Assembly: GCF_003351865.1 (NCBI RefSeq)
Contig: NZ_CP022242.1
Coordinates: forward strand, 62,001 to 126,000
DNA from: Methanofervidicoccus sp. A16
GTDB taxonomy: Archaea; AGJL01; Methanococci; Methanococcales; Methanococcaceae
Length of the DNA: 64,000 nucleotides
Direction: 5' to 3'
In this document: positions 1 to 64,000 of the stretch, one piece after another
Numbering within the stretch: the stretch's first letter is position 1
How the letters are laid out: the number at the start of each line of letters is the position of its first letter
Program-made: the position numbers and the translations under genes
The notes under the pieces: generated by a model
Databases searched by the model: none
What the model was told of the DNA's origin: nothing
What the model saw: only the letters and a program-made list of their open reading frames with translations

Positions 1-249
1 ATAGTACTCAAGGATCTCCTGTCCCTCCTCAGTAACAACAGTTCCAGAGGTTGAAGATTGGATAATCTTTATTCCTAACTTCTTCTCAAGTCTTTTTATC
101 TGGATATTCACTGAAGAGGTAGGTATATTGAGTATTTTGGCAACTTTGTTCTGGGATTTTGTTTTTAGGAGTAGTTCTATTATTTTTATCTGATTTTCAG
201 TTATCTCCTTTCCTCTGTATTTTATGTTTATCTTACTGGAGAGATCCAT
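1..249 (-). CDS. N-terminal part of a winged-helix (LysR/ModE-type) regulator
   Basis: The reading frame starts at an ATG at 249 on the minus strand and runs open off the left edge, so only the first 83 residues are visible. Residues 15-80 form a winged helix-turn-helix: a helix around ITENQIKIIELL, a recognition part around SQNKVAKILNIPTSSVNIQ, and a wing followed by VTEEGQEIL. This layout is that of the LysR and ModE N-terminal DNA-binding domains. The effector domain lies outside the window, so neither ligand nor target can be named. It is a DNA-binding regulator with good confidence; the exact family is inferred. Confidence 0.7.
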   Translation of the reverse strand, partial: MDLSSKINIKYRGKEITENQIKIIELLLKTKSQNKVAKILNIPTSSVNIQIKRLEKKLGIKIIQSSTSGTVVTEEGQEILEYY

Positions 250-505
250 GTTATCTTTAAGTTCGATTATTTGCTATAGCCTGGTTTTTATTAAAGTAAT
301 AGTTAAAAATAAAAAATATAATAAAAAGTATTATTATCAAAAAAATTATTTTAACACTAAAAAGAATGATTCTTAGAGGAGTTTTTCCGATTTATTTTTT
401 CATTTTTTTAGGTAAGTATCCAAAGAATCTCTCTGGATATAACATCGTTTTTTATTATTTTTTAATTAGTAATAATAGTTTTTTTAAATATCATTCTTAT
501 ATGCC

Positions 506-1630
506 CTACCTTTCCATGGATGAGTCGTATCCCTCTACCAGTATTTTAACAATACGCTCTCCACTTTTACCATCTCCAAAGGGATTTCTCCAGTTCCTAC
601 TTCTCCTAAGCATAGTATCTACTGCCTCTAAAATGTCTCCCTTCTCCACATCTACCAATATATTACTTCCAACTTCCAAGGTTTCTGGGCGCTCTGTATT
701 CTTCCTTAAGGTGATACAGGGAACCTTCAATATACATGCCTCCTCCTGTACCCCTCCACTGTCTGTTAATATCAACTTGGCGTACTTCTCCAGGATGAGG
801 AATTTAAAGTACCCTATTGGTTCAAGTATCTTTATATTACTATTTTTTAACTTATCCCAAAGGCAGTATTTCTTTAACTTATTTTCTGTCCTTGGATGGG
901 CTGGAAATACAACAGTCTTGTCGTAGTACTCTGCCACTTTAAGTATCCCCTCTACTATACTCTTCAACCTCCTCCTGTTATCTGTATTCTCCGCCCTATG
1001 GATGGTAAGTAAAAAGTAATCCCTATCTCTAACTATATCTAACATCTCTTCCTCAAAGATCTCCTCCTTTCTCCTTTCTGCAATTTCAATATTCTGAAGT
1101 GTAGCATCTACTATGGTGTTCCCAACGAGAAAAACATTCTCCCTTATACCTTCTCTTCTAAGATTCTCCTCTGCAACCTTTGTAGGTACAAAGAGGTAGT
1201 TAGATATATGATCTGTTAAAACCCTGTTTATCTCCTCTGGCATACCTCTGTCGTAACTCCTCAGTCCTGCCTCAACATGGGCAACTTTTATTCCCAACTT
1301 CGAAGATGCAAGGGCTCCCGCAAGGGTGGAATTTGTATCTCCCTGGACAACTACTATATCAGGTTTTTCTCTTATTAAAACCCTTTCTATCCCTTCAAGC
1401 ATCCTCCCTGTCTGTTTCCCATGGGAGGCAGATCCTACTCCTAAGTTGTACTTAGGTTCTGGAAGGTTTAACTCCTTAAAAAAGATACGATCTAAGTTTT
1501 CAGAGTAGTGTTGATTGGTGTGTATAATAAAGTATTCGATATCGTTGTTTTTAAATTCCTCTAACTTTCTTATTATAGGAGATAATTTTATTATCTCGGG
1601 ACGGGTTCCAAGGACTATCCCAACTTTCAT
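506..1630 (-). CDS. wecB: UDP-N-acetylglucosamine 2-epimerase (non-hydrolysing)
   Basis: This 374-residue protein has the full set of WecB motifs: GTRPEIIKL near the N-terminus, a QGDTNSTL segment, HVEAGLRS, THRAEN, DSGGVQEE and a late TERPET motif. It interconverts UDP-GlcNAc and UDP-ManNAc in the cytoplasm. In Methanococcales this supplies ManNAc-derived uronic acids for the N-linked glycans of S-layer protein and archaellins. The start at 1630 is preceded by a GGTGTT ribosome-binding site. The length is normal for the family. The usual partner, UDP-ManNAc dehydrogenase (wecC), is not next to it in this window. Confidence 0.95.
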   Translation of the reverse strand: MKVGIVLGTRPEIIKLSPIIRKLEEFKNNDIEYFIIHTNQHYSENLDRIFFKELNLPEPKYNLGVGSASHGKQTGRMLEGIERVLIREKPDIVVVQGDTNSTLAGALASSKLGIKVAHVEAGLRSYDRGMPEEINRVLTDHISNYLFVPTKVAEENLRREGIRENVFLVGNTIVDATLQNIEIAERRKEEIFEEEMLDIVRDRDYFLLTIHRAENTDNRRRLKSIVEGILKVAEYYDKTVVFPAHPRTENKLKKYCLWDKLKNSNIKILEPIGYFKFLILEKYAKLILTDSGGVQEEACILKVPCITLRKNTERPETLEVGSNILVDVEKGDILEAVDTMLRRSRNWRNPFGDGKSGERIVKILVEGYDSSMER

Positions 1631-1836
1631 TTAGAACACCAATAAGGGTATTACAAATTTTATATTAAACTTATAAAATAACTAGCATATAAAGGAGAAG
1701 GAATCTCTATGTTGGGAGTTGGATCTATTTTTTCCTATTTCCTTATTTTTACCTAAACTGAGGTTATTGATAAATTTTTAATCATTATTTTTATTTTAAT
1801 TTAATTTATATTAATGTTAAAAAATATTATTATAAA

Positions 1837-2137
1837 CCTTAGGTCCCATCAAAAGGATAGTTTAAAGAATAATAAAAATAATTATAAAAATAAAAAATAA
1901 AAAAATGTTTAAAATAAAACTTCTATAACCCAGATATAACATTTTAAAAAGAAGATTGAAGGAGAAAAATCTTCATAATAAAATTAATGATAGCAGACTG
2001 TTAAGAAGGATCTCCTCCACTTCCCTAGTACCTTAGAACATCTCAGGAGATTATCTTTTATTCTATTTTAATACCTTCTTTTATTATTTTTATTATAGTT
2101 ATTATTCTTATCAGAATTTCTTTTGATGGGAATTAAG
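1837..2137. mobile_element. MITE-like inverted-repeat element (chimeric, copy 1)
   Basis: Non-coding element in the wecB-glyS gap. The left end is CCTTAGGTCCCATC and the right end GATGGGAATTAAG. It is flanked by 11-nt direct repeats that agree at 10 positions (ATTATTATAAA at 1826-1836 and ATTATTATAAT at 2138-2148), and the right repeat runs into the glyS stop codon. The left half matches the subtype at 54167-54473. The right half matches the reverse complement of 21554-21800. The copy is therefore a hybrid of two subtypes. No open frame of note lies inside. The rest of the gap (1631-1836) is A+T-rich with no gene seen. Confidence 0.8.
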
Positions 2138-2147
2138 ATTATTATAA

Positions 2148-3887
2148 TTATAATTTACTTTTTATATAATCCACCACCTCCTCTATCTTAACCCTCTCCT
2201 GTTCCCTACTGTTTCTATACCTAACTGTAACTGTTCCATCCTCTAAGGTTTGACCGTCAACTGTAATACAGAATGGTGTTCCTATCTCATCCATCCTCAT
2301 ATATCTTCTACCAATTGCTCCCTTGTCGTCGTACTGGGCAACTATACCTTCTTTTCTAAGAATCTCCTTTATACTCTTGGCGATCTCAGGTAGTCTATCC
2401 CTATTTACCAGTGGGAATACTCCAACCTTAACAGGTGCTACCTTAGGTTTCAGATCTAAATATACTCTATCTTCCTCTTCTCTATAAGAGTGCTCGAGGA
2501 GACAGTAGAGTATCCTATCTATACCGTAAGATGGTTCAATTACATGGGGCAGGATCTTCTCCCCCCTTATCTTTTTAACAACCTTTTTTACCTTTACATA
2601 ACTCTCCAGTATCTCAAACTCCTTAACCTCTCCATCTTTTTCTACCCTCAATATATATTTCCCCTTCTCCTTTAACTCCTCTACCATCCTCTCCATCTCT
2701 TCGATATCCATCTCCTTCAATCTCTCCTCTACAAGTTTTAAATCCCTCTTAAATATCCTTCCAACCTCCTTATAGTTCAACTCTACCTCGTAGGTTTCAA
2801 CCTCCTTAGGTTCATCGTATTCAACGAATATTCTAAGATCTACACCACTGTGGTTCATATGAGCCCTTAGATCGTAATCTGTCCTATCTGCAATACCTAC
2901 GCACTCTATCCATCCAAATCTCTCTGTATATATCTCTGCATCCCAACAGTCAATTGCATAGTGGGCCATCTCATCTGGTAGGTGTTGTCTAAATCTCAAC
3001 TTATCTTCGTCTATCCCTATATCTATAAGAAACTTCTTGGTAAGAACTATAAAGTACCCTATAGCCTCATGTCTAACTATCCCCCTCCTAACAGCCTCCC
3101 CTATGGTTATCTTTATTACCTTCTCCTCTGGATCTATAGATCTATCCATCTGCCTATCTGCCGGAAGTAGTGGAATAACCTCATCCTCCACCTCTTTAAA
3201 TCTCTCATGGGTCTTCTCCTTAGGGTGGACGAAGAACTCCCCCTCAGCCTGGTTAAACTCCCTCAACCTTATAACTCCCTGCCTCGGTGATATCTCGTTT
3301 CTATACGCCCTCCCGATCTGTGCCACTCCAAAGGGTAGTTTATTCCTAAAGAACCCTGCCAACCTCCTAAACTGTATGAATATTCCCTGGGCAGTTTCTG
3401 GCCTCATATACCCAGTTCTCTTGCCCCCTGGCCCTATAGATGTTACAAACATAAGGTTGTACCTCTTTACCTCCCCCAACTCACCACCACATTTTGGACA
3501 CCTTACATTATATTTCTTTATAAGTTCCTCCAACTCCTTTAGAGATCTTCCCTCTGTATCTACAGATACACACTCCTCAATAAGATGATCTGCCCTGTAC
3601 GACTCTAAACACTCCTTACACTCCACAATTGGATCTGTGAAGTTATCCACATGCCCTGACGCCTTTAAAACCTCGTAAGGTGTTATAGTTGGAGAGTCTA
3701 TCTCGTAGAACTCCTCCCTTACAACGTAGTACTCCCTCCAGATGTTTATAATATTATTTTTAAGCATAGTACCTAAAGGACCGTAATCTACAAAACCTGC
3801 AATTCCCCCGTATATCTCAAAGGAACTCCAGAGATAACCTCTTCTTTTAGCTAGATCCATTACCTTCTCATACTTGTCTCTCTTCAT
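2148..3887 (-). CDS. glyS: Glycyl-tRNA synthetase (alpha2 type)
   Basis: This 579-residue class II synthetase charges tRNA-Gly. Motif 1 and the glycine site begin around GGIAGFVDYGPLG (residue 27 on). Motif 2 is the FRNE-like RAYRNEISPRQG block followed by LREFNQAE. Motif 3 is GIDRILYCLLEH near residue 465, ahead of the C-terminal anticodon-binding domain. An insertion with cysteine pairs (CKEC, CPKCGG) between motifs 1 and 2 is normal for archaeal enzymes. The start is set by GGTGATGCC before the ATG. It is an essential translation gene standing alone, with a repeat element abutting its stop codon. Confidence 0.96.
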   Translation of the reverse strand: MKRDKYEKVMDLAKRRGYLWSSFEIYGGIAGFVDYGPLGTMLKNNIINIWREYYVVREEFYEIDSPTITPYEVLKASGHVDNFTDPIVECKECLESYRADHLIEECVSVDTEGRSLKELEELIKKYNVRCPKCGGELGEVKRYNLMFVTSIGPGGKRTGYMRPETAQGIFIQFRRLAGFFRNKLPFGVAQIGRAYRNEISPRQGVIRLREFNQAEGEFFVHPKEKTHERFKEVEDEVIPLLPADRQMDRSIDPEEKVIKITIGEAVRRGIVRHEAIGYFIVLTKKFLIDIGIDEDKLRFRQHLPDEMAHYAIDCWDAEIYTERFGWIECVGIADRTDYDLRAHMNHSGVDLRIFVEYDEPKEVETYEVELNYKEVGRIFKRDLKLVEERLKEMDIEEMERMVEELKEKGKYILRVEKDGEVKEFEILESYVKVKKVVKKIRGEKILPHVIEPSYGIDRILYCLLEHSYREEEDRVYLDLKPKVAPVKVGVFPLVNRDRLPEIAKSIKEILRKEGIVAQYDDKGAIGRRYMRMDEIGTPFCITVDGQTLEDGTVTVRYRNSREQERVKIEEVVDYIKSKL

Positions 3888-4222
3888 GGCATCACCTAGG
3901 TATTGATCTTTTGAGTTTTAGATGAATCAAATATATTAATCTACACTATCAATTGTCGAAAATACATTTTAAACTTTTAATAAAAATAATAGATAATAAT
4001 AAATAAAAAAGTCCTAAAAAAAGAGTTGACAAAATCCTACACTTTCTCGATTGGATATTTAATCCTATAATATCAAAAATATCGACAATCTAAGATTTTT
4101 ATTTTTTTATTAGATTATAATTATTATTATCTATTATTTTTTATCGAGGTCCTTCTATACTGTTCTAATAAATATTTTTATCCAGGATTATAAATAAACA
4201 AAGATAAAATAAAAAAGGAGAG
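3888..4222. other. A+T-rich intergenic region upstream of glyS
   Basis: No gene is visible. The stretch should contain the glyS promoter (minus strand) and the 3' end of the cdhC transcript. A short inverted pair, ATTGTCGA at 3952-3959 and TCGACAAT at 4082-4089, is present, but I cannot assign it a role. Confidence 0.5.
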
Positions 4223-5698
4223 TTATTCCCTCTTTTTATCCTTGTCTTCCCTTATAATAACTAACTCCTCTACCTGTATGATAACGTTCTTGAGTATTAT
4301 TCTTACATTGGAGGGCAACCCCATAAATCCGCCTGGGAGGGATATAGTAGGAACTGTTATCTCTCCTTCAGATGGCATAGGTGTTACGTATTCCACTCCT
4401 ATCCCTTCAGATTCCTCCATACTAGCCTCTACAGGTCTCTCTAATTCTACCCCTGTGGCTTCCTCTACTCTGACTTCCTCCTCTTCTACAACCTCCTCTG
4501 AAATTGCCCCCCAGTTCTCCACTACAGGGTGGTTCTTCTCCTTCAAAAACTTCTGGAGTTCATCTATATTGGATATATCCTCCTCAGTTGCTATCTTGTC
4601 CCTTAGATCTTCAGGTATGGCATCAACTACCTTCTCCTTGAGATCCTTAGGTAGCCACACCACCCTCTTCCATCCTCCATCTGCCTGGAGGAACTTAGGA
4701 GATTTCATATAGGCTATACTTATACCACAGAAGCCCTCAACCTGTTGCCCTCCACTACACTGTCCTGCCAATCCTGAGAATGGAACCCCTATTGGAGTCT
4801 CTCCCTTGTAGGACCTATGTACTATACCAAAACCATTAACCTCTGGGATGTAAAAGGCTATAGCCTCGAAGCAACCACAGGAGGTACAAGGTTTATCTAA
4901 GGCACTGTGTAGGGCAACAGATTCTATAGCCCCCTGGGATCTGCTATACACTGTCTCATTAACTCCCTCGTAAATACCCTTTACATCGTCGAGACACTCC
5001 CCTTTAGATATCTCGAATATAGGCCCCTCTGGATCTATCTTGGCGGCAGCCCTTGCATCTAAGTAGTTTATACCTCCACAGAGTGCAGGTCTATCTGGAG
5101 TTATAACACATACGTGGGTAGGTGCGAAACTCTGGCACATTATACATCCGTAGAATACATCTACATCCTCCTCGTGGAGGCTCCTCGTCCTCTCATCCCT
5201 TTTGGCGTATATTTCCCTAGCCCTCTCCAACTCCTCCTTAACCTTCTCTGGATCTGTTATAATCTTAACATCAACATGTTTAATAAAGGGAAACTCCCCC
5301 TTGAACATCTCCTTTAAAACCTCTCCTATGTGTTTCAATCTCAATCCCTTCTCGAAGGCATCCTTACTAATCCTAATCCAGATGTTATCCCTCTGGTTTA
5401 GATGCATAACCCCCTCTATGTAGTTGAAGAACTCATGGACCCTTCTCTCCAATACCCCCTCTAAGTCCTCCTCCAGTCCATCCCCACTGACATTTACTAT
5501 CACTGCAAAAGGTACTCTACTTCCCTCCTCTATCTTGTCTAAGTCATCCCCTATAACCTCCACCTTATCAGAGGCGCCATCTACAACCTTAACCAGTTCA
5601 AAACCGTAGGATTTAGGTCCCGCCAATTCTACATACATATCAGGTTTTCTTATCCTCTCCCCCTCATTCATTGGACCTACTGACACAGGAACGTCCAT
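4223..5698 (-). CDS. cdhC: Acetyl-CoA synthase, CO dehydrogenase/ACS complex beta subunit
   Basis: CdhC makes acetyl-CoA from CO, CoA and a methyl group delivered by the corrinoid protein, at the nickel-iron A-cluster. From the chosen start the protein has 491 residues. The A-cluster ligands are visible as C185-x2-C188 (GCIMCQ) and C274-x-C276 (CGCFEA), with C197 in THVC. The conserved tail through SGGQQVEGFCG and KSPKFLQADGG is present. The ATG at 5698 is preferred because GGTGAAAGAG precedes it; a GTG at 5707 lies inside that ribosome-binding site. The acidic C-terminal third is less conserved. No other CODH/ACS subunit is adjacent, so the complex is encoded at more than one locus. Confidence 0.95.
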   Translation of the reverse strand: MDVPVSVGPMNEGERIRKPDMYVELAGPKSYGFELVKVVDGASDKVEVIGDDLDKIEEGSRVPFAVIVNVSGDGLEEDLEGVLERRVHEFFNYIEGVMHLNQRDNIWIRISKDAFEKGLRLKHIGEVLKEMFKGEFPFIKHVDVKIITDPEKVKEELERAREIYAKRDERTRSLHEEDVDVFYGCIMCQSFAPTHVCVITPDRPALCGGINYLDARAAAKIDPEGPIFEISKGECLDDVKGIYEGVNETVYSRSQGAIESVALHSALDKPCTSCGCFEAIAFYIPEVNGFGIVHRSYKGETPIGVPFSGLAGQCSGGQQVEGFCGISIAYMKSPKFLQADGGWKRVVWLPKDLKEKVVDAIPEDLRDKIATEEDISNIDELQKFLKEKNHPVVENWGAISEEVVEEEEVRVEEATGVELERPVEASMEESEGIGVEYVTPMPSEGEITVPTISLPGGFMGLPSNVRIILKNVIIQVEELVIIREDKDKKRE

Positions 5699-5866
5699 CT
5701 CTTTCACCTAATATATTTATCATTATCAATCATTATAATTAAATTAGAGGTATATCTAAATTTTACCCTATTTATATCTTATTGTGAAAAATATGAAATA
5801 TCGTAATAACGATATATTTATGTAAAAAATAGCAAAAAATTATAACAAATAAAAAAATGTGGAAAT

Positions 5867-6469
5867 ATGAGTAGAATAACCTATGAAATCTTAGAGTTGG
5901 CATACGCCATTAAAAGACAGAAGACCGTAATATACAGCATAAGTATATTGTTCTTAATATCCTTTGTAGTCTCCTATATACTGATTTTAAATAGTCCTGG
6001 AATTCAAAATTTTGGAAATGAGATGTTGACAAAGTTTTTAACCTCTCTCAATTTAAAGAATATTGAAAATATGGAGGTAGGAGAACTTTTCTTTTTAATA
6101 ATTATAAATAATATCTTCGTAAATATATTAAACTATATTCTCAATATATTTTCAACGTTAATTATAGTATTCAACGCCTTCATCTTGGCATACGTCCTAT
6201 CGATAAGTAATCCATTGATATTTATACTCCTTATATGTCCCCATGGCATCGTAGAAATCCCTGCTTTGATATTAGGAAGTAGTGCAGGTGTTGTCCTCTT
6301 TATGTCCTTTGTAAATAGGTTGAAGGGTAATAAATTTGAGGCTAATGATCAGTTTTGGGATTCTCTAAGATTGCTCTTTGTTTCAATAGTACTATTTACA
6401 GTGGCAGCATTTATTGAAAGTTTTATCACCTTTGGAATCAAATCTTTACTTTTACAATATATTTCTTAA
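5867..6469 (+). CDS. SpoIIM/DUF95-family membrane protein
   Basis: This is a 200-residue integral membrane protein. Hydrophobic segments lie around residues 21-44, 72-92, 95-125, 136-152 and 175-195. The PHGIVEIPALILG motif near the middle is characteristic of the stage II sporulation protein M (DUF95) family, which is widespread in archaea that do not sporulate. Its biochemical role there is unknown. The start has no strong ribosome-binding site. It is divergent from cdhC and followed by a gene-free gap, so it is probably monocistronic. Family assignment is fairly secure; function is not. Confidence 0.75.
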   Translation: MSRITYEILELAYAIKRQKTVIYSISILFLISFVVSYILILNSPGIQNFGNEMLTKFLTSLNLKNIENMEVGELFFLIIINNIFVNILNYILNIFSTLIIVFNAFILAYVLSISNPLIFILLICPHGIVEIPALILGSSAGVVLFMSFVNRLKGNKFEANDQFWDSLRLLFVSIVLFTVAAFIESFITFGIKSLLLQYIS

Positions 6470-6946
6470 AATAAAAACTGTATTAAAAATAAATAATAAT
6501 TATAATAAAATAAAACTAAAATCTTTATTAACAATATTTTTAGATCTCTTCCCATGATAAAAATGATTATAGATGTAAAAATTAATTAAATTAAAAACAG
6601 AAAATATTTAAATACCGTCCATCTCGAATTTTCATGAAAACTAAAGAAGGAACTACCTAAACCTTATTAATAACATTATTAATTATTATTGTTTTTGATT
6701 GGAATTAAGATTTTTAATTATCCCTAGACAAGAATTAGGTTCTTATTAAAATTTTTATTAAACAATGATTTTATAGTTGTTTTAAATAGTGTTTTTATAA
6801 TTTTTACTCATTGTTAATTATATATTAACTTATTTATAACAGTGTAATCAAAATTATAACTTCCCTATATTTACCTATAGGTACTTAATTAATAGAAATT
6901 AGATGAAAAAACTAAAAAATAGTAATCAATTAACCAGGGTGGATCC
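6470..6946. other. Gene-free A+T-rich region upstream of sufC
   Basis: No open frame looks genuine. The last 150 bases contain several TATA-like runs and should hold the suf promoter. A GATTGGAATTAAGA string near 6697-6711 resembles one end of the dispersed repeat family but has no partner end. Confidence 0.45.
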
Positions 6947-7693
6947 ATGTTATCCATTGAAAATCTATCTGTACAGGTGGAAAATAAGGTTATACTGAAG
7001 AACATTAACTTAAACATAAACGTTGGAGAGGTTCATGTACTCTTTGGTCCAAATGGGGCAGGAAAATCTACATTGATAAATACTATTATAGGGAATCCAA
7101 GGTATAAAGTGGTAGAGGGAAGTATATACTTTAAAGGTAAAGATATAACTGATATGCCTATATACGAGAGGGCAAAACTTGGGATAGGATTGGCCTATCA
7201 AAATCCACCGGCGGTACCTGGAGTAAAATTGAGAGATCTTTTAAAGATAATCTCGAAGGTAGATTGGGAAGAGATAGAGAAGATGGCAGAAGTATTAAAC
7301 TTTAAGGATTTCTTAGATAGGGATGTTAATGTAGGCTTTTCAGGAGGGGAGGTTAAAAGGTCTGAACTGTTGCAGATATTTGCCCAAAATCCAGATTTCA
7401 TAATGTTTGATGAGCCTGATAGTGGGGTAGATGTGGAGAAGGTCAAACTCTTAGGGAGGATTATAAACCATCTTCTCCACAAGGACAAAAAGCCTGCAGA
7501 TAGGAAGAAATCAGGTTTAATAATTACCCATATGGGACATATATTGAAGTTTATAAATGTAGATAGAGCCCATATACTCTACAATGGAGTAGTCGCCTGT
7601 TCAGGTGGTCCAGAGGAGATACTTAACACTATAATAAAGTATGGTTACGAGAGGTGTATAGCATGCTATCAAAAGAGAAGGCAGAGCGAATAA
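6947..7693 (+). CDS. sufC: Fe-S cluster assembly ATPase SufC
   Basis: This 248-residue cytoplasmic ABC ATPase energises the SufB/D scaffold during iron-sulfur cluster assembly. Walker A is GPNGAGKST (about residues 34-42), the signature is [10 protein letters not shown], and Walker B with the D-loop is [11 protein letters not shown]. The last is typical of SufC rather than of transporter ATPases. There are no membrane segments. The start is set by GGTGGATCC before the ATG. The next gene begins inside its 3' end, so the two are translationally coupled. Confidence 0.93.
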
Positions 7694-8883
7694 AGAGAAT
7701 TGCTGAAAAGTATAGAGATGTTCCTGCACCTCACGGCGAGGATATAGATCTTAGTAAATATAGGATAGAGGAGAGCAGGATAGATATAAACTCGTTAGAA
7801 GATCTTAGTGAGGAAGAGAAATCTAAGTTGGAAAGTATAGGTATTGATACCAGGGAGGAGAGTACTTCAGGTTCCTATCTACAGATAAACAACGATGTTG
7901 TCTATACAAGGGCAAAGTCTAAGATAGAGATCATACCTATCTCAGAGGCTCTGAAAAAGTATAACTTAGATGATTACTTTTGGAATTTAGTAGAAATAAA
8001 GGATAAATATACAGCCAGAGTGGCTCTGGAGAGGACAGGGGGGTTCTTCATAAGAGTTCCTAAGGGGGTTAAGGAGACTCTACCTCTTCAGACTTGTTTA
8101 TTGATCGGTAAGGAGAATGCGTCTCAGAATGTTCATAATATAGTGATAGTTGAGGAGGATGCAGAGTTAAATATCGTCACAGGCTGTGCAACCTCTCCTC
8201 ATGTAAAATCTGGACTACATATTGCAGTTTCTGAATTCTATATAAAGAAAAATGGGAAATTGACATATACCATGATACATGACTGGGGAGAGAATGTCCA
8301 TGTAAGGCCAAGAACTGGAATCTACATTGAAGATAATGGAGTGTTTATAAACAACTACGTTGTAATTACTCCTGTAAAATCTATACAGAGTTATCCAACT
8401 GTATACTGTGCTGGAAAGAACTCGAAGGCTACACTTCAAACTGTGGTCTATGGGAGGAAAGAATCAAGGATAGATCTTGGTTCCAAGGTAATACTCTCTG
8501 GAAATGAGAGTAGGGCAGATATCATATCTAGATCTATAGCAGATGACACCTCCGAAGTTGTAGCCAGAGGAAGGTTAGTTGGAGAGGGAGAAAATATAAA
8601 GGGACATCTCGAGTGTAAGGGGTTGATAATATCAGACAATGCCCGTCTCTATGCAGTTCCTGAGTTAGATGCTAGGAGATCTAATATAGATCTCTCCCAT
8701 GAGGCAGCAGTTGGGAAGATTGCAGAGGAACAGTTGATATACCTCATGTCACGAGGTCTTACTGAAGAGGAGGCGGTATCTCTTATTATCAAAGGGTTCC
8801 TAAGTATGGATCTCTCTGGACTTCCTCCAACACTTGCAAAGGCTGTGGAGAGAATAATGGATATGACACTTGAAGGACTGTAA
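7663..8883 (+). CDS. SufB/SufD-like Fe-S cluster scaffold protein
   Basis: A 406-residue SufBD-family protein. The C-terminal half carries the expected right-handed beta-helix core ([45 protein letters not shown]) and ends with [21 protein letters not shown], a SufB/SufD hallmark. Methanococcales generally carry one such protein with SufC in place of separate SufB and SufD. The ATG at 7663 is preceded by GAGAGGTG; a GTG at 7654 is the alternative. It overlaps the end of sufC by 31 bases, which supports a two-gene operon. Confidence 0.9.
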
Positions 8884-8910
8884 AGTAGAGTGTATTATTA
8901 AGGGATCTCT

Positions 8911-10065
8911 ATGGATATAGACATTGGCGTAGTTATTCATGGGCCAGGGATAGTGGACAGTGGCTACGCAGAGAAGATCCTTGATATACTTAGAGAGTTT
9001 TCAGAGATTTGCAATATAGATATTAGGGTAACTGCTAAAGTTGGAGGAAATATGGGGAGAGTTGCAGTTATCGACAGAAAATTAGAGGACATCATCGATA
9101 TATCAGAGAGGCTCTACCCATCTCAATGTTTAAAAAGATTAAAGGATAAGGATATACTTTTTCTCTTAAACTATGGTAAGTCTAAAGAGACAGGACATAC
9201 CTTTGGGAGAATAGTTGTAGAGAGAGCAGAGTTAGATAAACCTGTAATACAGATAGAGAGACCAGGAGAGGATGATGGAAGTGTCTTAGTATGGAACAGG
9301 GAAAGGTGTAGTGGAAATATTAAGAAAATTTTAGACACTTTAGTATCTTATATATCTGAGAGGTTAGGATTAAAGGTTGAAGAGTGTATTGGAAGTAGGT
9401 TATCAGTATGGGAGGAGGAAGGTAGGGTTTTTAGAAGAATAGATACAGTTGATCCTGGCGAGAGTATCTTGGTAAATGGGATTATAGTGGGAAAGGCCCT
9501 GGGGAGTCCTGTAGTGTTAATATCTGAAAGGGGTAAAATCGTTGAGATTATCAACGGAGAAATAAAGAAGGATGGAGTAGAGAGGTTAGGATCTGTAGAT
9601 TTAAAAAATGCTATTGTAAAAACTGGAGTTTTAAGGAAAGGTTCTTTTAAAAATCTAAAGATTACAGAGAATTGTAGATCCACATTAAATGACTCTCTAG
9701 GAGATGTGTTGATTGTAGATAGGGGGGAAAGGGATGTTCTAAGGGAGTTGAGAAATAGAAATATTTCCACTGTGATTACCATCGGTAGTGATACTACTCT
9801 GATCCTAGGTAATGTTCTTGGGAGATTCAATGTTAAAGTGGTAGGGATCGTAGATGAAGATATATACAGATACAAAGTAGTGGAGGACCTTAAGGTAACT
9901 GAGGGTTCAAGGATCTTTCTATTGAAAAACTGTGAGTGTTATCAAGTTGGAAATCTGTTGATGGAACATTTAAAAGGTAAGAGATTAAGGTATGAGGATA
10001 CTTTAAGATATGTAAGTGATTTATTGGAGAAGCATAAAGTTATTTATGAGATTCTAAACTTTTAA
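8911..10065 (+). CDS. Methanogen conserved protein, possibly DUF2117
   Basis: A 384-residue soluble protein that I cannot assign a reaction. It begins DIGVVIHGPGIVDSGYAEKI, which recalls the methanogen-restricted DUF2117 family; this match is from memory and unverified. The first 150 residues look like an alpha/beta domain with GHTFGRIVVERAEL. The middle contains glycine-bounded strands (VNGIIVGKALGSPVVLI). The C-terminal third is another alpha/beta unit with VITIGSDTTLILGNVL. It follows sufBD by 27 bases and precedes the nucleotide pyrophosphatase by 33 bases, so it may be cotranscribed with them. There is no signal peptide or membrane segment. Confidence 0.6.
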   Translation: MDIDIGVVIHGPGIVDSGYAEKILDILREFSEICNIDIRVTAKVGGNMGRVAVIDRKLEDIIDISERLYPSQCLKRLKDKDILFLLNYGKSKETGHTFGRIVVERAELDKPVIQIERPGEDDGSVLVWNRERCSGNIKKILDTLVSYISERLGLKVEECIGSRLSVWEEEGRVFRRIDTVDPGESILVNGIIVGKALGSPVVLISERGKIVEIINGEIKKDGVERLGSVDLKNAIVKTGVLRKGSFKNLKITENCRSTLNDSLGDVLIVDRGERDVLRELRNRNISTVITIGSDTTLILGNVLGRFNVKVVGIVDEDIYRYKVVEDLKVTEGSRIFLLKNCECYQVGNLLMEHLKGKRLRYEDTLRYVSDLLEKHKVIYEILNF

Positions 10066-10098
10066 ATCTAAAATCATAAAAATATAAAAGGATAAAAC

Positions 10099-10668
10099 AT
10101 GATGAAGATATACTTCGCCACTGGAAATCCCAACAAGGTAAAAGAGGCAGAAATTATCTTAAAAGATTTAGAGGGTATAAAAATAGAGGCGATAAACCTC
10201 CCATACCCAGAAATCCAGGGAACCTTAGAGGAGGTTGCAGAGTTTGGTATAAAGTACCTCTACAGTAAGATAAAGAAGCCTGTATTTGTAGAGGACAGTG
10301 GATTCTTTATAGAGGTTTTGAAGGGCTTTCCAGGTACCTACTCAAGATACGTCCAGGAGACCATAGGAAATGAAGGTATATTGAAACTTATGGAGGATTT
10401 TAAGGGGGAGGAGAGGAGGGCTTACTTTAAAAGTGTAGTAGGTTACTGTGATGAAGATGGTGTAAAGTTGTTTAAAGGTGTTGTAAGAGGTTGGGTATCT
10501 CAGGAGATAAGGAGTAAGGGATATGGTTTCGCATACGACAGTATATTTATCCCAGAGGGAGAAAATAGAACCTTTGCAGAGATGACAAGAGAGGAGAAAA
10601 GTAGGATATCTCATAGGAAGAGAGCCTTAGAGGAATTTAAAGAGTATTTAAAAAAGAAATTGAAATAA
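10099..10668 (+). CDS. XTP/dITP pyrophosphatase (HAM1/RdgB family)
   Basis: This 189-residue house-cleaning enzyme hydrolyses non-canonical purine nucleoside triphosphates (XTP, dITP/ITP) to monophosphates and so protects nucleic acids from deaminated bases. The N-terminal [13 protein letters not shown] motif, [31 protein letters not shown] and SHRKRAL near the C-terminus are all present. The sequence closely resembles the structurally characterised M. jannaschii MJ0226 protein as I recall it. Two adjacent ATG codons (10099 and 10102) are possible starts. A transposon copy lies 99 bases downstream. Confidence 0.94.
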
Positions 10669-10767
10669 TGATTAAAAATAATAATAATTAAAAATAGTAA
10701 AAAAGTAAAAAATAGTAATGAACAAGGCTACCTATAATTTAAACAATAATTTTTTGATAAAAATATT

Positions 10768-11473
10768 GGACCTGTCCACTTAACATAAACACCACCTCAG
10801 TTTATTATAATACAGAACAAATAACCTACAAAAGAAGTTCCAGTTTCTAACAGGATTTTTAGCATTAATAGAGCAGAAAAAGATCTTTACCCTCTGCTTC
10901 AGAGAAGAAAACACCGATTCTATCAAACTCCCCCGCCCAAAGGTCTGATGTTCAAAGTTTAAATTAAGACTTTTTAGAGCACTAATTAGCCATGGGGCTT
11001 TATCTATAAGGAATTTAGGCTCACCCCTACAGTACTTCAGTACTTTCTTTACAAAGGACCTCGTAATTAGATGATTCCTTATTGTATAGACTCTCATTAA
11101 AATTAATTCATTCCTCTCAACATCTACAGCTGAATAAACGTAATAGTGCTTCCCGCCACCTTTAACAACAGTTTCATCCACCGCTATTAGATCTCTTTCT
11201 CTTTCCTCTGTTGTAATGGATAATTCTTCTTTAAACTTATTTATCCAGTTCCAAACTGATGTTTTTGAGACTGGATAAATCTCTGAAAGAATTCTGGCAG
11301 TTCTTCTTACTGAAGATGTCTGAATGTAGGTTGCAATGGCGAGTGTTTTAATTTCTATAGGTATTTTGTTCCTCTTAAAGATTTTTAATTCCTTTATAAT
11401 ATCTTTTACTCTTAGCATAATAGTATCTTATGTACATTGTTATATATGATGTTTGTTTTATGTGGACAGGACC
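10768..11473 (-). mobile_element. IS6-like insertion sequence, copy 1 (706 bp)
   Basis: A 706-bp element bounded by GGACCTGTCCAC at the left and GTGGACAGGACC at the right, with one transposase gene filling nearly all of it. The same 706-bp unit recurs at 35393-36098 and 39922-40627 with no difference that I can see, which indicates very recent movement or gene conversion. The flanks (AAAATATT before, CAGGACCA after) do not form a target duplication. The end sequence resembles the GG-CTGT terminus of IS6-family elements. Confidence 0.9.
10780..11418 (-). CDS. IS6-like DDE transposase, copy 1
   Basis: A 212-residue transposase with an N-terminal helix-turn-helix (around SVRRTARILSEI and SKTSVWNWINK) and an RNase H-fold catalytic core. 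The likely DDE residues are D81 (AVDET), D139 (LIDKAPW) and E167 (LIESVFSSLKQR). The 27-residue gap between the last two and the LKQR segment after the Glu fit short archaeal IS6/ISH14-like enzymes. The frame is intact and identical to the other two copies, so the enzyme is probably active. Confidence 0.88.
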   Translation of the reverse strand: MLRVKDIIKELKIFKRNKIPIEIKTLAIATYIQTSSVRRTARILSEIYPVSKTSVWNWINKFKEELSITTEERERDLIAVDETVVKGGGKHYYVYSAVDVERNELILMRVYTIRNHLITRSFVKKVLKYCRGEPKFLIDKAPWLISALKSLNLNFEHQTFGRGSLIESVFSSLKQRVKIFFCSINAKNPVRNWNFFCRLFVLYYNKLRWCLC

Positions 11474-11881
11474 CAGGACCAAAAATTTTTAAGGAAAAAT
11501 AACCAATAAAAATAAATACATTTTTTAGGATTCTTTCTGAACACTGGAAGATAAATTTAAGATAATAGTAGAAAGATTTTTATTTAAAGACTTTTTCCTT
11601 ATTTTTTTATCCTTATTATTTTTATAATTTTTAATTAATTTTTTACCCATTATCTGAGGATAAATATTATAAAAAATTAAAAAAATTCCATCCAAAAAAT
11701 AATAAAAAACAGTTAAATAAGATATTAAATTAACATTTGTTTATCGAAATTCTATAAACTATATCCCATCATTACAGTAAGACTAGACTAAAAAGAGAAA
11801 TACTCTGTTTTTAAATCTTATTTTATTAAAATCATTCTGTTTTTTGTCAGATTTTTATGGAAAATTAGAAAATAGATTATA
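11474..11881. other. Gene-free A+T-rich region between IS copy 1 and the geranylgeranyl reductase gene
   Basis: About 400 bases with only short, compositionally poor frames. Both neighbours are transcribed from the minus strand, so this stretch holds the 3' untranslated end of the reductase transcript. I see no RNA gene or repeat element. Confidence 0.5.
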
Positions 11882-13060
11882 TTATTTTATTATATCCTTG
11901 AAGTACTTTAAAAGTGAAGGAGCCTTCTTTATAACCTTAAACACTATCTTCTTTACGTCTACTTCCTCTAACTTACCATCTATAGCCTCGGCAATGGCAT
12001 TTAACTCCTTTTCACTTAACCTCTGTAAAATATTTTTATACTTAAGTTCTGTCATAAGGGTGTTGTAGAACCTCTCCTTCCATCTCCTCTCGTACTCCAT
12101 AAGAGTCTCCTTAGAGTAATCGCCCTTTTTAACAGATTTACCTGCAACCTCTCCTGCTATGGAACCACAACTCATGGCTAAATATATACCTCCACCTGTT
12201 AGAGGACTCACCTGTCCAGCGGCGTCTCCAACTACCATGATGTTGTCATCCACAGTTCTCTCTATAGGCCCTCCAACTGGAACACCACCAAATTTAAACT
12301 CTACAGGTGTTGCATCCTTCAACCTACCCTCGAGTATAGGATGTTCTAAAAACTCGTTTAGATAATCTATAGCCTTCTTCTTTTTATCGATTACACCTAA
12401 ACCTACATTTGCAGTGTCTCCCTTTGGAAATATCCAGGCGTACCCCTTTGGACTTAGATCTCCAAAGTAGAACTCCATCATATGTTTATCTAGGAGTTTA
12501 ACCCCTGTCATCTCGTACTCTGCACAGGAGCATACCTCTATGGGACTTTTCTTACACTTTAAACCTGCCATCTCCGCCACAGAACTCTCTACACCATCTG
12601 CAGCAATAACTATCTTAGTCTTTACAGTATATTCCTCTCCCAGATGGATAACCTTAACTTTAAACCCATCTTCGTATGGATAGAGATCCACCACCCTACT
12701 TTTAACTGCTATCTTAGTTCCAACCTTTGCACTCCTTATAGCCAGATACTTGTCGAATATCTTTCTCTCTACAACATACCCCTCTGTCTTACCTCCACTA
12801 ACCTCTATCCTTTTCCCGTTAGGTGCTATGAGATAACCTCCCTTTATATGACTCCTTACAAACTCCTCACTGGGAGGTATGTTGAACTCCTCCAACTTCG
12901 GCACAGCCTCTGCACACCTTACAGGTTCCCCTATCTCCTGGGATTTCTCCACAAGTAAGGTTTTTGCTCCATTTTTAGAGGCGTAGTAGGATGCCATACT
13001 TCCTCCAGGTCCTGCACCTACGACTACAACATCGTACTCATCCTTTAATATCCTCCTCAT
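11882..13060 (-). CDS. Geranylgeranyl reductase-family flavoprotein (archaeal lipid saturation)
   Basis: A 392-residue FAD protein likely to reduce the double bonds of geranylgeranyl chains in archaeal membrane lipid precursors. The Rossmann dinucleotide motif is [17 protein letters not shown] (residues 10-26). A second FAD motif is [20 protein letters not shown] near residue 275, and EPVRCAE, the substrate-pocket motif of the family, is near residue 43. A ferredoxin gene ends one base before its start codon, which suggests that this ferredoxin is the electron donor. The start is supported by GGAGGAATAGC. Confidence 0.88.
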
Positions 13061-13061
13061 G

Positions 13062-13226
13062 CTATTCCTCCAAGGCCTTTAATGGACAGACTATCATACA
13101 TGCCTTACACTTTTTACATCTGTCCTCGTATATAACAACTCTATTCTCTATCAACTCTATAGCCATACTCTTACATACCCCTACACAGGCTCCACAGTAT
13201 CCACACCTTTCGTAGTTTATTCTCAT
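13062..13226 (-). CDS. Small 2[4Fe-4S] ferredoxin
   Basis: A 54-residue protein with two complete Cys motifs, [11 protein letters not shown] and [12 protein letters not shown], each ending in the conserved proline region, so it should carry two [4Fe-4S] clusters. The start is placed at ATG 13226, which has GTGATAGT upstream; longer in-frame extensions are hydrophobic and unlike ferredoxins. It sits one base upstream of the geranylgeranyl reductase gene and probably passes electrons to it. The partnership is inferred from gene order. Confidence 0.88.
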
Positions 13227-13499
13227 ACTATCACACATATGAATATATAGCATTAATTTTAAAAGTACTAAATACTTAATTAATATTGAAAAATATATCA
13301 AATTCGTATTAACAGAGATTTATTTAATCTCTCGTATTTAGGATTTTAACTGTTCTAGGTTTTATACTATATTTATCTTAATTATTTTTATTCTAATATT
13401 ATTTACTCCTAATAAAAAGTCCAAGATATGTTATCTACTAAGCAATACACCTGTAACATTCAATGATTAGATTATTAGATATAAAATATAATTATTATA

Positions 13500-13719
13500 C
13501 CTTAGTTCCCACCAAGTGGTGATTAAAAGGACAATGAAAACAATCAATATAAAAATCATTAAATATCCAAGATCTTTCCGAAATTCTCCTCCAATCTTAT
13601 TTTTAAAATGCTATATCTAGGATAATAGAAGTTTTATTTTAAAATCTTTTCTTATTTTTTATTTTTATAATTATTATCTTTATTAATCTTTTAAACTATC
13701 CTTTTGATGGGAACTAGGG
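13500..13719. mobile_element. MITE-like inverted-repeat element (copy 2, internally deleted)
   Basis: A 220-bp non-coding element with ends CCTTAGTTCCC and GGGAACTAGGG, flanked by a perfect 11-bp direct repeat, TAATTATTATA (13489-13499 and 13720-13730). The interior matches the reverse orientation of 54167-54473 but lacks its middle part. The surrounding gap (13227-13939) holds no gene; its right part must carry the purA promoter. Confidence 0.85.
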
Positions 13720-13939
13720 TAATTATTATAATATAATTTATTATTTAAAAAGAAAGAATTAACAATTACTTATATCTTATTTCCTAAGTCCTAGAAAACC
13801 CAAAGAATAAGAACAAGACTGACTCTTTTATACAATATTTTTTATCCTAATTTCCATCTAGATACTAATTTATATAACAGTAATCTTTAAATAAATTTAT
13901 CTACCAATTAGGTAAGGGTAAATTTAAGGAGGTCAGTGG

Positions 13940-14953
13940 ATGACATGCACAATAGTTGTAGGTGGCCAATGGGGAGATGAAGGTAAAGGTAAAATTATCA
14001 GTTATATATGTAGTAAGGATAATCCCTCCATTGTAGCAAGAGGAGGAGTAGGTCCAAATGCGGGGCATACTGTAGAGATCGACGGTAAAAAGTATGGTAT
14101 AAGGATGATCCCCACAGGATTTCCCAACAGAAACTCCATACTGGCCATTGGAGCCGGGGTGTTGGTAGATCCTGAGGTGCTCCTAAAAGAGATAGAGATG
14201 CTCCATGAGTTTAAAGTAGGGGAGAGATTAATAGTTGATTACAACTGTGGTATTATAGAGGAGAAACATAAAAAAATTGATAGATCCAACGATCACCTGG
14301 CTAAGGAGATAGGTACCACTGGAACAGGTTGTGGTCCTGCAAATGTAGATAGAGTTATGAGAGTGTTGAAACTTGCTAAAGATATAGAGTCCTTAAAACC
14401 CTACCTAGGAGACGTTTCTGAAAGGATAAATGAAACCTTAGATAGGGGAGAAAACGTCCTAATAGAAGGTACCCAAGGTACCTTACTTTCCCTATACCAT
14501 GGAACCTATCCCTACGTGACCTCCAAGGATACAACGGCATCCTCCTTTGCAGCAGATGTTGGTGTAGGGCCTACAAGGATAGATGAGGTTATAGTTGTCT
14601 TTAAATCCTATCCAACAAGGGTAGGAGAAGGTCCATTTCCTACAGAGATACCTCCTGAAGAGGCGGAGAGGTTAGGCCTTGTAGAGTACGGGACAGTTAC
14701 TGGACGTAGAAGGAGGGTGGGCTACTTTGACTATAAACTAGCCAGGAAAGCCTGTAGGTTAAACGGTGCTACCCAGATAGCAATCACCTGCTTAGACAAG
14801 TACGACAGGAGATGCTACGGAATTACAAGGTACGAAGACTTAACTGAGAAGGGAAAGAGTTTCATAGAAAAGGTAGAAGAGGAGACTGGCGTCCCTGTGA
14901 CCATCATCTCTACAGGACCTGAATTACACCAGACCATAGATAGAAGGGAATAA
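13940..14953 (+). CDS. purA: Adenylosuccinate synthetase
   Basis: PurA joins IMP and aspartate using GTP, the first committed step from IMP to AMP. The protein has 337 residues, the compact archaeal form, rather than about 430 as in bacteria. The P-loop-like [11 protein letters not shown] opens the protein. [11 protein letters not shown] holds the catalytic His. [20 protein letters not shown] binds IMP, and [11 protein letters not shown] is the late guanine/IMP segment. AAGGAGGTC lies upstream of the ATG. The lysyl-tRNA synthetase gene follows within about 20 bases, so the two are likely cotranscribed. Confidence 0.95.
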
Positions 14954-14972
14954 AATAGGAAAGGTGGATCCT

Positions 14973-16580
14973 TTGCACTGGGCAGATGTAACTGCAAAGA
15001 AGGTAATTAAGAAGAGGAAGGACCTTGAGAGGTACGTTGTAGCCTGTGGTATAACTCCTTCGGGGCATATTCACATAGGGAATGCAAGGGAGGTAATCAC
15101 TGCAGATGCCCTCTACAAAGGACTTCTAAATCAAGGCGTAGAAGGAGAACTTATATTTATAGGGGATACCTACGACCCCCTTAGAAAGGTATATCCCTTC
15201 CTACCTGAGAGTTATGAGAGATATGTAGGTATGCCCCTAAGTGAGATACCCTGTCCCGAGGGATGTTGTGAAAGTTACGCTCAACACTTTCTAAAGCCCT
15301 TTTTGGAGAGTTTAGACGACTTAGGCATAGAGATGACAGTTTACTGTGCAGACAGGTGCTACAAGGAGGGAATCTACGACGACGCCATAGTTTTAGCGTT
15401 GGAGAACAGGGATAAGATAAGGGAGGTACTTAACAGATATAGAAGTGATCCCCTACCTGAAGACTGGTACCCCCTAAGTGTTGTATGTGAGAACTGTGGT
15501 AAGTTAAGTACCACCAAGGTAATAGACTACAACCAAGAGGAGAAAACTGTCGAATACCTCTGTACCTGTGGACACAGAAGTGCAGTGGAACCATTTAGAG
15601 GTAGGGCGAAACTACCTTGGAGGGTAGACTGGCCTGCAAGGTGGAGTATATTCAAGGTTACTGTGGAGCCCATGGGTAAAGACCATGGAACCTCTGGAGG
15701 ATCCTACGATACAGGGGTAAAGATAGCCAGGATAGTATACAACTATCAACCTCCTGAGAAGGTGATCTACGAGTGGATACAGTTGAAGATAGGTGAGAAG
15801 GCTGTACCTATGTCCTCCTCCTCTGGAGTGGTATTTGCAGTTAAGGACTGGCTAAGTATATGCCATCCAGAGGTTTTAAGGTATCTTATACTTAGAAGTA
15901 AACCTTCAAAGCATATAGACTTCGATCTAAAATCTATCCCCAACCTTACAGATGACTACGACCAGTTGGAGAGAAATTATTTTGAATTAATAAAAAGATT
16001 GGAAGATGGCGAGGAGTTAAAGGAGGATGAAATGGATAAGATAAGAATATACCAACTGTCCACTCCAAAGATACCAGAGAAACTACCTCTCCAGGTGCCC
16101 TACAGATTCTGTGCAGTTATATCCCAGATAGCCTACAGGGAGGATAGAGAAGAAATAGACATGGAGAGAGTATTGGATATTCTAAGGAGAAACAACTACC
16201 CTGTAGATGACATGGATGAGTACGACTTTGAAAGGTTGAAAAGTAGGCTCTACATGGCTAGAAATTGGGCATTAAAATATGGAGAGGTACTAGATATAAT
16301 TCCTCTTGAGGAGGCTATAAAGGAGTACAACAAATTAAGTGAAAAACAGAAGGAGTGGATAAGTGTATTCAGAGATAGACTGAAGGATATAGAGTTTCAA
16401 GGACTACTTATACATGAACTTATATACAGTACTGCAAAGGAGATAGGACTAAATCCAAGGGAGGCATTTTTAGCATCCTACAGGATACTTTTAGGTAAAA
16501 ACTATGGCCCTAAGTTGGGAAGTTTCCTATCATCCTTAGATAGGGAGTTTGTAATTAGGAGGTACTCATTGTTGGAGTAA
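14973..16580 (+). CDS. lysS: Class I lysyl-tRNA synthetase
   Basis: The archaeal class I enzyme that charges tRNA-Lys, unrelated to the usual class II LysRS. The HIGH-type motif is SGHIHIGN, and the KMSKS-type motif is PMSSSSG, the altered form usual in this family. CPEGCCESY and a C-x2-C...C-x-C zinc site (CENCG, CTCGH) lie in between. I prefer the TTG at 14973, which gives MHWADV and follows the ribosome-binding site GGTGGATCC; a GTG at 14964 inside that site would add three residues. About 535 residues, a normal length. Confidence 0.93.
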
Positions 16581-16954
16581 TAAAGGAGGATAACTATTAT
16601 AAATATTCAGAGAATCTAGAAGTTTTTTATTTTAAAACCCTCTTTATTTTTTATCTTAATGTCAGAAATATATTATAATAAGAAAGATAAATGTAGTAAA
16701 AATTTAAATCTCATAGTTATCTCTGTTTATTACTGGACACTGGGAACAAGGTAGGTTTTTGTTAATCTTTCTTTTTAAGAAGTTTAACTCTCTAACTGTT
16801 ATTTATCTTACTTCGATAATTTTTAATTTTTATCCTTAGTTTCTATCAAAAAAGCCATTTAAAAATTAATTATTAATTATAAAAATAATAACATTTTTTT
16901 ATCGAAATACTTAAAAAGTTGTTATTAAAAAATTTTAAATAATAAAAAGAGAGT
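16581..16954. other. Gene-free A+T-rich region between convergent lysS and the following gene
   Basis: No gene or RNA is seen. The genes on either side converge, so the region should contain both terminators. A CCTTAGTTTCTATCAAAA string near 16834-16851 looks like an eroded end of the dispersed repeat family, without a matching opposite end. Confidence 0.45.
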
Positions 16955-17602
16955 TTATTTGACTATCAACTCTTTGATCTCATTCACGATCTTCTCAGCA
17001 GTCCCCTCGTCAATCTCCCTTCCCTTCTGCTCCACAACCTCAACAAGTACCTGTTTAAGATCCTCTCCTGTATCTATTTTCATCTTCTCAATAACAACAG
17101 GGTTAGGTTTTATTAAAGCACCTCTAACTAACCCCTCTCCATTTAGAGGTGTCAACATCAAAACTCCAGCGAACTCACCATCTGCCTTAACAAAATAGAC
17201 GATATCCCCTAAATCTGTTTCGCCAGCCTTTTCAATCTCAAACTTCATCTCTTCGATCTCCTCAAGTTCCTCCATCCTACTGATAGCATCCTCTACAACT
17301 GGCTTAATCTCCTCCTCTGGCATCCTCTTAAAGGCCTCTACCTTTAGAGTATCTAACTTCCAAAGAACTTCACCATCAACTAACTCGTACTCAACCATCA
17401 CTCTAACTACATCTCCTTTATCAAGTTTAAGTTTATTTACAAGTATTTCATAGAGTAATTTATTTAACTCCCCAGAGGCCTTAGCAACCATCTTTGGATC
17501 TATTTCTTTGTTCTTTATGTGATCCTTCAACTGGGCAAAGAGGGTACGTCTTATCTTATCTGCATAGGCCCCCACTATTATATATCCAGAACTTAGTTTC
17601 AT
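16955..17602 (-). CDS. Conserved archaeal protein, possibly DUF2258
   Basis: A 215-residue soluble acidic protein. Its opening, SGYIIVGAYADKIRRTLFAQL, recalls the archaeal DUF2258 family, for which no function is established; the match is from memory. The rest is predicted helical with several strands and no recognisable catalytic motif, signal peptide or membrane segment. GGTGTT precedes the ATG. It stands alone between the convergent lysS gene and a repeat element, so context gives no hint of function. Confidence 0.65.
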   Translation of the reverse strand: MKLSSGYIIVGAYADKIRRTLFAQLKDHIKNKEIDPKMVAKASGELNKLLYEILVNKLKLDKGDVVRVMVEYELVDGEVLWKLDTLKVEAFKRMPEEEIKPVVEDAISRMEELEEIEEMKFEIEKAGETDLGDIVYFVKADGEFAGVLMLTPLNGEGLVRGALIKPNPVVIEKMKIDTGEDLKQVLVEVVEQKGREIDEGTAEKIVNEIKELIVK

Positions 17603-17666
17603 TTTATAACACCTTTTTTGTATTTTTTAATATTATAATAATTATTTTTATTATTATATAAAATTA

Positions 17667-17946
17667 CCTTAGTTCCCATCAAAGTGATAATTAAAAGAAT
17701 AATAAAAAATCATTAAATATCCTTAGGATCTTTCCAAATCCTTAGATAAAGATAGAAAATCCTATTCTGGTATCCACTATATTAGAAGGTATTCAGAGGA
17801 CTATCCTCTCTAATCTTCTTTTTAAAATGGTATATCTGAGATTATAGAAGTTTTTATTTTAAACGTTATTCTTTATTTTTTATTTTTATTAATTTTTATA
17901 ATTATTTTTATTATTCTTTAAATTATCCTTTTGATGGGAACTAAGG
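17667..17946. mobile_element. MITE-like inverted-repeat element (copy 3)
   Basis: A 280-bp non-coding element with ends CCTTAGTTCCCATC and GATGGGAACTAAGG. It is the reverse orientation of the 54167-54473 element over most of its length. It ends 18 bases from the korC stop codon. The flanks show only a weak ATAAAA similarity, so its target duplication has decayed. The remainder of the gap is featureless. Confidence 0.8.
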
Positions 17947-17963
17947 CATAAAAATTTTTTTAT

Positions 17964-18503
17964 TTATCCCATATAGTTATATCCCCTTTCAAAGGCCATT
18001 AAGTTCTTCTCCTCAGTACCCTTTGGCACACTGTCCAATATCGCCTTTTTCATAGATTCCTTTGAAACTACTCCTGTTATTCTAACTAGTGCTCCGAGCA
18101 TTACTATATTTGCCACTATCTTTAAACCTATATCCTTATAGGCTATATCTGTAAATGGAATCTTGTATAATTTTACATTCCCGTTGTAGAAGTTCTCAGG
18201 TACTGTAACTAAGTCCCTATCTACGATAACTGTACCTCCATCCTTTATATCCCTCCCGTACTTATCAAATGCCTGTTGAGACATACACACCAATATATCA
18301 GGTTTTATAACCTTAGGATAGTCGATCTCCTCCTCGGATATTACAACCTCTGACTTACTGGCACCTCCCCTCGCCTCAGGCCCGTAGGATTGTGTCTGTA
18401 CTGCATTCTTACCGTCGTAGAGTGCTGCACTTCTCCCCAGTATCACACCTGCCAATACAATTCCCTGTCCTCCAAAACCAGATATTCTAACCTCCTTTCT
18501 CAT
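17964..18503 (-). CDS. korC: 2-oxoglutarate:ferredoxin oxidoreductase gamma subunit
   Basis: A 179-residue gamma subunit of the ferredoxin-dependent 2-oxoacid oxidoreductase that converts between 2-oxoglutarate and succinyl-CoA in the incomplete reductive TCA pathway of methanogens. The family opening ISGFGGQGIVLAG and the QSYGPEARGGASKSEVVIS segment are present. The start is placed at ATG 18503, which follows GGTGGAAAAG; a GTG at 18512 lies within that site. It lies 11 bases downstream of korB in the same operon. KorA and KorD are not adjacent, as in M. jannaschii. Confidence 0.92.
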   Translation of the reverse strand: MRKEVRISGFGGQGIVLAGVILGRSAALYDGKNAVQTQSYGPEARGGASKSEVVISEEEIDYPKVIKPDILVCMSQQAFDKYGRDIKDGGTVIVDRDLVTVPENFYNGNVKLYKIPFTDIAYKDIGLKIVANIVMLGALVRITGVVSKESMKKAILDSVPKGTEEKNLMAFERGYNYMG

Positions 18504-18514
18504 CTTTTCCACCT

Positions 18515-19327
18515 TTAATTTCTATGCTCTTTGATAAGATTGATCATACCTTCTGCGAATTCTGGTTTCTCAATATCTAAGAACTCTCCAACTACTATTT
18601 TATCTCTTAATTCCTCTTCAGGTAGATTTTCAGCCTTTCTTATATGTATAGAGTGTTCCTTGATGTACTTCAGTATCTCTACAGCACTCCTCGAGATGTT
18701 GAACCTACCGTAGTATGTAGGACACTGGGCTATAACCTCGATGAAGGAGAAGCCCTTCTTAGTCAAACCCTTCTTTATACTGTTGGACAGTTGTATTGGA
18801 TGGGTTGTAGTCCATCTAGCCACGTAGGTTGCACCTGCTGCCATGGCCAACTTACAGAGATCCATACTGTTCTCCACGTTTCCATAAGGTGCTGTAGTTG
18901 CCCTCTTCCCAGAGGGAGTAGTTGGAGAAACCTGCCCCCCAGTCATACCGTATATGTGGTTATTTACACAGATGACAGTTATATCTATGTTCCTCCTACA
19001 ACCATGTATAAAGTGATTTCCACCTATAGCTGCCAGATCCCCATCCCCTGTGAATACAACAACCTTCTTATCTGGAAGTGCCAACTTCACTCCAGTTGCA
19101 TAGGCTATAGGCCTTCCATGGGTTGTATGGAGGGAGTCACAGTATAGATATCCAGGTATCCTGGAGGAACACCCAATTCCAGAGAGTGCTATATAGTCTT
19201 CAGGTTTGATGTTCAACTTATCCAAGGCATTTGTAAAACAGTTTATTACAGTTCCAATTCCACAACCTGAACAGAAGATATGAGGTAATCTATCCTTCCT
19301 CATGTACTTTATACTTGGATGAACCAC
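18515..19327 (-). CDS. korB: 2-oxoglutarate:ferredoxin oxidoreductase beta subunit
   Basis: A 270-residue beta subunit that binds thiamine pyrophosphate. The TPP motif runs from GDGDLAAIGGNH to VNNHIYGMTGGQ. CSGCGIGT near the N-terminus and GIGCSSRIPGYLYCDS carry cysteines conserved in the family. It starts with GTG behind GAGGTGAGATT. It forms a two-gene operon with korC. 2-oxoglutarate specificity is inferred from resemblance to methanogen KorB; PorB or VorB are the alternatives, but both normally sit in complete gene clusters. Confidence 0.9.
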   Translation of the reverse strand: MVHPSIKYMRKDRLPHIFCSGCGIGTVINCFTNALDKLNIKPEDYIALSGIGCSSRIPGYLYCDSLHTTHGRPIAYATGVKLALPDKKVVVFTGDGDLAAIGGNHFIHGCRRNIDITVICVNNHIYGMTGGQVSPTTPSGKRATTAPYGNVENSMDLCKLAMAAGATYVARWTTTHPIQLSNSIKKGLTKKGFSFIEVIAQCPTYYGRFNISRSAVEILKYIKEHSIHIRKAENLPEEELRDKIVVGEFLDIEKPEFAEGMINLIKEHRN

Positions 19328-19404
19328 AATCTCACCTCTTTTAATAAAAATGTAAAAAAGTTAATTATCATTAATTATAAATTTTATTATTAATATATTT
19401 TTAT

Positions 19405-20199
19405 TTATTTGGATAAACCCCTCATTACCACCGCATGGGAGAGTTCAAAGATGGCACCTCCCAACTCATTACCTATATCTTGAAGTTCTAAACAACTGAT
19501 CTCTATCTTTTTACTCTGTATAGATATAACAACAGGTATAAATTTATAGGCGATCTCTACAATATCTACAGGTCTACAGAGTATCTCCACACCTATTAAC
19601 CCATAGAATCCTAGATCTTTATAGGGCTCCTCCCTTTCCAACTCCTTAGTTATAACCTTATTTACAATGATATTATCCTTAAGGGAGAACAATACCCTCT
19701 TAACAACTTCCTCTTCAGACACCCCATACCCTTCAAATACAGCCTTTACTCTTATAAATCCCTCCTCCTCAAAGTTGTATATATCTTCCTCGTCATATAT
19801 ACCTTTTTTGTACTTTTCTATATCTATTTCCACCTTATCCTGAGTTTGTACATTAAATGCAACGTTGTATTTTTTGTAAAATCTCTTAAAAAAGTCTATT
19901 ATATAAGCCAGTGCCTCTCCAAACTCCTTGGGATCCAATACTAACTTTGGAGGTTCCAGTACATCCACATCTGCAGCGTAATTTATGGAGAACTTTATAT
20001 AGTCTAAAAATGTATCAAATTCCACCTTCAACTCTGCAATAAATGTGTAGAAACCTTCTTTCTCCTCCCACTCCTCTTCAACAGAAAGTACCTCGCATTT
20101 GTACTCCCTCTTTATCTTTTCCAGTAGGTTTTCAAACTCTTTTTTTGCTAACTCCTTATCCCTTCCCTTAACCTCTTGATAGGATATAATTTCAATCAT
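19405..20199 (-). CDS. Uncharacterised acidic protein (operon with 20212-20931)
   Basis: A 264-residue protein that I do not recognise. It is highly charged (many Glu and Lys), with an N-terminal helix, a central block around DVDVLEPPKLVLDPKEFGEALAY and a C-terminal part with several strands ending GAIFELSHAVVMRGLSK. There are no cysteine clusters, P-loop or membrane segment. The ATG at 20199 is preferred because GGTGA lies five bases upstream, overlapping the end of the preceding gene. That tight join implies coupled translation with the upstream gene. Confidence 0.65.
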   Translation of the reverse strand: MIEIISYQEVKGRDKELAKKEFENLLEKIKREYKCEVLSVEEEWEEKEGFYTFIAELKVEFDTFLDYIKFSINYAADVDVLEPPKLVLDPKEFGEALAYIIDFFKRFYKKYNVAFNVQTQDKVEIDIEKYKKGIYDEEDIYNFEEEGFIRVKAVFEGYGVSEEEVVKRVLFSLKDNIIVNKVITKELEREEPYKDLGFYGLIGVEILCRPVDIVEIAYKFIPVVISIQSKKIEISCLELQDIGNELGGAIFELSHAVVMRGLSK

Positions 20200-20211
20200 C
20201 TTCTTCACCAA

Positions 20212-20931
20212 CTATAGGATCTTTTTAAGTCTCTTTATAATACCAGGATAGAGGTCTATAACATTCCCATTTAAAAAGGCGCTCATGGTGTATATTACCC
20301 CTGGAGGTATTATCTCCACAGGTGATCCATTTCTAACAAAGTAGAGATTGTCAAAACTTAACAATCCTCCGAATATCAAACCTGCCAACTTAGGTAGACT
20401 CTGTAGATCTTCAAAAGTTATTATTACTACAGGATCATCTGTCTCCTTTCCCGTATAACCCACTCCAGGTATCTTCTTGGAAGTTTCACTTACACTGACA
20501 CCAACATCAAATCCGTAATTCCTCCCTATATCCTCCACAAAGAGTGCCATCTCATTTACTATATCCTCTCCCCCATAGGTATCAAAGGACACAACTATGG
20601 AGTCTCCATAGGGAGAACCTGCCTTAGCAACAGCATAGGATATACCCTCTTTGGCCTCTTCAGGATTTTCAGATACTCCATTTAGATCGTCAAAACCCAT
20701 AGCATGCTTTTTAAGTAGGTTTACTACAGATATATTTATCTCCTCTATCAACTCCTCAGGTGTAAAGGATGTAATTACTATATCATCTCCTGTTATATTA
20801 GATATAGCAGATTTTACGCCTTTAGGTAGGATCAGCGATAACTCCCTTGATATCTTCTCTGGTATAGTGGGATCTACATCTACATCTGTAGATGAGATAT
20901 CTACACCTATGGAAACAATGTACCAGGTCAT
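20212..20931 (-). CDS. Uncharacterised alpha/beta protein
   Basis: A 239-residue soluble protein of unknown role. The sequence suggests two related alpha/beta halves: IVSIGVDISSTDVDVDPTIP at the start, then DSIVVSFDTYGGEDIVNEMA and DPVVIITFEDLQSLPKLAG later, followed by a hydrophobic glycine-rich stretch (GLIFGGLLSFDNLYFV). It may bind a small molecule, but no diagnostic motif is visible. It is the first gene of a two-gene operon with 19405-20199; the second gene's ribosome-binding site follows its stop codon directly. Confidence 0.65.
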   Translation of the reverse strand: MTWYIVSIGVDISSTDVDVDPTIPEKISRELSLILPKGVKSAISNITGDDIVITSFTPEELIEEINISVVNLLKKHAMGFDDLNGVSENPEEAKEGISYAVAKAGSPYGDSIVVSFDTYGGEDIVNEMALFVEDIGRNYGFDVGVSVSETSKKIPGVGYTGKETDDPVVIITFEDLQSLPKLAGLIFGGLLSFDNLYFVRNGSPVEIIPPGVIYTMSAFLNGNVIDLYPGIIKRLKKIL

Positions 20932-21553
20932 AGTATAGTCCTCATGCTTTTTATAGAGTTAATTTATAGCAGAATTTATAATTATAATTTTGTACCAATT
21001 AATTCATCGAAGCAATAAAAAAATATAACATTCTCTAACATATAAAAAAGAGTATTAAATTAAGTTATTATTCTCTTCGAATGGAAGAAGACGTTACCAT
21101 TAAAGCTTCTATTTTTTCATGTATCTTTAATATATTTTTTAATCTCAAGAAGAGTTTAAAATATTTAATGAAGTGGTTGTAAATATGTTTTATAAACCTG
21201 TAAGTGTAGATGGTGAAAATCTTGAGGTTATTATATCATGTAGAGAGATGATTTTCCTGTTTATCTTGGAGAGTGGTATCTATCTACAACTGGCTTATTA
21301 ATTTATTGTTAAGAGATATGTTAAGGAATAAGTAACTATACCTCTAAGAAGAGAAGTTTAGCAGAGAACCTATCTACTTTCTCTAAGTATTTAAGAGATT
21401 CCAAGAACAATAGCGAGGTTTTTTACTTTTTAGAAAATAATAGTTTATAATTAATAAAATAAATAAAATAATAAAAACAACACTGAGAAGAGAGTGATTT
21501 ATTCATTTTTCAGTGTTTAACGGTTTTAAAGATTATTTTATTTTTAAATTATA

Positions 21554-21800
21554 CCCCAATTCCCATCAAAAAACTCTGATAAGGATAACAATAATTATAA
21601 AAAGTATAAAAGGATGATATAAAATCAGAATAAATAAAAGATAATCTCCTAGAATGTTCTAAGATGCTATGGAAGTGGAGTAGATCCTTCCTAACAGTTG
21701 CTATTATTAATTTTATTAAAGATATTATAACATTTTTTTCTAGTCCTTTTTATTATTCTTATTTTTATTATTTAAATCGTTACTTTGATGGGAATTAAGG
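21554..21800. mobile_element. MITE-like inverted-repeat element (copy 4, second subtype)
   Basis: A 247-bp element with ends CCCCAATTCCC and GGGAATTAAGG. The 9-bp direct repeat TTTTAAATT occurs at 21542-21550 and 21801-21809. Its interior (around TGGAGTAGATCCTTCCTAACAG) defines a second subtype, also seen at 56173-56425, in the half element at 33313-33457, and in the right half of copy 1. The rest of the 1-kb gap (20932-21981) holds only a doubtful 38-codon frame at 21185-21301. Confidence 0.85.
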
Positions 21801-21981
21801 TTTTAAATTGTTTATTTTTTTATTCTTATTTTTAAATGATTATTTTTTTATCCGATTTTTGACGGGGCTATGACCACCATATCTTTTTTAGTCAGGTTTA
21901 TCCAAAATGATGAAAATAACAATTTTCCAAAAAGCCTAAAACATTATATACTATTAAGTGGAAATAATATTATGTGAAAGT

Positions 21982-22491
21982 ATGAGATATCTAATAGTGG
22001 TAGATTATGAAAAGGACACTGAAAGAAAGAGGATAGACTATTTAATTGAAAAGTGGTCTCAAAGGGCAAATATAGAGAAAATAAGAAAGATGGCAATACT
22101 AATAGAAACAGAGGATATAAATGAACTTATAAGTGGCATTATCTCCCGTTTAGAAGGAGATCCAGAAGAGAAGGTTAGAGTCTATGAAGTTAAGGAGGTA
22201 AAGAAATCGGTGCCTTTAAAAAAGATTACCTTAAAATACAGAATCCCCAATAAAGAAAGTATAGAGGGTTTTTTAAACTACCTGATGGCAAAATTAGGTG
22301 CAAGTTATGAGTACTCCATAGGGGATGTAAAGAGGTATAGTCTATATACAAAAAAAGGGAAATGCACCATCTCAGTGGGGTTCTACAGGGATATACTAAC
22401 TTTTGAAATCGAAGGATACGGTGAAGGTGTAGATACAATAAAAAATAGAATAGATAGTGATATGAAGTTGTTTATCGAGGGGTCGTTATGA
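21982..22491 (+). CDS. Small two-domain protein of the ESCRT-like cluster (possible Cas2-like fold)
   Basis: A 169-residue protein. Residues 1-70 read as strand (RYLIVVDYEKD), helix (TERKRIDYLIEKW), strand (IRKMAILIET), helix (DINELISGIISRLEGD), strand (KVRVYEV). This ferredoxin-like order, with an Asp after the first strand, resembles Cas2/VapD proteins. No CRISPR array or other cas gene is near, so a CRISPR role is unlikely. Residues 75-169 form a second alpha/beta region with no match known to me. The ATG at 21982 has GTGAAAGT upstream. Its stop codon overlaps the next start (ATGA), so it is first in the five-gene cluster. Confidence 0.7.
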   Translation: MRYLIVVDYEKDTERKRIDYLIEKWSQRANIEKIRKMAILIETEDINELISGIISRLEGDPEEKVRVYEVKEVKKSVPLKKITLKYRIPNKESIEGFLNYLMAKLGASYEYSIGDVKRYSLYTKKGKCTISVGFYRDILTFEIEGYGEGVDTIKNRIDSDMKLFIEGSL

Positions 22492-24203
22492 GTCTCTTTC
22501 CAGAAGGTGACCATAGAAAGTTAGATGAGTTAAGGCAGGTGGTAAGTAGGGTACTGGGAGATGGGTACGACATAATATACGAGCCCTACGAGAAAAGGGT
22601 GGAGTTGTGGAATAGGGTAAAGGAGAACTATGAGAGGTACAAAGATGGGGAGTGTGGGAGGTTCCTAAGGGACATAGACAATGCAGTTAGGAGAGATTTT
22701 GAATGGGCTCTGGCTATATTGGCATTTAGTTTCCATCACAACGGGGAGTCCTTTCCAGGTGTCAATAGGTACAAACCTAAGGAACTTCAACTTGTGGAGT
22801 ATATTTTAAGGTACAACGTATTTGAGATCTGGACGGTAGAGGACATACTAAGGGAGATAAATAGGGCAAACAGAGAGGGTGCAGATGAGATTTTGAATCT
22901 CCTTAAGGAGTACTACAACGGCATAGGGGATAGAATAGAGGAGATCATAAAGGATCATACAGTAAGACTTCCACTGAGGGATTACGCAAAGACAAAGTGG
23001 ATGGAGTACAAGGGTAAGATGGACGAGGCTATATTCCGAGGTATGAGGGAGATAGACTGGTTTAGGGACTTTATAACTGGTGTAGATAGTAAGATCCAAA
23101 AACTTAAGGATGATGTAAACAAACTCCACGACTTTTTAAGAATGGAGAGGGAGAGGTTAGAGGAAGAACTGAAAAAGGAGAAGGAGTTGGAACTATCAAA
23201 AATTGAGGAGATGAGGGAAGAACTGAAGAGGAAGTTTGAAAGGGAGAAGGAAAGGATAAGGATGGAAATCGAAATGGAGAAAAATAGAGAACTCCAGGAG
23301 AAATTAAAAAGGGAGATGGAATCCATAGAGAAGGAGTACAGGGAACTTATTGAGAAGTTAAATAAGAAGGTAGAGACACTGGAATCGGAGAAAAGGGAGT
23401 TAAGTGATATTTTAAGTAAGATAAAAAATGCCAAGAAAGAGGGTACAAGGTTTGTAAAGAGTGAGAGTGCACTATCTTACGAGGAGTGGTTTATTGGGAG
23501 GTTGGAGAAGAGGTTAGATGAGATAAAGAAAAAGGGAATCGTTATAGGGAATAAAACCTTTAAGGTAGAGTCCATTGAGGAGGTGCCCTACTCCGGGATA
23601 ACTACAGGTGTCCCTAAGAACAGGGAGATAAGGGCGATTTTATGTGAGAAAAAGTTCCTTCCTATAGGTAGGAGGGTAAGGATAATGTTAAAAGGGATGT
23701 TCTTAGCAAACAGGAAGAACTTCGAGAGAATGAACTTTGATGTATATCCAATATCCCTAGGTAGGATCATCGAGGTGATGGAGGAGGGGAAGAAGGAGGA
23801 TTTTGATAAGGTTATACTTCTAATAGCCTCACCAACTGGTTTTGAGGATGAGGTGATCAAATTTGTTAACTCTCAGGACTTTAAAAGGAGATATCTATCT
23901 AAAAAAATTGCCCTTATACTCTTAGATGTTGGAACTGGAGAAGTATACTACAACGAGGTGGATGAGTACGCTCGGGTATTTGGGCCCTTGATGAATTTGG
24001 AGTTTGAGAGAGAGAAGATTGAAAGGTTAAAGAGGTACGTTGATGAGGTACTACTTACAAAGGGGTATATCCCATGGGAGGAATCTGTAAAGGTAGTTGG
24101 AGATGAGAGGATAGTAAATAGAGTATTTGAGGAGTACAGGAGATCTGGAAAGGGGGAAACTAACTACATCAAAGACGTTGGTTATGTCCTAATCAAAAAA
24201 TAA
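22488..24203 (+). CDS. Long coiled-coil protein of the ESCRT-like cluster
   Basis: A 571-residue protein with three parts. Residues 1-195 are helical, with a conserved-looking FEWALAILAFSFHHNGESFPG segment. Residues 200-320 form a long, highly charged coiled coil (MERERLEEELKKEKELEL). Residues 330-571 are an alpha/beta domain with strands KVILLIASPTG and KKIALILLDVGTGEVYY. I recognise no enzyme motif. The start overlaps the preceding stop codon as ATGA. It may act as a scaffold or adaptor for the ESCRT-III-like and AAA proteins downstream; that is inference from gene order. Confidence 0.75.
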   Translation: MSLFPEGDHRKLDELRQVVSRVLGDGYDIIYEPYEKRVELWNRVKENYERYKDGECGRFLRDIDNAVRRDFEWALAILAFSFHHNGESFPGVNRYKPKELQLVEYILRYNVFEIWTVEDILREINRANREGADEILNLLKEYYNGIGDRIEEIIKDHTVRLPLRDYAKTKWMEYKGKMDEAIFRGMREIDWFRDFITGVDSKIQKLKDDVNKLHDFLRMERERLEEELKKEKELELSKIEEMREELKRKFEREKERIRMEIEMEKNRELQEKLKREMESIEKEYRELIEKLNKKVETLESEKRELSDILSKIKNAKKEGTRFVKSESALSYEEWFIGRLEKRLDEIKKKGIVIGNKTFKVESIEEVPYSGITTGVPKNREIRAILCEKKFLPIGRRVRIMLKGMFLANRKNFERMNFDVYPISLGRIIEVMEEGKKEDFDKVILLIASPTGFEDEVIKFVNSQDFKRRYLSKKIALILLDVGTGEVYYNEVDEYARVFGPLMNLEFEREKIERLKRYVDEVLLTKGYIPWEESVKVVGDERIVNRVFEEYRRSGKGETNYIKDVGYVLIKK

Positions 24204-24215
24204 CAAGGTGAGATT

Positions 24216-24851
24216 ATGGATTTTTTGAATAAGTTAATAGGTAAATTTAAAGGAAATCCTTTAGATAAACTGTCAATAAGGGATTTAGAGGGAGAAAGGA
24301 TAAGATTAAAGAGTAAGTTAGATAGGATAAAAAAAGAGATAAAATCCTTAGATAGGCAGAAAAAACAGCTGTTCAAAGAGGGAGTGGGTGCCGACACCCT
24401 TACAAAGAAGATGCTCGCACAGGATATAAAAAGTATTGAGATGGAGATGAGGTTGAAGTATAAGAGTTTTCTGACCTATCAAAAGCAGTTCAACTTTGTA
24501 AATAACCTTCTAATTGTTAAGAAGTACGAGAAGGAGTTGAAGAATATAGGGATGTGGAACAAGATCAAGAACATCCAACCTGAAATCTTAGAGGCAAAAC
24601 TAAGTAATATAATATTAGATGGTAAGGAGTTCGATGAGACTGTTGAAAGTTTAAATAGGGTCTTTGAGATGAGAATCGATGAATTCGACGAGGAAGTAGA
24701 TGGAGTAGAGAAGAAACTCTTTGAGGCATGGGGACAGGTTGAAAGTGGAGAGATGGATAGTGAGGATATTGTAAACAACTTAGATCTAGATGTAAATGAG
24801 GATGAGGAGGATGAAGAACTGTTTAAGAGATTAGAGAAGGAAGTTAAATAA
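24216..24851 (+). CDS. ESCRT-III-like helical protein A
   Basis: A 211-residue, almost entirely helical protein. It has an N-terminal amphipathic basic helix (MDFLNKLIGKFKG), a long basic helical hairpin (about residues 25-95), a middle region, then an acidic linker. The extreme C-terminus, D199-EE-L202-FK-RL206-EKEVK, is close to the MIM1 motif ((D/E)xxLxxRLxxL(K/R)) by which ESCRT-III subunits bind Vps4 MIT domains; the last hydrophobic residue is displaced by one. It is a paralogue of the next gene (shared NPLD, NLL/NIL and W-N segments). GGTGAGATT precedes the ATG. Assignment is by pattern, not by alignment score. Confidence 0.7.
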   Translation: MDFLNKLIGKFKGNPLDKLSIRDLEGERIRLKSKLDRIKKEIKSLDRQKKQLFKEGVGADTLTKKMLAQDIKSIEMEMRLKYKSFLTYQKQFNFVNNLLIVKKYEKELKNIGMWNKIKNIQPEILEAKLSNIILDGKEFDETVESLNRVFEMRIDEFDEEVDGVEKKLFEAWGQVESGEMDSEDIVNNLDLDVNEDEEDEELFKRLEKEVK

Positions 24852-24906
24852 TTATTTATTTTAATTTTTTATAAATTATTATTAAAATAACAATTTAGGG
24901 ATAAAT

Positions 24907-25548
24907 ATGTTAAGTAAGTTAAAAAGTCTATTTTTTAAAAGTAAAAATCCGTTAGACATGCCCCTAGATAAAATAAGGGAGTCTAAGATAAAGTTAGATG
25001 TTAAAATTAAAAAGTTGGAGGAGGAGATAGTACAGATAGATAATCAGATTACTATGCTATTTGAAAGGGCGAAAGGGGCGAAGAGTAAAAGTGAAGAGTT
25101 AACAATAGCTACAAAGATAAAAACCCTTAGTCAGAGGAAAAAACAACTGCAGAACTCCCATGCTCTCTTAAATAAACAGGTGCGGTTCATTGACAATATC
25201 CTAATTATAAAGGAGAACGAGGAGATCTTAAAATCTACACCTCTATGGAACACCTTAAGGTCCATGTCACCTCAGGAGTTGGAGAGATATTTAATCGATA
25301 TGAGGATAAACAGTGAAAATATAGTTGAGACGTTGAATAGCGCCTTAGGTATTACAGACAATATATTAGATTCTGCATCGGAGGAGCATGATGAGGATAT
25401 CACGGATATACTAAGTACGATACAGGCTGTTAAAGAGGGGGAGTTAGATGTTGAAGATGCTAAGGGGCTAATATCCAGGGAAGAGAGAGAAAGAGAAGAT
25501 GATGATTTTGAAAGGAAGTTTAAGAAGTTGGATAGGATGATAGATTAA
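24907..25548 (+). CDS. ESCRT-III-like helical protein B
   Basis: A 213-residue helical paralogue of protein A, with the same layout: a basic amphipathic N-terminus (MLSKLKSLFFKSKN), a long charged hairpin (residues 22-100), a shared segment (VRFIDNILIIKENEEILKS against a similar one in A) and an acidic tail. Its C-terminus, D198-DD-F201-ER-KF205-KK-L208, also fits the MIM1 spacing with conservative changes. It lies 55 bases after protein A and 39 bases before the Vps4-like gene. ESCRT-III polymers normally pair a filament former with a capping paralogue, which would explain two copies; that is inference. Confidence 0.7.
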   Translation: MLSKLKSLFFKSKNPLDMPLDKIRESKIKLDVKIKKLEEEIVQIDNQITMLFERAKGAKSKSEELTIATKIKTLSQRKKQLQNSHALLNKQVRFIDNILIIKENEEILKSTPLWNTLRSMSPQELERYLIDMRINSENIVETLNSALGITDNILDSASEEHDEDITDILSTIQAVKEGELDVEDAKGLISREEREREDDDFERKFKKLDRMID

Positions 25549-25587
25549 GGTTTAATCGTTAATACAATAATTTGGAGGGGGTATATA

Positions 25588-26799
25588 TTGGAGGTCGATC
25601 TATCTGGAGTTCTCCTAAGTCAGTTTAAAAAGGCTAAAAGAGAGTACGAGATAGCAAAGAAGGAGAAAAACGAGGTAGTTGCCAAAAAGAAGGCATTGGA
25701 ATGTGCTAAATTACTGAGGGAGATGGCTAAGTATAATCGATACAACGAAAAAAAGTATTTGGAAATGGCTAAAAAGTGGGAGTTAGTGGCAGATAGTATA
25801 GGGGAGATACTCAACCCCTCGAAAGTTATTAGATCTAAACCTATAAAAACATCGTCATCCAGCACATCTGATTCAAAGACCGAGGAGGATAGGGAGAACG
25901 AAATTGACAAGTTTAAAAACTATGTAAAGAACAACCTGATACAGAAATCCACCATAAAGTGGGACGATATAGGGGGGTTGAAGGAGGTAAAACAACTTAT
26001 GATGGAGACTATAGTGATCTCTGCACTTCAGAGACCTGCCTCCATTCAACCCTGGAAGGGTATATTGCTATTCGGTCCTCCTGGTACTGGGAAAACACTA
26101 CTTGCCTCTGCATGTGCTGGGAGTTTAGATGCAACATTCTTTAACGTAAAGGCATCTTCTGTAACAAGTAAGTACTTCGGTGAATCCTCAAAGATCATAA
26201 CTGCACTGTATGAGGTTGCAAGGGAACTTCATCCAAGTATAGTGTTCATAGACGAGATAGATGCTTTGACTACTAAGAGAAGTGAGGGGGTCAGTGAGGC
26301 TTCCAGGAGGATGCTATCTACGTTATTAACAGAGTTGGACGGTTTCCAGGATAAGGGAAGTGATAGGTTGATATTAACCCTTGCGGCGACTAATACACCA
26401 TGGGATTTAGATGAGGCTATCCTCTCCAGGTTCCCAAGGAGGATATACATACCACTACCAGATAAGGAGGCTACAAAGGAGATCATAAAGATCAATACAA
26501 GGGGACTTGAGTTGAATGTTGATTTAGATGGGATCGCAGAGAGGTGCGTAGAGAGATATTATTCAGGTAGGGATCTGAAGAACCTCTGCCAAGGTGCTAT
26601 ATGGAACATGATAAGGGATGTTAATAGGGATCTCTACAAGATGGCTAATCTTTCTTATAAGGAGTTGAGAAAGAGGAAGTTGAAAGTAAGGCCCTTAACT
26701 GAAGAGGACTTCGAGGAGGCTTTTAAGAAGATAAAGAGTCCTTTAACTAAGAGGGATATTGAGAGGTATGAGAAATGGGCGGAGGAGTTTGGGGGGTAA
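25588..26799 (+). CDS. Vps4-like AAA ATPase with N-terminal MIT domain
   Basis: A 403-residue AAA ATPase. Residues 8-75 form a three-helix, alanine/lysine-rich segment with the layout of an MIT domain, followed by a Ser/Thr-rich linker. The AAA core begins IKWDDIGGLKEVK (123-135). Walker A is GPPGTGKT (163-170), Walker B is VFIDEID (219-225), sensor 1 is in AATNTPW, and RFPRR (281-285) supplies the arginine finger. A C-terminal SPLTKRDIERYEKWAEEFGG helix resembles the Vps4 C-terminal helix. It probably disassembles the ESCRT-III-like filaments encoded just upstream. TTG start behind GGAGGGGG. CDC48 and proteasomal ATPases are ruled out by the single AAA domain with an MIT-type N-terminus. Confidence 0.88.
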   Translation: MEVDLSGVLLSQFKKAKREYEIAKKEKNEVVAKKKALECAKLLREMAKYNRYNEKKYLEMAKKWELVADSIGEILNPSKVIRSKPIKTSSSSTSDSKTEEDRENEIDKFKNYVKNNLIQKSTIKWDDIGGLKEVKQLMMETIVISALQRPASIQPWKGILLFGPPGTGKTLLASACAGSLDATFFNVKASSVTSKYFGESSKIITALYEVARELHPSIVFIDEIDALTTKRSEGVSEASRRMLSTLLTELDGFQDKGSDRLILTLAATNTPWDLDEAILSRFPRRIYIPLPDKEATKEIIKINTRGLELNVDLDGIAERCVERYYSGRDLKNLCQGAIWNMIRDVNRDLYKMANLSYKELRKRKLKVRPLTEEDFEEAFKKIKSPLTKRDIERYEKWAEEFGG

Positions 26800-26915
26800 A
26801 AATAACTATTTTCTATTTTACTTATTCGTAATTGATATTAATAATTATAATTTTTAAAAATAATTATGATATAAAATAACTGGTGTTGGAGGGTATCAAT
26901 AAATAAGGTGAGAGG

Positions 26916-28169
26916 ATGAGGAGATTTTCTGTAGTTGTGGTTTTATTTTTGGTAATTATGGGTTTTTTGAATATTGTAGTGGGGGAGGAGATCTATTGGG
27001 TGAAGGAGTTTAAAGGTAAAGCTTATGGAGTTGATATTGCTCCTAATGGGGATATAATAGTTGCTGGAAGAACTAAAAGTTTCGGTGCCGGTGGATACGA
27101 TATCTGGATCCTCCGATTAGATGAAAATGGTAATGTAAAATGGCAAAAAACCTACGGTGGCAGTTATAGGGATTGGGCTGATGCAGTTGCTATTGCTCCT
27201 AATGGGGATATAATAGTTGCTGGATATACTTATAGTTTCGGTGCCGGTGGGGGTGACTTCTGGATCCTCCGATTAGATGAAAATGGTAATGTAAAATGGA
27301 AAAGAACTTATGGGGGGAGTAATTGGGATGGGGCTGATGCAGTTGCTATTGCTCCTAATGGGGATATAATAGTTGCTGGATATACTTATAGTTTCGGTGC
27401 CGGTGAAGGAGATTTTTGGATCCTCCGATTAGATGAAAATGGGAATGTAAAATGGCAAAGAACCTATGGAGGTAGTGACGATGATATAGCTAGAGCAATC
27501 GCCATTGCATCAAATGAAGATATAATAGTTGCTGGATATACTAATAGTTTCGGTACTGGTGGAAAGGATATTTGGATCCTCCGATTAGATAAAAATGGTA
27601 ATGTAAAATGGAGAAAAACCTATGGAGGTAATAGAGGCGATGAGGCTTATGCAATAACTATCGCATCAAATGAAGATATAATAGTTGCTGGATATACTAA
27701 TAGTTTCGGTACTGGTGGAAAGGATATTTGGATCCTCCGATTAGATAAAAATGGTAATGTAAAATGGGAAAAAACCTATGGTGGTAGTGATGATGATGAG
27801 GCTTATGCAGTTGCTATTGCTCCTAATGGGGATGTAGTAGTTGCTGGAAGAACTGGAAGTTTCGGTGCCGGTGGTAGTGACTTCTGGATCCTCCGATTAG
27901 ATGAAAATGGTAATGTAAAATGGGAAAAAACCTACGGTGGCAGTTATTGGGATGAGGCTTATGCAATAACTATTGCACCAAATGGAAATTGTATTGTTGG
28001 TGGAGATAAGTATGTAATTAAGTTTAACATTGATAATATTTCACTTTGCAAGGGTAATGGTTGGGGAGATTCAAACGCTATAGTTAAAAATTCTAGTGCT
28101 GTCGTAAAATACCAAAATATTATCAAAACTGGAATATCAAATGCAATTATTAATACCTCTATTATGTGA
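26916..28169 (+). CDS. Secreted beta-propeller repeat protein; probable ectodomain of the downstream kinase
   Basis: A 417-residue protein with a signal peptide (MRRFSVVVVLFLVIMGFLNI) and about seven repeats of roughly 51 residues between residues 25 and 360. Each repeat contains an IAPNGDIIVAG strand, SFGAGG, WILRLDENGNVKW and TYGG, typical of a beta propeller on the cell surface. The repeats are also very similar in DNA. The frame ends at TGA 28167-28169, overlapped by the GTG of the next gene (GTGA). The last 50 residues depart from the repeat. I suspect it was, or is, the N-terminal part of one receptor kinase. GGTGAGAGG precedes the start. Confidence 0.8.
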   Translation: MRRFSVVVVLFLVIMGFLNIVVGEEIYWVKEFKGKAYGVDIAPNGDIIVAGRTKSFGAGGYDIWILRLDENGNVKWQKTYGGSYRDWADAVAIAPNGDIIVAGYTYSFGAGGGDFWILRLDENGNVKWKRTYGGSNWDGADAVAIAPNGDIIVAGYTYSFGAGEGDFWILRLDENGNVKWQRTYGGSDDDIARAIAIASNEDIIVAGYTNSFGTGGKDIWILRLDKNGNVKWRKTYGGNRGDEAYAITIASNEDIIVAGYTNSFGTGGKDIWILRLDKNGNVKWEKTYGGSDDDEAYAVAIAPNGDVVVAGRTGSFGAGGSDFWILRLDENGNVKWEKTYGGSYWDEAYAITIAPNGNCIVGGDKYVIKFNIDNISLCKGNGWGDSNAIVKNSSAVVKYQNIIKTGISNAIINTSIM

Positions 28170-30877
28170 TAATTAAAAACGTAAATTATGAAGGAAAATA
28201 CCTTTGGATGTACCCTCCAAAAGGCTTCCTGAAAATCTTTTCCACACCATCAGATGCAGAGGCCTATATCAATGATGAATACAAAGGTAAAACTCCTCTA
28301 GTGTTAAAACTCGATCCAGGGAATTATAGTGTAAAAGTCACAAAAGATGGATATGAAGGCTATGAGACAGAAATAGTAGAGATAGAAACTGGAAAAATCG
28401 CTGAAATTAATGTATTTTTAAAGCCCTATGGTATCTTAAAAATCTCTTCCGATCCATCAGATGCAGAGGTTTATATCAATGGTGAATACAGAGGTAATAC
28501 ACCTTTAGAGTTAAAACTCGATCCAGGGAATTATAGTGTAAAAGTCACAAAAGATGGATATGAAAATTATGAAACAAAGATAGAGATAAAAACTGGAAAA
28601 ACTACAGAAGTTAACGCTGTTTTAAAGCCCTATGGTATCTTAAAAATCTACTCTACTCCATCAGGTGCTAAGGTATACATAGATGGATACTACAAGGGAA
28701 CTACTCCACTTACAGTGGAGGTATCACCAGGGACACATACTATCAAGATAAAGAAGGACGGCTACAAAGACTACTCTGATACTGTCTATGTCTCCTCAGG
28801 AGACTCAAAAACCATCAACGCCAAATTAACCTCCAAGAAGGCTACCCTCTACATCAGGTCCGATCCATCAGGTGCTAAGGTATACATAGATGGATACTAC
28901 AAGGGAACTACTCCACTTACAGTGGAGGTATCACCAGGGACACATACTATCAAGATAAAGAAGGACGGCTACAAAGACTACTCTGATACTGTCTATGTCT
29001 CCTCAGGAGACTCAAAAACCATCAACGCCAAATTAACCTCCAAGAAGGCTACCCTCTACATCAGGTCCGATCCATCAGGTGCTAAGGTATACATTAACGG
29101 TGAATACAAAGGTAAAACTCCTTTAGAGTTAAAACTCGATCCAGGATTTTACACTGTCAAGATATCCAAGGATGGATATGAAGATTATATAGCATATATA
29201 ATTTTAAGATCTGGAAAAACTACAAAGATCAATGCAGTCTTAAAACTCTATGGTACCTTAAAAATCTCTTCCAATCCATCAAGAGCATACGTATATATCA
29301 ATGGAAAATATGTAGGTATTACACCCTTAGAATTAAACCTTAGTCCAGGTAGTTATAATGTGGAGATAAAAACCATATTTGGAGAAAAAGTTTATGAAAA
29401 AACTGTAGTTGTAAAGGCTGGAGAAATTACAAAAATTTCAGCAGATTTAAACACGAATACAGGAATATCCTCATCAGATGAAAATAACTGGAATAGTTCG
29501 AATATTATAACAGCTCTTAACACTAAATCTGAAAAAACTGTTAAAAGTAATACTTCTATAACAGCACTGCTAGGGAATATAGGGATAGGAGCTCTCTTAA
29601 TCATAGGATTACTACTCCTCATTATTCTTACAAGAAGCAGAAAACCCTCAGAGACATCAAAACAACCTACAGAAACCTCACCAGATACACCAGAGAAACT
29701 AGACGAAAAACTCCAAGCCTTCCCAAAGGAATTACTCCCCAAATACAAACCCTTAGAATTCTTAGGTGAAGGTGGTTTCGCCAAAGTCTTCAAAGTCAAG
29801 AGAAGAAGTGACGGAAAAATCATAGCCTTAAAGATCCCAAATCTCGACGAGAAAGCCAGAAAGTTCTTCCTCAAGGAGATCAGAGCCTGGAGACTCCTCA
29901 ACCACCCTAACATAGTCAAACTTTATAACGCCTATGAAGAGCCCATACCCCATATCGAGATGGAGTATATCGAAGGAATAACCCTCAACGGCAAAGTTAT
30001 TCGAGACTTAGGTAAATATCCGAAACCAGTAGATGAGAAGAAAACTTTAGATCTCATCAGAGGTATTGCAAAAGGATTAAAACATGCCCACTCTAAACAG
30101 ATATATCACCGTGACTTAAAACCTCAGAATATCCTCATAACTCCCGATCTAACACCTAAGATAACAGACTGGGGATTGGCAAAGATCGGTGCCATCTCAA
30201 CCTCTGCTACAACTACAAAGGGATTAACCCTACTCTACGCCGCCCCAGAACAGTTAGACGAGGAAACCTACGGACATACAGATCATAGAACAGATATATA
30301 TCAACTTGGTTTGATATTCTACGAACTACTAACTGGAAAACTGCCCTACGAGGGAATTACTCCAACAGTTGTCGTGGCTAAGGTGATAAACCCTGCAGTG
30401 AAACCAAAACCACCAAGTTACTTCAATAAAGAGTTGGCGAAGTATGATGGTATCTTCGAGAAACTCTTAGCAAAGAGAAAGGAAGATAGATATCAATCCG
30501 TAGATGAGTTTCTAAAAGCACTGGATTCTATAGAAGAACTAACTAGGGAGAAAGAGAAATTTAAAGATACTCTAACTAAAACCACTCAAAGATTAAAAAT
30601 CTCAACAGATAAGAAAGAAATAGAGAAATTAACGAGGGATCTAATTGAAACTACAGTAAAACTAGCCCTGAACTGCGCCAGGGTAAATGATAAAGTGGGT
30701 CTCTTAGATACCTTGGAGTTGTTAAGGGACTATGTGAAATCTGAGGAGAACAGGAAAGATCTTGAAAAAGTAATATCTCACATTGAGTATCTTATAAAAG
30801 AAGGGATACCTATTGGAGAAGATACTATCGAGAGACTTAAGGTATTGTTAAATAGAATCAAGAGAGAATGGAGTTAA
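28166..30877 (+). CDS. PEGA-domain transmembrane Ser/Thr protein kinase
   Basis: A 903-residue protein. Six PEGA repeats (residues about 18-430; STPSDAEAYIN, KGKTPL, SPGTHTIKI type) are followed by one membrane helix (about 467-490), a Pro/Thr-rich linker and a eukaryote-like kinase domain (about 530-795). The Gly-loop GEGGFAKV, ALK lysine, HRDLKPQN catalytic loop, DWG in place of DFG, and APE motif are all present. A helical C-terminal extension follows. It lacks its own signal peptide, although the PEGA repeats should be extracellular; the preceding overlapping frame has one. The start is GTG in a 4-base overlap, with no ribosome-binding site. A PP2C phosphatase gene follows. Confidence 0.85.
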   Translation: MIIKNVNYEGKYLWMYPPKGFLKIFSTPSDAEAYINDEYKGKTPLVLKLDPGNYSVKVTKDGYEGYETEIVEIETGKIAEINVFLKPYGILKISSDPSDAEVYINGEYRGNTPLELKLDPGNYSVKVTKDGYENYETKIEIKTGKTTEVNAVLKPYGILKIYSTPSGAKVYIDGYYKGTTPLTVEVSPGTHTIKIKKDGYKDYSDTVYVSSGDSKTINAKLTSKKATLYIRSDPSGAKVYIDGYYKGTTPLTVEVSPGTHTIKIKKDGYKDYSDTVYVSSGDSKTINAKLTSKKATLYIRSDPSGAKVYINGEYKGKTPLELKLDPGFYTVKISKDGYEDYIAYIILRSGKTTKINAVLKLYGTLKISSNPSRAYVYINGKYVGITPLELNLSPGSYNVEIKTIFGEKVYEKTVVVKAGEITKISADLNTNTGISSSDENNWNSSNIITALNTKSEKTVKSNTSITALLGNIGIGALLIIGLLLLIILTRSRKPSETSKQPTETSPDTPEKLDEKLQAFPKELLPKYKPLEFLGEGGFAKVFKVKRRSDGKIIALKIPNLDEKARKFFLKEIRAWRLLNHPNIVKLYNAYEEPIPHIEMEYIEGITLNGKVIRDLGKYPKPVDEKKTLDLIRGIAKGLKHAHSKQIYHRDLKPQNILITPDLTPKITDWGLAKIGAISTSATTTKGLTLLYAAPEQLDEETYGHTDHRTDIYQLGLIFYELLTGKLPYEGITPTVVVAKVINPAVKPKPPSYFNKELAKYDGIFEKLLAKRKEDRYQSVDEFLKALDSIEELTREKEKFKDTLTKTTQRLKISTDKKEIEKLTRDLIETTVKLALNCARVNDKVGLLDTLELLRDYVKSEENRKDLEKVISHIEYLIKEGIPIGEDTIERLKVLLNRIKREWS
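28657..29070 (+). repeat. Perfect 207-bp tandem duplication within the PEGA region
   Basis: Two 207-bp units (28657-28863 and 28864-29070) appear identical, and the start of a third is at 29071. Each encodes one 69-residue PEGA repeat. The lack of silent differences shows recent unequal crossing-over or conversion. Confidence 0.88.
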
Positions 30878-30887
30878 GGTGAAAAGA

Positions 30888-31769
30888 ATGTATATATTTT
30901 TGTTATTACTCCTCTTCATAGGATCAGTTGTAATTGGAATGGCTCTATGTCATATAATTGAGAAAAAGAGAAAAGAAATAGAAAAAGTTGAAAGGGAGAA
31001 AACTAGGGACATTGAAACACCAAATCGCGACTACATTATCTTCGAGGAGGATAAAGTTTATGGCATATCTCATAAGGGCAACAGGACACATAACGAGGAC
31101 TACATCCTAGTTAAGAAGATCAAGGATATCTATCTCTTAGCAGTTGCAGATGGTATTGGAGGACATAACGCAGGAGAGGTTGCATCTAAAATGGCAGTGG
31201 AAACTCTAGAGAACTTTATAACAGAGAGATACAGAGAGGATCTATCCATTGAAGAGATTAAAGAAATATTGGAAGAAGCCTACAATTTAGCCCATCGTAA
31301 GATAAGGGAAAATGCTATCGGAGATAAGGAAGGAATGGGAACAACACTGACAACTGCAATAGTAAAGGGAGACAGATGTATTGTAGCGAACTGTGGTGAT
31401 AGTAGGGCGTATTTAATTAGAGATGGAAGTATAATTCACAGAACTAAGGATCACTCCTTTGTCCAGGCTTTAATAGATAGTGGCCAGATTACAGAGGAGA
31501 AAGCCATGGAACATCCAATGAAAAATATCATCACCTCGGCATTAGGGTTAGATGAGCTTAAGATAGATATCTACCTCTGGGATCTAAAAAAAGGAGATAC
31601 ACTTCTTCTAAGTTCCGATGGGCTTCATGATTACGTGGAGAAAAAGGAAATTTTAAAGGTTGTAAGTAGTTATAAGGATCCAAAAGAGATCGTTAAAAGA
31701 CTGTTAGATATTGCATTGGAGAAGACAAAGGACAATGTAAGTATCGTAGTGTACAAAAAGACTTCTTAA
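30888..31769 (+). CDS. Membrane-anchored PP2C-type protein phosphatase
   Basis: A 293-residue PPM/PP2C phosphatase with an N-terminal membrane anchor (residues 2-22, YIFLLLLLFIGSVVIGMAL) and a basic helical linker. The metal-binding motifs are all present: GNRTHNEDY, VADGIGGHNAGE, GTTLTTA, CGDSRAY, LLSSDGLHDYV and KDNVSIVV. It should dephosphorylate Ser/Thr on the cytoplasmic face. The ATG at 30888 follows GGTGAAAAGA, so the gene starts 11 bases after the kinase stop codon and is cotranscribed with it, like bacterial PknB/PrpC-type pairs. Its substrate is likely the kinase or the kinase targets. Confidence 0.92.
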   Translation: MYIFLLLLLFIGSVVIGMALCHIIEKKRKEIEKVEREKTRDIETPNRDYIIFEEDKVYGISHKGNRTHNEDYILVKKIKDIYLLAVADGIGGHNAGEVASKMAVETLENFITERYREDLSIEEIKEILEEAYNLAHRKIRENAIGDKEGMGTTLTTAIVKGDRCIVANCGDSRAYLIRDGSIIHRTKDHSFVQALIDSGQITEEKAMEHPMKNIITSALGLDELKIDIYLWDLKKGDTLLLSSDGLHDYVEKKEILKVVSSYKDPKEIVKRLLDIALEKTKDNVSIVVYKKTS

Positions 31770-32037
31770 GGCATGTATGTTATATTGCTCTTTTAATTAA
31801 AATCCTATTTGAGAAAAATATTATTTTAAAAATAAAAATAATTTTTTAAATTTTTATTATTATATTATAATTATCTTTTTATTTAAATTTCAATGGTTAT
31901 TTTTTAGTACAAATAGTTAATAGTAATGATGTTGTCCTATTTAACAACATATAAAAATATTAAGAAGTTTATACGTTAAATTTAAATTATAAATTTATAA
32001 AAAACTTTATCCCTTAGAGTTCTTAGGAGGTGCTAAG

Positions 32038-33087
32038 GTGAAAGAAGTTGTAGCAAAGGTTAGAGAGAAAACAGATATTCCAGTCTACGAGAGAACTGTA
32101 GAGAATATCATAGGTGCAGTTCAGAGCAGTAGTGATATATGGAGAATCGTAGATCTAAGTGAAGAGCCTCTGCCTTTAGTTGTTACAGTTCTAGAAGTAC
32201 TCAATAACCTTGGATACATAGAGTTCAGAGACGGAGTATTTTTAACAGAGGATGGGAAGAGATTTGTTGATAAGTACGGCATAGGTAGAAGAGAAGATTA
32301 TACATGCCCCCATTGTAAAGGAAAAACTGTGGATATGGAGGCTTTTAAAGATCTCCTTGAGAGGTTTAAGGAGATCGTTAAAAATAGACCAGAGCCAAAA
32401 CACGAGTTTGATCAGGCCTATGTAACTCCCGAGACTACTGTGGCAAGGATTATCTTCATGCATACAAGAGGTGATTTAGAAAACAGGGAGGTCTTTGTTC
32501 TTGGAGACGATGATTTAACAAGTATAGCCCTTATGCTCTCAGGACTACCAAAGAGAATAGCGGTTTTAGACATCGACGATAGATTAACCAAATTTATAGA
32601 GAAAACTGCAGAGGAAATTGGCTATAACAATATAGAGATATTTACCTTCGATCTGAGGAAACCTTTACCAGACTATGCACTTAGAAAGTTTGATACCTTT
32701 ATAACAGATCCTCCAGAGACTGTAGATGCAATTAGGGCCTTCGTCGGTAGAGGTATTGCCACCTTAAAAGGTCCAGGTTGTGCAGGCTACTTTGGTATAA
32801 CAAGAAGGGAGAGTTCTTTAAACAAGTGGAGAGATATTCAAAAACTGCTTTTGAACGAGTTTGAAGTTGTAATAACGGACATAGTTAGGAACTTTAACGA
32901 GTATGTAAACTGGGGATACGAGGAAGAAACAAGGGCCTGGAGGTTGATCCCTGTAAAGGTTAGGCCAACTTATAACTGGTACAAGAGTTATATGTTTAGA
33001 ATACAGACCCTCGAAGGTTCAAAGGGCTATGAGGAAGAGATAAGAGAAGAAGATATCTACAATGACGAAGAGGCCTCAACCACTTAG
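32038..33087 (+). CDS. bpsA: Branched-chain polyamine synthase (DUF43)
   Basis: A 349-residue DUF43 protein corresponding to BpsA, which adds aminopropyl groups from decarboxylated S-adenosylmethionine to spermidine to give N4-branched polyamines. These stabilise nucleic acids at high temperature. A winged-helix-like N-terminal domain is followed by CPHC and a Rossmann aminopropyltransferase core with the family motifs GDDDLTSIA (D residues for amine binding) and ITDPPET. The length matches the Thermococcus enzyme. It starts with GTG after AGGAGGTG. A divergent paralogue is at 51540-52748. Confidence 0.88.
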   Translation: MKEVVAKVREKTDIPVYERTVENIIGAVQSSSDIWRIVDLSEEPLPLVVTVLEVLNNLGYIEFRDGVFLTEDGKRFVDKYGIGRREDYTCPHCKGKTVDMEAFKDLLERFKEIVKNRPEPKHEFDQAYVTPETTVARIIFMHTRGDLENREVFVLGDDDLTSIALMLSGLPKRIAVLDIDDRLTKFIEKTAEEIGYNNIEIFTFDLRKPLPDYALRKFDTFITDPPETVDAIRAFVGRGIATLKGPGCAGYFGITRRESSLNKWRDIQKLLLNEFEVVITDIVRNFNEYVNWGYEEETRAWRLIPVKVRPTYNWYKSYMFRIQTLEGSKGYEEEIREEDIYNDEEASTT

Positions 33088-33146
33088 TTCTTTTTTTTTA
33101 TTTATCTTAATATTTTTACAAATACTTAAAAATAAGGTAAAATAAA

Positions 33147-33312
33147 CCCTGACTCCCATCAAGATTTTAATTAGAATAAAAAATAATAAAAATCTTAAGA
33201 GGAATAATAATAAAATGTAATAAAATTCCTGAAGGGATGGGATAAAAGAGTAAAATAATATTGGATACTGGATAAACAAGTAAGTAATTACCACTTTTGA
33301 TGGGAAGTAGGG
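33147..33312. repeat. MITE-like inverted-repeat element (third subtype)
   Basis: A 166-bp element with ends CCCTGACTCCCATC and GATGGGAAGTAGGG. Its interior (CTTAAGAGG, AATAAAATTCC, GGATACTGG) resembles the element at 55729-55974 and differs from the other two subtypes. No target duplication is visible; the neighbouring truncated element starts directly at its right end. Confidence 0.72.
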
Positions 33313-33457
33313 CATTAACAATAGCAACCTGTTAAGAAGGATCTACTCCACTTCTATAGTACCTTAGAACATTCCAGGAGATAATCTTTTATTCTGATAT
33401 TAATACCTTTTTATAATTATTGTCATTCTTATCAGAATTTTTTGATGGGAATTGGAG
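33313..33457. repeat. Truncated MITE-like element (second subtype, right half only)
   Basis: About 145 bp matching the reverse complement of the left half of 21554-21800, including the AAGAAGGATCTACTCCACTTC core and the terminal GATGGGAATTGGAG. The opposite end is missing, probably removed when the adjacent element arrived. The rest of the gap to 33925 is A+T-rich without a gene and must hold the promoter of the next gene. Confidence 0.7.
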
Positions 33458-33925
33458 TTAAAATAATTAAAATTTAATATAAAAAATAAAGAAAGTAAAA
33501 ATTTTCCAACTAGGTATAAAAGAGGGATAACAACTAGATTTCTACTCTTTTTATACTATCCACCTCTTTTAAATACTTAGAAATTCTGCAAATTTAAAAA
33601 GAAATTACCCCTTAAGGCTATTTCTAAATATGAGAGAAACGTATAATCTTCGGTTTTATAGTGAATTCTATATTTTTATTTTTATAGTTCTAAAAAACCA
33701 TTAATTAAACATAATAACATTATTAAAATTAAAATTGATAAAATAAATATTTAAAAAATAGACTGGGAAGAGTATGGACTCTATAATTATCCTATCTTAT
33801 ACTCAAAAAACATCTCAAAGGAGTAATTTTAATTTAACAAATTTCTAATATTTTATTTAAATTTTTAAAGTAGAAGTTCCCCCTGTTATAATAAATATCA
33901 ATATAAAATTTTTCAGGTGATTTCA

Positions 33926-35212
33926 ATGGTTCCAGAGAGGGCTGTAATCCTCGCTGCAGGTCTTGGGACGAGGTTAGGTAATATAACCGAGGAGACTCCC
34001 AAGGGTCTTCTAAAAGTTGCCGGTAGAGAGATACTTTATAGAAGTATGAAGATCCTAGAGGAGTTAGGAGTTGAAGAGTTTGTAATTATTACAAATAAAA
34101 AATACGAAAATAAATATAGGGATTTTATTGAGAAGAATAACTTCAAGGCTAAAATAGTAATAAATGAACACCCTGAAAGAGGTAACGGTTACTCCCTCTA
34201 TCTAGCGAAAAATGTAGTTAATGATAAATTCCTCCTTCTAATGAGCGATCATATCTATGGAAGAACATTCCTCCAGGAGGCTGTAAAGGGAGAGGGTCTT
34301 ATAGTGGATAGAAATCCAAGGTATGTAGATATAGAGGAATCTACAAAGGTTAAAGTTAAGGACGGCCATATTGAGGATATTGGAAAACATCTTAAAGATT
34401 TTGATGGAGTGGATACTGGATTTTTTGCACTTACACCAGAGATATTCCATACCGCTGAAGAGATCCTCTCGGAGAAGGATACTGTGGAATTAAGTGAAGT
34501 TGTAAAGAGGGCAAAACTTAGGGTAACCTTTGTAGATGGACTTTTCTGGACAGATGTTGATGTACCAGAAGATATTAAAAAAGCGAGGAATCTTATAGTA
34601 AAAACCTCTGTAAAGGGGGTTGGAGATGGCTTTATTTCAAGGTATTTAAATAGAAAGATCTCCACAAGGGTAAGTTCCCTCCTCGTTGACTATATCACTC
34701 CAAATCAGATAACTGTAATAACCTTCCTCCTTGGAATCTTCTCGGCATTGCTAAATTTTATCAATATCCCTTTAGCAGGGATTATGTATCAAATAAGTTC
34801 TATACTTGACGGTGTTGATGGAGAGATCGCACGTGCCAGTATGAAGACAAGTAGATTTGGTGGTTATGTAGACTCGATCCTCGATAGATACGTGGATTTT
34901 ACATTTTTACTTACTTTGGCTTACGTCGCAATTAAAGAACCTCTCTGGTGGGCTATAGTAGGGATCGCCATCTTCGGCTCTGTAATGGTAAGTTATTCGA
35001 CAGAGTGTTACAGAGCAGTGTATGGAAGGAGCATATACGAAGAGATTCCCACAATGAGGTATCTCATTGGGAAAAGAGATGAGAGAATATTTTTAACTAT
35101 GTTGTTCTGTTTAATAGGACAGATAAAAGTTCTTTTTATTCTACTGGCAGTTTTAACAAATCTTAGGGTGGCATTGACAGTGTGGTTGGTGTGGAAAAAG
35201 AATAGAGGTTAA
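33926..35212 (+). CDS. Bifunctional inositol-1-phosphate cytidylyltransferase / DIP-phosphate synthase
   Basis: A 428-residue fusion for synthesis of di-myo-inositol phosphate, a hyperthermophile compatible solute. Residues 1-225 are a nucleotidyltransferase ([30 protein letters not shown]) that makes CDP-inositol. Residues about 240-428 are a membrane CDP-alcohol phosphotransferase with the full D-G-x2-A-R-x8-G-x3-D-x3-D motif ([24 protein letters not shown]) and several membrane helices. The ATG at 33926 follows GGTGATTTCA; a GTG at 33917 lies in that site. The inositol-phosphate synthase gene lies just beyond an inserted IS copy. Confidence 0.9.
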
Positions 35213-35392
35213 CAGTGTTCGGAATATATTTTTTCTTTTTTTATTTTTTCTATATTAATGAAAATTATCTTAATATCTATGAGGTATTTTTTAAGTTACT
35301 CAAAAAGAGTGAAATATATATCATTGACTGATTTTTCTCTAAAACGACTTACTGTTTTTTATCCATTTTTATTATTTTCTAATTATTAATAT

Positions 35393-36098
35393 GGACCTGT
35401 CCACTTAACATAAACACCACCTCAGTTTATTATAATACAGAACAAATAACCTACAAAAGAAGTTCCAGTTTCTAACAGGATTTTTAGCATTAATAGAGCA
35501 GAAAAAGATCTTTACCCTCTGCTTCAGAGAAGAAAACACCGATTCTATCAAACTCCCCCGCCCAAAGGTCTGATGTTCAAAGTTTAAATTAAGACTTTTT
35601 AGAGCACTAATTAGCCATGGGGCTTTATCTATAAGGAATTTAGGCTCACCCCTACAGTACTTCAGTACTTTCTTTACAAAGGACCTCGTAATTAGATGAT
35701 TCCTTATTGTATAGACTCTCATTAAAATTAATTCATTCCTCTCAACATCTACAGCTGAATAAACGTAATAGTGCTTCCCGCCACCTTTAACAACAGTTTC
35801 ATCCACCGCTATTAGATCTCTTTCTCTTTCCTCTGTTGTAATGGATAATTCTTCTTTAAACTTATTTATCCAGTTCCAAACTGATGTTTTTGAGACTGGA
35901 TAAATCTCTGAAAGAATTCTGGCAGTTCTTCTTACTGAAGATGTCTGAATGTAGGTTGCAATGGCGAGTGTTTTAATTTCTATAGGTATTTTGTTCCTCT
36001 TAAAGATTTTTAATTCCTTTATAATATCTTTTACTCTTAGCATAATAGTATCTTATGTACATTGTTATATATGATGTTTGTTTTATGTGGACAGGACC
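35393..36098 (-). mobile_element. IS6-like insertion sequence, copy 2 (706 bp)
   Basis: Appears identical to the copies at 10768 and 39922, with the same GGACCTGTCCAC and GTGGACAGGACC ends. The flanks (ATTAATAT before, ATGTAAAG after) form no target duplication. It lies between the two DIP biosynthesis genes, on the opposite strand to both. Confidence 0.9.
35405..36043 (-). CDS. IS6-like DDE transposase, copy 2
   Basis: The 212-residue protein is identical to the transposases of the other two copies, with D81, D139 and E167 as probable catalytic residues. The frame is intact. Being antisense to the DIP genes, its transcript could interfere with read-through from the upstream gene. Confidence 0.88.
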   Translation of the reverse strand: MLRVKDIIKELKIFKRNKIPIEIKTLAIATYIQTSSVRRTARILSEIYPVSKTSVWNWINKFKEELSITTEERERDLIAVDETVVKGGGKHYYVYSAVDVERNELILMRVYTIRNHLITRSFVKKVLKYCRGEPKFLIDKAPWLISALKSLNLNFEHQTFGRGSLIESVFSSLKQRVKIFFCSINAKNPVRNWNFFCRLFVLYYNKLRWCLC

Positions 36099-36188
36099 AT
36101 GTAAAGAACCAAAAAATATATTAATTAGTTTTTAGATAATAATTATTAACAATAAAAAAATAAAAATTAGAGGGTAGAGGTGGGGGAG

Positions 36189-37340
36189 ATGGTAAGGGTG
36201 GTTATACTTGGACAGGGATATGTAGGGAGTATATTTGCAATAGGAGTTGAGAGGATAAAAAGTGGAGAGTTAGGATACTACGGTATTCCTTTAGCAAATG
36301 AACTACCTATAAAAGTAGAAAATATCAAAATAGTCGGTTCTTACGATGTTGATACAGATAAAATTGGAAAGAATCTCTACGAAGTTGTTAAAAGATACGA
36401 TGGAAATAAGATCCCAGAAAGTCTTAAAAACATAGTAATAAGGAAGGGAATACACCTAAGAAGTCTCAGAAACTTACCAATTGAGGGAGAAGGTTTAGAG
36501 GATAAAAGATCCCTTGCTGAGGCTATAGAGAAGATCGTCAACGAATGGAAGAAGATGAAAACTGATGTCATTATCAACGTCTGTACAACTGAGGCATTTA
36601 GACCATTTAACAACAAAGATGAGTTAATAAAGGCTATAGAAAATGATGATAGAGAGAGATTAACTGCAACACAGGCTTACACCTACGCCGCTTCACTCTA
36701 TGCCCAGGATGTAGGGGGAGCTGTATTTATAAATGCAATTCCCACCCTCATAGCAAACGATAAGGCGTTCTTTGAACTTGCCAAGGAGAGTAATCTAGTT
36801 ATCTTTGGAGACGATGGTGCAACTGGTGCAACACCTTTAACTGCAGATATATTGGCCCATCTTGCCCAGAGAAACAGATACGTTAGAAGTATAGTCCAGT
36901 TTAACATAGGTGGAAATACAGATTTCCTGGCATTAACACATAAGGAGAGAAATAAGAGTAAGGAATATACAAAGTCCAGTGTTGTAAAGGATATCTTAGG
37001 CTATGAAGTTCCTCACTACATAAGACCAACTGGATACCTTGAACCTCTGGGAGATAGAAAGTTCATATCCATGCATATCGAATATGTAAGTTTCAACGGG
37101 GCCTTAGATGAACTTGTTATAAATGGAAGAATAAACGACAGTCCTGCATTGGCTGGATTACTCGTTGATTTAGTGAGACTAGGAAAAATAGCTGTTGAGA
37201 GAAAAGAGTGGGGAACAGTATATGAGGTTAACGCCTTCTATATGAAGAACCCGGGACCAGCAGAAAAGGGTAACATACCAAGAATTATTGCCTATGAAAA
37301 GATGCGCCAGTGGGCAGGACTTAAAACTAAGTGGTTATAA
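36189..37340 (+). CDS. myo-Inositol-1-phosphate synthase
   Basis: A 383-residue enzyme that cyclises glucose 6-phosphate to inositol 1-phosphate with NAD, supplying both archaeal inositol lipids and DIP. The NAD motif VVILGQGYVGSIFAIG is at the N-terminus. INVCTTEAFRPF, GDDGATGATPLTADIL and FNIGGNTDFLAL are typical of the family, and the C-terminal part supplies the active site. The ATG at 36189 is preferred because GAGGTGG precedes it; a GTG at 36180 is the alternative. It would naturally be cotranscribed with the IPCT/DIPP synthase gene but is now separated from it by IS copy 2. Confidence 0.93.
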   Translation: MVRVVILGQGYVGSIFAIGVERIKSGELGYYGIPLANELPIKVENIKIVGSYDVDTDKIGKNLYEVVKRYDGNKIPESLKNIVIRKGIHLRSLRNLPIEGEGLEDKRSLAEAIEKIVNEWKKMKTDVIINVCTTEAFRPFNNKDELIKAIENDDRERLTATQAYTYAASLYAQDVGGAVFINAIPTLIANDKAFFELAKESNLVIFGDDGATGATPLTADILAHLAQRNRYVRSIVQFNIGGNTDFLALTHKERNKSKEYTKSSVVKDILGYEVPHYIRPTGYLEPLGDRKFISMHIEYVSFNGALDELVINGRINDSPALAGLLVDLVRLGKIAVERKEWGTVYEVNAFYMKNPGPAEKGNIPRIIAYEKMRQWAGLKTKWL

Positions 37341-37423
37341 AAATAGTCTAAATATTTTTTGAAAATTAATTATTAAATAATTGTTAAAAAAATAATAATT
37401 AAAATAATAATAAATTCTATACT

Positions 37424-37627
37424 TTATTCCACAATTATCGATTTTGCCACATCTTTTCCTATGGCTATCTTACAATTACCTATTTTTACAATCATTGGAT
37501 CTTTCTCGTTTGATATAACTGTTATACTTGTGCCAGGTACGATCCTTAAATCATAGAGTTTTTTATATTCACCAATTATCTCTTTAATTATATATGTACC
37601 TGGTTTTTTATCTGCAAGGCTACCCAT
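37424..37627 (-). CDS. feoA: FeoA-like protein
   Basis: A 67-residue SH3-like FeoA-domain protein that assists ferrous iron uptake by FeoB. The YKKLYDLRIVPGTSITVI segment and the NCKIAIGKDVAKSI end match the FeoA pattern (L..L.i.pG..i.v...gp..v...g...alg...a..i.v). GGTGATAGG precedes the ATG. It follows feoB by 24 bases in the same operon, the reverse of the usual feoA-feoB order. Confidence 0.9.
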   Translation of the reverse strand: MGSLADKKPGTYIIKEIIGEYKKLYDLRIVPGTSITVISNEKDPMIVKIGNCKIAIGKDVAKSIIVE

Positions 37628-37651
37628 CCTATCACCTGAAAAAAATATTTT

Positions 37652-39610
37652 TTATACAAAGCCTAAGAGTCGTCCAATATTGTATACTACTATACCTATC
37701 AATGTAGCCAACGTTAAGTTATACCCTACTGCAAATAATGTCCATTTTGTATTCTTTCCAGTTTCAAAGAATAAGGTTGCTATTGTGGCTAAACATGGGA
37801 TATACAGTACAGTAACTAATGTTAGGACAAATGCCTGAAGTGGTGTTAATGCATTTGCTATTGCCGACTCTCCACCGTAGGCCAGCGCCATAGTAGATAC
37901 TACCAACTCCTTAGCAATGATCCCAGCCATCAGTGCAAGTGCTCCTCTCCAGTCTATGCCCATAAGTTGAGTTATAGGTTCCACCATTCTCCCCAGTATC
38001 ATACCGTAACAGTTTTCCTCACTTGGATAGTACAGTAGGTAGTAGAACAGTATAGATCCTACCAGTATTATAGTTCCTGCCCTTATTAGGAAGTGCTTAG
38101 TATATGCCCAGGTTCTTTTAAAGATGTAACTCCAATCAGGTAGTCTAAAGGGAGGTAGTTCAAAGATAGGATCTTCAGGTTCGCCCTTTACTAGGTACTT
38201 ACTGATAACGTAGGATACAAGACCTAGGATTAGAAGGGTTATACCTACTATCCCCATTGCAAATAAGGCGTTATGTTTTTCAAAGAACATGGCAGCCATG
38301 AATGCAATTACTTCAAATCTGGCAGCACATGGGACGAGAGGTGCTACAAGGAGTGTGGCAATTCGCCTGACATGATCGGGAATCGTCCTAGTAGCTATTA
38401 AACCTGGAACGTTACATCCAAAACTGATCAGTAGAGGTATTGTGGAACCTCCACTGAGACCTATCCTAGCCATTATCTTGTGGAAGAGGGCAGAGACCCT
38501 TGCAAGATATCCAAGACTCTCCAGTAGAGCCAGGGAGAACATCATAAAGGCCACATATGGGAAGAAGGTAAGTACCGTCCCTACTCCTCCAATTATTCCA
38601 TCTACTACAACACCTGTAAATGGCTCTGGAACTATCCCACTTGCATACTCTCCTAAATACCCAAAAAAGGTATCAATATACTCTATAAATACATCACCTA
38701 ACCCTATAACAAAACTGTATGTTATATACATAACAATGAAGAAAACTATTATTCCATATACTGGGTGGAGGAGTATTTTATCTATATCGTCGAATATTAT
38801 ATTCTCCTTCCAGATGCCCTTCAGTATCTCATCTATCTTTTTGTACCTCTCTTCAGCAACATAACTCTCTGCGTCATGTTTTAACTCCCTTTCCAACTCC
38901 TCCTTTATTTTCTTTGCCTCATTTAACAGATCTTCATTCTTTTTAAATAACTCTAGAACCTCAGGATCGCTCTCTAGGAAGGATATAGCCAGCCATCTCT
39001 TTGGAACTCCTTTAAACTTCCCATCTGTAGGTAGAGGATACCTCTCTAACTTTTCAACTATCTTATCTATTGTACCCTCCAACAGTTCAGAGTATCTAAT
39101 TTCGCAGGATATAGGCTTATAATTCAGTATAGCCTCCTTTAGGTCCTCTATACCTATCTTGTACCTACCAGAGGTTTTTACAACTGTTAGTCCTCCTAAC
39201 CTCTCACTGAGTTTCTTACTATCTACTGAGATACCGTACTTCTCCGCCTCATCTATGAAGTTTAAACATACTATCGGTGATCTCCCAAGTTCTATCAACT
39301 GTAGTGTTAAGTAGAGATTTCTACTGAGATTGTTTGTATCTATCACATCTACAATAATAGCGTCCTTATTTTCAATTATGAAATCCCTTGCTATCTTCTG
39401 ATCTAGGGAGTCTGCCTTGAGGGAGTAGGTTCCTGGTAGATCGACTATGTTGAACTTTCTTCCCTTATAAACCATTGTTCCCTCTTTCTTTTCGACAGTT
39501 ACACCTGGCCAGTTACCTACCCGTTGAACCATCCCTGTTAATTCGTTGAATAATGTTGTCTTTCCAACGTTAGGTTGGCCTGCTAAACCAACAGTTTTTA
39601 TATCATCCAT
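37652..39610 (-). CDS. feoB: Ferrous iron transporter FeoB
   Basis: A 652-residue GTP-dependent Fe(II) permease. The N-terminal G domain has GQPNVGKTT (G1), DLPGTYSLK (G3) and NFID (G4). A helical domain follows to about residue 275, and the membrane part carries the two gate motifs (FFPYVAFMMFSLALLESLGYLARV, and a later CLATIATLFFE segment) and PLLISFGCNVPG. GGTGGTATA precedes the ATG. A strong archaeal promoter is visible at 39694-39712. It forms an operon with feoA and is probably iron-responsive, though no operator is evident. Confidence 0.95.
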   Translation of the reverse strand: MDDIKTVGLAGQPNVGKTTLFNELTGMVQRVGNWPGVTVEKKEGTMVYKGRKFNIVDLPGTYSLKADSLDQKIARDFIIENKDAIIVDVIDTNNLSRNLYLTLQLIELGRSPIVCLNFIDEAEKYGISVDSKKLSERLGGLTVVKTSGRYKIGIEDLKEAILNYKPISCEIRYSELLEGTIDKIVEKLERYPLPTDGKFKGVPKRWLAISFLESDPEVLELFKKNEDLLNEAKKIKEELERELKHDAESYVAEERYKKIDEILKGIWKENIIFDDIDKILLHPVYGIIVFFIVMYITYSFVIGLGDVFIEYIDTFFGYLGEYASGIVPEPFTGVVVDGIIGGVGTVLTFFPYVAFMMFSLALLESLGYLARVSALFHKIMARIGLSGGSTIPLLISFGCNVPGLIATRTIPDHVRRIATLLVAPLVPCAARFEVIAFMAAMFFEKHNALFAMGIVGITLLILGLVSYVISKYLVKGEPEDPIFELPPFRLPDWSYIFKRTWAYTKHFLIRAGTIILVGSILFYYLLYYPSEENCYGMILGRMVEPITQLMGIDWRGALALMAGIIAKELVVSTMALAYGGESAIANALTPLQAFVLTLVTVLYIPCLATIATLFFETGKNTKWTLFAVGYNLTLATLIGIVVYNIGRLLGFV

Positions 39611-39693
39611 TATACCACCTTAACAGTATTATCAATTAATAATATTATTAATCTTCTTTAAATTTATTAACCTAAATTAATTCTCAAAATATC

Positions 39694-39712
39694 CTTATAT
39701 ATACTTTTCGGT
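39694..39712 (-). promoter_or_regulatory. BRE/TATA promoter of feoB
   Basis: On the minus strand this reads ACCGAAAAGTATATATAAG: a purine-rich BRE (CCGAAAAG) followed by a TATA box. It lies 84 bases upstream of the feoB start. The identical 19-mer lies upstream of the tRNA-Ser gene. Confidence 0.75.
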
Positions 39713-39771
39713 TTTATGAATATTAAATTTATTAATTAAAGTTAAAAATGTTTCTAAATAAAAAAGAATTA

Positions 39772-39861
39772 TGGCGCGGAGGAAGGGATTTGAACCCTTG
39801 CGGGGCAGAGCCCCACCGGATTTCAAGTCCGGCGCCTTAGTCCAGGCTCGACCACCTCCGC
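39772..39861 (-). tRNA. tRNA-Ser (anticodon UGA) with encoded CCA
   Basis: The minus strand folds into a complete type II tRNA. The acceptor stem GCGGAGG pairs with CCTCCGC, followed by discriminator G and an encoded CCA. The anticodon arm CCGGA-CTTGAAA-TCCGG carries anticodon TGA (Ser UCA codons). A long variable arm (GGGGCTCTGCCCC) and a T arm (GGGTTCAAATCCC) are present. The long variable arm and discriminator G fit archaeal tRNA-Ser. No intron is seen. Confidence 0.96.
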
Positions 39862-39892
39862 TCTATTCCAAAAATAAATAAATAAAGCAATT

Positions 39893-39911
39893 CTTATATA
39901 TACTTTTCGGT
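39893..39911 (-). promoter_or_regulatory. BRE/TATA promoter of tRNA-Ser
   Basis: The minus-strand sequence ACCGAAAAGTATATATAAG is centred about 40 bases upstream of the tRNA 5' end, consistent with a short leader. It is identical to the feoB promoter. IS copy 3 begins 11 bases further upstream, so the core promoter is intact but any further upstream DNA has been replaced. Confidence 0.8.
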
Positions 39912-39921
39912 TGTATACATA

Positions 39922-40627
39922 GGACCTGTCCACTTAACATAAACACCACCTCAGTTTATTATAATACAGAACAAATAACCTACAAAAGAAGTTCCAGTTT
40001 CTAACAGGATTTTTAGCATTAATAGAGCAGAAAAAGATCTTTACCCTCTGCTTCAGAGAAGAAAACACCGATTCTATCAAACTCCCCCGCCCAAAGGTCT
40101 GATGTTCAAAGTTTAAATTAAGACTTTTTAGAGCACTAATTAGCCATGGGGCTTTATCTATAAGGAATTTAGGCTCACCCCTACAGTACTTCAGTACTTT
40201 CTTTACAAAGGACCTCGTAATTAGATGATTCCTTATTGTATAGACTCTCATTAAAATTAATTCATTCCTCTCAACATCTACAGCTGAATAAACGTAATAG
40301 TGCTTCCCGCCACCTTTAACAACAGTTTCATCCACCGCTATTAGATCTCTTTCTCTTTCCTCTGTTGTAATGGATAATTCTTCTTTAAACTTATTTATCC
40401 AGTTCCAAACTGATGTTTTTGAGACTGGATAAATCTCTGAAAGAATTCTGGCAGTTCTTCTTACTGAAGATGTCTGAATGTAGGTTGCAATGGCGAGTGT
40501 TTTAATTTCTATAGGTATTTTGTTCCTCTTAAAGATTTTTAATTCCTTTATAATATCTTTTACTCTTAGCATAATAGTATCTTATGTACATTGTTATATA
40601 TGATGTTTGTTTTATGTGGACAGGACC
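39922..40627 (-). mobile_element. IS6-like insertion sequence, copy 3 (706 bp)
   Basis: The third apparently identical copy. Its ends are GGACCTGTCCAC and GTGGACAGGACC. The flanks (TATACATA before, CAGAATTT after) give no target duplication. It lies immediately upstream of the tRNA-Ser promoter. Confidence 0.9.
39934..40572 (-). CDS. IS6-like DDE transposase, copy 3
   Basis: A 212-residue transposase identical to those at 10780 and 35405, with an intact DDE triad (D81, D139, E167). Transcription would run toward the tRNA-Ser gene, so read-through from the IS could add to tRNA-Ser expression. Confidence 0.88.
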   Translation of the reverse strand: MLRVKDIIKELKIFKRNKIPIEIKTLAIATYIQTSSVRRTARILSEIYPVSKTSVWNWINKFKEELSITTEERERDLIAVDETVVKGGGKHYYVYSAVDVERNELILMRVYTIRNHLITRSFVKKVLKYCRGEPKFLIDKAPWLISALKSLNLNFEHQTFGRGSLIESVFSSLKQRVKIFFCSINAKNPVRNWNFFCRLFVLYYNKLRWCLC

Positions 40628-41099
40628 CAGAATTTTATTATTATTCTTTAAATCATTATTTTAATATAGAACTAAGGTAAAAATAATTAAAATCAGATTC
40701 TTTTTAGGGGGTTCATTTAAGAATAAGAAGGGTCCTCTCCGTTAGTATAAATCAGAATTGTTAAAGAACCTACACCTTGTTTTTCTAATCTTTAAAAAAT
40801 GTGAGGTATGACTTATCTTTTTAATATTCTCTATCACTTATCTTTTTAATATTCTCTATCAGGGTTTTTGATAGGATCTATTACAAGATTAGTATTTAAA
40901 AGAAATTTTTATAATTTTTTTCTGGTTTGAAAGTAGTATATATTTAAATGAATAATATTAGATAAAATATTATAATTAATTTATATATTAGATATTATTA
41001 TAATAAAAAATAATAATAAAAAAATAAAATATAACTAATATAAATTATAACCTATTTAAGAATAATAAACCCTATATTAAAATAACTTTGGGGTAAAAA
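40628..41099. other. Gene-free region with a 25-bp tandem duplication
   Basis: No gene is visible. A 25-bp unit (40811-40835, ACTTATCTTTTTAATATTCT and five more bases) is repeated perfectly and directly at 40836-40860. The last 150 bases are extremely A+T-rich and should carry the promoter of the metallo-beta-lactamase-fold gene. Confidence 0.7.
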
Positions 41100-41870
41100 A
41101 TGGCAACGTACAACCTTAAATACGGACTGGATCCAAGGAAAGACCATGTTCTCTATAGGGATGAAGACCACTTGGTGATCTACCTTGGAACAAATATGTC
41201 AGGTAGTGGAGACGTAGACGTCAACAGTTATCTAATTGTAAATAAGAAGAGAGGATTTTTACTGGATCCAGGGGGATACAAGATATTTCCAAAGGTTCTC
41301 TCTAATGTTTCTAAGTATATAAATCCTAAGAATATAGAGTACATATACATGTGTCATCAGGATCCAGATGTGGCGGGAAGTGTCCCACTTTGGAGGGCTA
41401 TAACAAATGCGAAACTTGTTACAAGTTGGTTGTGGATTAGGTTCTTACCACATTTCGGATTTGAAGATGTAGACAGTGTGGCACATCCACTACCAGATGA
41501 AGGTGAGGAGATAACCTTTGGTACAACAACCTTAGAGTTTATACCTGCCCACTACCTCCACAGTCCTGGACATTTCACCATCTACGATAGACGGAGTAAA
41601 TTCCTATTTACTGGAGATATTGGAATAGCTATGTTGGAGGAACCATCTCTGATAATTGAGGATATGGATAAACATATCGAGGCTATGAAACCACTACATG
41701 AGAAATTAATGGCAAATAATCACGCTCTAAAACATTGGGTTAACAGGGTTAGGAATTTAGATATAGAGGCTATTATCCCTCAACATGGAGGGATTATCCC
41801 AAGGAAACATGTCAATAGGTTCTTCAATTTCTTAAGTAATTTGAAGTGTGGTACAGATCTACTAAGGTGA
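41100..41870 (+). CDS. Di-iron metallo-beta-lactamase-fold protein (ODP-like oxygen/redox sensor)
   Basis: A 256-residue stand-alone metallo-beta-lactamase-fold protein without the flavodoxin domain of flavodiiron proteins. The di-iron ligands can be read as H86-x-D88-x-D90 (HQDPD), H154 (LHSPGH), D173 (FTGDIG) and H229 (PQHGG). This set and the HxDxD form match the ODP group, which in some bacteria senses oxygen and iron and works with chemotaxis proteins. The next gene, five bases on, encodes a soluble methyl-accepting signalling protein, which strongly suggests a sensor-transducer pair. Specificity for O2 is inference. Confidence 0.85.
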   Translation: MATYNLKYGLDPRKDHVLYRDEDHLVIYLGTNMSGSGDVDVNSYLIVNKKRGFLLDPGGYKIFPKVLSNVSKYINPKNIEYIYMCHQDPDVAGSVPLWRAITNAKLVTSWLWIRFLPHFGFEDVDSVAHPLPDEGEEITFGTTTLEFIPAHYLHSPGHFTIYDRRSKFLFTGDIGIAMLEEPSLIIEDMDKHIEAMKPLHEKLMANNHALKHWVNRVRNLDIEAIIPQHGGIIPRKHVNRFFNFLSNLKCGTDLLR

Positions 41871-41874
41871 TTAG

Positions 41875-42648
41875 ATGAAAAAAAATCATAACAAAGATAA
41901 GGATAATGATAATTTACATATAGTTTCAGATATCTTTGCAGATGCTGTTCGTATAGAATCTGCAAATAAAGAGACCTCCAAGATAATATACAACTTAGTA
42001 ACTGATATTAGTGAGTATTTTGTAAAAAATAACGAAAGGATTGTTGAAAATATAGAAAATCTATCTGAGATCATTGAAGATTTAGAAAAATTTAGAGATG
42101 ATTTTCTACCATTTTTTCAGAAGTTAGAGATATTTGCAAGGGAGTTTAATCATCTCGTTGAGAACCTACAGTACATATCTAAGATGAGTAGTTCCATAAA
42201 CGATGTTGCAAAACATACCAGTTTAATAGCCCTAAACGCCTCCATCGAGGCTGCAAGGGCTGGTGAATCTGGAAGAGGGTTTGCAGTTGTAGCCAATGAA
42301 ATTAGGGAGATGGCCAATCAAACTATGAAGTTGACGAAGGAGATTGAAAAATTCAACTCTGAAGTTATGAGAGATCTTGAAGTGTTGAAGGATGTGTTAA
42401 ATGTTATAGATAAGACAAAGGAAGGAACAAAAATGTTGGCAAAGGATATCAACGAAATCGTGGAGATAAACAACAAACTGAATAAGATTACAAAAGATCA
42501 GGAGAGATTCGTTCATGATATTAAAAGTTTAAGTGGTATATCTTTAGCAATGGAGAATTTCAATAAGATGCAGGAGAGGTTTAACAGAAAGTTAGGAGAT
42601 CTGTTAGTTCAACTGGCTATAAGTGAAAGTGGCAAAAAAGTTGGTTAA
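41875..42648 (+). CDS. Soluble methyl-accepting chemotaxis-type signalling protein
   Basis: A 257-residue, all-helical protein with the diagnostic MCP hairpin tip at about residues 110-147 ([31 protein letters not shown]). It has no membrane segment and no PAS, GAF or Cache input domain. It must receive its signal from another protein, most simply the ODP-like protein encoded just upstream. GGTGATTAG precedes the ATG and overlaps the upstream stop codon, so the two are translationally coupled. CheA/CheW/CheY are not encoded in this window. The coiled coil is shorter than in bacterial transmembrane receptors. Confidence 0.88.
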
Positions 42649-42666
42649 TTTCAACCTGGTGATTTC

Positions 42667-43359
42667 ATGCACAGGATGGCAAAGTCTATATTGAGTAAGA
42701 AGAGGGAGGGTAAGAACCCAATTATCGCAGAGATAAAAGTCTTCTCTCCAAAGTACGGCGATCTACTTAATGGTAGGGATGAGATAGATATCCTTAGGAT
42801 ATATGAGGAGGCAGGGGTTGCAGGTATATCCTACATTACAGATAAAAGGTACTTCAAGGGGGATTTTAACGTTTTTAAAAAGATATGTGCATCTACAGAA
42901 CTCCCTGTATTGAGGAAGGACTTTATTACATCAAAGGAGGAGATAGAAAGGACTGCAGAGGCAGAAGGGGGTGCAATCCTACTAATAGGGAGACTCCTAA
43001 AGGAGAAAACTGGGGAGTTCGTTGACTATGCCTTGGAGCATGGGTTAGATACTTTAGTTGAAGTTCATAGTAAGGAAGAGATGGAGATAGCCAAGGAGAC
43101 TAATACTACTATGATAGGGATAAACAATAGGGACATCTCTAAGTTGGAACTTGACGACGGCAACGTATCCCTTACAGCAAAGTTGTCAAGGTACCTACCA
43201 GAGGGTATTATCTCTGTCAGTGAAAGTGGTATCGCCACCTTGGAAGATCTAAAGGTAGCCCTGAAGTATACAGATGCAGCCCTTATAGGCACAAGTTTTA
43301 TGAGGGCGGAGGATACTTTAAACTTCGTTAAAAGTTTTGTAGAGGCTAAGTTATGTTAA
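42667..43359 (+). CDS. trpC: Indole-3-glycerol phosphate synthase
   Basis: A 230-residue TIM barrel that closes the indole ring in tryptophan synthesis. EIKVFSPKYGDL holds the first catalytic Lys, LRKDFI the second and IGINNRDI the strand with the conserved Asn. SVSESGIATLEDL and IGTSFMRAED form the phosphate site. GGTGATTTC precedes the ATG. It follows the chemotaxis-like gene by 18 bases, probably by read-through. trpD lies 0.8 kb on, with a membrane protein gene between. Confidence 0.93.
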   Translation: MHRMAKSILSKKREGKNPIIAEIKVFSPKYGDLLNGRDEIDILRIYEEAGVAGISYITDKRYFKGDFNVFKKICASTELPVLRKDFITSKEEIERTAEAEGGAILLIGRLLKEKTGEFVDYALEHGLDTLVEVHSKEEMEIAKETNTTMIGINNRDISKLELDDGNVSLTAKLSRYLPEGIISVSESGIATLEDLKVALKYTDAALIGTSFMRAEDTLNFVKSFVEAKLC

Positions 43360-43631
43360 GTAAAAAATGATGATTTACAGATGATATTTCGTTATTAGAG
43401 ATTTTCATCGTTTTTTATTATAATTTATTAATTATTTTTAATATTTTTATTATTCTTTTAAAATTTATAAAATAAATAGAAAGTTAGAGTTGGAAGGGGA
43501 AGTTTTTTAGGCACTATAAAGTTTGAGAAGAGAGGAAAATTTATCCCAGTACAGTAGAGAGTTCTGTAAGGTGTGTAGGAATCTTCAAGAGATAGGGGAT
43601 AAAGATAAATATAGTATAGTCTGGTGAAATT

Positions 43632-44069
43632 ATGGGATATATAAGAGATGAGATGGTTAAACCTATATTAATTGGAGGGGTTATTGGTGGAGTACTGTCG
43701 TCTGTTCCTGTAATAGCATGCTTAAACTGCTGTTGTTGTCTTCTGTACGTTCTATCTGGTGTTATCACTGCCTATTTAATGTCAAAGGAATTTGATCCAA
43801 GTGATAGGGACTATCTCATATCTGGAGCGTTAAGTGGAGGTGTTGCAGGATTTGTCAATTGTGTACTAGATACTCTAATAACTTTTATCACATATGGAGT
43901 AATGGCTCCCTTTATGGCAAATTACTACACCTCTGAGTATATGAATATGATGATGGGGGGACCTACGTCTTTAATGATATTCACTATACTAAGTATCCCT
44001 CTATATATAATATTGGGTGCTATCTTTGGAGCTGTTGGAGGAATGTTGTATGGAAAATTAATGAAATAA
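43632..44069 (+). CDS. Small membrane protein with CCCC motif
   Basis: A 145-residue membrane protein with three or four hydrophobic segments (about residues 10-48, 63-90, 113-143), glycine-rich throughout, and a distinctive CLNCCCCLLYVLSG stretch at the first one. Similar small glycine-zipper proteins with a CCCC run occur in archaea as far as I recall, but no function is known to me. GGTGAAATT precedes the ATG. It lies between trpC and trpD without an obvious link to tryptophan synthesis. Confidence 0.7.
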   Translation: MGYIRDEMVKPILIGGVIGGVLSSVPVIACLNCCCCLLYVLSGVITAYLMSKEFDPSDRDYLISGALSGGVAGFVNCVLDTLITFITYGVMAPFMANYYTSEYMNMMMGGPTSLMIFTILSIPLYIILGAIFGAVGGMLYGKLMK

Positions 44070-44175
44070 ATATAATAATTTTTTATTTATTATAATATTT
44101 TTATTTATTTTAACCATTAAGGACAGCCTCTGGAGTCATTGGAACAATATTTAAAAGTTTTATGGGGGTCAACTT

Positions 44176-45174
44176 ATGCTGAGTAAGATCGTAGAAGGAT
44201 ACGATCTAACCTTCGAAGAGGCTTATAATCTATTTAACCAATTACTTGAGGAGAGCGATGTAAGAATAGGTGCCTACCTTACAGCACTTCAGACTAAAGG
44301 TGTCACCTCTGAAGAGATCGCAGGTTTTGCAAAGGCTATGAGAGATAGGGCCATCAAGGTGGATCTTGGCAGAGGTATAGTAGATACCTGTGGAACTGGA
44401 GGAGATAGATCCTCCACTGTAAATGTAAGTACAGCAGTGTCTATAATACTCTCAACCTTTACGAAGGTTGCAAAACATGGAAATGTATCTGTTACCTCTA
44501 AAAGTGGTTCTGCAGATGTACTGAGGGCACTAGGTATTGAGATAGACATTCCACCTGAAGAGGCAAAGAAGATGATTGAAGAGACGAACTTTGTATTTCT
44601 CTTTGCTCCAAGATATCATCCAGCCCTAAAGAGGATCATGCCTGTTAGGAAGGAATTGGGCATAAAAACTATATTCAACATCTTAGGTCCTCTAACAAAT
44701 CCAGCGAATCCAGAGTATCAGATGGTAGGTGTCAACGCTCCAGATCTGGTGGAGAAGGTTGGAGAGGCTTTGAAGTTGTTAGGGGTTAAGAGGGCCCTTG
44801 TAGTCCATGGGGATGGTCTCGACGAGTTGGATCCAAGAGGTCCCTCAAAGGTATGTGAAGTTGTAGGGAATAAAATTGAGACCTATACTCTATCTCCAGA
44901 GGATTTTGGATTGGAGAGGACGAAGATAGTGCCATGTGGTAGTCCTGAGGAGAGTGCAGAGAGGATACTTAAGGCATTCTCTGGTAAGAGGAACGAGGAT
45001 AGAAACTTTATAGTACTAAATGCCTCTGCAGTTCTCTATACCTGTGGGATAGCGTCAGATTATTCAGAGGCGGTAGAGATGGTAAGTAATGCCATAGACA
45101 GCGGTGAAGTGTTAGAGAAGTTGGAGGATATAAGGAGGTATTCAGAAAAGTTGAAATCAGAGAGTTCGAAATAA
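44176..45174 (+). CDS. trpD: Anthranilate phosphoribosyltransferase
   Basis: A 332-residue enzyme that transfers phosphoribose from PRPP to anthranilate. The PRPP site is DTCGTGGDRSSTVNVSTA. The KHGNVSVTSKSGSADVLRALG segment and FLFAPRYHPALKRIMPVRKELG are family hallmarks. GGGGGTC precedes the ATG. It belongs to the tryptophan pathway with trpC but is separated from it by an unrelated membrane protein gene. Confidence 0.95.
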   Translation: MLSKIVEGYDLTFEEAYNLFNQLLEESDVRIGAYLTALQTKGVTSEEIAGFAKAMRDRAIKVDLGRGIVDTCGTGGDRSSTVNVSTAVSIILSTFTKVAKHGNVSVTSKSGSADVLRALGIEIDIPPEEAKKMIEETNFVFLFAPRYHPALKRIMPVRKELGIKTIFNILGPLTNPANPEYQMVGVNAPDLVEKVGEALKLLGVKRALVVHGDGLDELDPRGPSKVCEVVGNKIETYTLSPEDFGLERTKIVPCGSPEESAERILKAFSGKRNEDRNFIVLNASAVLYTCGIASDYSEAVEMVSNAIDSGEVLEKLEDIRRYSEKLKSESSK

Positions 45175-46397
45175 GAGAATTTGTTTTAAAAACTCCTAAC
45201 CTATTAATTAGTATTCCTTTCTATATTCTCAAGAGTTAAAAGGTAAACCTTTATTGTTGGTAAGAACTTTATCCCTGGTTATAGTGGAACCAGCATACAT
45301 GGTTTACTTTTTTAATGTTTTTTTAGTATTAAAGAACAAATTTGATTGTACCATTTTCTTATCAAAAAACTCTCGATAAAATTTTAAATTAAAACTATTA
45401 TAAGAAATTAAAAATAAAAACTCATACTCTGATAAATTTGGAAAGTTATAAACAATAGATGATTTCCTAATCTGCTATTGAACATTTAGAGGGAATAACG
45501 ACCTTCTTAGAATGATTATGGTAAAATTCTCTCCTTATTTTTAAAATGTTTTTTTATTATTTTATTTAATTATTATTTTTAACTTAGTCTCCATCAAAAG
45601 CAGAAATTAGAAAATATTAAACTTTAAAGATAAAAATGAACATATTACAAAAAATATCAGAGGATTACTTTCTCCAAATGTTTAGAAATTAGATAGAAAA
45701 TATCTATAATTGTTTATACTTTTTAAAAATTTATATTCGAGACAGGAAAAAGAGTGTTTTTATTTTTCAAATACTTTTTTCCATTTTTATACAATTTTTT
45801 ATTATTTATCAACCTCATCAAAAGAGATAATTTAAAAACAGAAAAAATAAATAAGGGTTGTAAAAAAGAGTTATAAACGAGATATTCACTCCCTAATACT
45901 GGAAAACGGAAAACTCTAAAATATCTTTTGATACCTTTTTCTTTATCTTAGTGTTTAGAAATTTAATTATATATTTATAAAGTAGGGTTTTTACTATTTT
46001 TTAATTACCGTCTTAATTCCTATCAAAGTAATAAATTAAAAAAAACAATAAAATATAACTTTATAAAATAAAAAATTATAAAAATTTATTGTAAAAATTA
46101 AGGAATTTAAAATATAAAAAAATTTTTTTCTTCTCTAAATTATCATTTTAAACTATTAATAAAGAAATGGGTGTTCTTCGCTCCTGGCCATTGGAACGGG
46201 AGAGGATGATTCTTCAGATATTTTCTAAATTACAACTCTTTTTTATTATTTTTCTAATTACTACATAATGGAAACTAAGACTTTATTATCCGCAATATAT
46301 CCCTATTACATTTTTTAAACCCTTAATGACTTTATATGTGAGAACACAAATAGTTTTACTATAAGTCTAAATAATTACAACTACCAGGTGTAAGGAT
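45175..46397. other. 1.2-kb gene-free region with eroded repeat-element ends
   Basis: No gene of note is visible. Several strings resemble ends of the dispersed inverted-repeat family: CTTAGTCTCCATCAAAA near 45593, CCTCATCAAAAGAGATAATTT near 45812, and a pair CTTAATTCCTATCAAAG near 46011 with GGAAACTAAGACT near 46270-46282 that could bound a decayed element of about 270 bp. The right end must hold the promoter for 46398. Confidence 0.5.
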
Positions 46398-46694
46398 ATG
46401 GATAACCATACCCATACAGCGAGACTTATAACTATCCTCTCTGTTGAAGAGGGACTGAAGACAGAGTTAGCCCATAGTATAAGAGTTAGGGCCAATATAG
46501 AAAAGAGATCGTTAAAAAATGAAGATACTGTAGCAGTATTCAACATAGTAGGTACTACAAGTTATCAGGTTTTTTTCATAGACGATAAGAATAGTTTGGA
46601 TGTTATAAAATCAGAGTTAGATAAAATGGGCGTACTACTAAACTACGACTCAGAGAAGATTTTAGAGAGGTATATTCAGAGAAAGATAAAATAG
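46398..46694 (+). CDS. Small conserved methanogen-type protein
   Basis: A 98-residue soluble protein of unknown function. It is predicted to contain strands (TARLITILSVEE, DTVAVFNIVG, SYQVFFIDD) and a C-terminal helix (SEKILERYIQRKIK). No catalytic motif is visible. It lies nine bases upstream of the next gene, with which it forms a small operon. I cannot give it a family with confidence. Confidence 0.65.
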   Translation: MDNHTHTARLITILSVEEGLKTELAHSIRVRANIEKRSLKNEDTVAVFNIVGTTSYQVFFIDDKNSLDVIKSELDKMGVLLNYDSEKILERYIQRKIK

Positions 46695-46703
46695 AGTGAT
46701 ACT

Positions 46704-47270
46704 ATGGATGATAAAAGGAGTGCCCATGGTGTAGATAAACAGTGGGTAGTATTAAATGAACTTGCCTTCCTTCTTGTTAACCAAGGTAAAAAAGTTCCTG
46801 AGGAGGTTTTCTCTAGACTGAGAACTGCAAAGAATATAATATCTTACTACCTGTTAGATGAACATACCACTTTCAACACACTTCTGAAGGCAAATAACGA
46901 ACTCTCAAAGGTACAATCTATACTCTTCACACTCTGTGAGGAGGATCTAGCAAAGGAGTATATGGAAAAACTTACCCTGGCTATGATGGACAAGTTAGAT
47001 GTGGAGTTTCCTCTCGATAGAAATCTATTTAATGCAGAGGTAAAGAAAAGGAGAAATGTTCACTCTATAAGGGTAAGATTGGATGGAGAACTTCAACCGG
47101 AGATTTTAAGCAACTTTAGTGAGTGGTACGGCGTAATATTCGAATACAGCAGAGAATTGGAGGACTGTATAGTAATCGAGGGAGAGGAAAATAGGGTAAA
47201 AAATGCACTGAAAAATTTTGCCACTGTCTGGAGGTTTTTAAGGGAGAACTCCACAGCAGGAAAGTATTAG
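46704..47270 (+). CDS. Conserved methanogen protein, possibly DUF2096
   Basis: A 188-residue soluble protein. It is helical in the first two thirds (KQWVVLNELAFLLVNQGKKVP, TAKNIISYYLLDEHTT), with a C-terminal beta-rich region (HSIRVRLDGEL, VIEGEENRVKNALKNF). This resembles what I recall of the archaeal DUF2096 family, which has no assigned function. GTGATACT precedes the ATG. Its last 33 bases overlap the 3' end of the convergent prepilin peptidase gene. Confidence 0.65.
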   Translation: MDDKRSAHGVDKQWVVLNELAFLLVNQGKKVPEEVFSRLRTAKNIISYYLLDEHTTFNTLLKANNELSKVQSILFTLCEEDLAKEYMEKLTLAMMDKLDVEFPLDRNLFNAEVKKRRNVHSIRVRLDGELQPEILSNFSEWYGVIFEYSRELEDCIVIEGEENRVKNALKNFATVWRFLRENSTAGKY

Positions 47271-47969
47271 ATATATAATATAGTCTCCAATGTAGGGAGT
47301 TATTATATAAGAAATGGTGACAGGTACTATTAAAGGTATCATAGGAGTTACGTATATCTCCTCGTTATCGTGGTACTTTGAAAAGTCGTCATCCTCAGAA
47401 GATGGAAAGAGTTTTATACTATCCTCCTTTCCCATTATCAGTCTGTTTTTATCTCTAACATCCTTAACTTTAACCTTCTCTCCAAAGGAGAGTATAAGTA
47501 AGTGTCGCATACTTTTAGGTCTATGCCCTCTTATCAGATTTTTTATAAGTACTATTAGAGGTAAAAAGATCATAAAAAACATTCCATTGATAAAGACCAG
47601 TATAGGAAAAGAAGGGAGGTATCCTATATTTAAAATAATTCCAAAGGGAGTGTACGTTGGTGCAGTATACTTTGGTATTAGGGCACCCATTCCTGCCAAC
47701 AACTTACCATCTGCTCCTCCTACTCCAAATAGAAACATTATATATCCCAGAATAAAACAGAGAATAAATCCAGAGAGGGAACGTAATATATAACCTATAT
47801 CACCAGTAACCACAGTTAAATAAAGATGAGACAGTACTCCAACGATAGACATAAATATCCAGAGGTAATCCTCAACCTCCCTACTTCTAAGATCTTGAAC
47901 AGCCCCTATTATAAGACAGATCAAACCAATGAGATAGTTGTAGAACATTATATCTGCCATAGATCTCAT
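47238..47969 (-). CDS. A24-family prepilin peptidase (EppA/FlaK-like)
   Basis: A 243-residue membrane aspartic protease. Hydrophobic segments cover residues 8-25, 36-54, 58-82, 108-145 and 207-240. The two catalytic aspartates are D26 (VQDLRSREV) and D87 in the GVGGADGK motif, the GxGD/GGAD type of type IV prepilin and pre-archaellin peptidases. The GGAD form favours the archaeal EppA class that processes type III prepilins, but FlaK cannot be excluded. The start may be at 47969 or three codons further in. It follows the NYN-domain gene by five bases in one operon. Confidence 0.85.
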   Translation of the reverse strand: MRSMADIMFYNYLIGLICLIIGAVQDLRSREVEDYLWIFMSIVGVLSHLYLTVVTGDIGYILRSLSGFILCFILGYIMFLFGVGGADGKLLAGMGALIPKYTAPTYTPFGIILNIGYLPSFPILVFINGMFFMIFLPLIVLIKNLIRGHRPKSMRHLLILSFGEKVKVKDVRDKNRLIMGKEDSIKLFPSSEDDDFSKYHDNEEIYVTPMIPLIVPVTISYIITPYIGDYIIYLILSCCGVLP

Positions 47970-47974
47970 CTTTA

Positions 47975-48607
47975 TTATTTTTTAAATATTTTTTCTATTA
48001 TACCCTCTTTAGAGTCCTTATTACCAACTTCATCTTTTTTTACTTCCTCCCTATCCTCTTCTTTTTTCTCCTCTAAATTATTATTTTCACTATCCGACTT
48101 TTTCTCTTTTTTTCTCGCCAACTTCTCCCTGTCAAATGTAAAATCATCTTCTATCTTGATCACATGATCTGCAATATTCTGAATCGCTAAACTGAAACCA
48201 GGTTCTGCACCGATTACTATGATCTTCTTACCATGCTCCTTAGCCTTCCTCATAGCAGGGAGGAAATCTGCATCTCTAGTCATATAGGCTATAGTATCTA
48301 CGTTCTTGTTGAATATTAACTCTGTGCCCTCAACAGCCATCTCTACATCTACATCTCCAGCAGTAACCCTTGGTTCAAAACCTTGATTTGCAATAGCCTC
48401 TATCAACTTATCAGATGCATACTGGTTTAGATATACTCTACCTATTATAATTTTACCAAACTTACTTAGAACCTCCCGTATCTTATCTAAATCAACGTTG
48501 AACTCCTTCCTCAACATATTAGGTCCGTCTATCAGTAGTGCTATTCTATCCTTACCTTCATCTTCACTACTTTTTTTGATACAGATCTTCTTTAACTTTC
48601 CCCACAT
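47975..48607 (-). CDS. NYN-domain (PIN-like) protein, TIGR00288 type
   Basis: A 210-residue protein with an N-terminal NYN nuclease-like domain (residues 20-150). The acidic residues expected for metal binding appear in [21 protein letters not shown] and [12 protein letters not shown] lysine/glutamate-rich, probably disordered tail follows. Family members are presumed RNases. GTGATACT precedes the ATG. It is cotranscribed with the prepilin peptidase gene downstream and possibly with surE, 64 bases upstream. Confidence 0.85.
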
Positions 48608-48671
48608 AGTATCACATATTATGTTTTTATTTATATATTTTTATATTTATATTGATAAAATTAAATTATAA

Positions 48672-49469
48672 TTATGGGGAATTTAATATTTTTTCATACC
48701 TTCTTTTAAAATCCTCTAGGTTCTTTATAGTAGTGTCTAAAGTAAGAGGTGTTAACGATATGTGTTTTTTCTTCCTTAAAACATGGACGTCTGTACCTTC
48801 TTCATCGTCCTCTACAGGATCTCCCCCTATCCAGTAGTACTCTCTACCTCTAGGGTCCTCTCTCTCCTCTATATGGGTGGTGTACATCCTCCTTCCCAAC
48901 CTTGTAATCTCAATAGGCGTTTCCTCAGTAGCCCCCTCTGGAATATTCAGGTTGATCACATCACAGGGAAAGTCCTTGTCAAAGTACTTCTTAACAACTT
49001 TAACTACTATCTTAGAGGGAGTTATAAAATCTATTGGCATCTCCCCCTCTTTAAACTTTAAATGATCTTTCGTAATCTCAAGGGAACATGCCAGTGCCTT
49101 TGCTCCATGATGAGCCCCTTCAAATGCAGCCCCTAAGGTTCCTGAAGTTGTTATCTCTGTACCTAAGTTCTCTCCTACGTTTATACCTGAGATAACAATA
49201 TCTGGTACCTTCTTCAGTATCTTGTAGATACCTAGGATAACACAGTCTGTAGGAGTACCTGATACTGCGTATCCGTAATCTCCATCAGCCAGTTTTGTTT
49301 TGGTAATTCTCAAAGGTATAAAGAGACTTATAGCCCTACCTACACCACTCTGCTGGTTTGTAGGTGCCACTATAGTAACCTTGGCACCTAACTCCTCAGA
49401 GAGTACAGACTTCAAAGCCAGTAAACCGTTGGAGTAAATACCATCGTCGTTAACTAGTAATATGTCCAT
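48672..49469 (-). CDS. surE: 5'-nucleotidase SurE
   Basis: A 265-residue metal-dependent nucleoside monophosphate phosphatase. The SurE signature LLVNDDG opens the protein, and GVGRAIS, AVSGTPTDCV, SGINVGENLGTEITTSGTLGAA and VINLNIP complete the conserved core. GGTGATCCT precedes the ATG. The role is nucleotide salvage or stress housekeeping. It is probably the first gene of an operon with the NYN-domain protein. Confidence 0.95.
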   Translation of the reverse strand: MDILLVNDDGIYSNGLLALKSVLSEELGAKVTIVAPTNQQSGVGRAISLFIPLRITKTKLADGDYGYAVSGTPTDCVILGIYKILKKVPDIVISGINVGENLGTEITTSGTLGAAFEGAHHGAKALACSLEITKDHLKFKEGEMPIDFITPSKIVVKVVKKYFDKDFPCDVINLNIPEGATEETPIEITRLGRRMYTTHIEEREDPRGREYYWIGGDPVEDDEEGTDVHVLRKKKHISLTPLTLDTTIKNLEDFKRRYEKILNSP

Positions 49470-49671
49470 AGGATCACCGTGATTATCTTTATTTATACCT
49501 TAAATCTCGCATTTCTTAATCAGATAAACCTATCTCTCCATTAGACTCGTTAAAAAAGTGAATATAAGATTACTTAAAATAACAGTTAAAATTTTTTATA
49601 TTTTAATAGTATACTTATTAATATTATAAAAATTTTTGTTGTTTTTTACTCTTTTTATAGATGGTGATTTT

Positions 49672-50454
49672 ATGAAAAAAAGGAATATTACTGAGTTTCA
49701 GATACTTTCAGAGATTGTAAGAAAACAGCCCCATATAAAACAGAAGGAGATTGCAGATGCCTTAGGAATAACTGTCCAGGGAGTTTCTGAACATATAAGG
49801 AATTTACTTAAGAAAGGTTATATAAAATCTAGAGGGAGAGGAGAGTACATCCTTACTGATAAGGGCATAAGGGTTCTAAAAACCTGGATATCTCAATTTA
49901 GAAACTATCTTGAGGAGGTTAACAGGGAGATATATAGATACAAGGATATATGGCCTGCTATCGCCTATGAGGATATAGAGGATGGAGACAGAGTATATCT
50001 ATTTATGAGGAGAGGTTTACTTTACGCCTCAAAAACTCTTAAAACTACATCTACCGCAGAAGTTATAGAGGGAGGTAAAAAGGGAGAAGATATAGCCATA
50101 ACGAACATAGAGGGTATAATAGAGATAAAGAAGGGTAAAGTAATAATTTTGAAGATACCTCCTCGGATCAGCGGTGGTTCTAAAAATGTAAATTACGATC
50201 TCATTAAAGAGGTTATAGATAAAAATAGGGAGGCTGTAGTGGCAAGTATGGGAACTGTCTCATATGTAGTGACCCAGAAGTTGAACATAAAACCTGATAT
50301 AAGATTTGCAGTTTTAGAGGGTATCGTCAAGGCCTGTGAGAGAGGTTGCGATGTAATATGTTTAGTAACAGGGAGGATGACAGAGAAGGTTGTAAAGGTT
50401 TTAGATAACAGTAAAATAAAGTATACACTATTGGACACTGCAAAAAGCAACTGA
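49672..50454 (+). CDS. Winged-helix transcriptional regulator
   Basis: A 260-residue regulator. Residues 1-75 form a MarR/Lrp-like winged helix (ILSEIVRKQPHIKQKEIADALG, then VQGVSEHIRNLLKKGYI and the wing GRGEYILTDKG). The C-terminal 180 residues form an archaeal alpha/beta ligand or oligomerisation region with GDRVYLFMRRGLLYA and late MGTVSYVVTQKL and VICLVTGRM segments. The ATG at 49672 follows GGTGATTTT, so the upstream in-frame extension is not used. The target genes are unknown. It converges on the exchanger gene. Confidence 0.8.
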   Translation: MKKRNITEFQILSEIVRKQPHIKQKEIADALGITVQGVSEHIRNLLKKGYIKSRGRGEYILTDKGIRVLKTWISQFRNYLEEVNREIYRYKDIWPAIAYEDIEDGDRVYLFMRRGLLYASKTLKTTSTAEVIEGGKKGEDIAITNIEGIIEIKKGKVIILKIPPRISGGSKNVNYDLIKEVIDKNREAVVASMGTVSYVVTQKLNIKPDIRFAVLEGIVKACERGCDVICLVTGRMTEKVVKVLDNSKIKYTLLDTAKSN

Positions 50455-50463
50455 TATATTCAT

Positions 50464-51432
50464 CTATATTCTAAGAACCTGAGTGATAATTAATACATAC
50501 ACCAGATACACTACAAATAATATTGTCCCTTCTATCCTACTAATTTTAAAGTATTTACTGTCATATTTACCGAGGAATCTCAACACCACACCCTTATTCA
50601 TAAAGAGGACCATAAGCACTACAAGGAGTAAGTTAACGAATAGTTCAAACCTTGTTGGAGGTATAGGGATAGCCATACTGGAGAGGGCTAAAACACAGCC
50701 AATATTTATCATATTGCTACCTATAACGTTTCCAATAACTATCTCCCCAAGTCTCTTCCTTGTGGCAGATAGTGATACTGCAATTTCAGGTAGGGAGGTT
50801 CCAAAGGCCACCAGTGTAAATCCTATAACCTTGTTAGGTATACCTAAAAGGAGGGCAATATTACGGGCACCATCTATGAATAACTTACTTCCTACAAATA
50901 TACTGGTCAGCCCAACGATGGTAAATATTAGGGCTAAAACCATAGGAATGTCCTTTTTATCGTCCTTACTCCCTTCTGTTATAACAGTTCTCTTTTTTAG
51001 GGTGTATGCCATATAACCTAGAAATAGGATAAACAGTACTACGCCATCTCCAAAGTCGAAACCATCGTATCCCAGTAAAAAGAGTAGTATGGAGTAAAGG
51101 AGATATATTTGAGAGTTTTTTAGTATAGAACTCTGTTTTACAATAAGAGGAGATATTATAGCACACAACCCTAGTACAAATCCAATATTTACTATACAAC
51201 TTCCAAGGGCATTCCCCACTGCTATCATCGGTAGGCCCTTATATACAGCATATAGAGTAGTAACTATCTCAGGAAAAGAAGTACCAAACGCAACTACCGT
51301 TGCTCCTATAACAAAGTTTGAAAGTTTAAAGTACTTGGCTATCCTTGTATTTCCCAGAATAAACCAATCACTCCCATAGTTTAACAATCCCAACCCTATA
51401 AGGAGCATTAGTATACTTAGTGAAATCTCCAC
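50464..51432 (-). CDS. Sodium/calcium exchanger-type cation antiporter
   Basis: A 322-residue CaCA-family antiporter with about ten membrane helices in two inverted halves. Both alpha repeats are complete: GATVVAFGTSFPEI with GNALGSCIVNIG, and GFTLVAFGTSLPEI with GNVIGSNMINIG. The acidic residues bind the cation. It closely fits the M. jannaschii exchanger of known structure as I recall it. It starts with GTG after GGTGAAAAT. Confidence 0.92.
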   Translation of the reverse strand: MEISLSILMLLIGLGLLNYGSDWFILGNTRIAKYFKLSNFVIGATVVAFGTSFPEIVTTLYAVYKGLPMIAVGNALGSCIVNIGFVLGLCAIISPLIVKQSSILKNSQIYLLYSILLFLLGYDGFDFGDGVVLFILFLGYMAYTLKKRTVITEGSKDDKKDIPMVLALIFTIVGLTSIFVGSKLFIDGARNIALLLGIPNKVIGFTLVAFGTSLPEIAVSLSATRKRLGEIVIGNVIGSNMINIGCVLALSSMAIPIPPTRFELFVNLLLVVLMVLFMNKGVVLRFLGKYDSKYFKISRIEGTILFVVYLVYVLIITQVLRI

Positions 51433-51539
51433 ATTTTCACCGATAGAATTAAGTGAGAAATTAAAAAATCTTATTATAAAAATTAATTATAATTATTAAA
51501 TTAATTAAAATAAGTGGATTTATACTTCTTTTTTATCTT

Positions 51540-52748
51540 TTATAAATCACCTGATCCGTTCTTTACCTTCTTTCTTTTAACCATCTTAAACTTCTTACCA
51601 CCACATTCACAAACTAAATCCTCTATAACCACATTCTTACCATCTACCTTGTAAACCTTACCACATTTTAAACATCTGTAGTATCTCAGAGTAGGTCTTA
51701 CCTCTCCAGTATATAACTTACTTAAGTTTATCTCCTCATTTTTAAACTTTTTTAAATTCTTTCCCACCAACCTTGCTAAAAATGTGGTATTTCCAATTAT
51801 CTCAGAACCTTCGTAGATGTTGAATCCAGGAATAAGTTCATATATTGCAAAATTCATACTATTTACAATCCTCTGAACCTCTAAGTACTCCTCTATTGGT
51901 TTATGAGAAAAGGCTAAGTAAAGTACTCCCTTATCCCCCAATCCTTCAACACCCCTTGATAGGAACAACTTTAAACCATCCAATGTATAGGGAGGATCTG
52001 TAAATACAGTATCAAATCGTCCCCAGTACTTTTTATCTAACTCCTCCCTAAAATCCTGTTTAACTGTTTCAATATTCAACCCCTCTCTCTTAGATATCTT
52101 ATCTATCAGGTTTAACAGTCTCTCATCTATATCCATAACTACAACTTCTTCTGGAAATCCTGTCATTGCACTTGGAATGGATGTTAAATCATCATCTCCA
52201 ATAAATAACACCCTCTTTCCCTCTAAATCTCCCCTGTCAGCCATTATAGCCGCCCTATACACTGCTGTTTCAGGAGTGGCGTGAGACTGATCTATCCTTG
52301 TATTCACAGTGGGCCTAAGTTTTGCATACTCCTTATGTTTCCTAAGTATCTCCTTGAAAACATCATCTAGAACTATTCCTCTCCCCCTACAGGTGGGACA
52401 TTTTAAATCTCTCTTCATTCTAAATTTTAGATTATCCTCTACTAAATTCCTACCGTACTCTGTATACACTGCACCTCTTTCATCCCTTTTCAAGATTCTG
52501 CTCCTCTCTAGGATACTCCTTACCTTACTTACAACAGGTAAAGGTAGTTTAGTGTACTGACTTATTCCCTTTGTAGATACTGGCTGATTCCTATAGATAC
52601 ACCTTAGTATACTTTCGATAGCATCAACACCTTCTGCCACCTTTACCTTCTCTGCCAACCTTTTTAGGAAAGTTTTAAACCTCTCCCTGTTGGAGAGATC
52701 CAGAGTACTTTTATTTAATTTACCTCCCATCTGACCGATTATCTTCAT
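51540..52748 (-). CDS. Second DUF43 aminopropyltransferase-like protein with zinc ribbon
   Basis: A 402-residue paralogue of the BpsA gene at 32038. It has an N-terminal winged-helix region (residues 25-100), CPTCRGRG, then the aminopropyltransferase-like core with GDDDLTSIP and FTDPPYT motifs. Unlike BpsA it ends in a zinc ribbon (CLKCGK and CECGGKK). DPPY rather than DPPE recalls amino-methyltransferases, so the substrate may differ. GAGGTTTCACC precedes the ATG. It is either a second branched-polyamine synthase or a nucleic-acid-modifying relative. Confidence 0.8.
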   Translation of the reverse strand: MKIIGQMGGKLNKSTLDLSNRERFKTFLKRLAEKVKVAEGVDAIESILRCIYRNQPVSTKGISQYTKLPLPVVSKVRSILERSRILKRDERGAVYTEYGRNLVEDNLKFRMKRDLKCPTCRGRGIVLDDVFKEILRKHKEYAKLRPTVNTRIDQSHATPETAVYRAAIMADRGDLEGKRVLFIGDDDLTSIPSAMTGFPEEVVVMDIDERLLNLIDKISKREGLNIETVKQDFREELDKKYWGRFDTVFTDPPYTLDGLKLFLSRGVEGLGDKGVLYLAFSHKPIEEYLEVQRIVNSMNFAIYELIPGFNIYEGSEIIGNTTFLARLVGKNLKKFKNEEINLSKLYTGEVRPTLRYYRCLKCGKVYKVDGKNVVIEDLVCECGGKKFKMVKRKKVKNGSGDL

Positions 52749-52945
52749 GGTGAAACCTCTACTTTCTGGTTAAAAAAATAATTAATTTAAACTTCAGCAT
52801 CTTAGATATTTTTATTAAATAAAAATTATTATAATTATGAAAAAAATAATAAAAATTTCCCCTAAAAATTTCCTATTAACCCCTCCAACTAAAGAAAATA
52901 TTCTCTTTTTAAGTATTTAACAATACTGCAGTTCTTACTTATCGA

Positions 52946-53731
52946 TTATACAACTTTGATACTCTCTAGATCTCCCCCCATTCTATAGGATAGTTTAACC
53001 TTTAAAATATTGCCCTCTATCCTTGGGTTCTTAATTGGTATAATGAGAGGAGGGTTTAACATAGGAGTACTGCCAGCAACAGTATCCTCTGTCAGTTGAG
53101 TATAGGTGTTTAACCTTATGCCTATTCTATCCTCCTTAACTTCATTACAGGATATCCTAAACTCTAAATGATAGGACACCTCTTCCCTGTTCACCCTGTT
53201 AAAATCAACTGTACTATAGAGTACTTCGTTAGATAGAGGCTGTGAGGTCACCTCCTCGTCGTAGTAGATATGGTCCATCCTAGCCAATACTACCTGGGCT
53301 GTATTGTAGACTCTCTGAGGTATGATCCTCCCCCCTTCCTTCAAGATCCCTTTCTTAAGTATGGCATTTATCACTGGGACCTGAGGTTCTGTAATAAGTG
53401 CAGTGTCTAACATCTCCATAACAACTACATCCACCTCATCCTTAGGAACGTACTCTCTTGCATCGCCCTCTATAAGTTCTATATTATTAAACCCGTTGAT
53501 CTGTATATTCTCCAAGGCATACTGGTAGGTTATAGGGTCTAACTCTATGGCATAAACCTTTTTTACAATTCTGGCAGCCATCATAGCCAGTATTCCACTT
53601 CCTGTACCTACATCGTAGAGGATATCATCAGGTTTAACACTCCTCTCTATAGCCCACTTGAACACTCCTAGCCTCTCTCTATCCTGTAGCATACTGTAGT
53701 GCCACTGAGGGACGTTTAATTTAAGTATCAT
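52946..53731 (-). CDS. SAM-dependent methyltransferase (PRMT-like)
   Basis: A 261-residue class I methyltransferase. Motif I is DVGTGSGILAMMAAR (residues 40-54), followed by the acidic end of strand 2 (AIELDP), and VVVMEMLDTALITEPQ at the position of the double-Glu loop of protein arginine methyltransferases. The C-terminal half is beta-rich, as in PRMTs. The substrate is unknown; archaeal members could act on protein or RNA. GAGGTATATCC precedes the ATG. Confidence 0.8.
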   Translation of the reverse strand: MILKLNVPQWHYSMLQDRERLGVFKWAIERSVKPDDILYDVGTGSGILAMMAARIVKKVYAIELDPITYQYALENIQINGFNNIELIEGDAREYVPKDEVDVVVMEMLDTALITEPQVPVINAILKKGILKEGGRIIPQRVYNTAQVVLARMDHIYYDEEVTSQPLSNEVLYSTVDFNRVNREEVSYHLEFRISCNEVKEDRIGIRLNTYTQLTEDTVAGSTPMLNPPLIIPIKNPRIEGNILKVKLSYRMGGDLESIKVV

Positions 53732-54166
53732 TGGATATACCTCTTTTTAGTAGTTGTTAAAATATATTAGATGGGTTTTTTACTTCTTTTTTTGTTTTTA
53801 TTTATTCATTTTATATAGGTACATCAACATATTTTAAAATAATTTTAAATAAAATCTTTTTTATTATAAAAAAATAAAAACAGAATAATTAGACAACTTA
53901 AACCTTTAAATGGAGAAAATACTCGTAAAACAGATAAAAATGCCCTTCTTGAATAGTCAAGATTATTAAAGAATTGAAGTGGGTCTTTCCTAATTTATAT
54001 TGAACTTTATGATTATTAATGTTAATAATAATAGAAATCCCATATCCATTAATTTTTTTATCATTTTTTTGTTACCGTTTTTAAATAAATTTTATTTGTT
54101 ATAATTTTAATTTTTTAATATTATTATTTTGTTGATAAAATTGAGATATGGATATTAATATTACAA

Positions 54167-54473
54167 CCCTACTTCCCATCAAAAGAATAGTTTAAAGAAT
54201 AATAAGAATAATTATAAAAATAAAAAACAGAAAACTTCTATTTATCTCAAATACAGAAATTTTAACAAAGAAGATTGGAGGGGAATGATCCTCTGAATAC
54301 CTTTCTAATACAGGAATTCAGAGTAAGATCTCCTATCTTACCTAGTGATTAGAAAGACCCTAGAATGTTTAAATAGTTTTTATATGATTTTATACTGATT
54401 ATTTTAATCATGTTTTTATTTAACAATTATCATTTTCATTGTTCTTTTAATCACTACTTGGTGGGAACTAAGG
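54167..54473. mobile_element. MITE-like inverted-repeat element (copy 6, full-length first subtype)
   Basis: A 307-bp non-coding element with ends CCCTACTTCCCATC and GGTGGGAACTAAGG, flanked by a perfect 11-bp direct repeat, TAATATTACAA (54156-54166 and 54474-54484). The interior holds short perfect hairpins, such as GTAAGAT...ATCTTAC at 54323-54341. This copy is the best reference for the first subtype. The rest of the gap (53732-54665) is A+T-rich without a gene. Confidence 0.88.
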
Positions 54474-54656
54474 TAATATTACAATATAAAAATTGGAATG
54501 CTATAAAAACACTTATAGAAATTTAGAGAATATCTCTCTGTTAGTAAGAATCTCTATCCAAATAATTTTACAATAAGGACCATAGTGTGCAAAATATCTA
54601 AAAAATAAGAGTAAATTTACTCTTTTTATCGACATAAACACTCTTAATAACAATTA

Positions 54657-54662
54657 GGTGAT
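54657..54662 (+). promoter_or_regulatory. GGTGAT ribosome-binding site preceding an ATC start
   Basis: GGTGAT here is followed by three bases and then ATC, the same spacing seen for trpC (GGTGAT-TTC-ATG). An in-frame TAA lies five codons before the ATC. The site therefore fixes the intended start codon position at 54666. Confidence 0.75.
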
Positions 54663-54665
54663 ATC

Positions 54666-55478
54666 ATCAAAATAGGTATACTGTGCTGTAGAAAATCCCT
54701 TGAGAATACACTTATTTACAACTGTCTATCAAGGAAATATCCTACTACCTTCATAAACCCTAAGAAGTTAAATTTAGACGTTGATCTAATACTGTCAAGG
54801 GTTGAGAGAGATTATTTAAGGGAGGGCTTAAAAGCGTTGAAATATATCGAGGAGAATAAAGATATAGAAGTGATAAATCCTAGGAGATCTATTGAGGTAT
54901 GCCAGAACAAGTACTTTACCTACAGAGTTCTAAGGGAATACATGCCAGTATCTATCTTGATATCCCCAGATAACTTCCAGGATGTGGGCTATCTCATGGA
55001 GGATGTAGGTTTGGAATTCCCTGTAGTGGTAAAACCATCTTATGGAGGATACGGTGATGGAGTTTTAAAGGTGGAGAAGAAGGAGGATCTAAAGGATCTT
55101 TTAAGTAGACACTATAGGAAGAACTCTAACAACCTTATTATTCAGGAGTATATCCCCTATAAGCATGATATAAGGGCTTTCGTTATTGGCAACAGGATAG
55201 TATGTGCCATGGAGAGAATCCCTAAAAATGACTGGAGGGCAAACTGCTCCCTTGGAGCGGAGACTAGGAGATTTTATTTAGAGAGTGATGTTGAAGATCT
55301 CGTTTTAAAGTGTGTTAAAAGAGTAGGCGCCCATATAGTGGGAGTAGATGTGTTGATAGATAGAGAGAACAATCCCTATATACTGGAGATGAATATAACC
55401 CCTCAGTTTAGAAATATTATGAAGTATTCCGATATTCCCTTAGAGATACTCAAGTTTATAGAGAGATTCTATAAATAA
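54666..55478 (+). CDS. RimK-like ATP-grasp ligase with apparent ATC start
   Basis: A 270-residue ATP-grasp ligase of the RimK group. From ATC 54666 the frame reads KIGILCCRKSLENTLIYNC, a natural N-terminal domain, and is open to the stop codon. The ATP-grasp core has FPVVVKPSYGGYGDGV, IIQEYIPYKHDIRAFVIG and the metal-binding EMNITPQF. Related methanogen enzymes add glutamate to tetrahydromethanopterin (MptN) or F420 (CofF); I cannot tell which, if either, applies. The first conventional start, TTG 54837, would remove 57 residues. It has either a rare ATC start or a mutated start codon. Confidence 0.8.
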   Translation: MKIGILCCRKSLENTLIYNCLSRKYPTTFINPKKLNLDVDLILSRVERDYLREGLKALKYIEENKDIEVINPRRSIEVCQNKYFTYRVLREYMPVSILISPDNFQDVGYLMEDVGLEFPVVVKPSYGGYGDGVLKVEKKEDLKDLLSRHYRKNSNNLIIQEYIPYKHDIRAFVIGNRIVCAMERIPKNDWRANCSLGAETRRFYLESDVEDLVLKCVKRVGAHIVGVDVLIDRENNPYILEMNITPQFRNIMKYSDIPLEILKFIERFYK

Positions 55479-55728
55479 TGAAAATTAAAAAAATAAAATA
55501 AAAAAAGAAGTAAAAACCTAGAAAGTAAAGTTTAAACAGAAATTCCTATATCTCTCCTTCGTGCTAAGTATAAACCAGAAGGTAATTGTCTATATTTGGC
55601 TCTTATTTGCAAGTATTTAACAATTTAAAAATTTTTAATTTTTTAACTTAATTAATTTTCAATATTATTATCAATCCTACTTCCCATCAAAATGATAATT
55701 TAGAGAATAATAAAAATAAAAATTATTA

Positions 55729-55974
55729 CCCCAATTCCCATCAGGATTGTGATTAGAAGAATAAATAATAAAAATGATTATCATAATAAAAAAATAATAA
55801 AAGTTTCTAAGAGGATAAATAAAAAGGAATAAAATTCCAATAATGTAAAAAACAAAATATAATAACCTTTTGGACACTGAAAGAAACAGGTAGGATTACT
55901 TTTTAATTTTTTAGTTTTTATTCTTATTTCTTATTTTATTATTATTTTTGTATTATCAGTGGTGGGAACTAGGG
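55729..55974. mobile_element. Nested MITE-like element, third subtype
   Basis: A 246-bp element inside the composite. Its ends are CCCCAATTCCC and GGGAACTAGGG, with a perfect 12-bp direct repeat TAAAAATTATTA on both sides (55717-55728 and 55975-55986). The host sequence resumes exactly after the second repeat, which proves insertion. The interior resembles 33147-33312. Confidence 0.87.
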
Positions 55975-56172
55975 TAAAAATTATTATAAAAATAATAAAG
56001 AAAATGTTTAAAATAAAAACTTCTATTATCCCAGATATAAAATTTTAAAAAAGAAGATTGGAGGAGAATAACCCTCTGAATACCTTCTAATACAGGGATT
56101 CAGAAATAAGATCTCCTATCTTATCTAAGTGTTCAGAAAGACCCTAAGGATATTTAATATTTTTATATTGAA

Positions 56173-56425
56173 CCTTACTCCCATCAAAAAAATTCTAATA
56201 AGAATAATAATTATAATAATAAAAATAATAAAAAGAAGGTATTAAAATCAAAATAAGAGATAATCTTTCTAGGACGCTCTAAGATACCAAATGGAATTGG
56301 AGTAGATCCTTCCTAACAGATCGCTATTATTAATTTTTATTATTATAAGTATTATATTTCAATATTTTTCCTAGTCTTTTATATTATTTTTATTATTTAA
56401 ATTATTGCTTAGAATGGGAATAAGG
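56173..56425. mobile_element. Nested MITE-like element, second subtype
   Basis: A 253-bp element inside the composite, with ends CCTTACTCCC and GGGAATAAGG and an interior matching 21554-21800. No clear target duplication remains. It interrupts the right third of the outer element. Confidence 0.75.
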
Positions 56426-56628
56426 TTATTTACTTTTTATCTCTATCCCTTCAGAATTATTATATTGTTATTACTCTTAAGATTTTTATTATTCTTATTT
56501 TTATGATATTTTTATTATTCTTCTAATCACAGTCTTGATGGAAACTAGGGTATTATCATTATTAACTATATTTATTGAAATCTCTATACTCTCTTAAAAA
56601 TATCCAGAAAACCATTAACTCCATTAAA

Positions 56629-57429
56629 CTACGTCCCAATAACTATAGGCTCTGAGAGATCCTTAATAAGTCTTATAACTGAATAGGCTGCCAATGCTGA
56701 GGTTTTAGGGTTCTCTTTACATGGTATGTTTTCAACAACTGTTCTTATGGTGCCTGTGGAACCTCTAACTATCACTTCATGTCTATTTACGGAGATCCCT
56801 GGATCTGCCACTATCTTAACCTTTGTAGGGTAGTTAGATGCCAGGTAAAGTACCAGAGAGACGTTTATATTCTGAGGGAATCTCTCTATAGCCTCTAAGA
56901 AACTACCTTCAAAGACTGTAGTTGGTTCTGAAATAGTATCTACGTCGATCCCCTGTTTCTCTAAGGAATCCCTTAATCCCTCTACAGGTTTTACTGTTGT
57001 CAACGTTACCTCGTATATCTCTCCTAAGGAGGCTGCCTTAATTCCATCTATTCCTGCAACGGCTCCTGAAGGTATGTATATCCTCCTGTTGTGCCTCTTT
57101 GCAAGGTTGTACAGTCTTTTATAGAGGTTAGGATCTTTAAAGGCACCGACACTCATCACTATTACATCCTTTCCATTTTCTATAGCCTTTGTTGCAACAT
57201 CCTCTACCGCTCGGATCGAAGCACACTCTATAACTATATCTAAGTCCTTACGTACTAACTCCTCTATAGAGTGGCACACCTGGGCTCCTACCAACCTTCC
57301 AAGTTTCTCCGCCTTGTGAAGGTGTCTGTCGTAGAGGGCTACAACCTTAGGGTTTATAATACCCATTAGTACCGCATTAACTATTATAGTAGCGATGGCT
57401 CCACAACCAACCAGTCCTATTCTCAGCAT
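56629..57429 (-). CDS. nadX: L-aspartate dehydrogenase
   Basis: A 266-residue NAD(P)-dependent enzyme that oxidises aspartate to iminoaspartate, the first step of NAD synthesis with quinolinate synthase. It thus replaces the oxygen-dependent NadB. The N-terminal [13 protein letters not shown] Rossmann motif, [38 protein letters not shown] and the C-terminal [12 protein letters not shown] segment are all typical. It stands alone between a repeat composite and a methyltransferase locus. Confidence 0.93.
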
Positions 57430-57493
57430 CTATACCCCAAAAATCATTTTTTATAATATTTTTTTTTAATTTTTATTATTATGATTATTATTT

Positions 57494-57682
57494 TTATTGT
57501 TCTTCCATATCCTTCAGAAGGGTTATAAATCCTTTAGTATTTACAGAGAAATTATTTTCATTTTTATCTAAGTACATCTCAATAGTCCTTTTTTGACGGT
57601 ATATCTTATTATCTATATTATCATCTGCCCAAATAAAATTATTGAAATATACACATCTATCACACAGTAACTAACTGTTCAT
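57494..57682 (-). pseudogene. Broken small gene downstream of the DNA methyltransferase
   Basis: On the minus strand an ATG at 57682 overlaps the methyltransferase stop codon (ATGA) but meets an in-frame TAG at codon 4 (M-N-S-stop). The same frame then stays open for 58 codons with protein-like composition: LLCDRCVYFNNFIWADDN and later KIYRQKRTIEMYLDKNEN, ending KDMEEQ. The classic 4-base overlap and the C-x2-C motif suggest a real small partner gene disabled by one nonsense change. A later internal start is possible. I do not recognise the family. Confidence 0.45.
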
Positions 57683-59133
57683 AGTTCTAACCTTTCTCTT
57701 CCATTTTTCTTCTTGATAAAGGATATCAATTCATCTACGTTTTTCTTTCTGATTAGATCCTTGAGGTGTTCCCGCTCCTCATCTCTTAAGTTTAGCCAGG
57801 GGAATGTCTGAATCAGTCCTTTAACCTGTAGCAATCCAAGGTACTTCCTAGTGTATTCACTGCTGGAGTATTTGTAAGTGGTCATAAATTCACTATCTGT
57901 TTTCTCTCTAAAGTACTCCAAGATCAGATTAAAGTAATCCATCAATATAACCTGTTCCTCTGTTGAAATCTCCGGTTCTATAAATAGATGAATGGGATGA
58001 GTCCTGTATTTAGCTTTAGTCACTAAAATACCGTCTACTCCAAAAACCTCTCTAATTTTATAAAGTCCTGCCCTTCCATCTGGACTTCCAGTATCTAGGG
58101 TTCTTACAAATAAAATATTTGATTTAATTTTCCTATACAGTTTTTCATTTACGTATATCTTTATCCTCTTATACTCCTTACCGTTATAGGCGTTGGCGTC
58201 TATAACTTCGATTTCAAGATCACCTTTATTTTTCTCCACCTCCTCAACAGTTAGATAGTATTTTACCTTCAAAGGTTTATCTGCCCTATACGTACTTATA
58301 AATTCCTCAAAATCGTTTCCAGCCCTGTAGTGATTTTTGGGATCTAGTGTATATTTTCGTTTTTGGATATCTTTACCGATTTTAATACCTTCAAATGAAA
58401 AAACCTCATATTTTGGTACCTCCTTTCTTTCAAAAAAGCAGATAATAACATTTGTACCTGTATGTTCAAATATCTCTTTTTCAAAGATAATGGCTTTTCT
58501 AATGGTATAATACTTTAAAAAATCTGTTCTTATCCTGTTTGATACAGAAAAACCAAATAAAAAATTTGATGGAATAATATAGATCATTTTTTCAATGCCA
58601 TGGCGCAAGTCGTTTATCAATGCAAGTTGGTATAAATCCTGATACTTTTCATTCTCCCCTTTAAAGTATTCCAAGTATTTCTGAGTTTCCCTGTGCTTAA
58701 CTATATAGCCTATATATAGATATGGTGGATTTGTTATGTGATAAACAGGTAATTCTAAGTTAAGTAAAAATCTAGGATAACCTTTAATGGTATCTCTTTG
58801 TTGGATATTCTCCTTAGCAACCTCTTCTGGAATTCCGTATTTAATAGCGTTTTGAATAGCCTGTTCTACTAATTCTTTTTGAATATCAAAGAGAAAAATA
58901 TGGTTTTTAAAAAAATCTACCCTCTCCTCCTCTGGGATATACTCCAATATCGGGAGTATGAGATTACCTTTTCCTGCAAAGAGATCAACCCAGATGTATC
59001 TATGTAATTTATCTTTTATTTCAGGTAGAATAAACTCCTTAAATATCTCAATAGGGGTCAGATGCTCTCCATAAATCCTTCTTTTATTATTTAAAGTCTT
59101 ATGAATTTTTATATTGGTATCTATTGTATCCAT
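57679..59133 (-). CDS. N6-adenine DNA methyltransferase (type II-like)
   Basis: A 484-residue methyltransferase. Motif I is VDLFAGKGNL (about residues 48-57) and the catalytic motif IV is ITNPPYLY (about 143), placing it in the gamma-type N6-adenine class, followed by a large target-recognition region. GEHLTPIEIFKEFI near the start is a common lead-in. No intact restriction enzyme gene is adjacent; a broken small gene follows. GGTGGTTTAAAT precedes the ATG. It is either a solitary methyltransferase or the remains of a restriction-modification system. Confidence 0.88.
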   Translation of the reverse strand: MDTIDTNIKIHKTLNNKRRIYGEHLTPIEIFKEFILPEIKDKLHRYIWVDLFAGKGNLILPILEYIPEEERVDFFKNHIFLFDIQKELVEQAIQNAIKYGIPEEVAKENIQQRDTIKGYPRFLLNLELPVYHITNPPYLYIGYIVKHRETQKYLEYFKGENEKYQDLYQLALINDLRHGIEKMIYIIPSNFLFGFSVSNRIRTDFLKYYTIRKAIIFEKEIFEHTGTNVIICFFERKEVPKYEVFSFEGIKIGKDIQKRKYTLDPKNHYRAGNDFEEFISTYRADKPLKVKYYLTVEEVEKNKGDLEIEVIDANAYNGKEYKRIKIYVNEKLYRKIKSNILFVRTLDTGSPDGRAGLYKIREVFGVDGILVTKAKYRTHPIHLFIEPEISTEEQVILMDYFNLILEYFREKTDSEFMTTYKYSSSEYTRKYLGLLQVKGLIQTFPWLNLRDEEREHLKDLIRKKNVDELISFIKKKNGRERLEL

Positions 59134-59247
59134 ATTTAAACCACCTAATACTCTAAAATAGTCGGTATTCCATATAATTATCCACTTCTAAAAAAAAATA
59201 ATAATTTTATTAAAAAAATTATAATAATTATTATAAAAATAAAAAAG

Positions 59248-59493
59248 TTATTTACTTGGTAATTTCACTAGAACTATATTTCCTATAGACTCTACAACTC
59301 TATAGGGTATAACTACCTTTTTAGTGGGATCGTCTATTTTATCCTTCAAACACCCCCTATAAACATCACTTACAACTATACCACTTACTACAGCCTTCTC
59401 AGTATCTATCATGGCGTCGTAAACCTCTCCAACGTAATAACCTTTTGTAGTGTAGATCTTTTTATTGAGGATTTCACTAACTTTAATTGCCAT
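59248..59493 (-). CDS. PRC-barrel domain protein
   Basis: An 81-residue PRC-barrel protein: VSEILNKKIYTTKGYYVGEVYDAMID, then VSGIVVSD and KVVIPYRVVESIGNIVLV. The domain occurs as a stand-alone small protein in many archaea and as the C-terminus of RimM in bacteria. The archaeal role is unknown; links to RNA processing or cell division have been proposed for relatives. GGGGGATTCCT precedes the ATG. It lies 87 bases downstream of guaB on the same strand. Confidence 0.88.
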   Translation of the reverse strand: MAIKVSEILNKKIYTTKGYYVGEVYDAMIDTEKAVVSGIVVSDVYRGCLKDKIDDPTKKVVIPYRVVESIGNIVLVKLPSK

Positions 59494-59580
59494 AGGAATC
59501 CCCCTAATTTTTAATACCTGTCAGACAGTGCTGGTATCTTCATCTCTTTGATCAGTGGGGGTAACTCTCATCATCCAGGT

Positions 59581-61158
<1,578 letters not shown>

Positions 61159-61373
61159 TTAGGGGTTAAAAATTATTCATATTATAGGATTAAAAAAGTC
61201 AATCTTAATGATTTATATACTATATATACTTCAATGTAATAAGTGGTGATTATTATTATCACAAAATAAAAAAATATATATAGATGATATGAGAAGAGTG
61301 GTGTAGTTCAATTTACAAATATTAAAATATCTTATAATATAAATTTATCGAAATAACTACTTATCGTGAAAAT

Positions 61374-61895
61374 ATGAAACCGATAACTAATAATAAGATA
61401 AAATACCTTGTAGACAATGACATACCTGTTCAACAGTACTTCTGTAGTTTATTATTAAGTGCCTTAGCAGAACTTATTGAAGATTCACAACTATTTGTAG
61501 ACTCTATAATAGAATCTATAGGACCTAATTTATACACTATTCTAAAGGAAAGAGGATTAATTAAAGAAAATTACTCAGATTTTGGGGATCTTATCAAGGA
61601 TGTAAATAGGGCTATGAATATATGTGAAGGGGTAAGTACTACCTCTGAGAAGGATCTATTGATTGTTCATCTTTGTAGAAAAGGTGCTCACTGTAAATAC
61701 TGTCCAGTGGATATTGGTGGGGCAGAACTAATCTCTACAGGGTGTCCATTTCCAGTTTTATTCGAAGTTATGGGAAAGGAAGCAGGATTTAAATATAAAG
61801 CTGTAAAAGTTAAAAAAGAGGAGTACGCCTGTAAGATATATTACAAAACAATTGAAAAGAATGAAAAAGGTGTTAATCCTACAGGATACAAATAA
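61374..61895 (+). CDS. Cys-rich uncharacterised protein
   Basis: A 173-residue protein of unknown function. The N-terminal two thirds are helical. The C-terminal part contains LCRKGAHCKYCPVDIGGAEL and TGCPFPVLFEV, so four cysteines within about 27 residues could bind zinc, heme or an Fe-S cluster. The GAEL...GCPFP layout recalls small ligand-binding archaeal domains, but I cannot name a family. GTGAAAAT precedes the ATG. It converges on the NAC gene. Confidence 0.7.
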   Translation: MKPITNNKIKYLVDNDIPVQQYFCSLLLSALAELIEDSQLFVDSIIESIGPNLYTILKERGLIKENYSDFGDLIKDVNRAMNICEGVSTTSEKDLLIVHLCRKGAHCKYCPVDIGGAELISTGCPFPVLFEVMGKEAGFKYKAVKVKKEEYACKIYYKTIEKNEKGVNPTGYK

Positions 61896-61898
61896 AAT

Positions 61899-62270
61899 TT
61901 ATTCGTTTAATTTTAATATGGCCTCTGCTATATCTCCATTACACTCCTTAAGTGCCCTGAGGGCTTCATCCCTTGAGACGTTGCACTGGCTCATAACCAG
62001 TTGAATATCTTCTTCAGTTATCTCTAATTTTACTTCTTCATTCTCTATATTTTCCTCTTTTTTTATCTTTTTAGCCTTTCCAGAGATGGTGTATGTCTTG
62101 TTTCCAAACATATCCATTACTTGAACCTTAGGTTTTTCAAAGACTAAGATCTTATCCTCCAACTCTATAGTTACCTTCAAAGCCCTTAGTTCTTCTGTCT
62201 CCATTCCCATCTCTTTCATCATCTTCTCCATCTGTTTCAACATTCTTGGACTCATTCTTCCAGGAAACAT
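61899..62270 (-). CDS. nac: Nascent polypeptide-associated complex protein
   Basis: A 123-residue homodimeric archaeal NAC that binds nascent chains at the ribosome. A methionine-rich N-terminal helix (RMLKQMEKMMKEMGM) precedes the NAC beta-barrel (ILVFEKPKVQVMDMFGNKTYTISG), and a UBA domain ends the protein (ITEEDIQLVMSQCNVSRDEALRAL). The ATG at 62270 is preferred because GGTGAAAACT precedes it; a GTG at 62279 lies in that site. Confidence 0.93.
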   Translation of the reverse strand: MFPGRMSPRMLKQMEKMMKEMGMETEELRALKVTIELEDKILVFEKPKVQVMDMFGNKTYTISGKAKKIKKEENIENEEVKLEITEEDIQLVMSQCNVSRDEALRALKECNGDIAEAILKLNE

Positions 62271-63123
62271 AGTTTTCACCTTATTTTTTAGTACATTATT
62301 GTGTTAGTTGATAAATATGATTAAGTATAATATAAATTAATTTAGGATAGTAAAAAATAACTATTATACAGTTAACTATAAAAATAGATAAGTATCTCTT
62401 ATAAATGTTCATGAACACCTGATAAAAAGTGAATGGTCTTTTCTAACTCTTGGATTCTATTTTTTATACCATAGAGCTGTGATAAAAACCAAAATTAAAA
62501 ATAGATACATATTAATCCTAATTTTATTTTTAACAACTTCTTTTAATTTTTTAATTCTTATTTTATTTTTTATGAAATTTTTTGGTGAGAACTAGATTAA
62601 AAATATATCATTATAATGGATAACGAAATCCTTATGGGACAAAATTAAAATTTCTGTTATTAATTTCTATAGCCTACTTGAGATACTGAAAAGAAAAGAA
62701 TGATTTCTGCCAAATATCCTCCAATATCTTTCATAATTATAGAGTTTTTAATAATAAGGGGATTTCATCCTTTTTAAGTATTTAGAATTGTTATTTTTTG
62801 TTTTCATTAATTTTTTTATTTAAAATATTTTAATAGTCGTTATTTTAGTATCATTCTTTTGTTTATAACCATAATATAAAAATAAACTAAAAAATAATTC
62901 TGATAATCATTTTAAAATTTATATTCTCGATGTAGGATTGAGTTTTTTATTTTAAAAACAATTTTTTTAATATTTTTATTTATCATATTGCATTAGTATA
63001 TTTTTATATTTTGATTAAGAGATTAGGATATCCTCTCCATTATATTTTTTATTATCATAACTCTAAGTTATTTACTTTAACAGAAACAAAAGTATTGCTA
63101 TAATTCAATTTTGGTGAATATGT
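62271..63123. other. Gene-free A+T-rich region upstream of the helicase gene
   Basis: No credible gene is seen on either strand. TTTGGTGAGAACTAGATT near 62580-62597 resembles a right end of the dispersed repeat family without a partner. The region must hold the promoters of both divergent neighbours. Confidence 0.5.
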
Positions 63124-64000
63124 ATGCCTATTAAAGAGGGCGATATAGTAAAAGGGCTTTTCTGGGATGAACCTTTTAAGGTGGTGAAAATAAGTGGAAA
63201 AGGAAGAGGTGTTTATATAGTAGGATATAAGATCCATTCAAGAATATGGAAAGAATTATTTTTAACAGCAGATGATTTGGAAAAAATTGAAAGGATGAGT
63301 ACTTCCACATTTATAGAGGATCCTGAGAATATTCGTCTATTTATGGAGGCTATCAAGATAAGATATGGATACCTCTTTAACCCACTGCTTGCGGTATGTG
63401 TCTCTAACATAGATCCTCTGCCCCATCAGATAGAGGCTGTTTATAAGTATATTCTTAGAGAGCCTCGTATAAGAACACTTCTGGCAGATGATGCAGGTGC
63501 GGGAAAAACTATAATGGCTGGTCTTGTTATAAAGGAGTTAAAAATGAGAGGGATGGTAGAGAGAATATTGGTGGTTGCACCGGGACATTTAAAGGAGCAG
63601 TGGAGGAGGGAGTTGTGGGAAAAGTTTTACGAATCCTTTAAGGTTATTGATAGAGGGGATTTTAGGGAGGAGGATGGAGACAACCCATGGGAGAGGTACA
63701 ACCAGGTGATAACCTCTATAGACTTTGCAAAGCAGGAGGATATTCTTAAGAGTTTGGAGGAGGTGTCCTGGGATCTCGTTGTGGTGGATGAGGCCCATAA
63801 GATGGCTGCATATATATACGGTAAAAGGCGGAAGGAGACGGACCGTTATAAACTTGGGAAGGTTTTATCCAAGACCTCTGATCATCTCTTATTTTTAACT
63901 GCAACACCTCATAAAGGAGATCCTGAAAACTTTAAGTTACTTATGGATCTATTAATGCCTGGATTCTTTCCAGATTATGAGAGTTTGGAGAATTTCCTGA
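63124..64000 (+). CDS. SNF2/DEAD-like helicase, N-terminal part (defence-type)
   Basis: The frame opens at ATG 63124 after GGTGA and runs off the right edge, so 292 residues are visible. After an N-terminal SH3-like stretch (IKEGDIVKGLFWDEPFKVVKI), the helicase core begins: PHQIEAVYKY (Q-motif-like), Walker A ADDAGAGKTIMAGL, ILVVAPGHLKEQWRREL, Walker B VVVDEAHKMA and motif III LTATPHKGDP. The DDAGAGKTIMAGL form is typical of SNF2-family helicases in archaeal and bacterial defence islands, often beside large methyltransferases. Its partners lie outside the window. Confidence 0.88.
   Translation, partial: MPIKEGDIVKGLFWDEPFKVVKISGKGRGVYIVGYKIHSRIWKELFLTADDLEKIERMSTSTFIEDPENIRLFMEAIKIRYGYLFNPLLAVCVSNIDPLPHQIEAVYKYILREPRIRTLLADDAGAGKTIMAGLVIKELKMRGMVERILVVAPGHLKEQWRRELWEKFYESFKVIDRGDFREEDGDNPWERYNQVITSIDFAKQEDILKSLEEVSWDLVVVDEAHKMAAYIYGKRRKETDRYKLGKVLSKTSDHLLFLTATPHKGDPENFKLLMDLLMPGFFPDYESLENFL

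Follow-up and report, generated by a model that had tools for sequence, protein, structure and literature searches.

An ESCRT-III and Vps4-type gene cluster with adjoining kinase and phosphatase genes in the methanogen Methanofervidicoccus sp. A16

The window is the whole 64,000-nt stretch of DNA that was analysed. It comes from contig NZ_CP022242.1 of the heat-loving methanogen Methanofervidicoccus sp. A16 (GCF_003351865.1), and all coordinates given here are window positions. Five ORFs lie close together on its + strand. According to the ORF list, the first two overlap by 4 bases and the rest follow after gaps of 12, 55 and 39. A propeller gene begins 116 bases past the last of them, the ATPase gene, on the same strand. 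The PEGA/kinase gene and then the PP2C gene come next. We refer to each gene by its first position. The features are:

21944..21951, + strand: TATA-box-like TTATATAC upstream of the first gene, a candidate archaeal promoter read by eye
21982..22491, + strand: small alpha/beta protein of 169 aa, probably arCOG08177 as judged from place, size and strand pattern; conserved family A3
22488..24203, + strand: protein of 571 aa with a predicted helical domain, coiled coil, alpha/beta domain and C-terminal winged helix (AlphaFold2, Foldseek), arCOG09748-like; family A4
24216..24851, + strand: ESCRT-III paralog 1, 211 aa (predicted AlphaFold2 hairpin, Foldseek matches to CdvB/CdvB2, full-length paralogy with 24907)
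24907..25548, + strand: ESCRT-III paralog 2, 213 aa (hhalign match to Asgard/TACK ESCRT-III, with failing decoys)
25588..26799, + strand: Vps4-type AAA ATPase, 403 aa, TTG start, with a divergent MIT-like N-terminus and a Vps4_C helix (Pfam, tree, MIT comparison)
26916..28169, + strand: delta-60-repeat beta-propeller protein with a signal-like N-terminus (library profile matches)
28166..30877, + strand: six PEGA domains, a membrane segment near residue 464, a Ser/Thr kinase from about residue 525 and a conserved C-terminal helical domain
30879..31769, + strand: PP2C-type Ser/Thr phosphatase of the Stp1 family (NF033484, 231.2 bits against a cut-off of 230)

The five ORFs are real genes and not chance ORFs, since their orthologs are conserved in other archaea. 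A preliminary description of this DNA had their number, strand and spacing right. The TTG start of the ATPase is placed at the same residue in its relatives. That description was wrong to close the cluster after five genes. The kinase and the phosphatase belong to its conserved neighbourhood, and the propeller gene is on the same strand. The description had proposed a search of Methanococcales genomes for the gene order. Our comparison found the cluster kept with the kinase and phosphatase genes in several archaeal classes. Orthologs occur in Thermococci, Archaeoglobi and Methanomicrobiales MAGs, and all five proteins reach the first two groups. Across the other Methanococcales that have the cluster, identity is 79-88% for the ATPase, 47-83% for the coiled-coil protein and 70-87% for the first helical protein. 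Complete genomes belonging to the same genus (G009, G011) lack the cluster, as does most of the order, and it is therefore dispensable in the order. The genes that flank it are housekeeping genes: POR, polyamine synthase, FeoB and inositol-phosphate synthase. The cluster proteins have no relatives in viral contigs, and a viral origin was rejected on this ground. One match, L030 in G053, was dropped because it is a stand-alone coiled-coil protein with no ESCRT genes beside it. One loose end is that the gene for the coiled-coil protein has a second, decayed copy.

ATPase 25588 has a single AAA domain, and its matches to Pfam AAA (1.5e-39) and Vps4_C (9.1e-9) are both over cut-off. In a PDB sequence search Cdc48-type chains rank first, so its class was tested by a tree. 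The tree holds 70 proteins, including the genome's own Cdc48 D1, D2 and PAN. Support of 97/86 separates these last three from the Vps4-type proteins, which come from euryarchaea, TACK and Asgard. ATPase 25588 falls inside a euryarchaeal Vps4 clade (100/100), and TACK CdvC together with the Asgard-type Vps4 makes up the other side (94/89). By its sequence, then, the ATPase belongs on the Vps4/CdvC side of the tree, apart from Cdc48 and PAN. This agrees with the earlier reading of a Vps4-like single-domain ATPase with a C-terminal helix. The same tree joins the ATPase of G027, which belongs to another family, to that of G014 and sets it apart from that of G016, a genus-mate of G014. This placement suggests transfer within the order.

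An MIT fold had also been claimed for residues 8-75 of the ATPase, and here the lines of evidence disagree. The N-terminal region aligns with Asgard and TACK MIT at 68% by hhalign (P 4.8e-5). No reversed decoy exceeds 12.7%, and 30 column shuffles all stay within 4.5%. Pfam MIT matches 0 of 17 relatives, but it is listed for 6 of 6 Asgard, TACK and related controls (one just under cut-off). A PDB sequence search with the region gave nothing useful. Since the profile comparison beats its decoys and Pfam MIT is silent where the controls are listed, we grade this region as a probable MIT domain, divergent and moderately supported.

The two helical proteins are ESCRT-III paralogs, as the preliminary description proposed. 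Their families align with each other over full length at 99.6% in a profile comparison. When the 24907 family is compared with a reference set of 62 Asgard/TACK ESCRT-III proteins, hhalign gives 94% (P 1.4e-7). The alignment starts in the N-terminal amphipathic segment, takes in the hairpin and ends at residue 173. No reversed alignment scores above 4.4%, and 30 column shuffles all stay within 0.3%. On its own the 24216 family reaches only 8% with known ESCRT-III, so its assignment is made from its paralog and its predicted structure. AlphaFold2 predicts the expected hairpin in 24216, formed by two helices (21-56 and 61-103) with pLDDT >90 over most of their length and followed by short helices; 24907 is its full-length paralog. 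The preliminary description had named the lack of such a hairpin as a refutation, and the model of 24216 does not bear this out. In a Foldseek search of this model against the PDB (350,542 chains), every match has E >0.001, but 8 of the 9 best are CdvB2 or CdvB. Vipp1, PspA, CHMP3, CHMP2A-CHMP3, Snf7 and Asgard ESCRT-IIIB follow at lower ranks.

A direct PDB sequence search returns weak CdvB matches for 24216 (E 0.05 and 0.35) and nothing useful for 24907. Neither protein has anything above cut-off in Pfam and NCBIfam, and no single ESCRT-III model matches above cut-off. The silence of Pfam Snf7 is not counter-evidence, since even the Sulfolobus control falls short of the cut-off of this model. 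The ESCRT-III tail DEELFKRLEKE is kept in 11 of 12 Methanococcales. A pattern built from this tail, chosen after seeing it, matches 0 of the 62 known ESCRT-III proteins. We do not claim a MIM1-like tail because the pattern is post hoc and fails on known ESCRT-III.

The other two proteins of the cluster had been described as components of unknown type, but both fit families already described with such a system. Makarova et al. 2024 (PMC10936438) define a 'Main' archaeal ESCRT clade in Thermococcales, Methanococcales, Methanomicrobiales, Halobacteriales and others. Its gene set is Vps4, ESCRT-III, arCOG09748 and arCOG08177. In their account arCOG09748 has a helical domain, a coiled coil, a globular domain and a C-terminal winged helix. 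AlphaFold2 predicts for 22488, at a pLDDT of 82, a helical domain at 9-188, a coiled coil at 190-318 and an alpha/beta domain at 351-488. Residues 507-570 are modelled as a helix-strand-helix-helix-strand-strand unit. Foldseek matches this unit to winged helices over about 60 residues with a probability near 1, though with weak E-values. Among these matches are VPS25 of the VPS25-VPS20 complex (3htu) and ESCRT-II (3cuq, rmsd 1.9 over 58 columns). The predicted architecture of 22488 is the one published for arCOG09748, and we call the protein arCOG09748-like. The published arCOG08177 has a Cas2-like half and a helix-grip/TBP-like half (PMC10936438). The 21982 protein reads by eye in the alignment as beta-alpha-beta-beta-alpha-beta, then a half with helix-grip strand order. 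It has no Pfam, PDB or other library match. Its family is conserved at the same place in the locus, with members in Thermococci and Archaeoglobi. We infer from size, place and strand pattern that it is probably arCOG08177.

The kinase gene 28166 has no signal peptide of its own, and in some relatives the propeller protein is fused to the PEGA/kinase protein. The split at 28166/28169 between the propeller and kinase genes is a loose end. The N-terminal sensor part of the kinase has no detectable similarity to that of 5 of the 9 relatives' kinases, 2 of these 5 being truncated or split ORFs. Despite this dissimilar part, the kinase domain is 67-71% identical and the C-terminal domain 67-82% identical. 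Judged from these comparisons, we take the sensor ectodomain to have been exchanged between relatives on a conserved kinase.

Taken whole, our best explanation is a complete 'Main'-type ESCRT locus under signal control, whose output would be vesicles or sorting rather than division. We consider this explanation likely. For the role by itself, vesicle formation or membrane-protein sorting, we would put the chances at about even. A similar role is proposed by Makarova et al. 2024 (PMC10936438). In the mechanism that we propose, the extracellular portion of the kinase (propeller, PEGA) would sense a signal or cargo on the outside. The kinase and the phosphatase would then control whether cargo or ESCRT adaptors are phosphorylated. 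The 22488 protein would act as ESCRT-II or CdvA does and, together with the small protein, nucleate ESCRT-III at the membrane. In hairpin form the two paralogs would polymerise, each with its N-terminal amphipathic segment embedded in the membrane. Vps4 would remodel or recycle this polymer, and membrane would thereby be pinched off or sorted. In a more specific version, exchangeable extracellular sensors on one conserved kinase would control the assembly of ESCRT-III through phosphorylation, and the methanogen would shed, sort or repair membrane on surface cues. Contact between Vps4 and ESCRT-III would be made through a divergent MIT and a lineage-particular C-terminal tail. This version is speculative, and we think it unlikely in its full form.

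It is worth considering other lines of reasoning. The cluster might not be ESCRT at all, but a Cdc48- or katanin-like AAA with unrelated coiled-coil partners, possibly an unfoldase and its adaptors. The ATPase's best PDB sequence matches would fit this, as would the lack of any Pfam Snf7 or MIT match among the window proteins. However, this reading has to set aside the tree placement and Vps4_C, the ESCRT-III profile match with its failing decoys and the predicted hairpin of 24216. Pfam Snf7 carries little weight here given the missed control. We find a non-ESCRT cluster very improbable. If the cluster is ESCRT, it could be a second cell-division machine beside FtsZ, like CdvABC in Sulfolobus. 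ESCRT-III and Vps4 divide the cells of Sulfolobales (PMC5840170, PMC11796394), and the Foldseek neighbours of 24216 are CdvB and CdvB2. But the genome carries an FtsZ division set of two FtsZ and one SepF, in line with the remark of the preliminary description that Methanococcales normally divide with FtsZ, and this makes division an unlikely role. Pfam and NCBIfam give no CdvA match among the cluster proteins. A division machine should also not be missing from the complete genomes of the same genus and most of the order, nor does it account for the additional kinase and phosphatase genes. We regard this scenario as quite unlikely.

A device for envelope stress, repair or response to viruses deserves more weight. 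Here the kinase would sense damage or attack and ESCRT-III would patch or shed membrane. The patchy distribution, the signs of transfer in the ATPase tree and the exchangeable sensor ectodomains on a conserved kinase all make the locus look accessory and environment-facing. The sensor exchange and the apparent transfer within the order keep this idea alive. Against it, the neighbours are housekeeping genes and the viral contigs hold no relatives. The defence library yields only generic kinase and AAA matches, and on that ground we reject an identity as a defence system. A stress or virus device has some chance of being right, but on balance it is not likely. An ESCRT system in a methanogen with FtsZ-based division would reveal the work of ESCRT once division is not its task. 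It would also bear on a published proposal in which the archaeal ESCRT ancestor served to sort membrane proteins, with division as a later use. The adjoining kinase and phosphatase make phosphorylation control directly testable.

Of the known systems, the CdvABC operons of Sulfolobales and other TACK are alike in having CdvB-like hairpin proteins and a CdvC-like ATPase together. The present locus differs in its lack of CdvA, its separate Vps4 clade, its kinase and phosphatase partners and the FtsZ and SepF in the genome. The Asgard system has paired ESCRT-III, ESCRT-I/II and ubiquitin. It shares with our locus an ESCRT-III pair adjoining Vps4 and a winged-helix adaptor protein. In contrast, no ubiquitin or ESCRT-I genes are seen in the cluster, its Vps4 clade is distant and its probable MIT is much more divergent. 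PspA and Vipp1 belong to the same hairpin superfamily and appear in the Foldseek list of 24216, but they rank below CdvB. PspA membership was rejected, as a search of the genome with the Pfam PspA model has no match at the locus. A Vps4 partner is not known for PspA systems.

An earlier survey (PMC8970359) found CdvB/CdvC relatives in euryarchaea with no recognisable common system. In the 'Main' clade, many genomes add a membrane Ser/Thr kinase (immunoglobulin-like repeats, C-terminal PCI-like domain) and a phosphatase (PMC10936438). Our locus matches it item by item, with arCOG08177 matched by size, place and strand pattern only. It differs in having two explicit ESCRT-III paralogs, a separate propeller gene before the kinase and a kinase gene that lacks a signal peptide. 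The preliminary description had inferred a separate euryarchaeal membrane-remodelling system. The observation holds and its interpretation is partly supported; the system was already published for Methanococcales (PMC10936438). Our literature search found no experimental study of such euryarchaeal ESCRT systems. We are nearly certain that the locus is a 'Main'-type archaeal ESCRT system. Since this kind of locus was described in 2024, it is one more example of a known and experimentally little-studied kind. What this analysis adds is the component-by-component test with decoys, the kinase, phosphatase and propeller genes, and the exchange of sensors.

The propeller gene (26916-28169), which encodes a delta-60-repeat beta-propeller, and the PEGA/kinase gene, which encodes a membrane Ser/Thr kinase and begins with GTG at 28166, overlap by 4 bases. 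The propeller product has a signal-like start and the kinase product has no signal peptide.

28120-28200, + strand: junction of the propeller and PEGA/kinase genes

Both parts are joined in a single ORF at a Thermococcus locus (L070, 16114-19284) and again at L076 (4837-8610). At L049 they are split much as in the window. Because both arrangements exist, the two window genes may be a coupled pair, a frameshifted fusion or a case of recoding. The sensor side of this kinase is exchanged at seven loci (L047, L048, L051, L055, L056, L057 and L062). Each retains the kinase domain and the C-terminal domain, and the N-terminal part is variously a propeller, PEGA repeats, several membrane segments or another ectodomain.

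The 22488 protein (coiled coil plus C-terminal winged helix) also has relatives outside the ESCRT locus.

G000:C1:345319-345618 (L169, about 8826-9122), - strand: 98-aa ORF resembling the 22488 protein
L170 (genome G031), 7456-8559: orphan relative of the 22488 protein

The 98-aa ORF lies elsewhere in the window's own genome, has no other cluster genes around it, and is 42-47% identical to residues 36-135. It is a decayed or stand-alone copy of the N-terminal domain. G031 is a Methanococcales genome that lacks the ESCRT locus. It carries the orphan, which apparently lacks the C-terminal winged helix.

The 24216 protein, an ESCRT-III paralog, has a C-terminal tail with an acidic stretch followed by DEELFKRLEKE.

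24810-24848, + strand: C-terminal tail of the 24216 protein

This tail is kept in 11 of 12 Methanococcales and is absent from the relatives in Thermococci, Archaeoglobi and Methanomicrobiales. It is a possible docking site and not a validated MIM. Upstream of the cluster, two adjacent proteins matched nothing in Pfam.

19405-20931, - strand: proteins of 268 and 239 aa

In two Methanococcales genomes, G014 (L053/L054) and G027 (L056), the cluster is broken up, and additional PEGA/kinase-type genes lie between the separate parts or flank them. The tree of 70 proteins places the ATPases of these two genomes in one group, though the genomes belong to different families. In Thermococcus (L069, L070, L077) the first Vps4-like ATPase gene is followed downstream by a second, diverged one.
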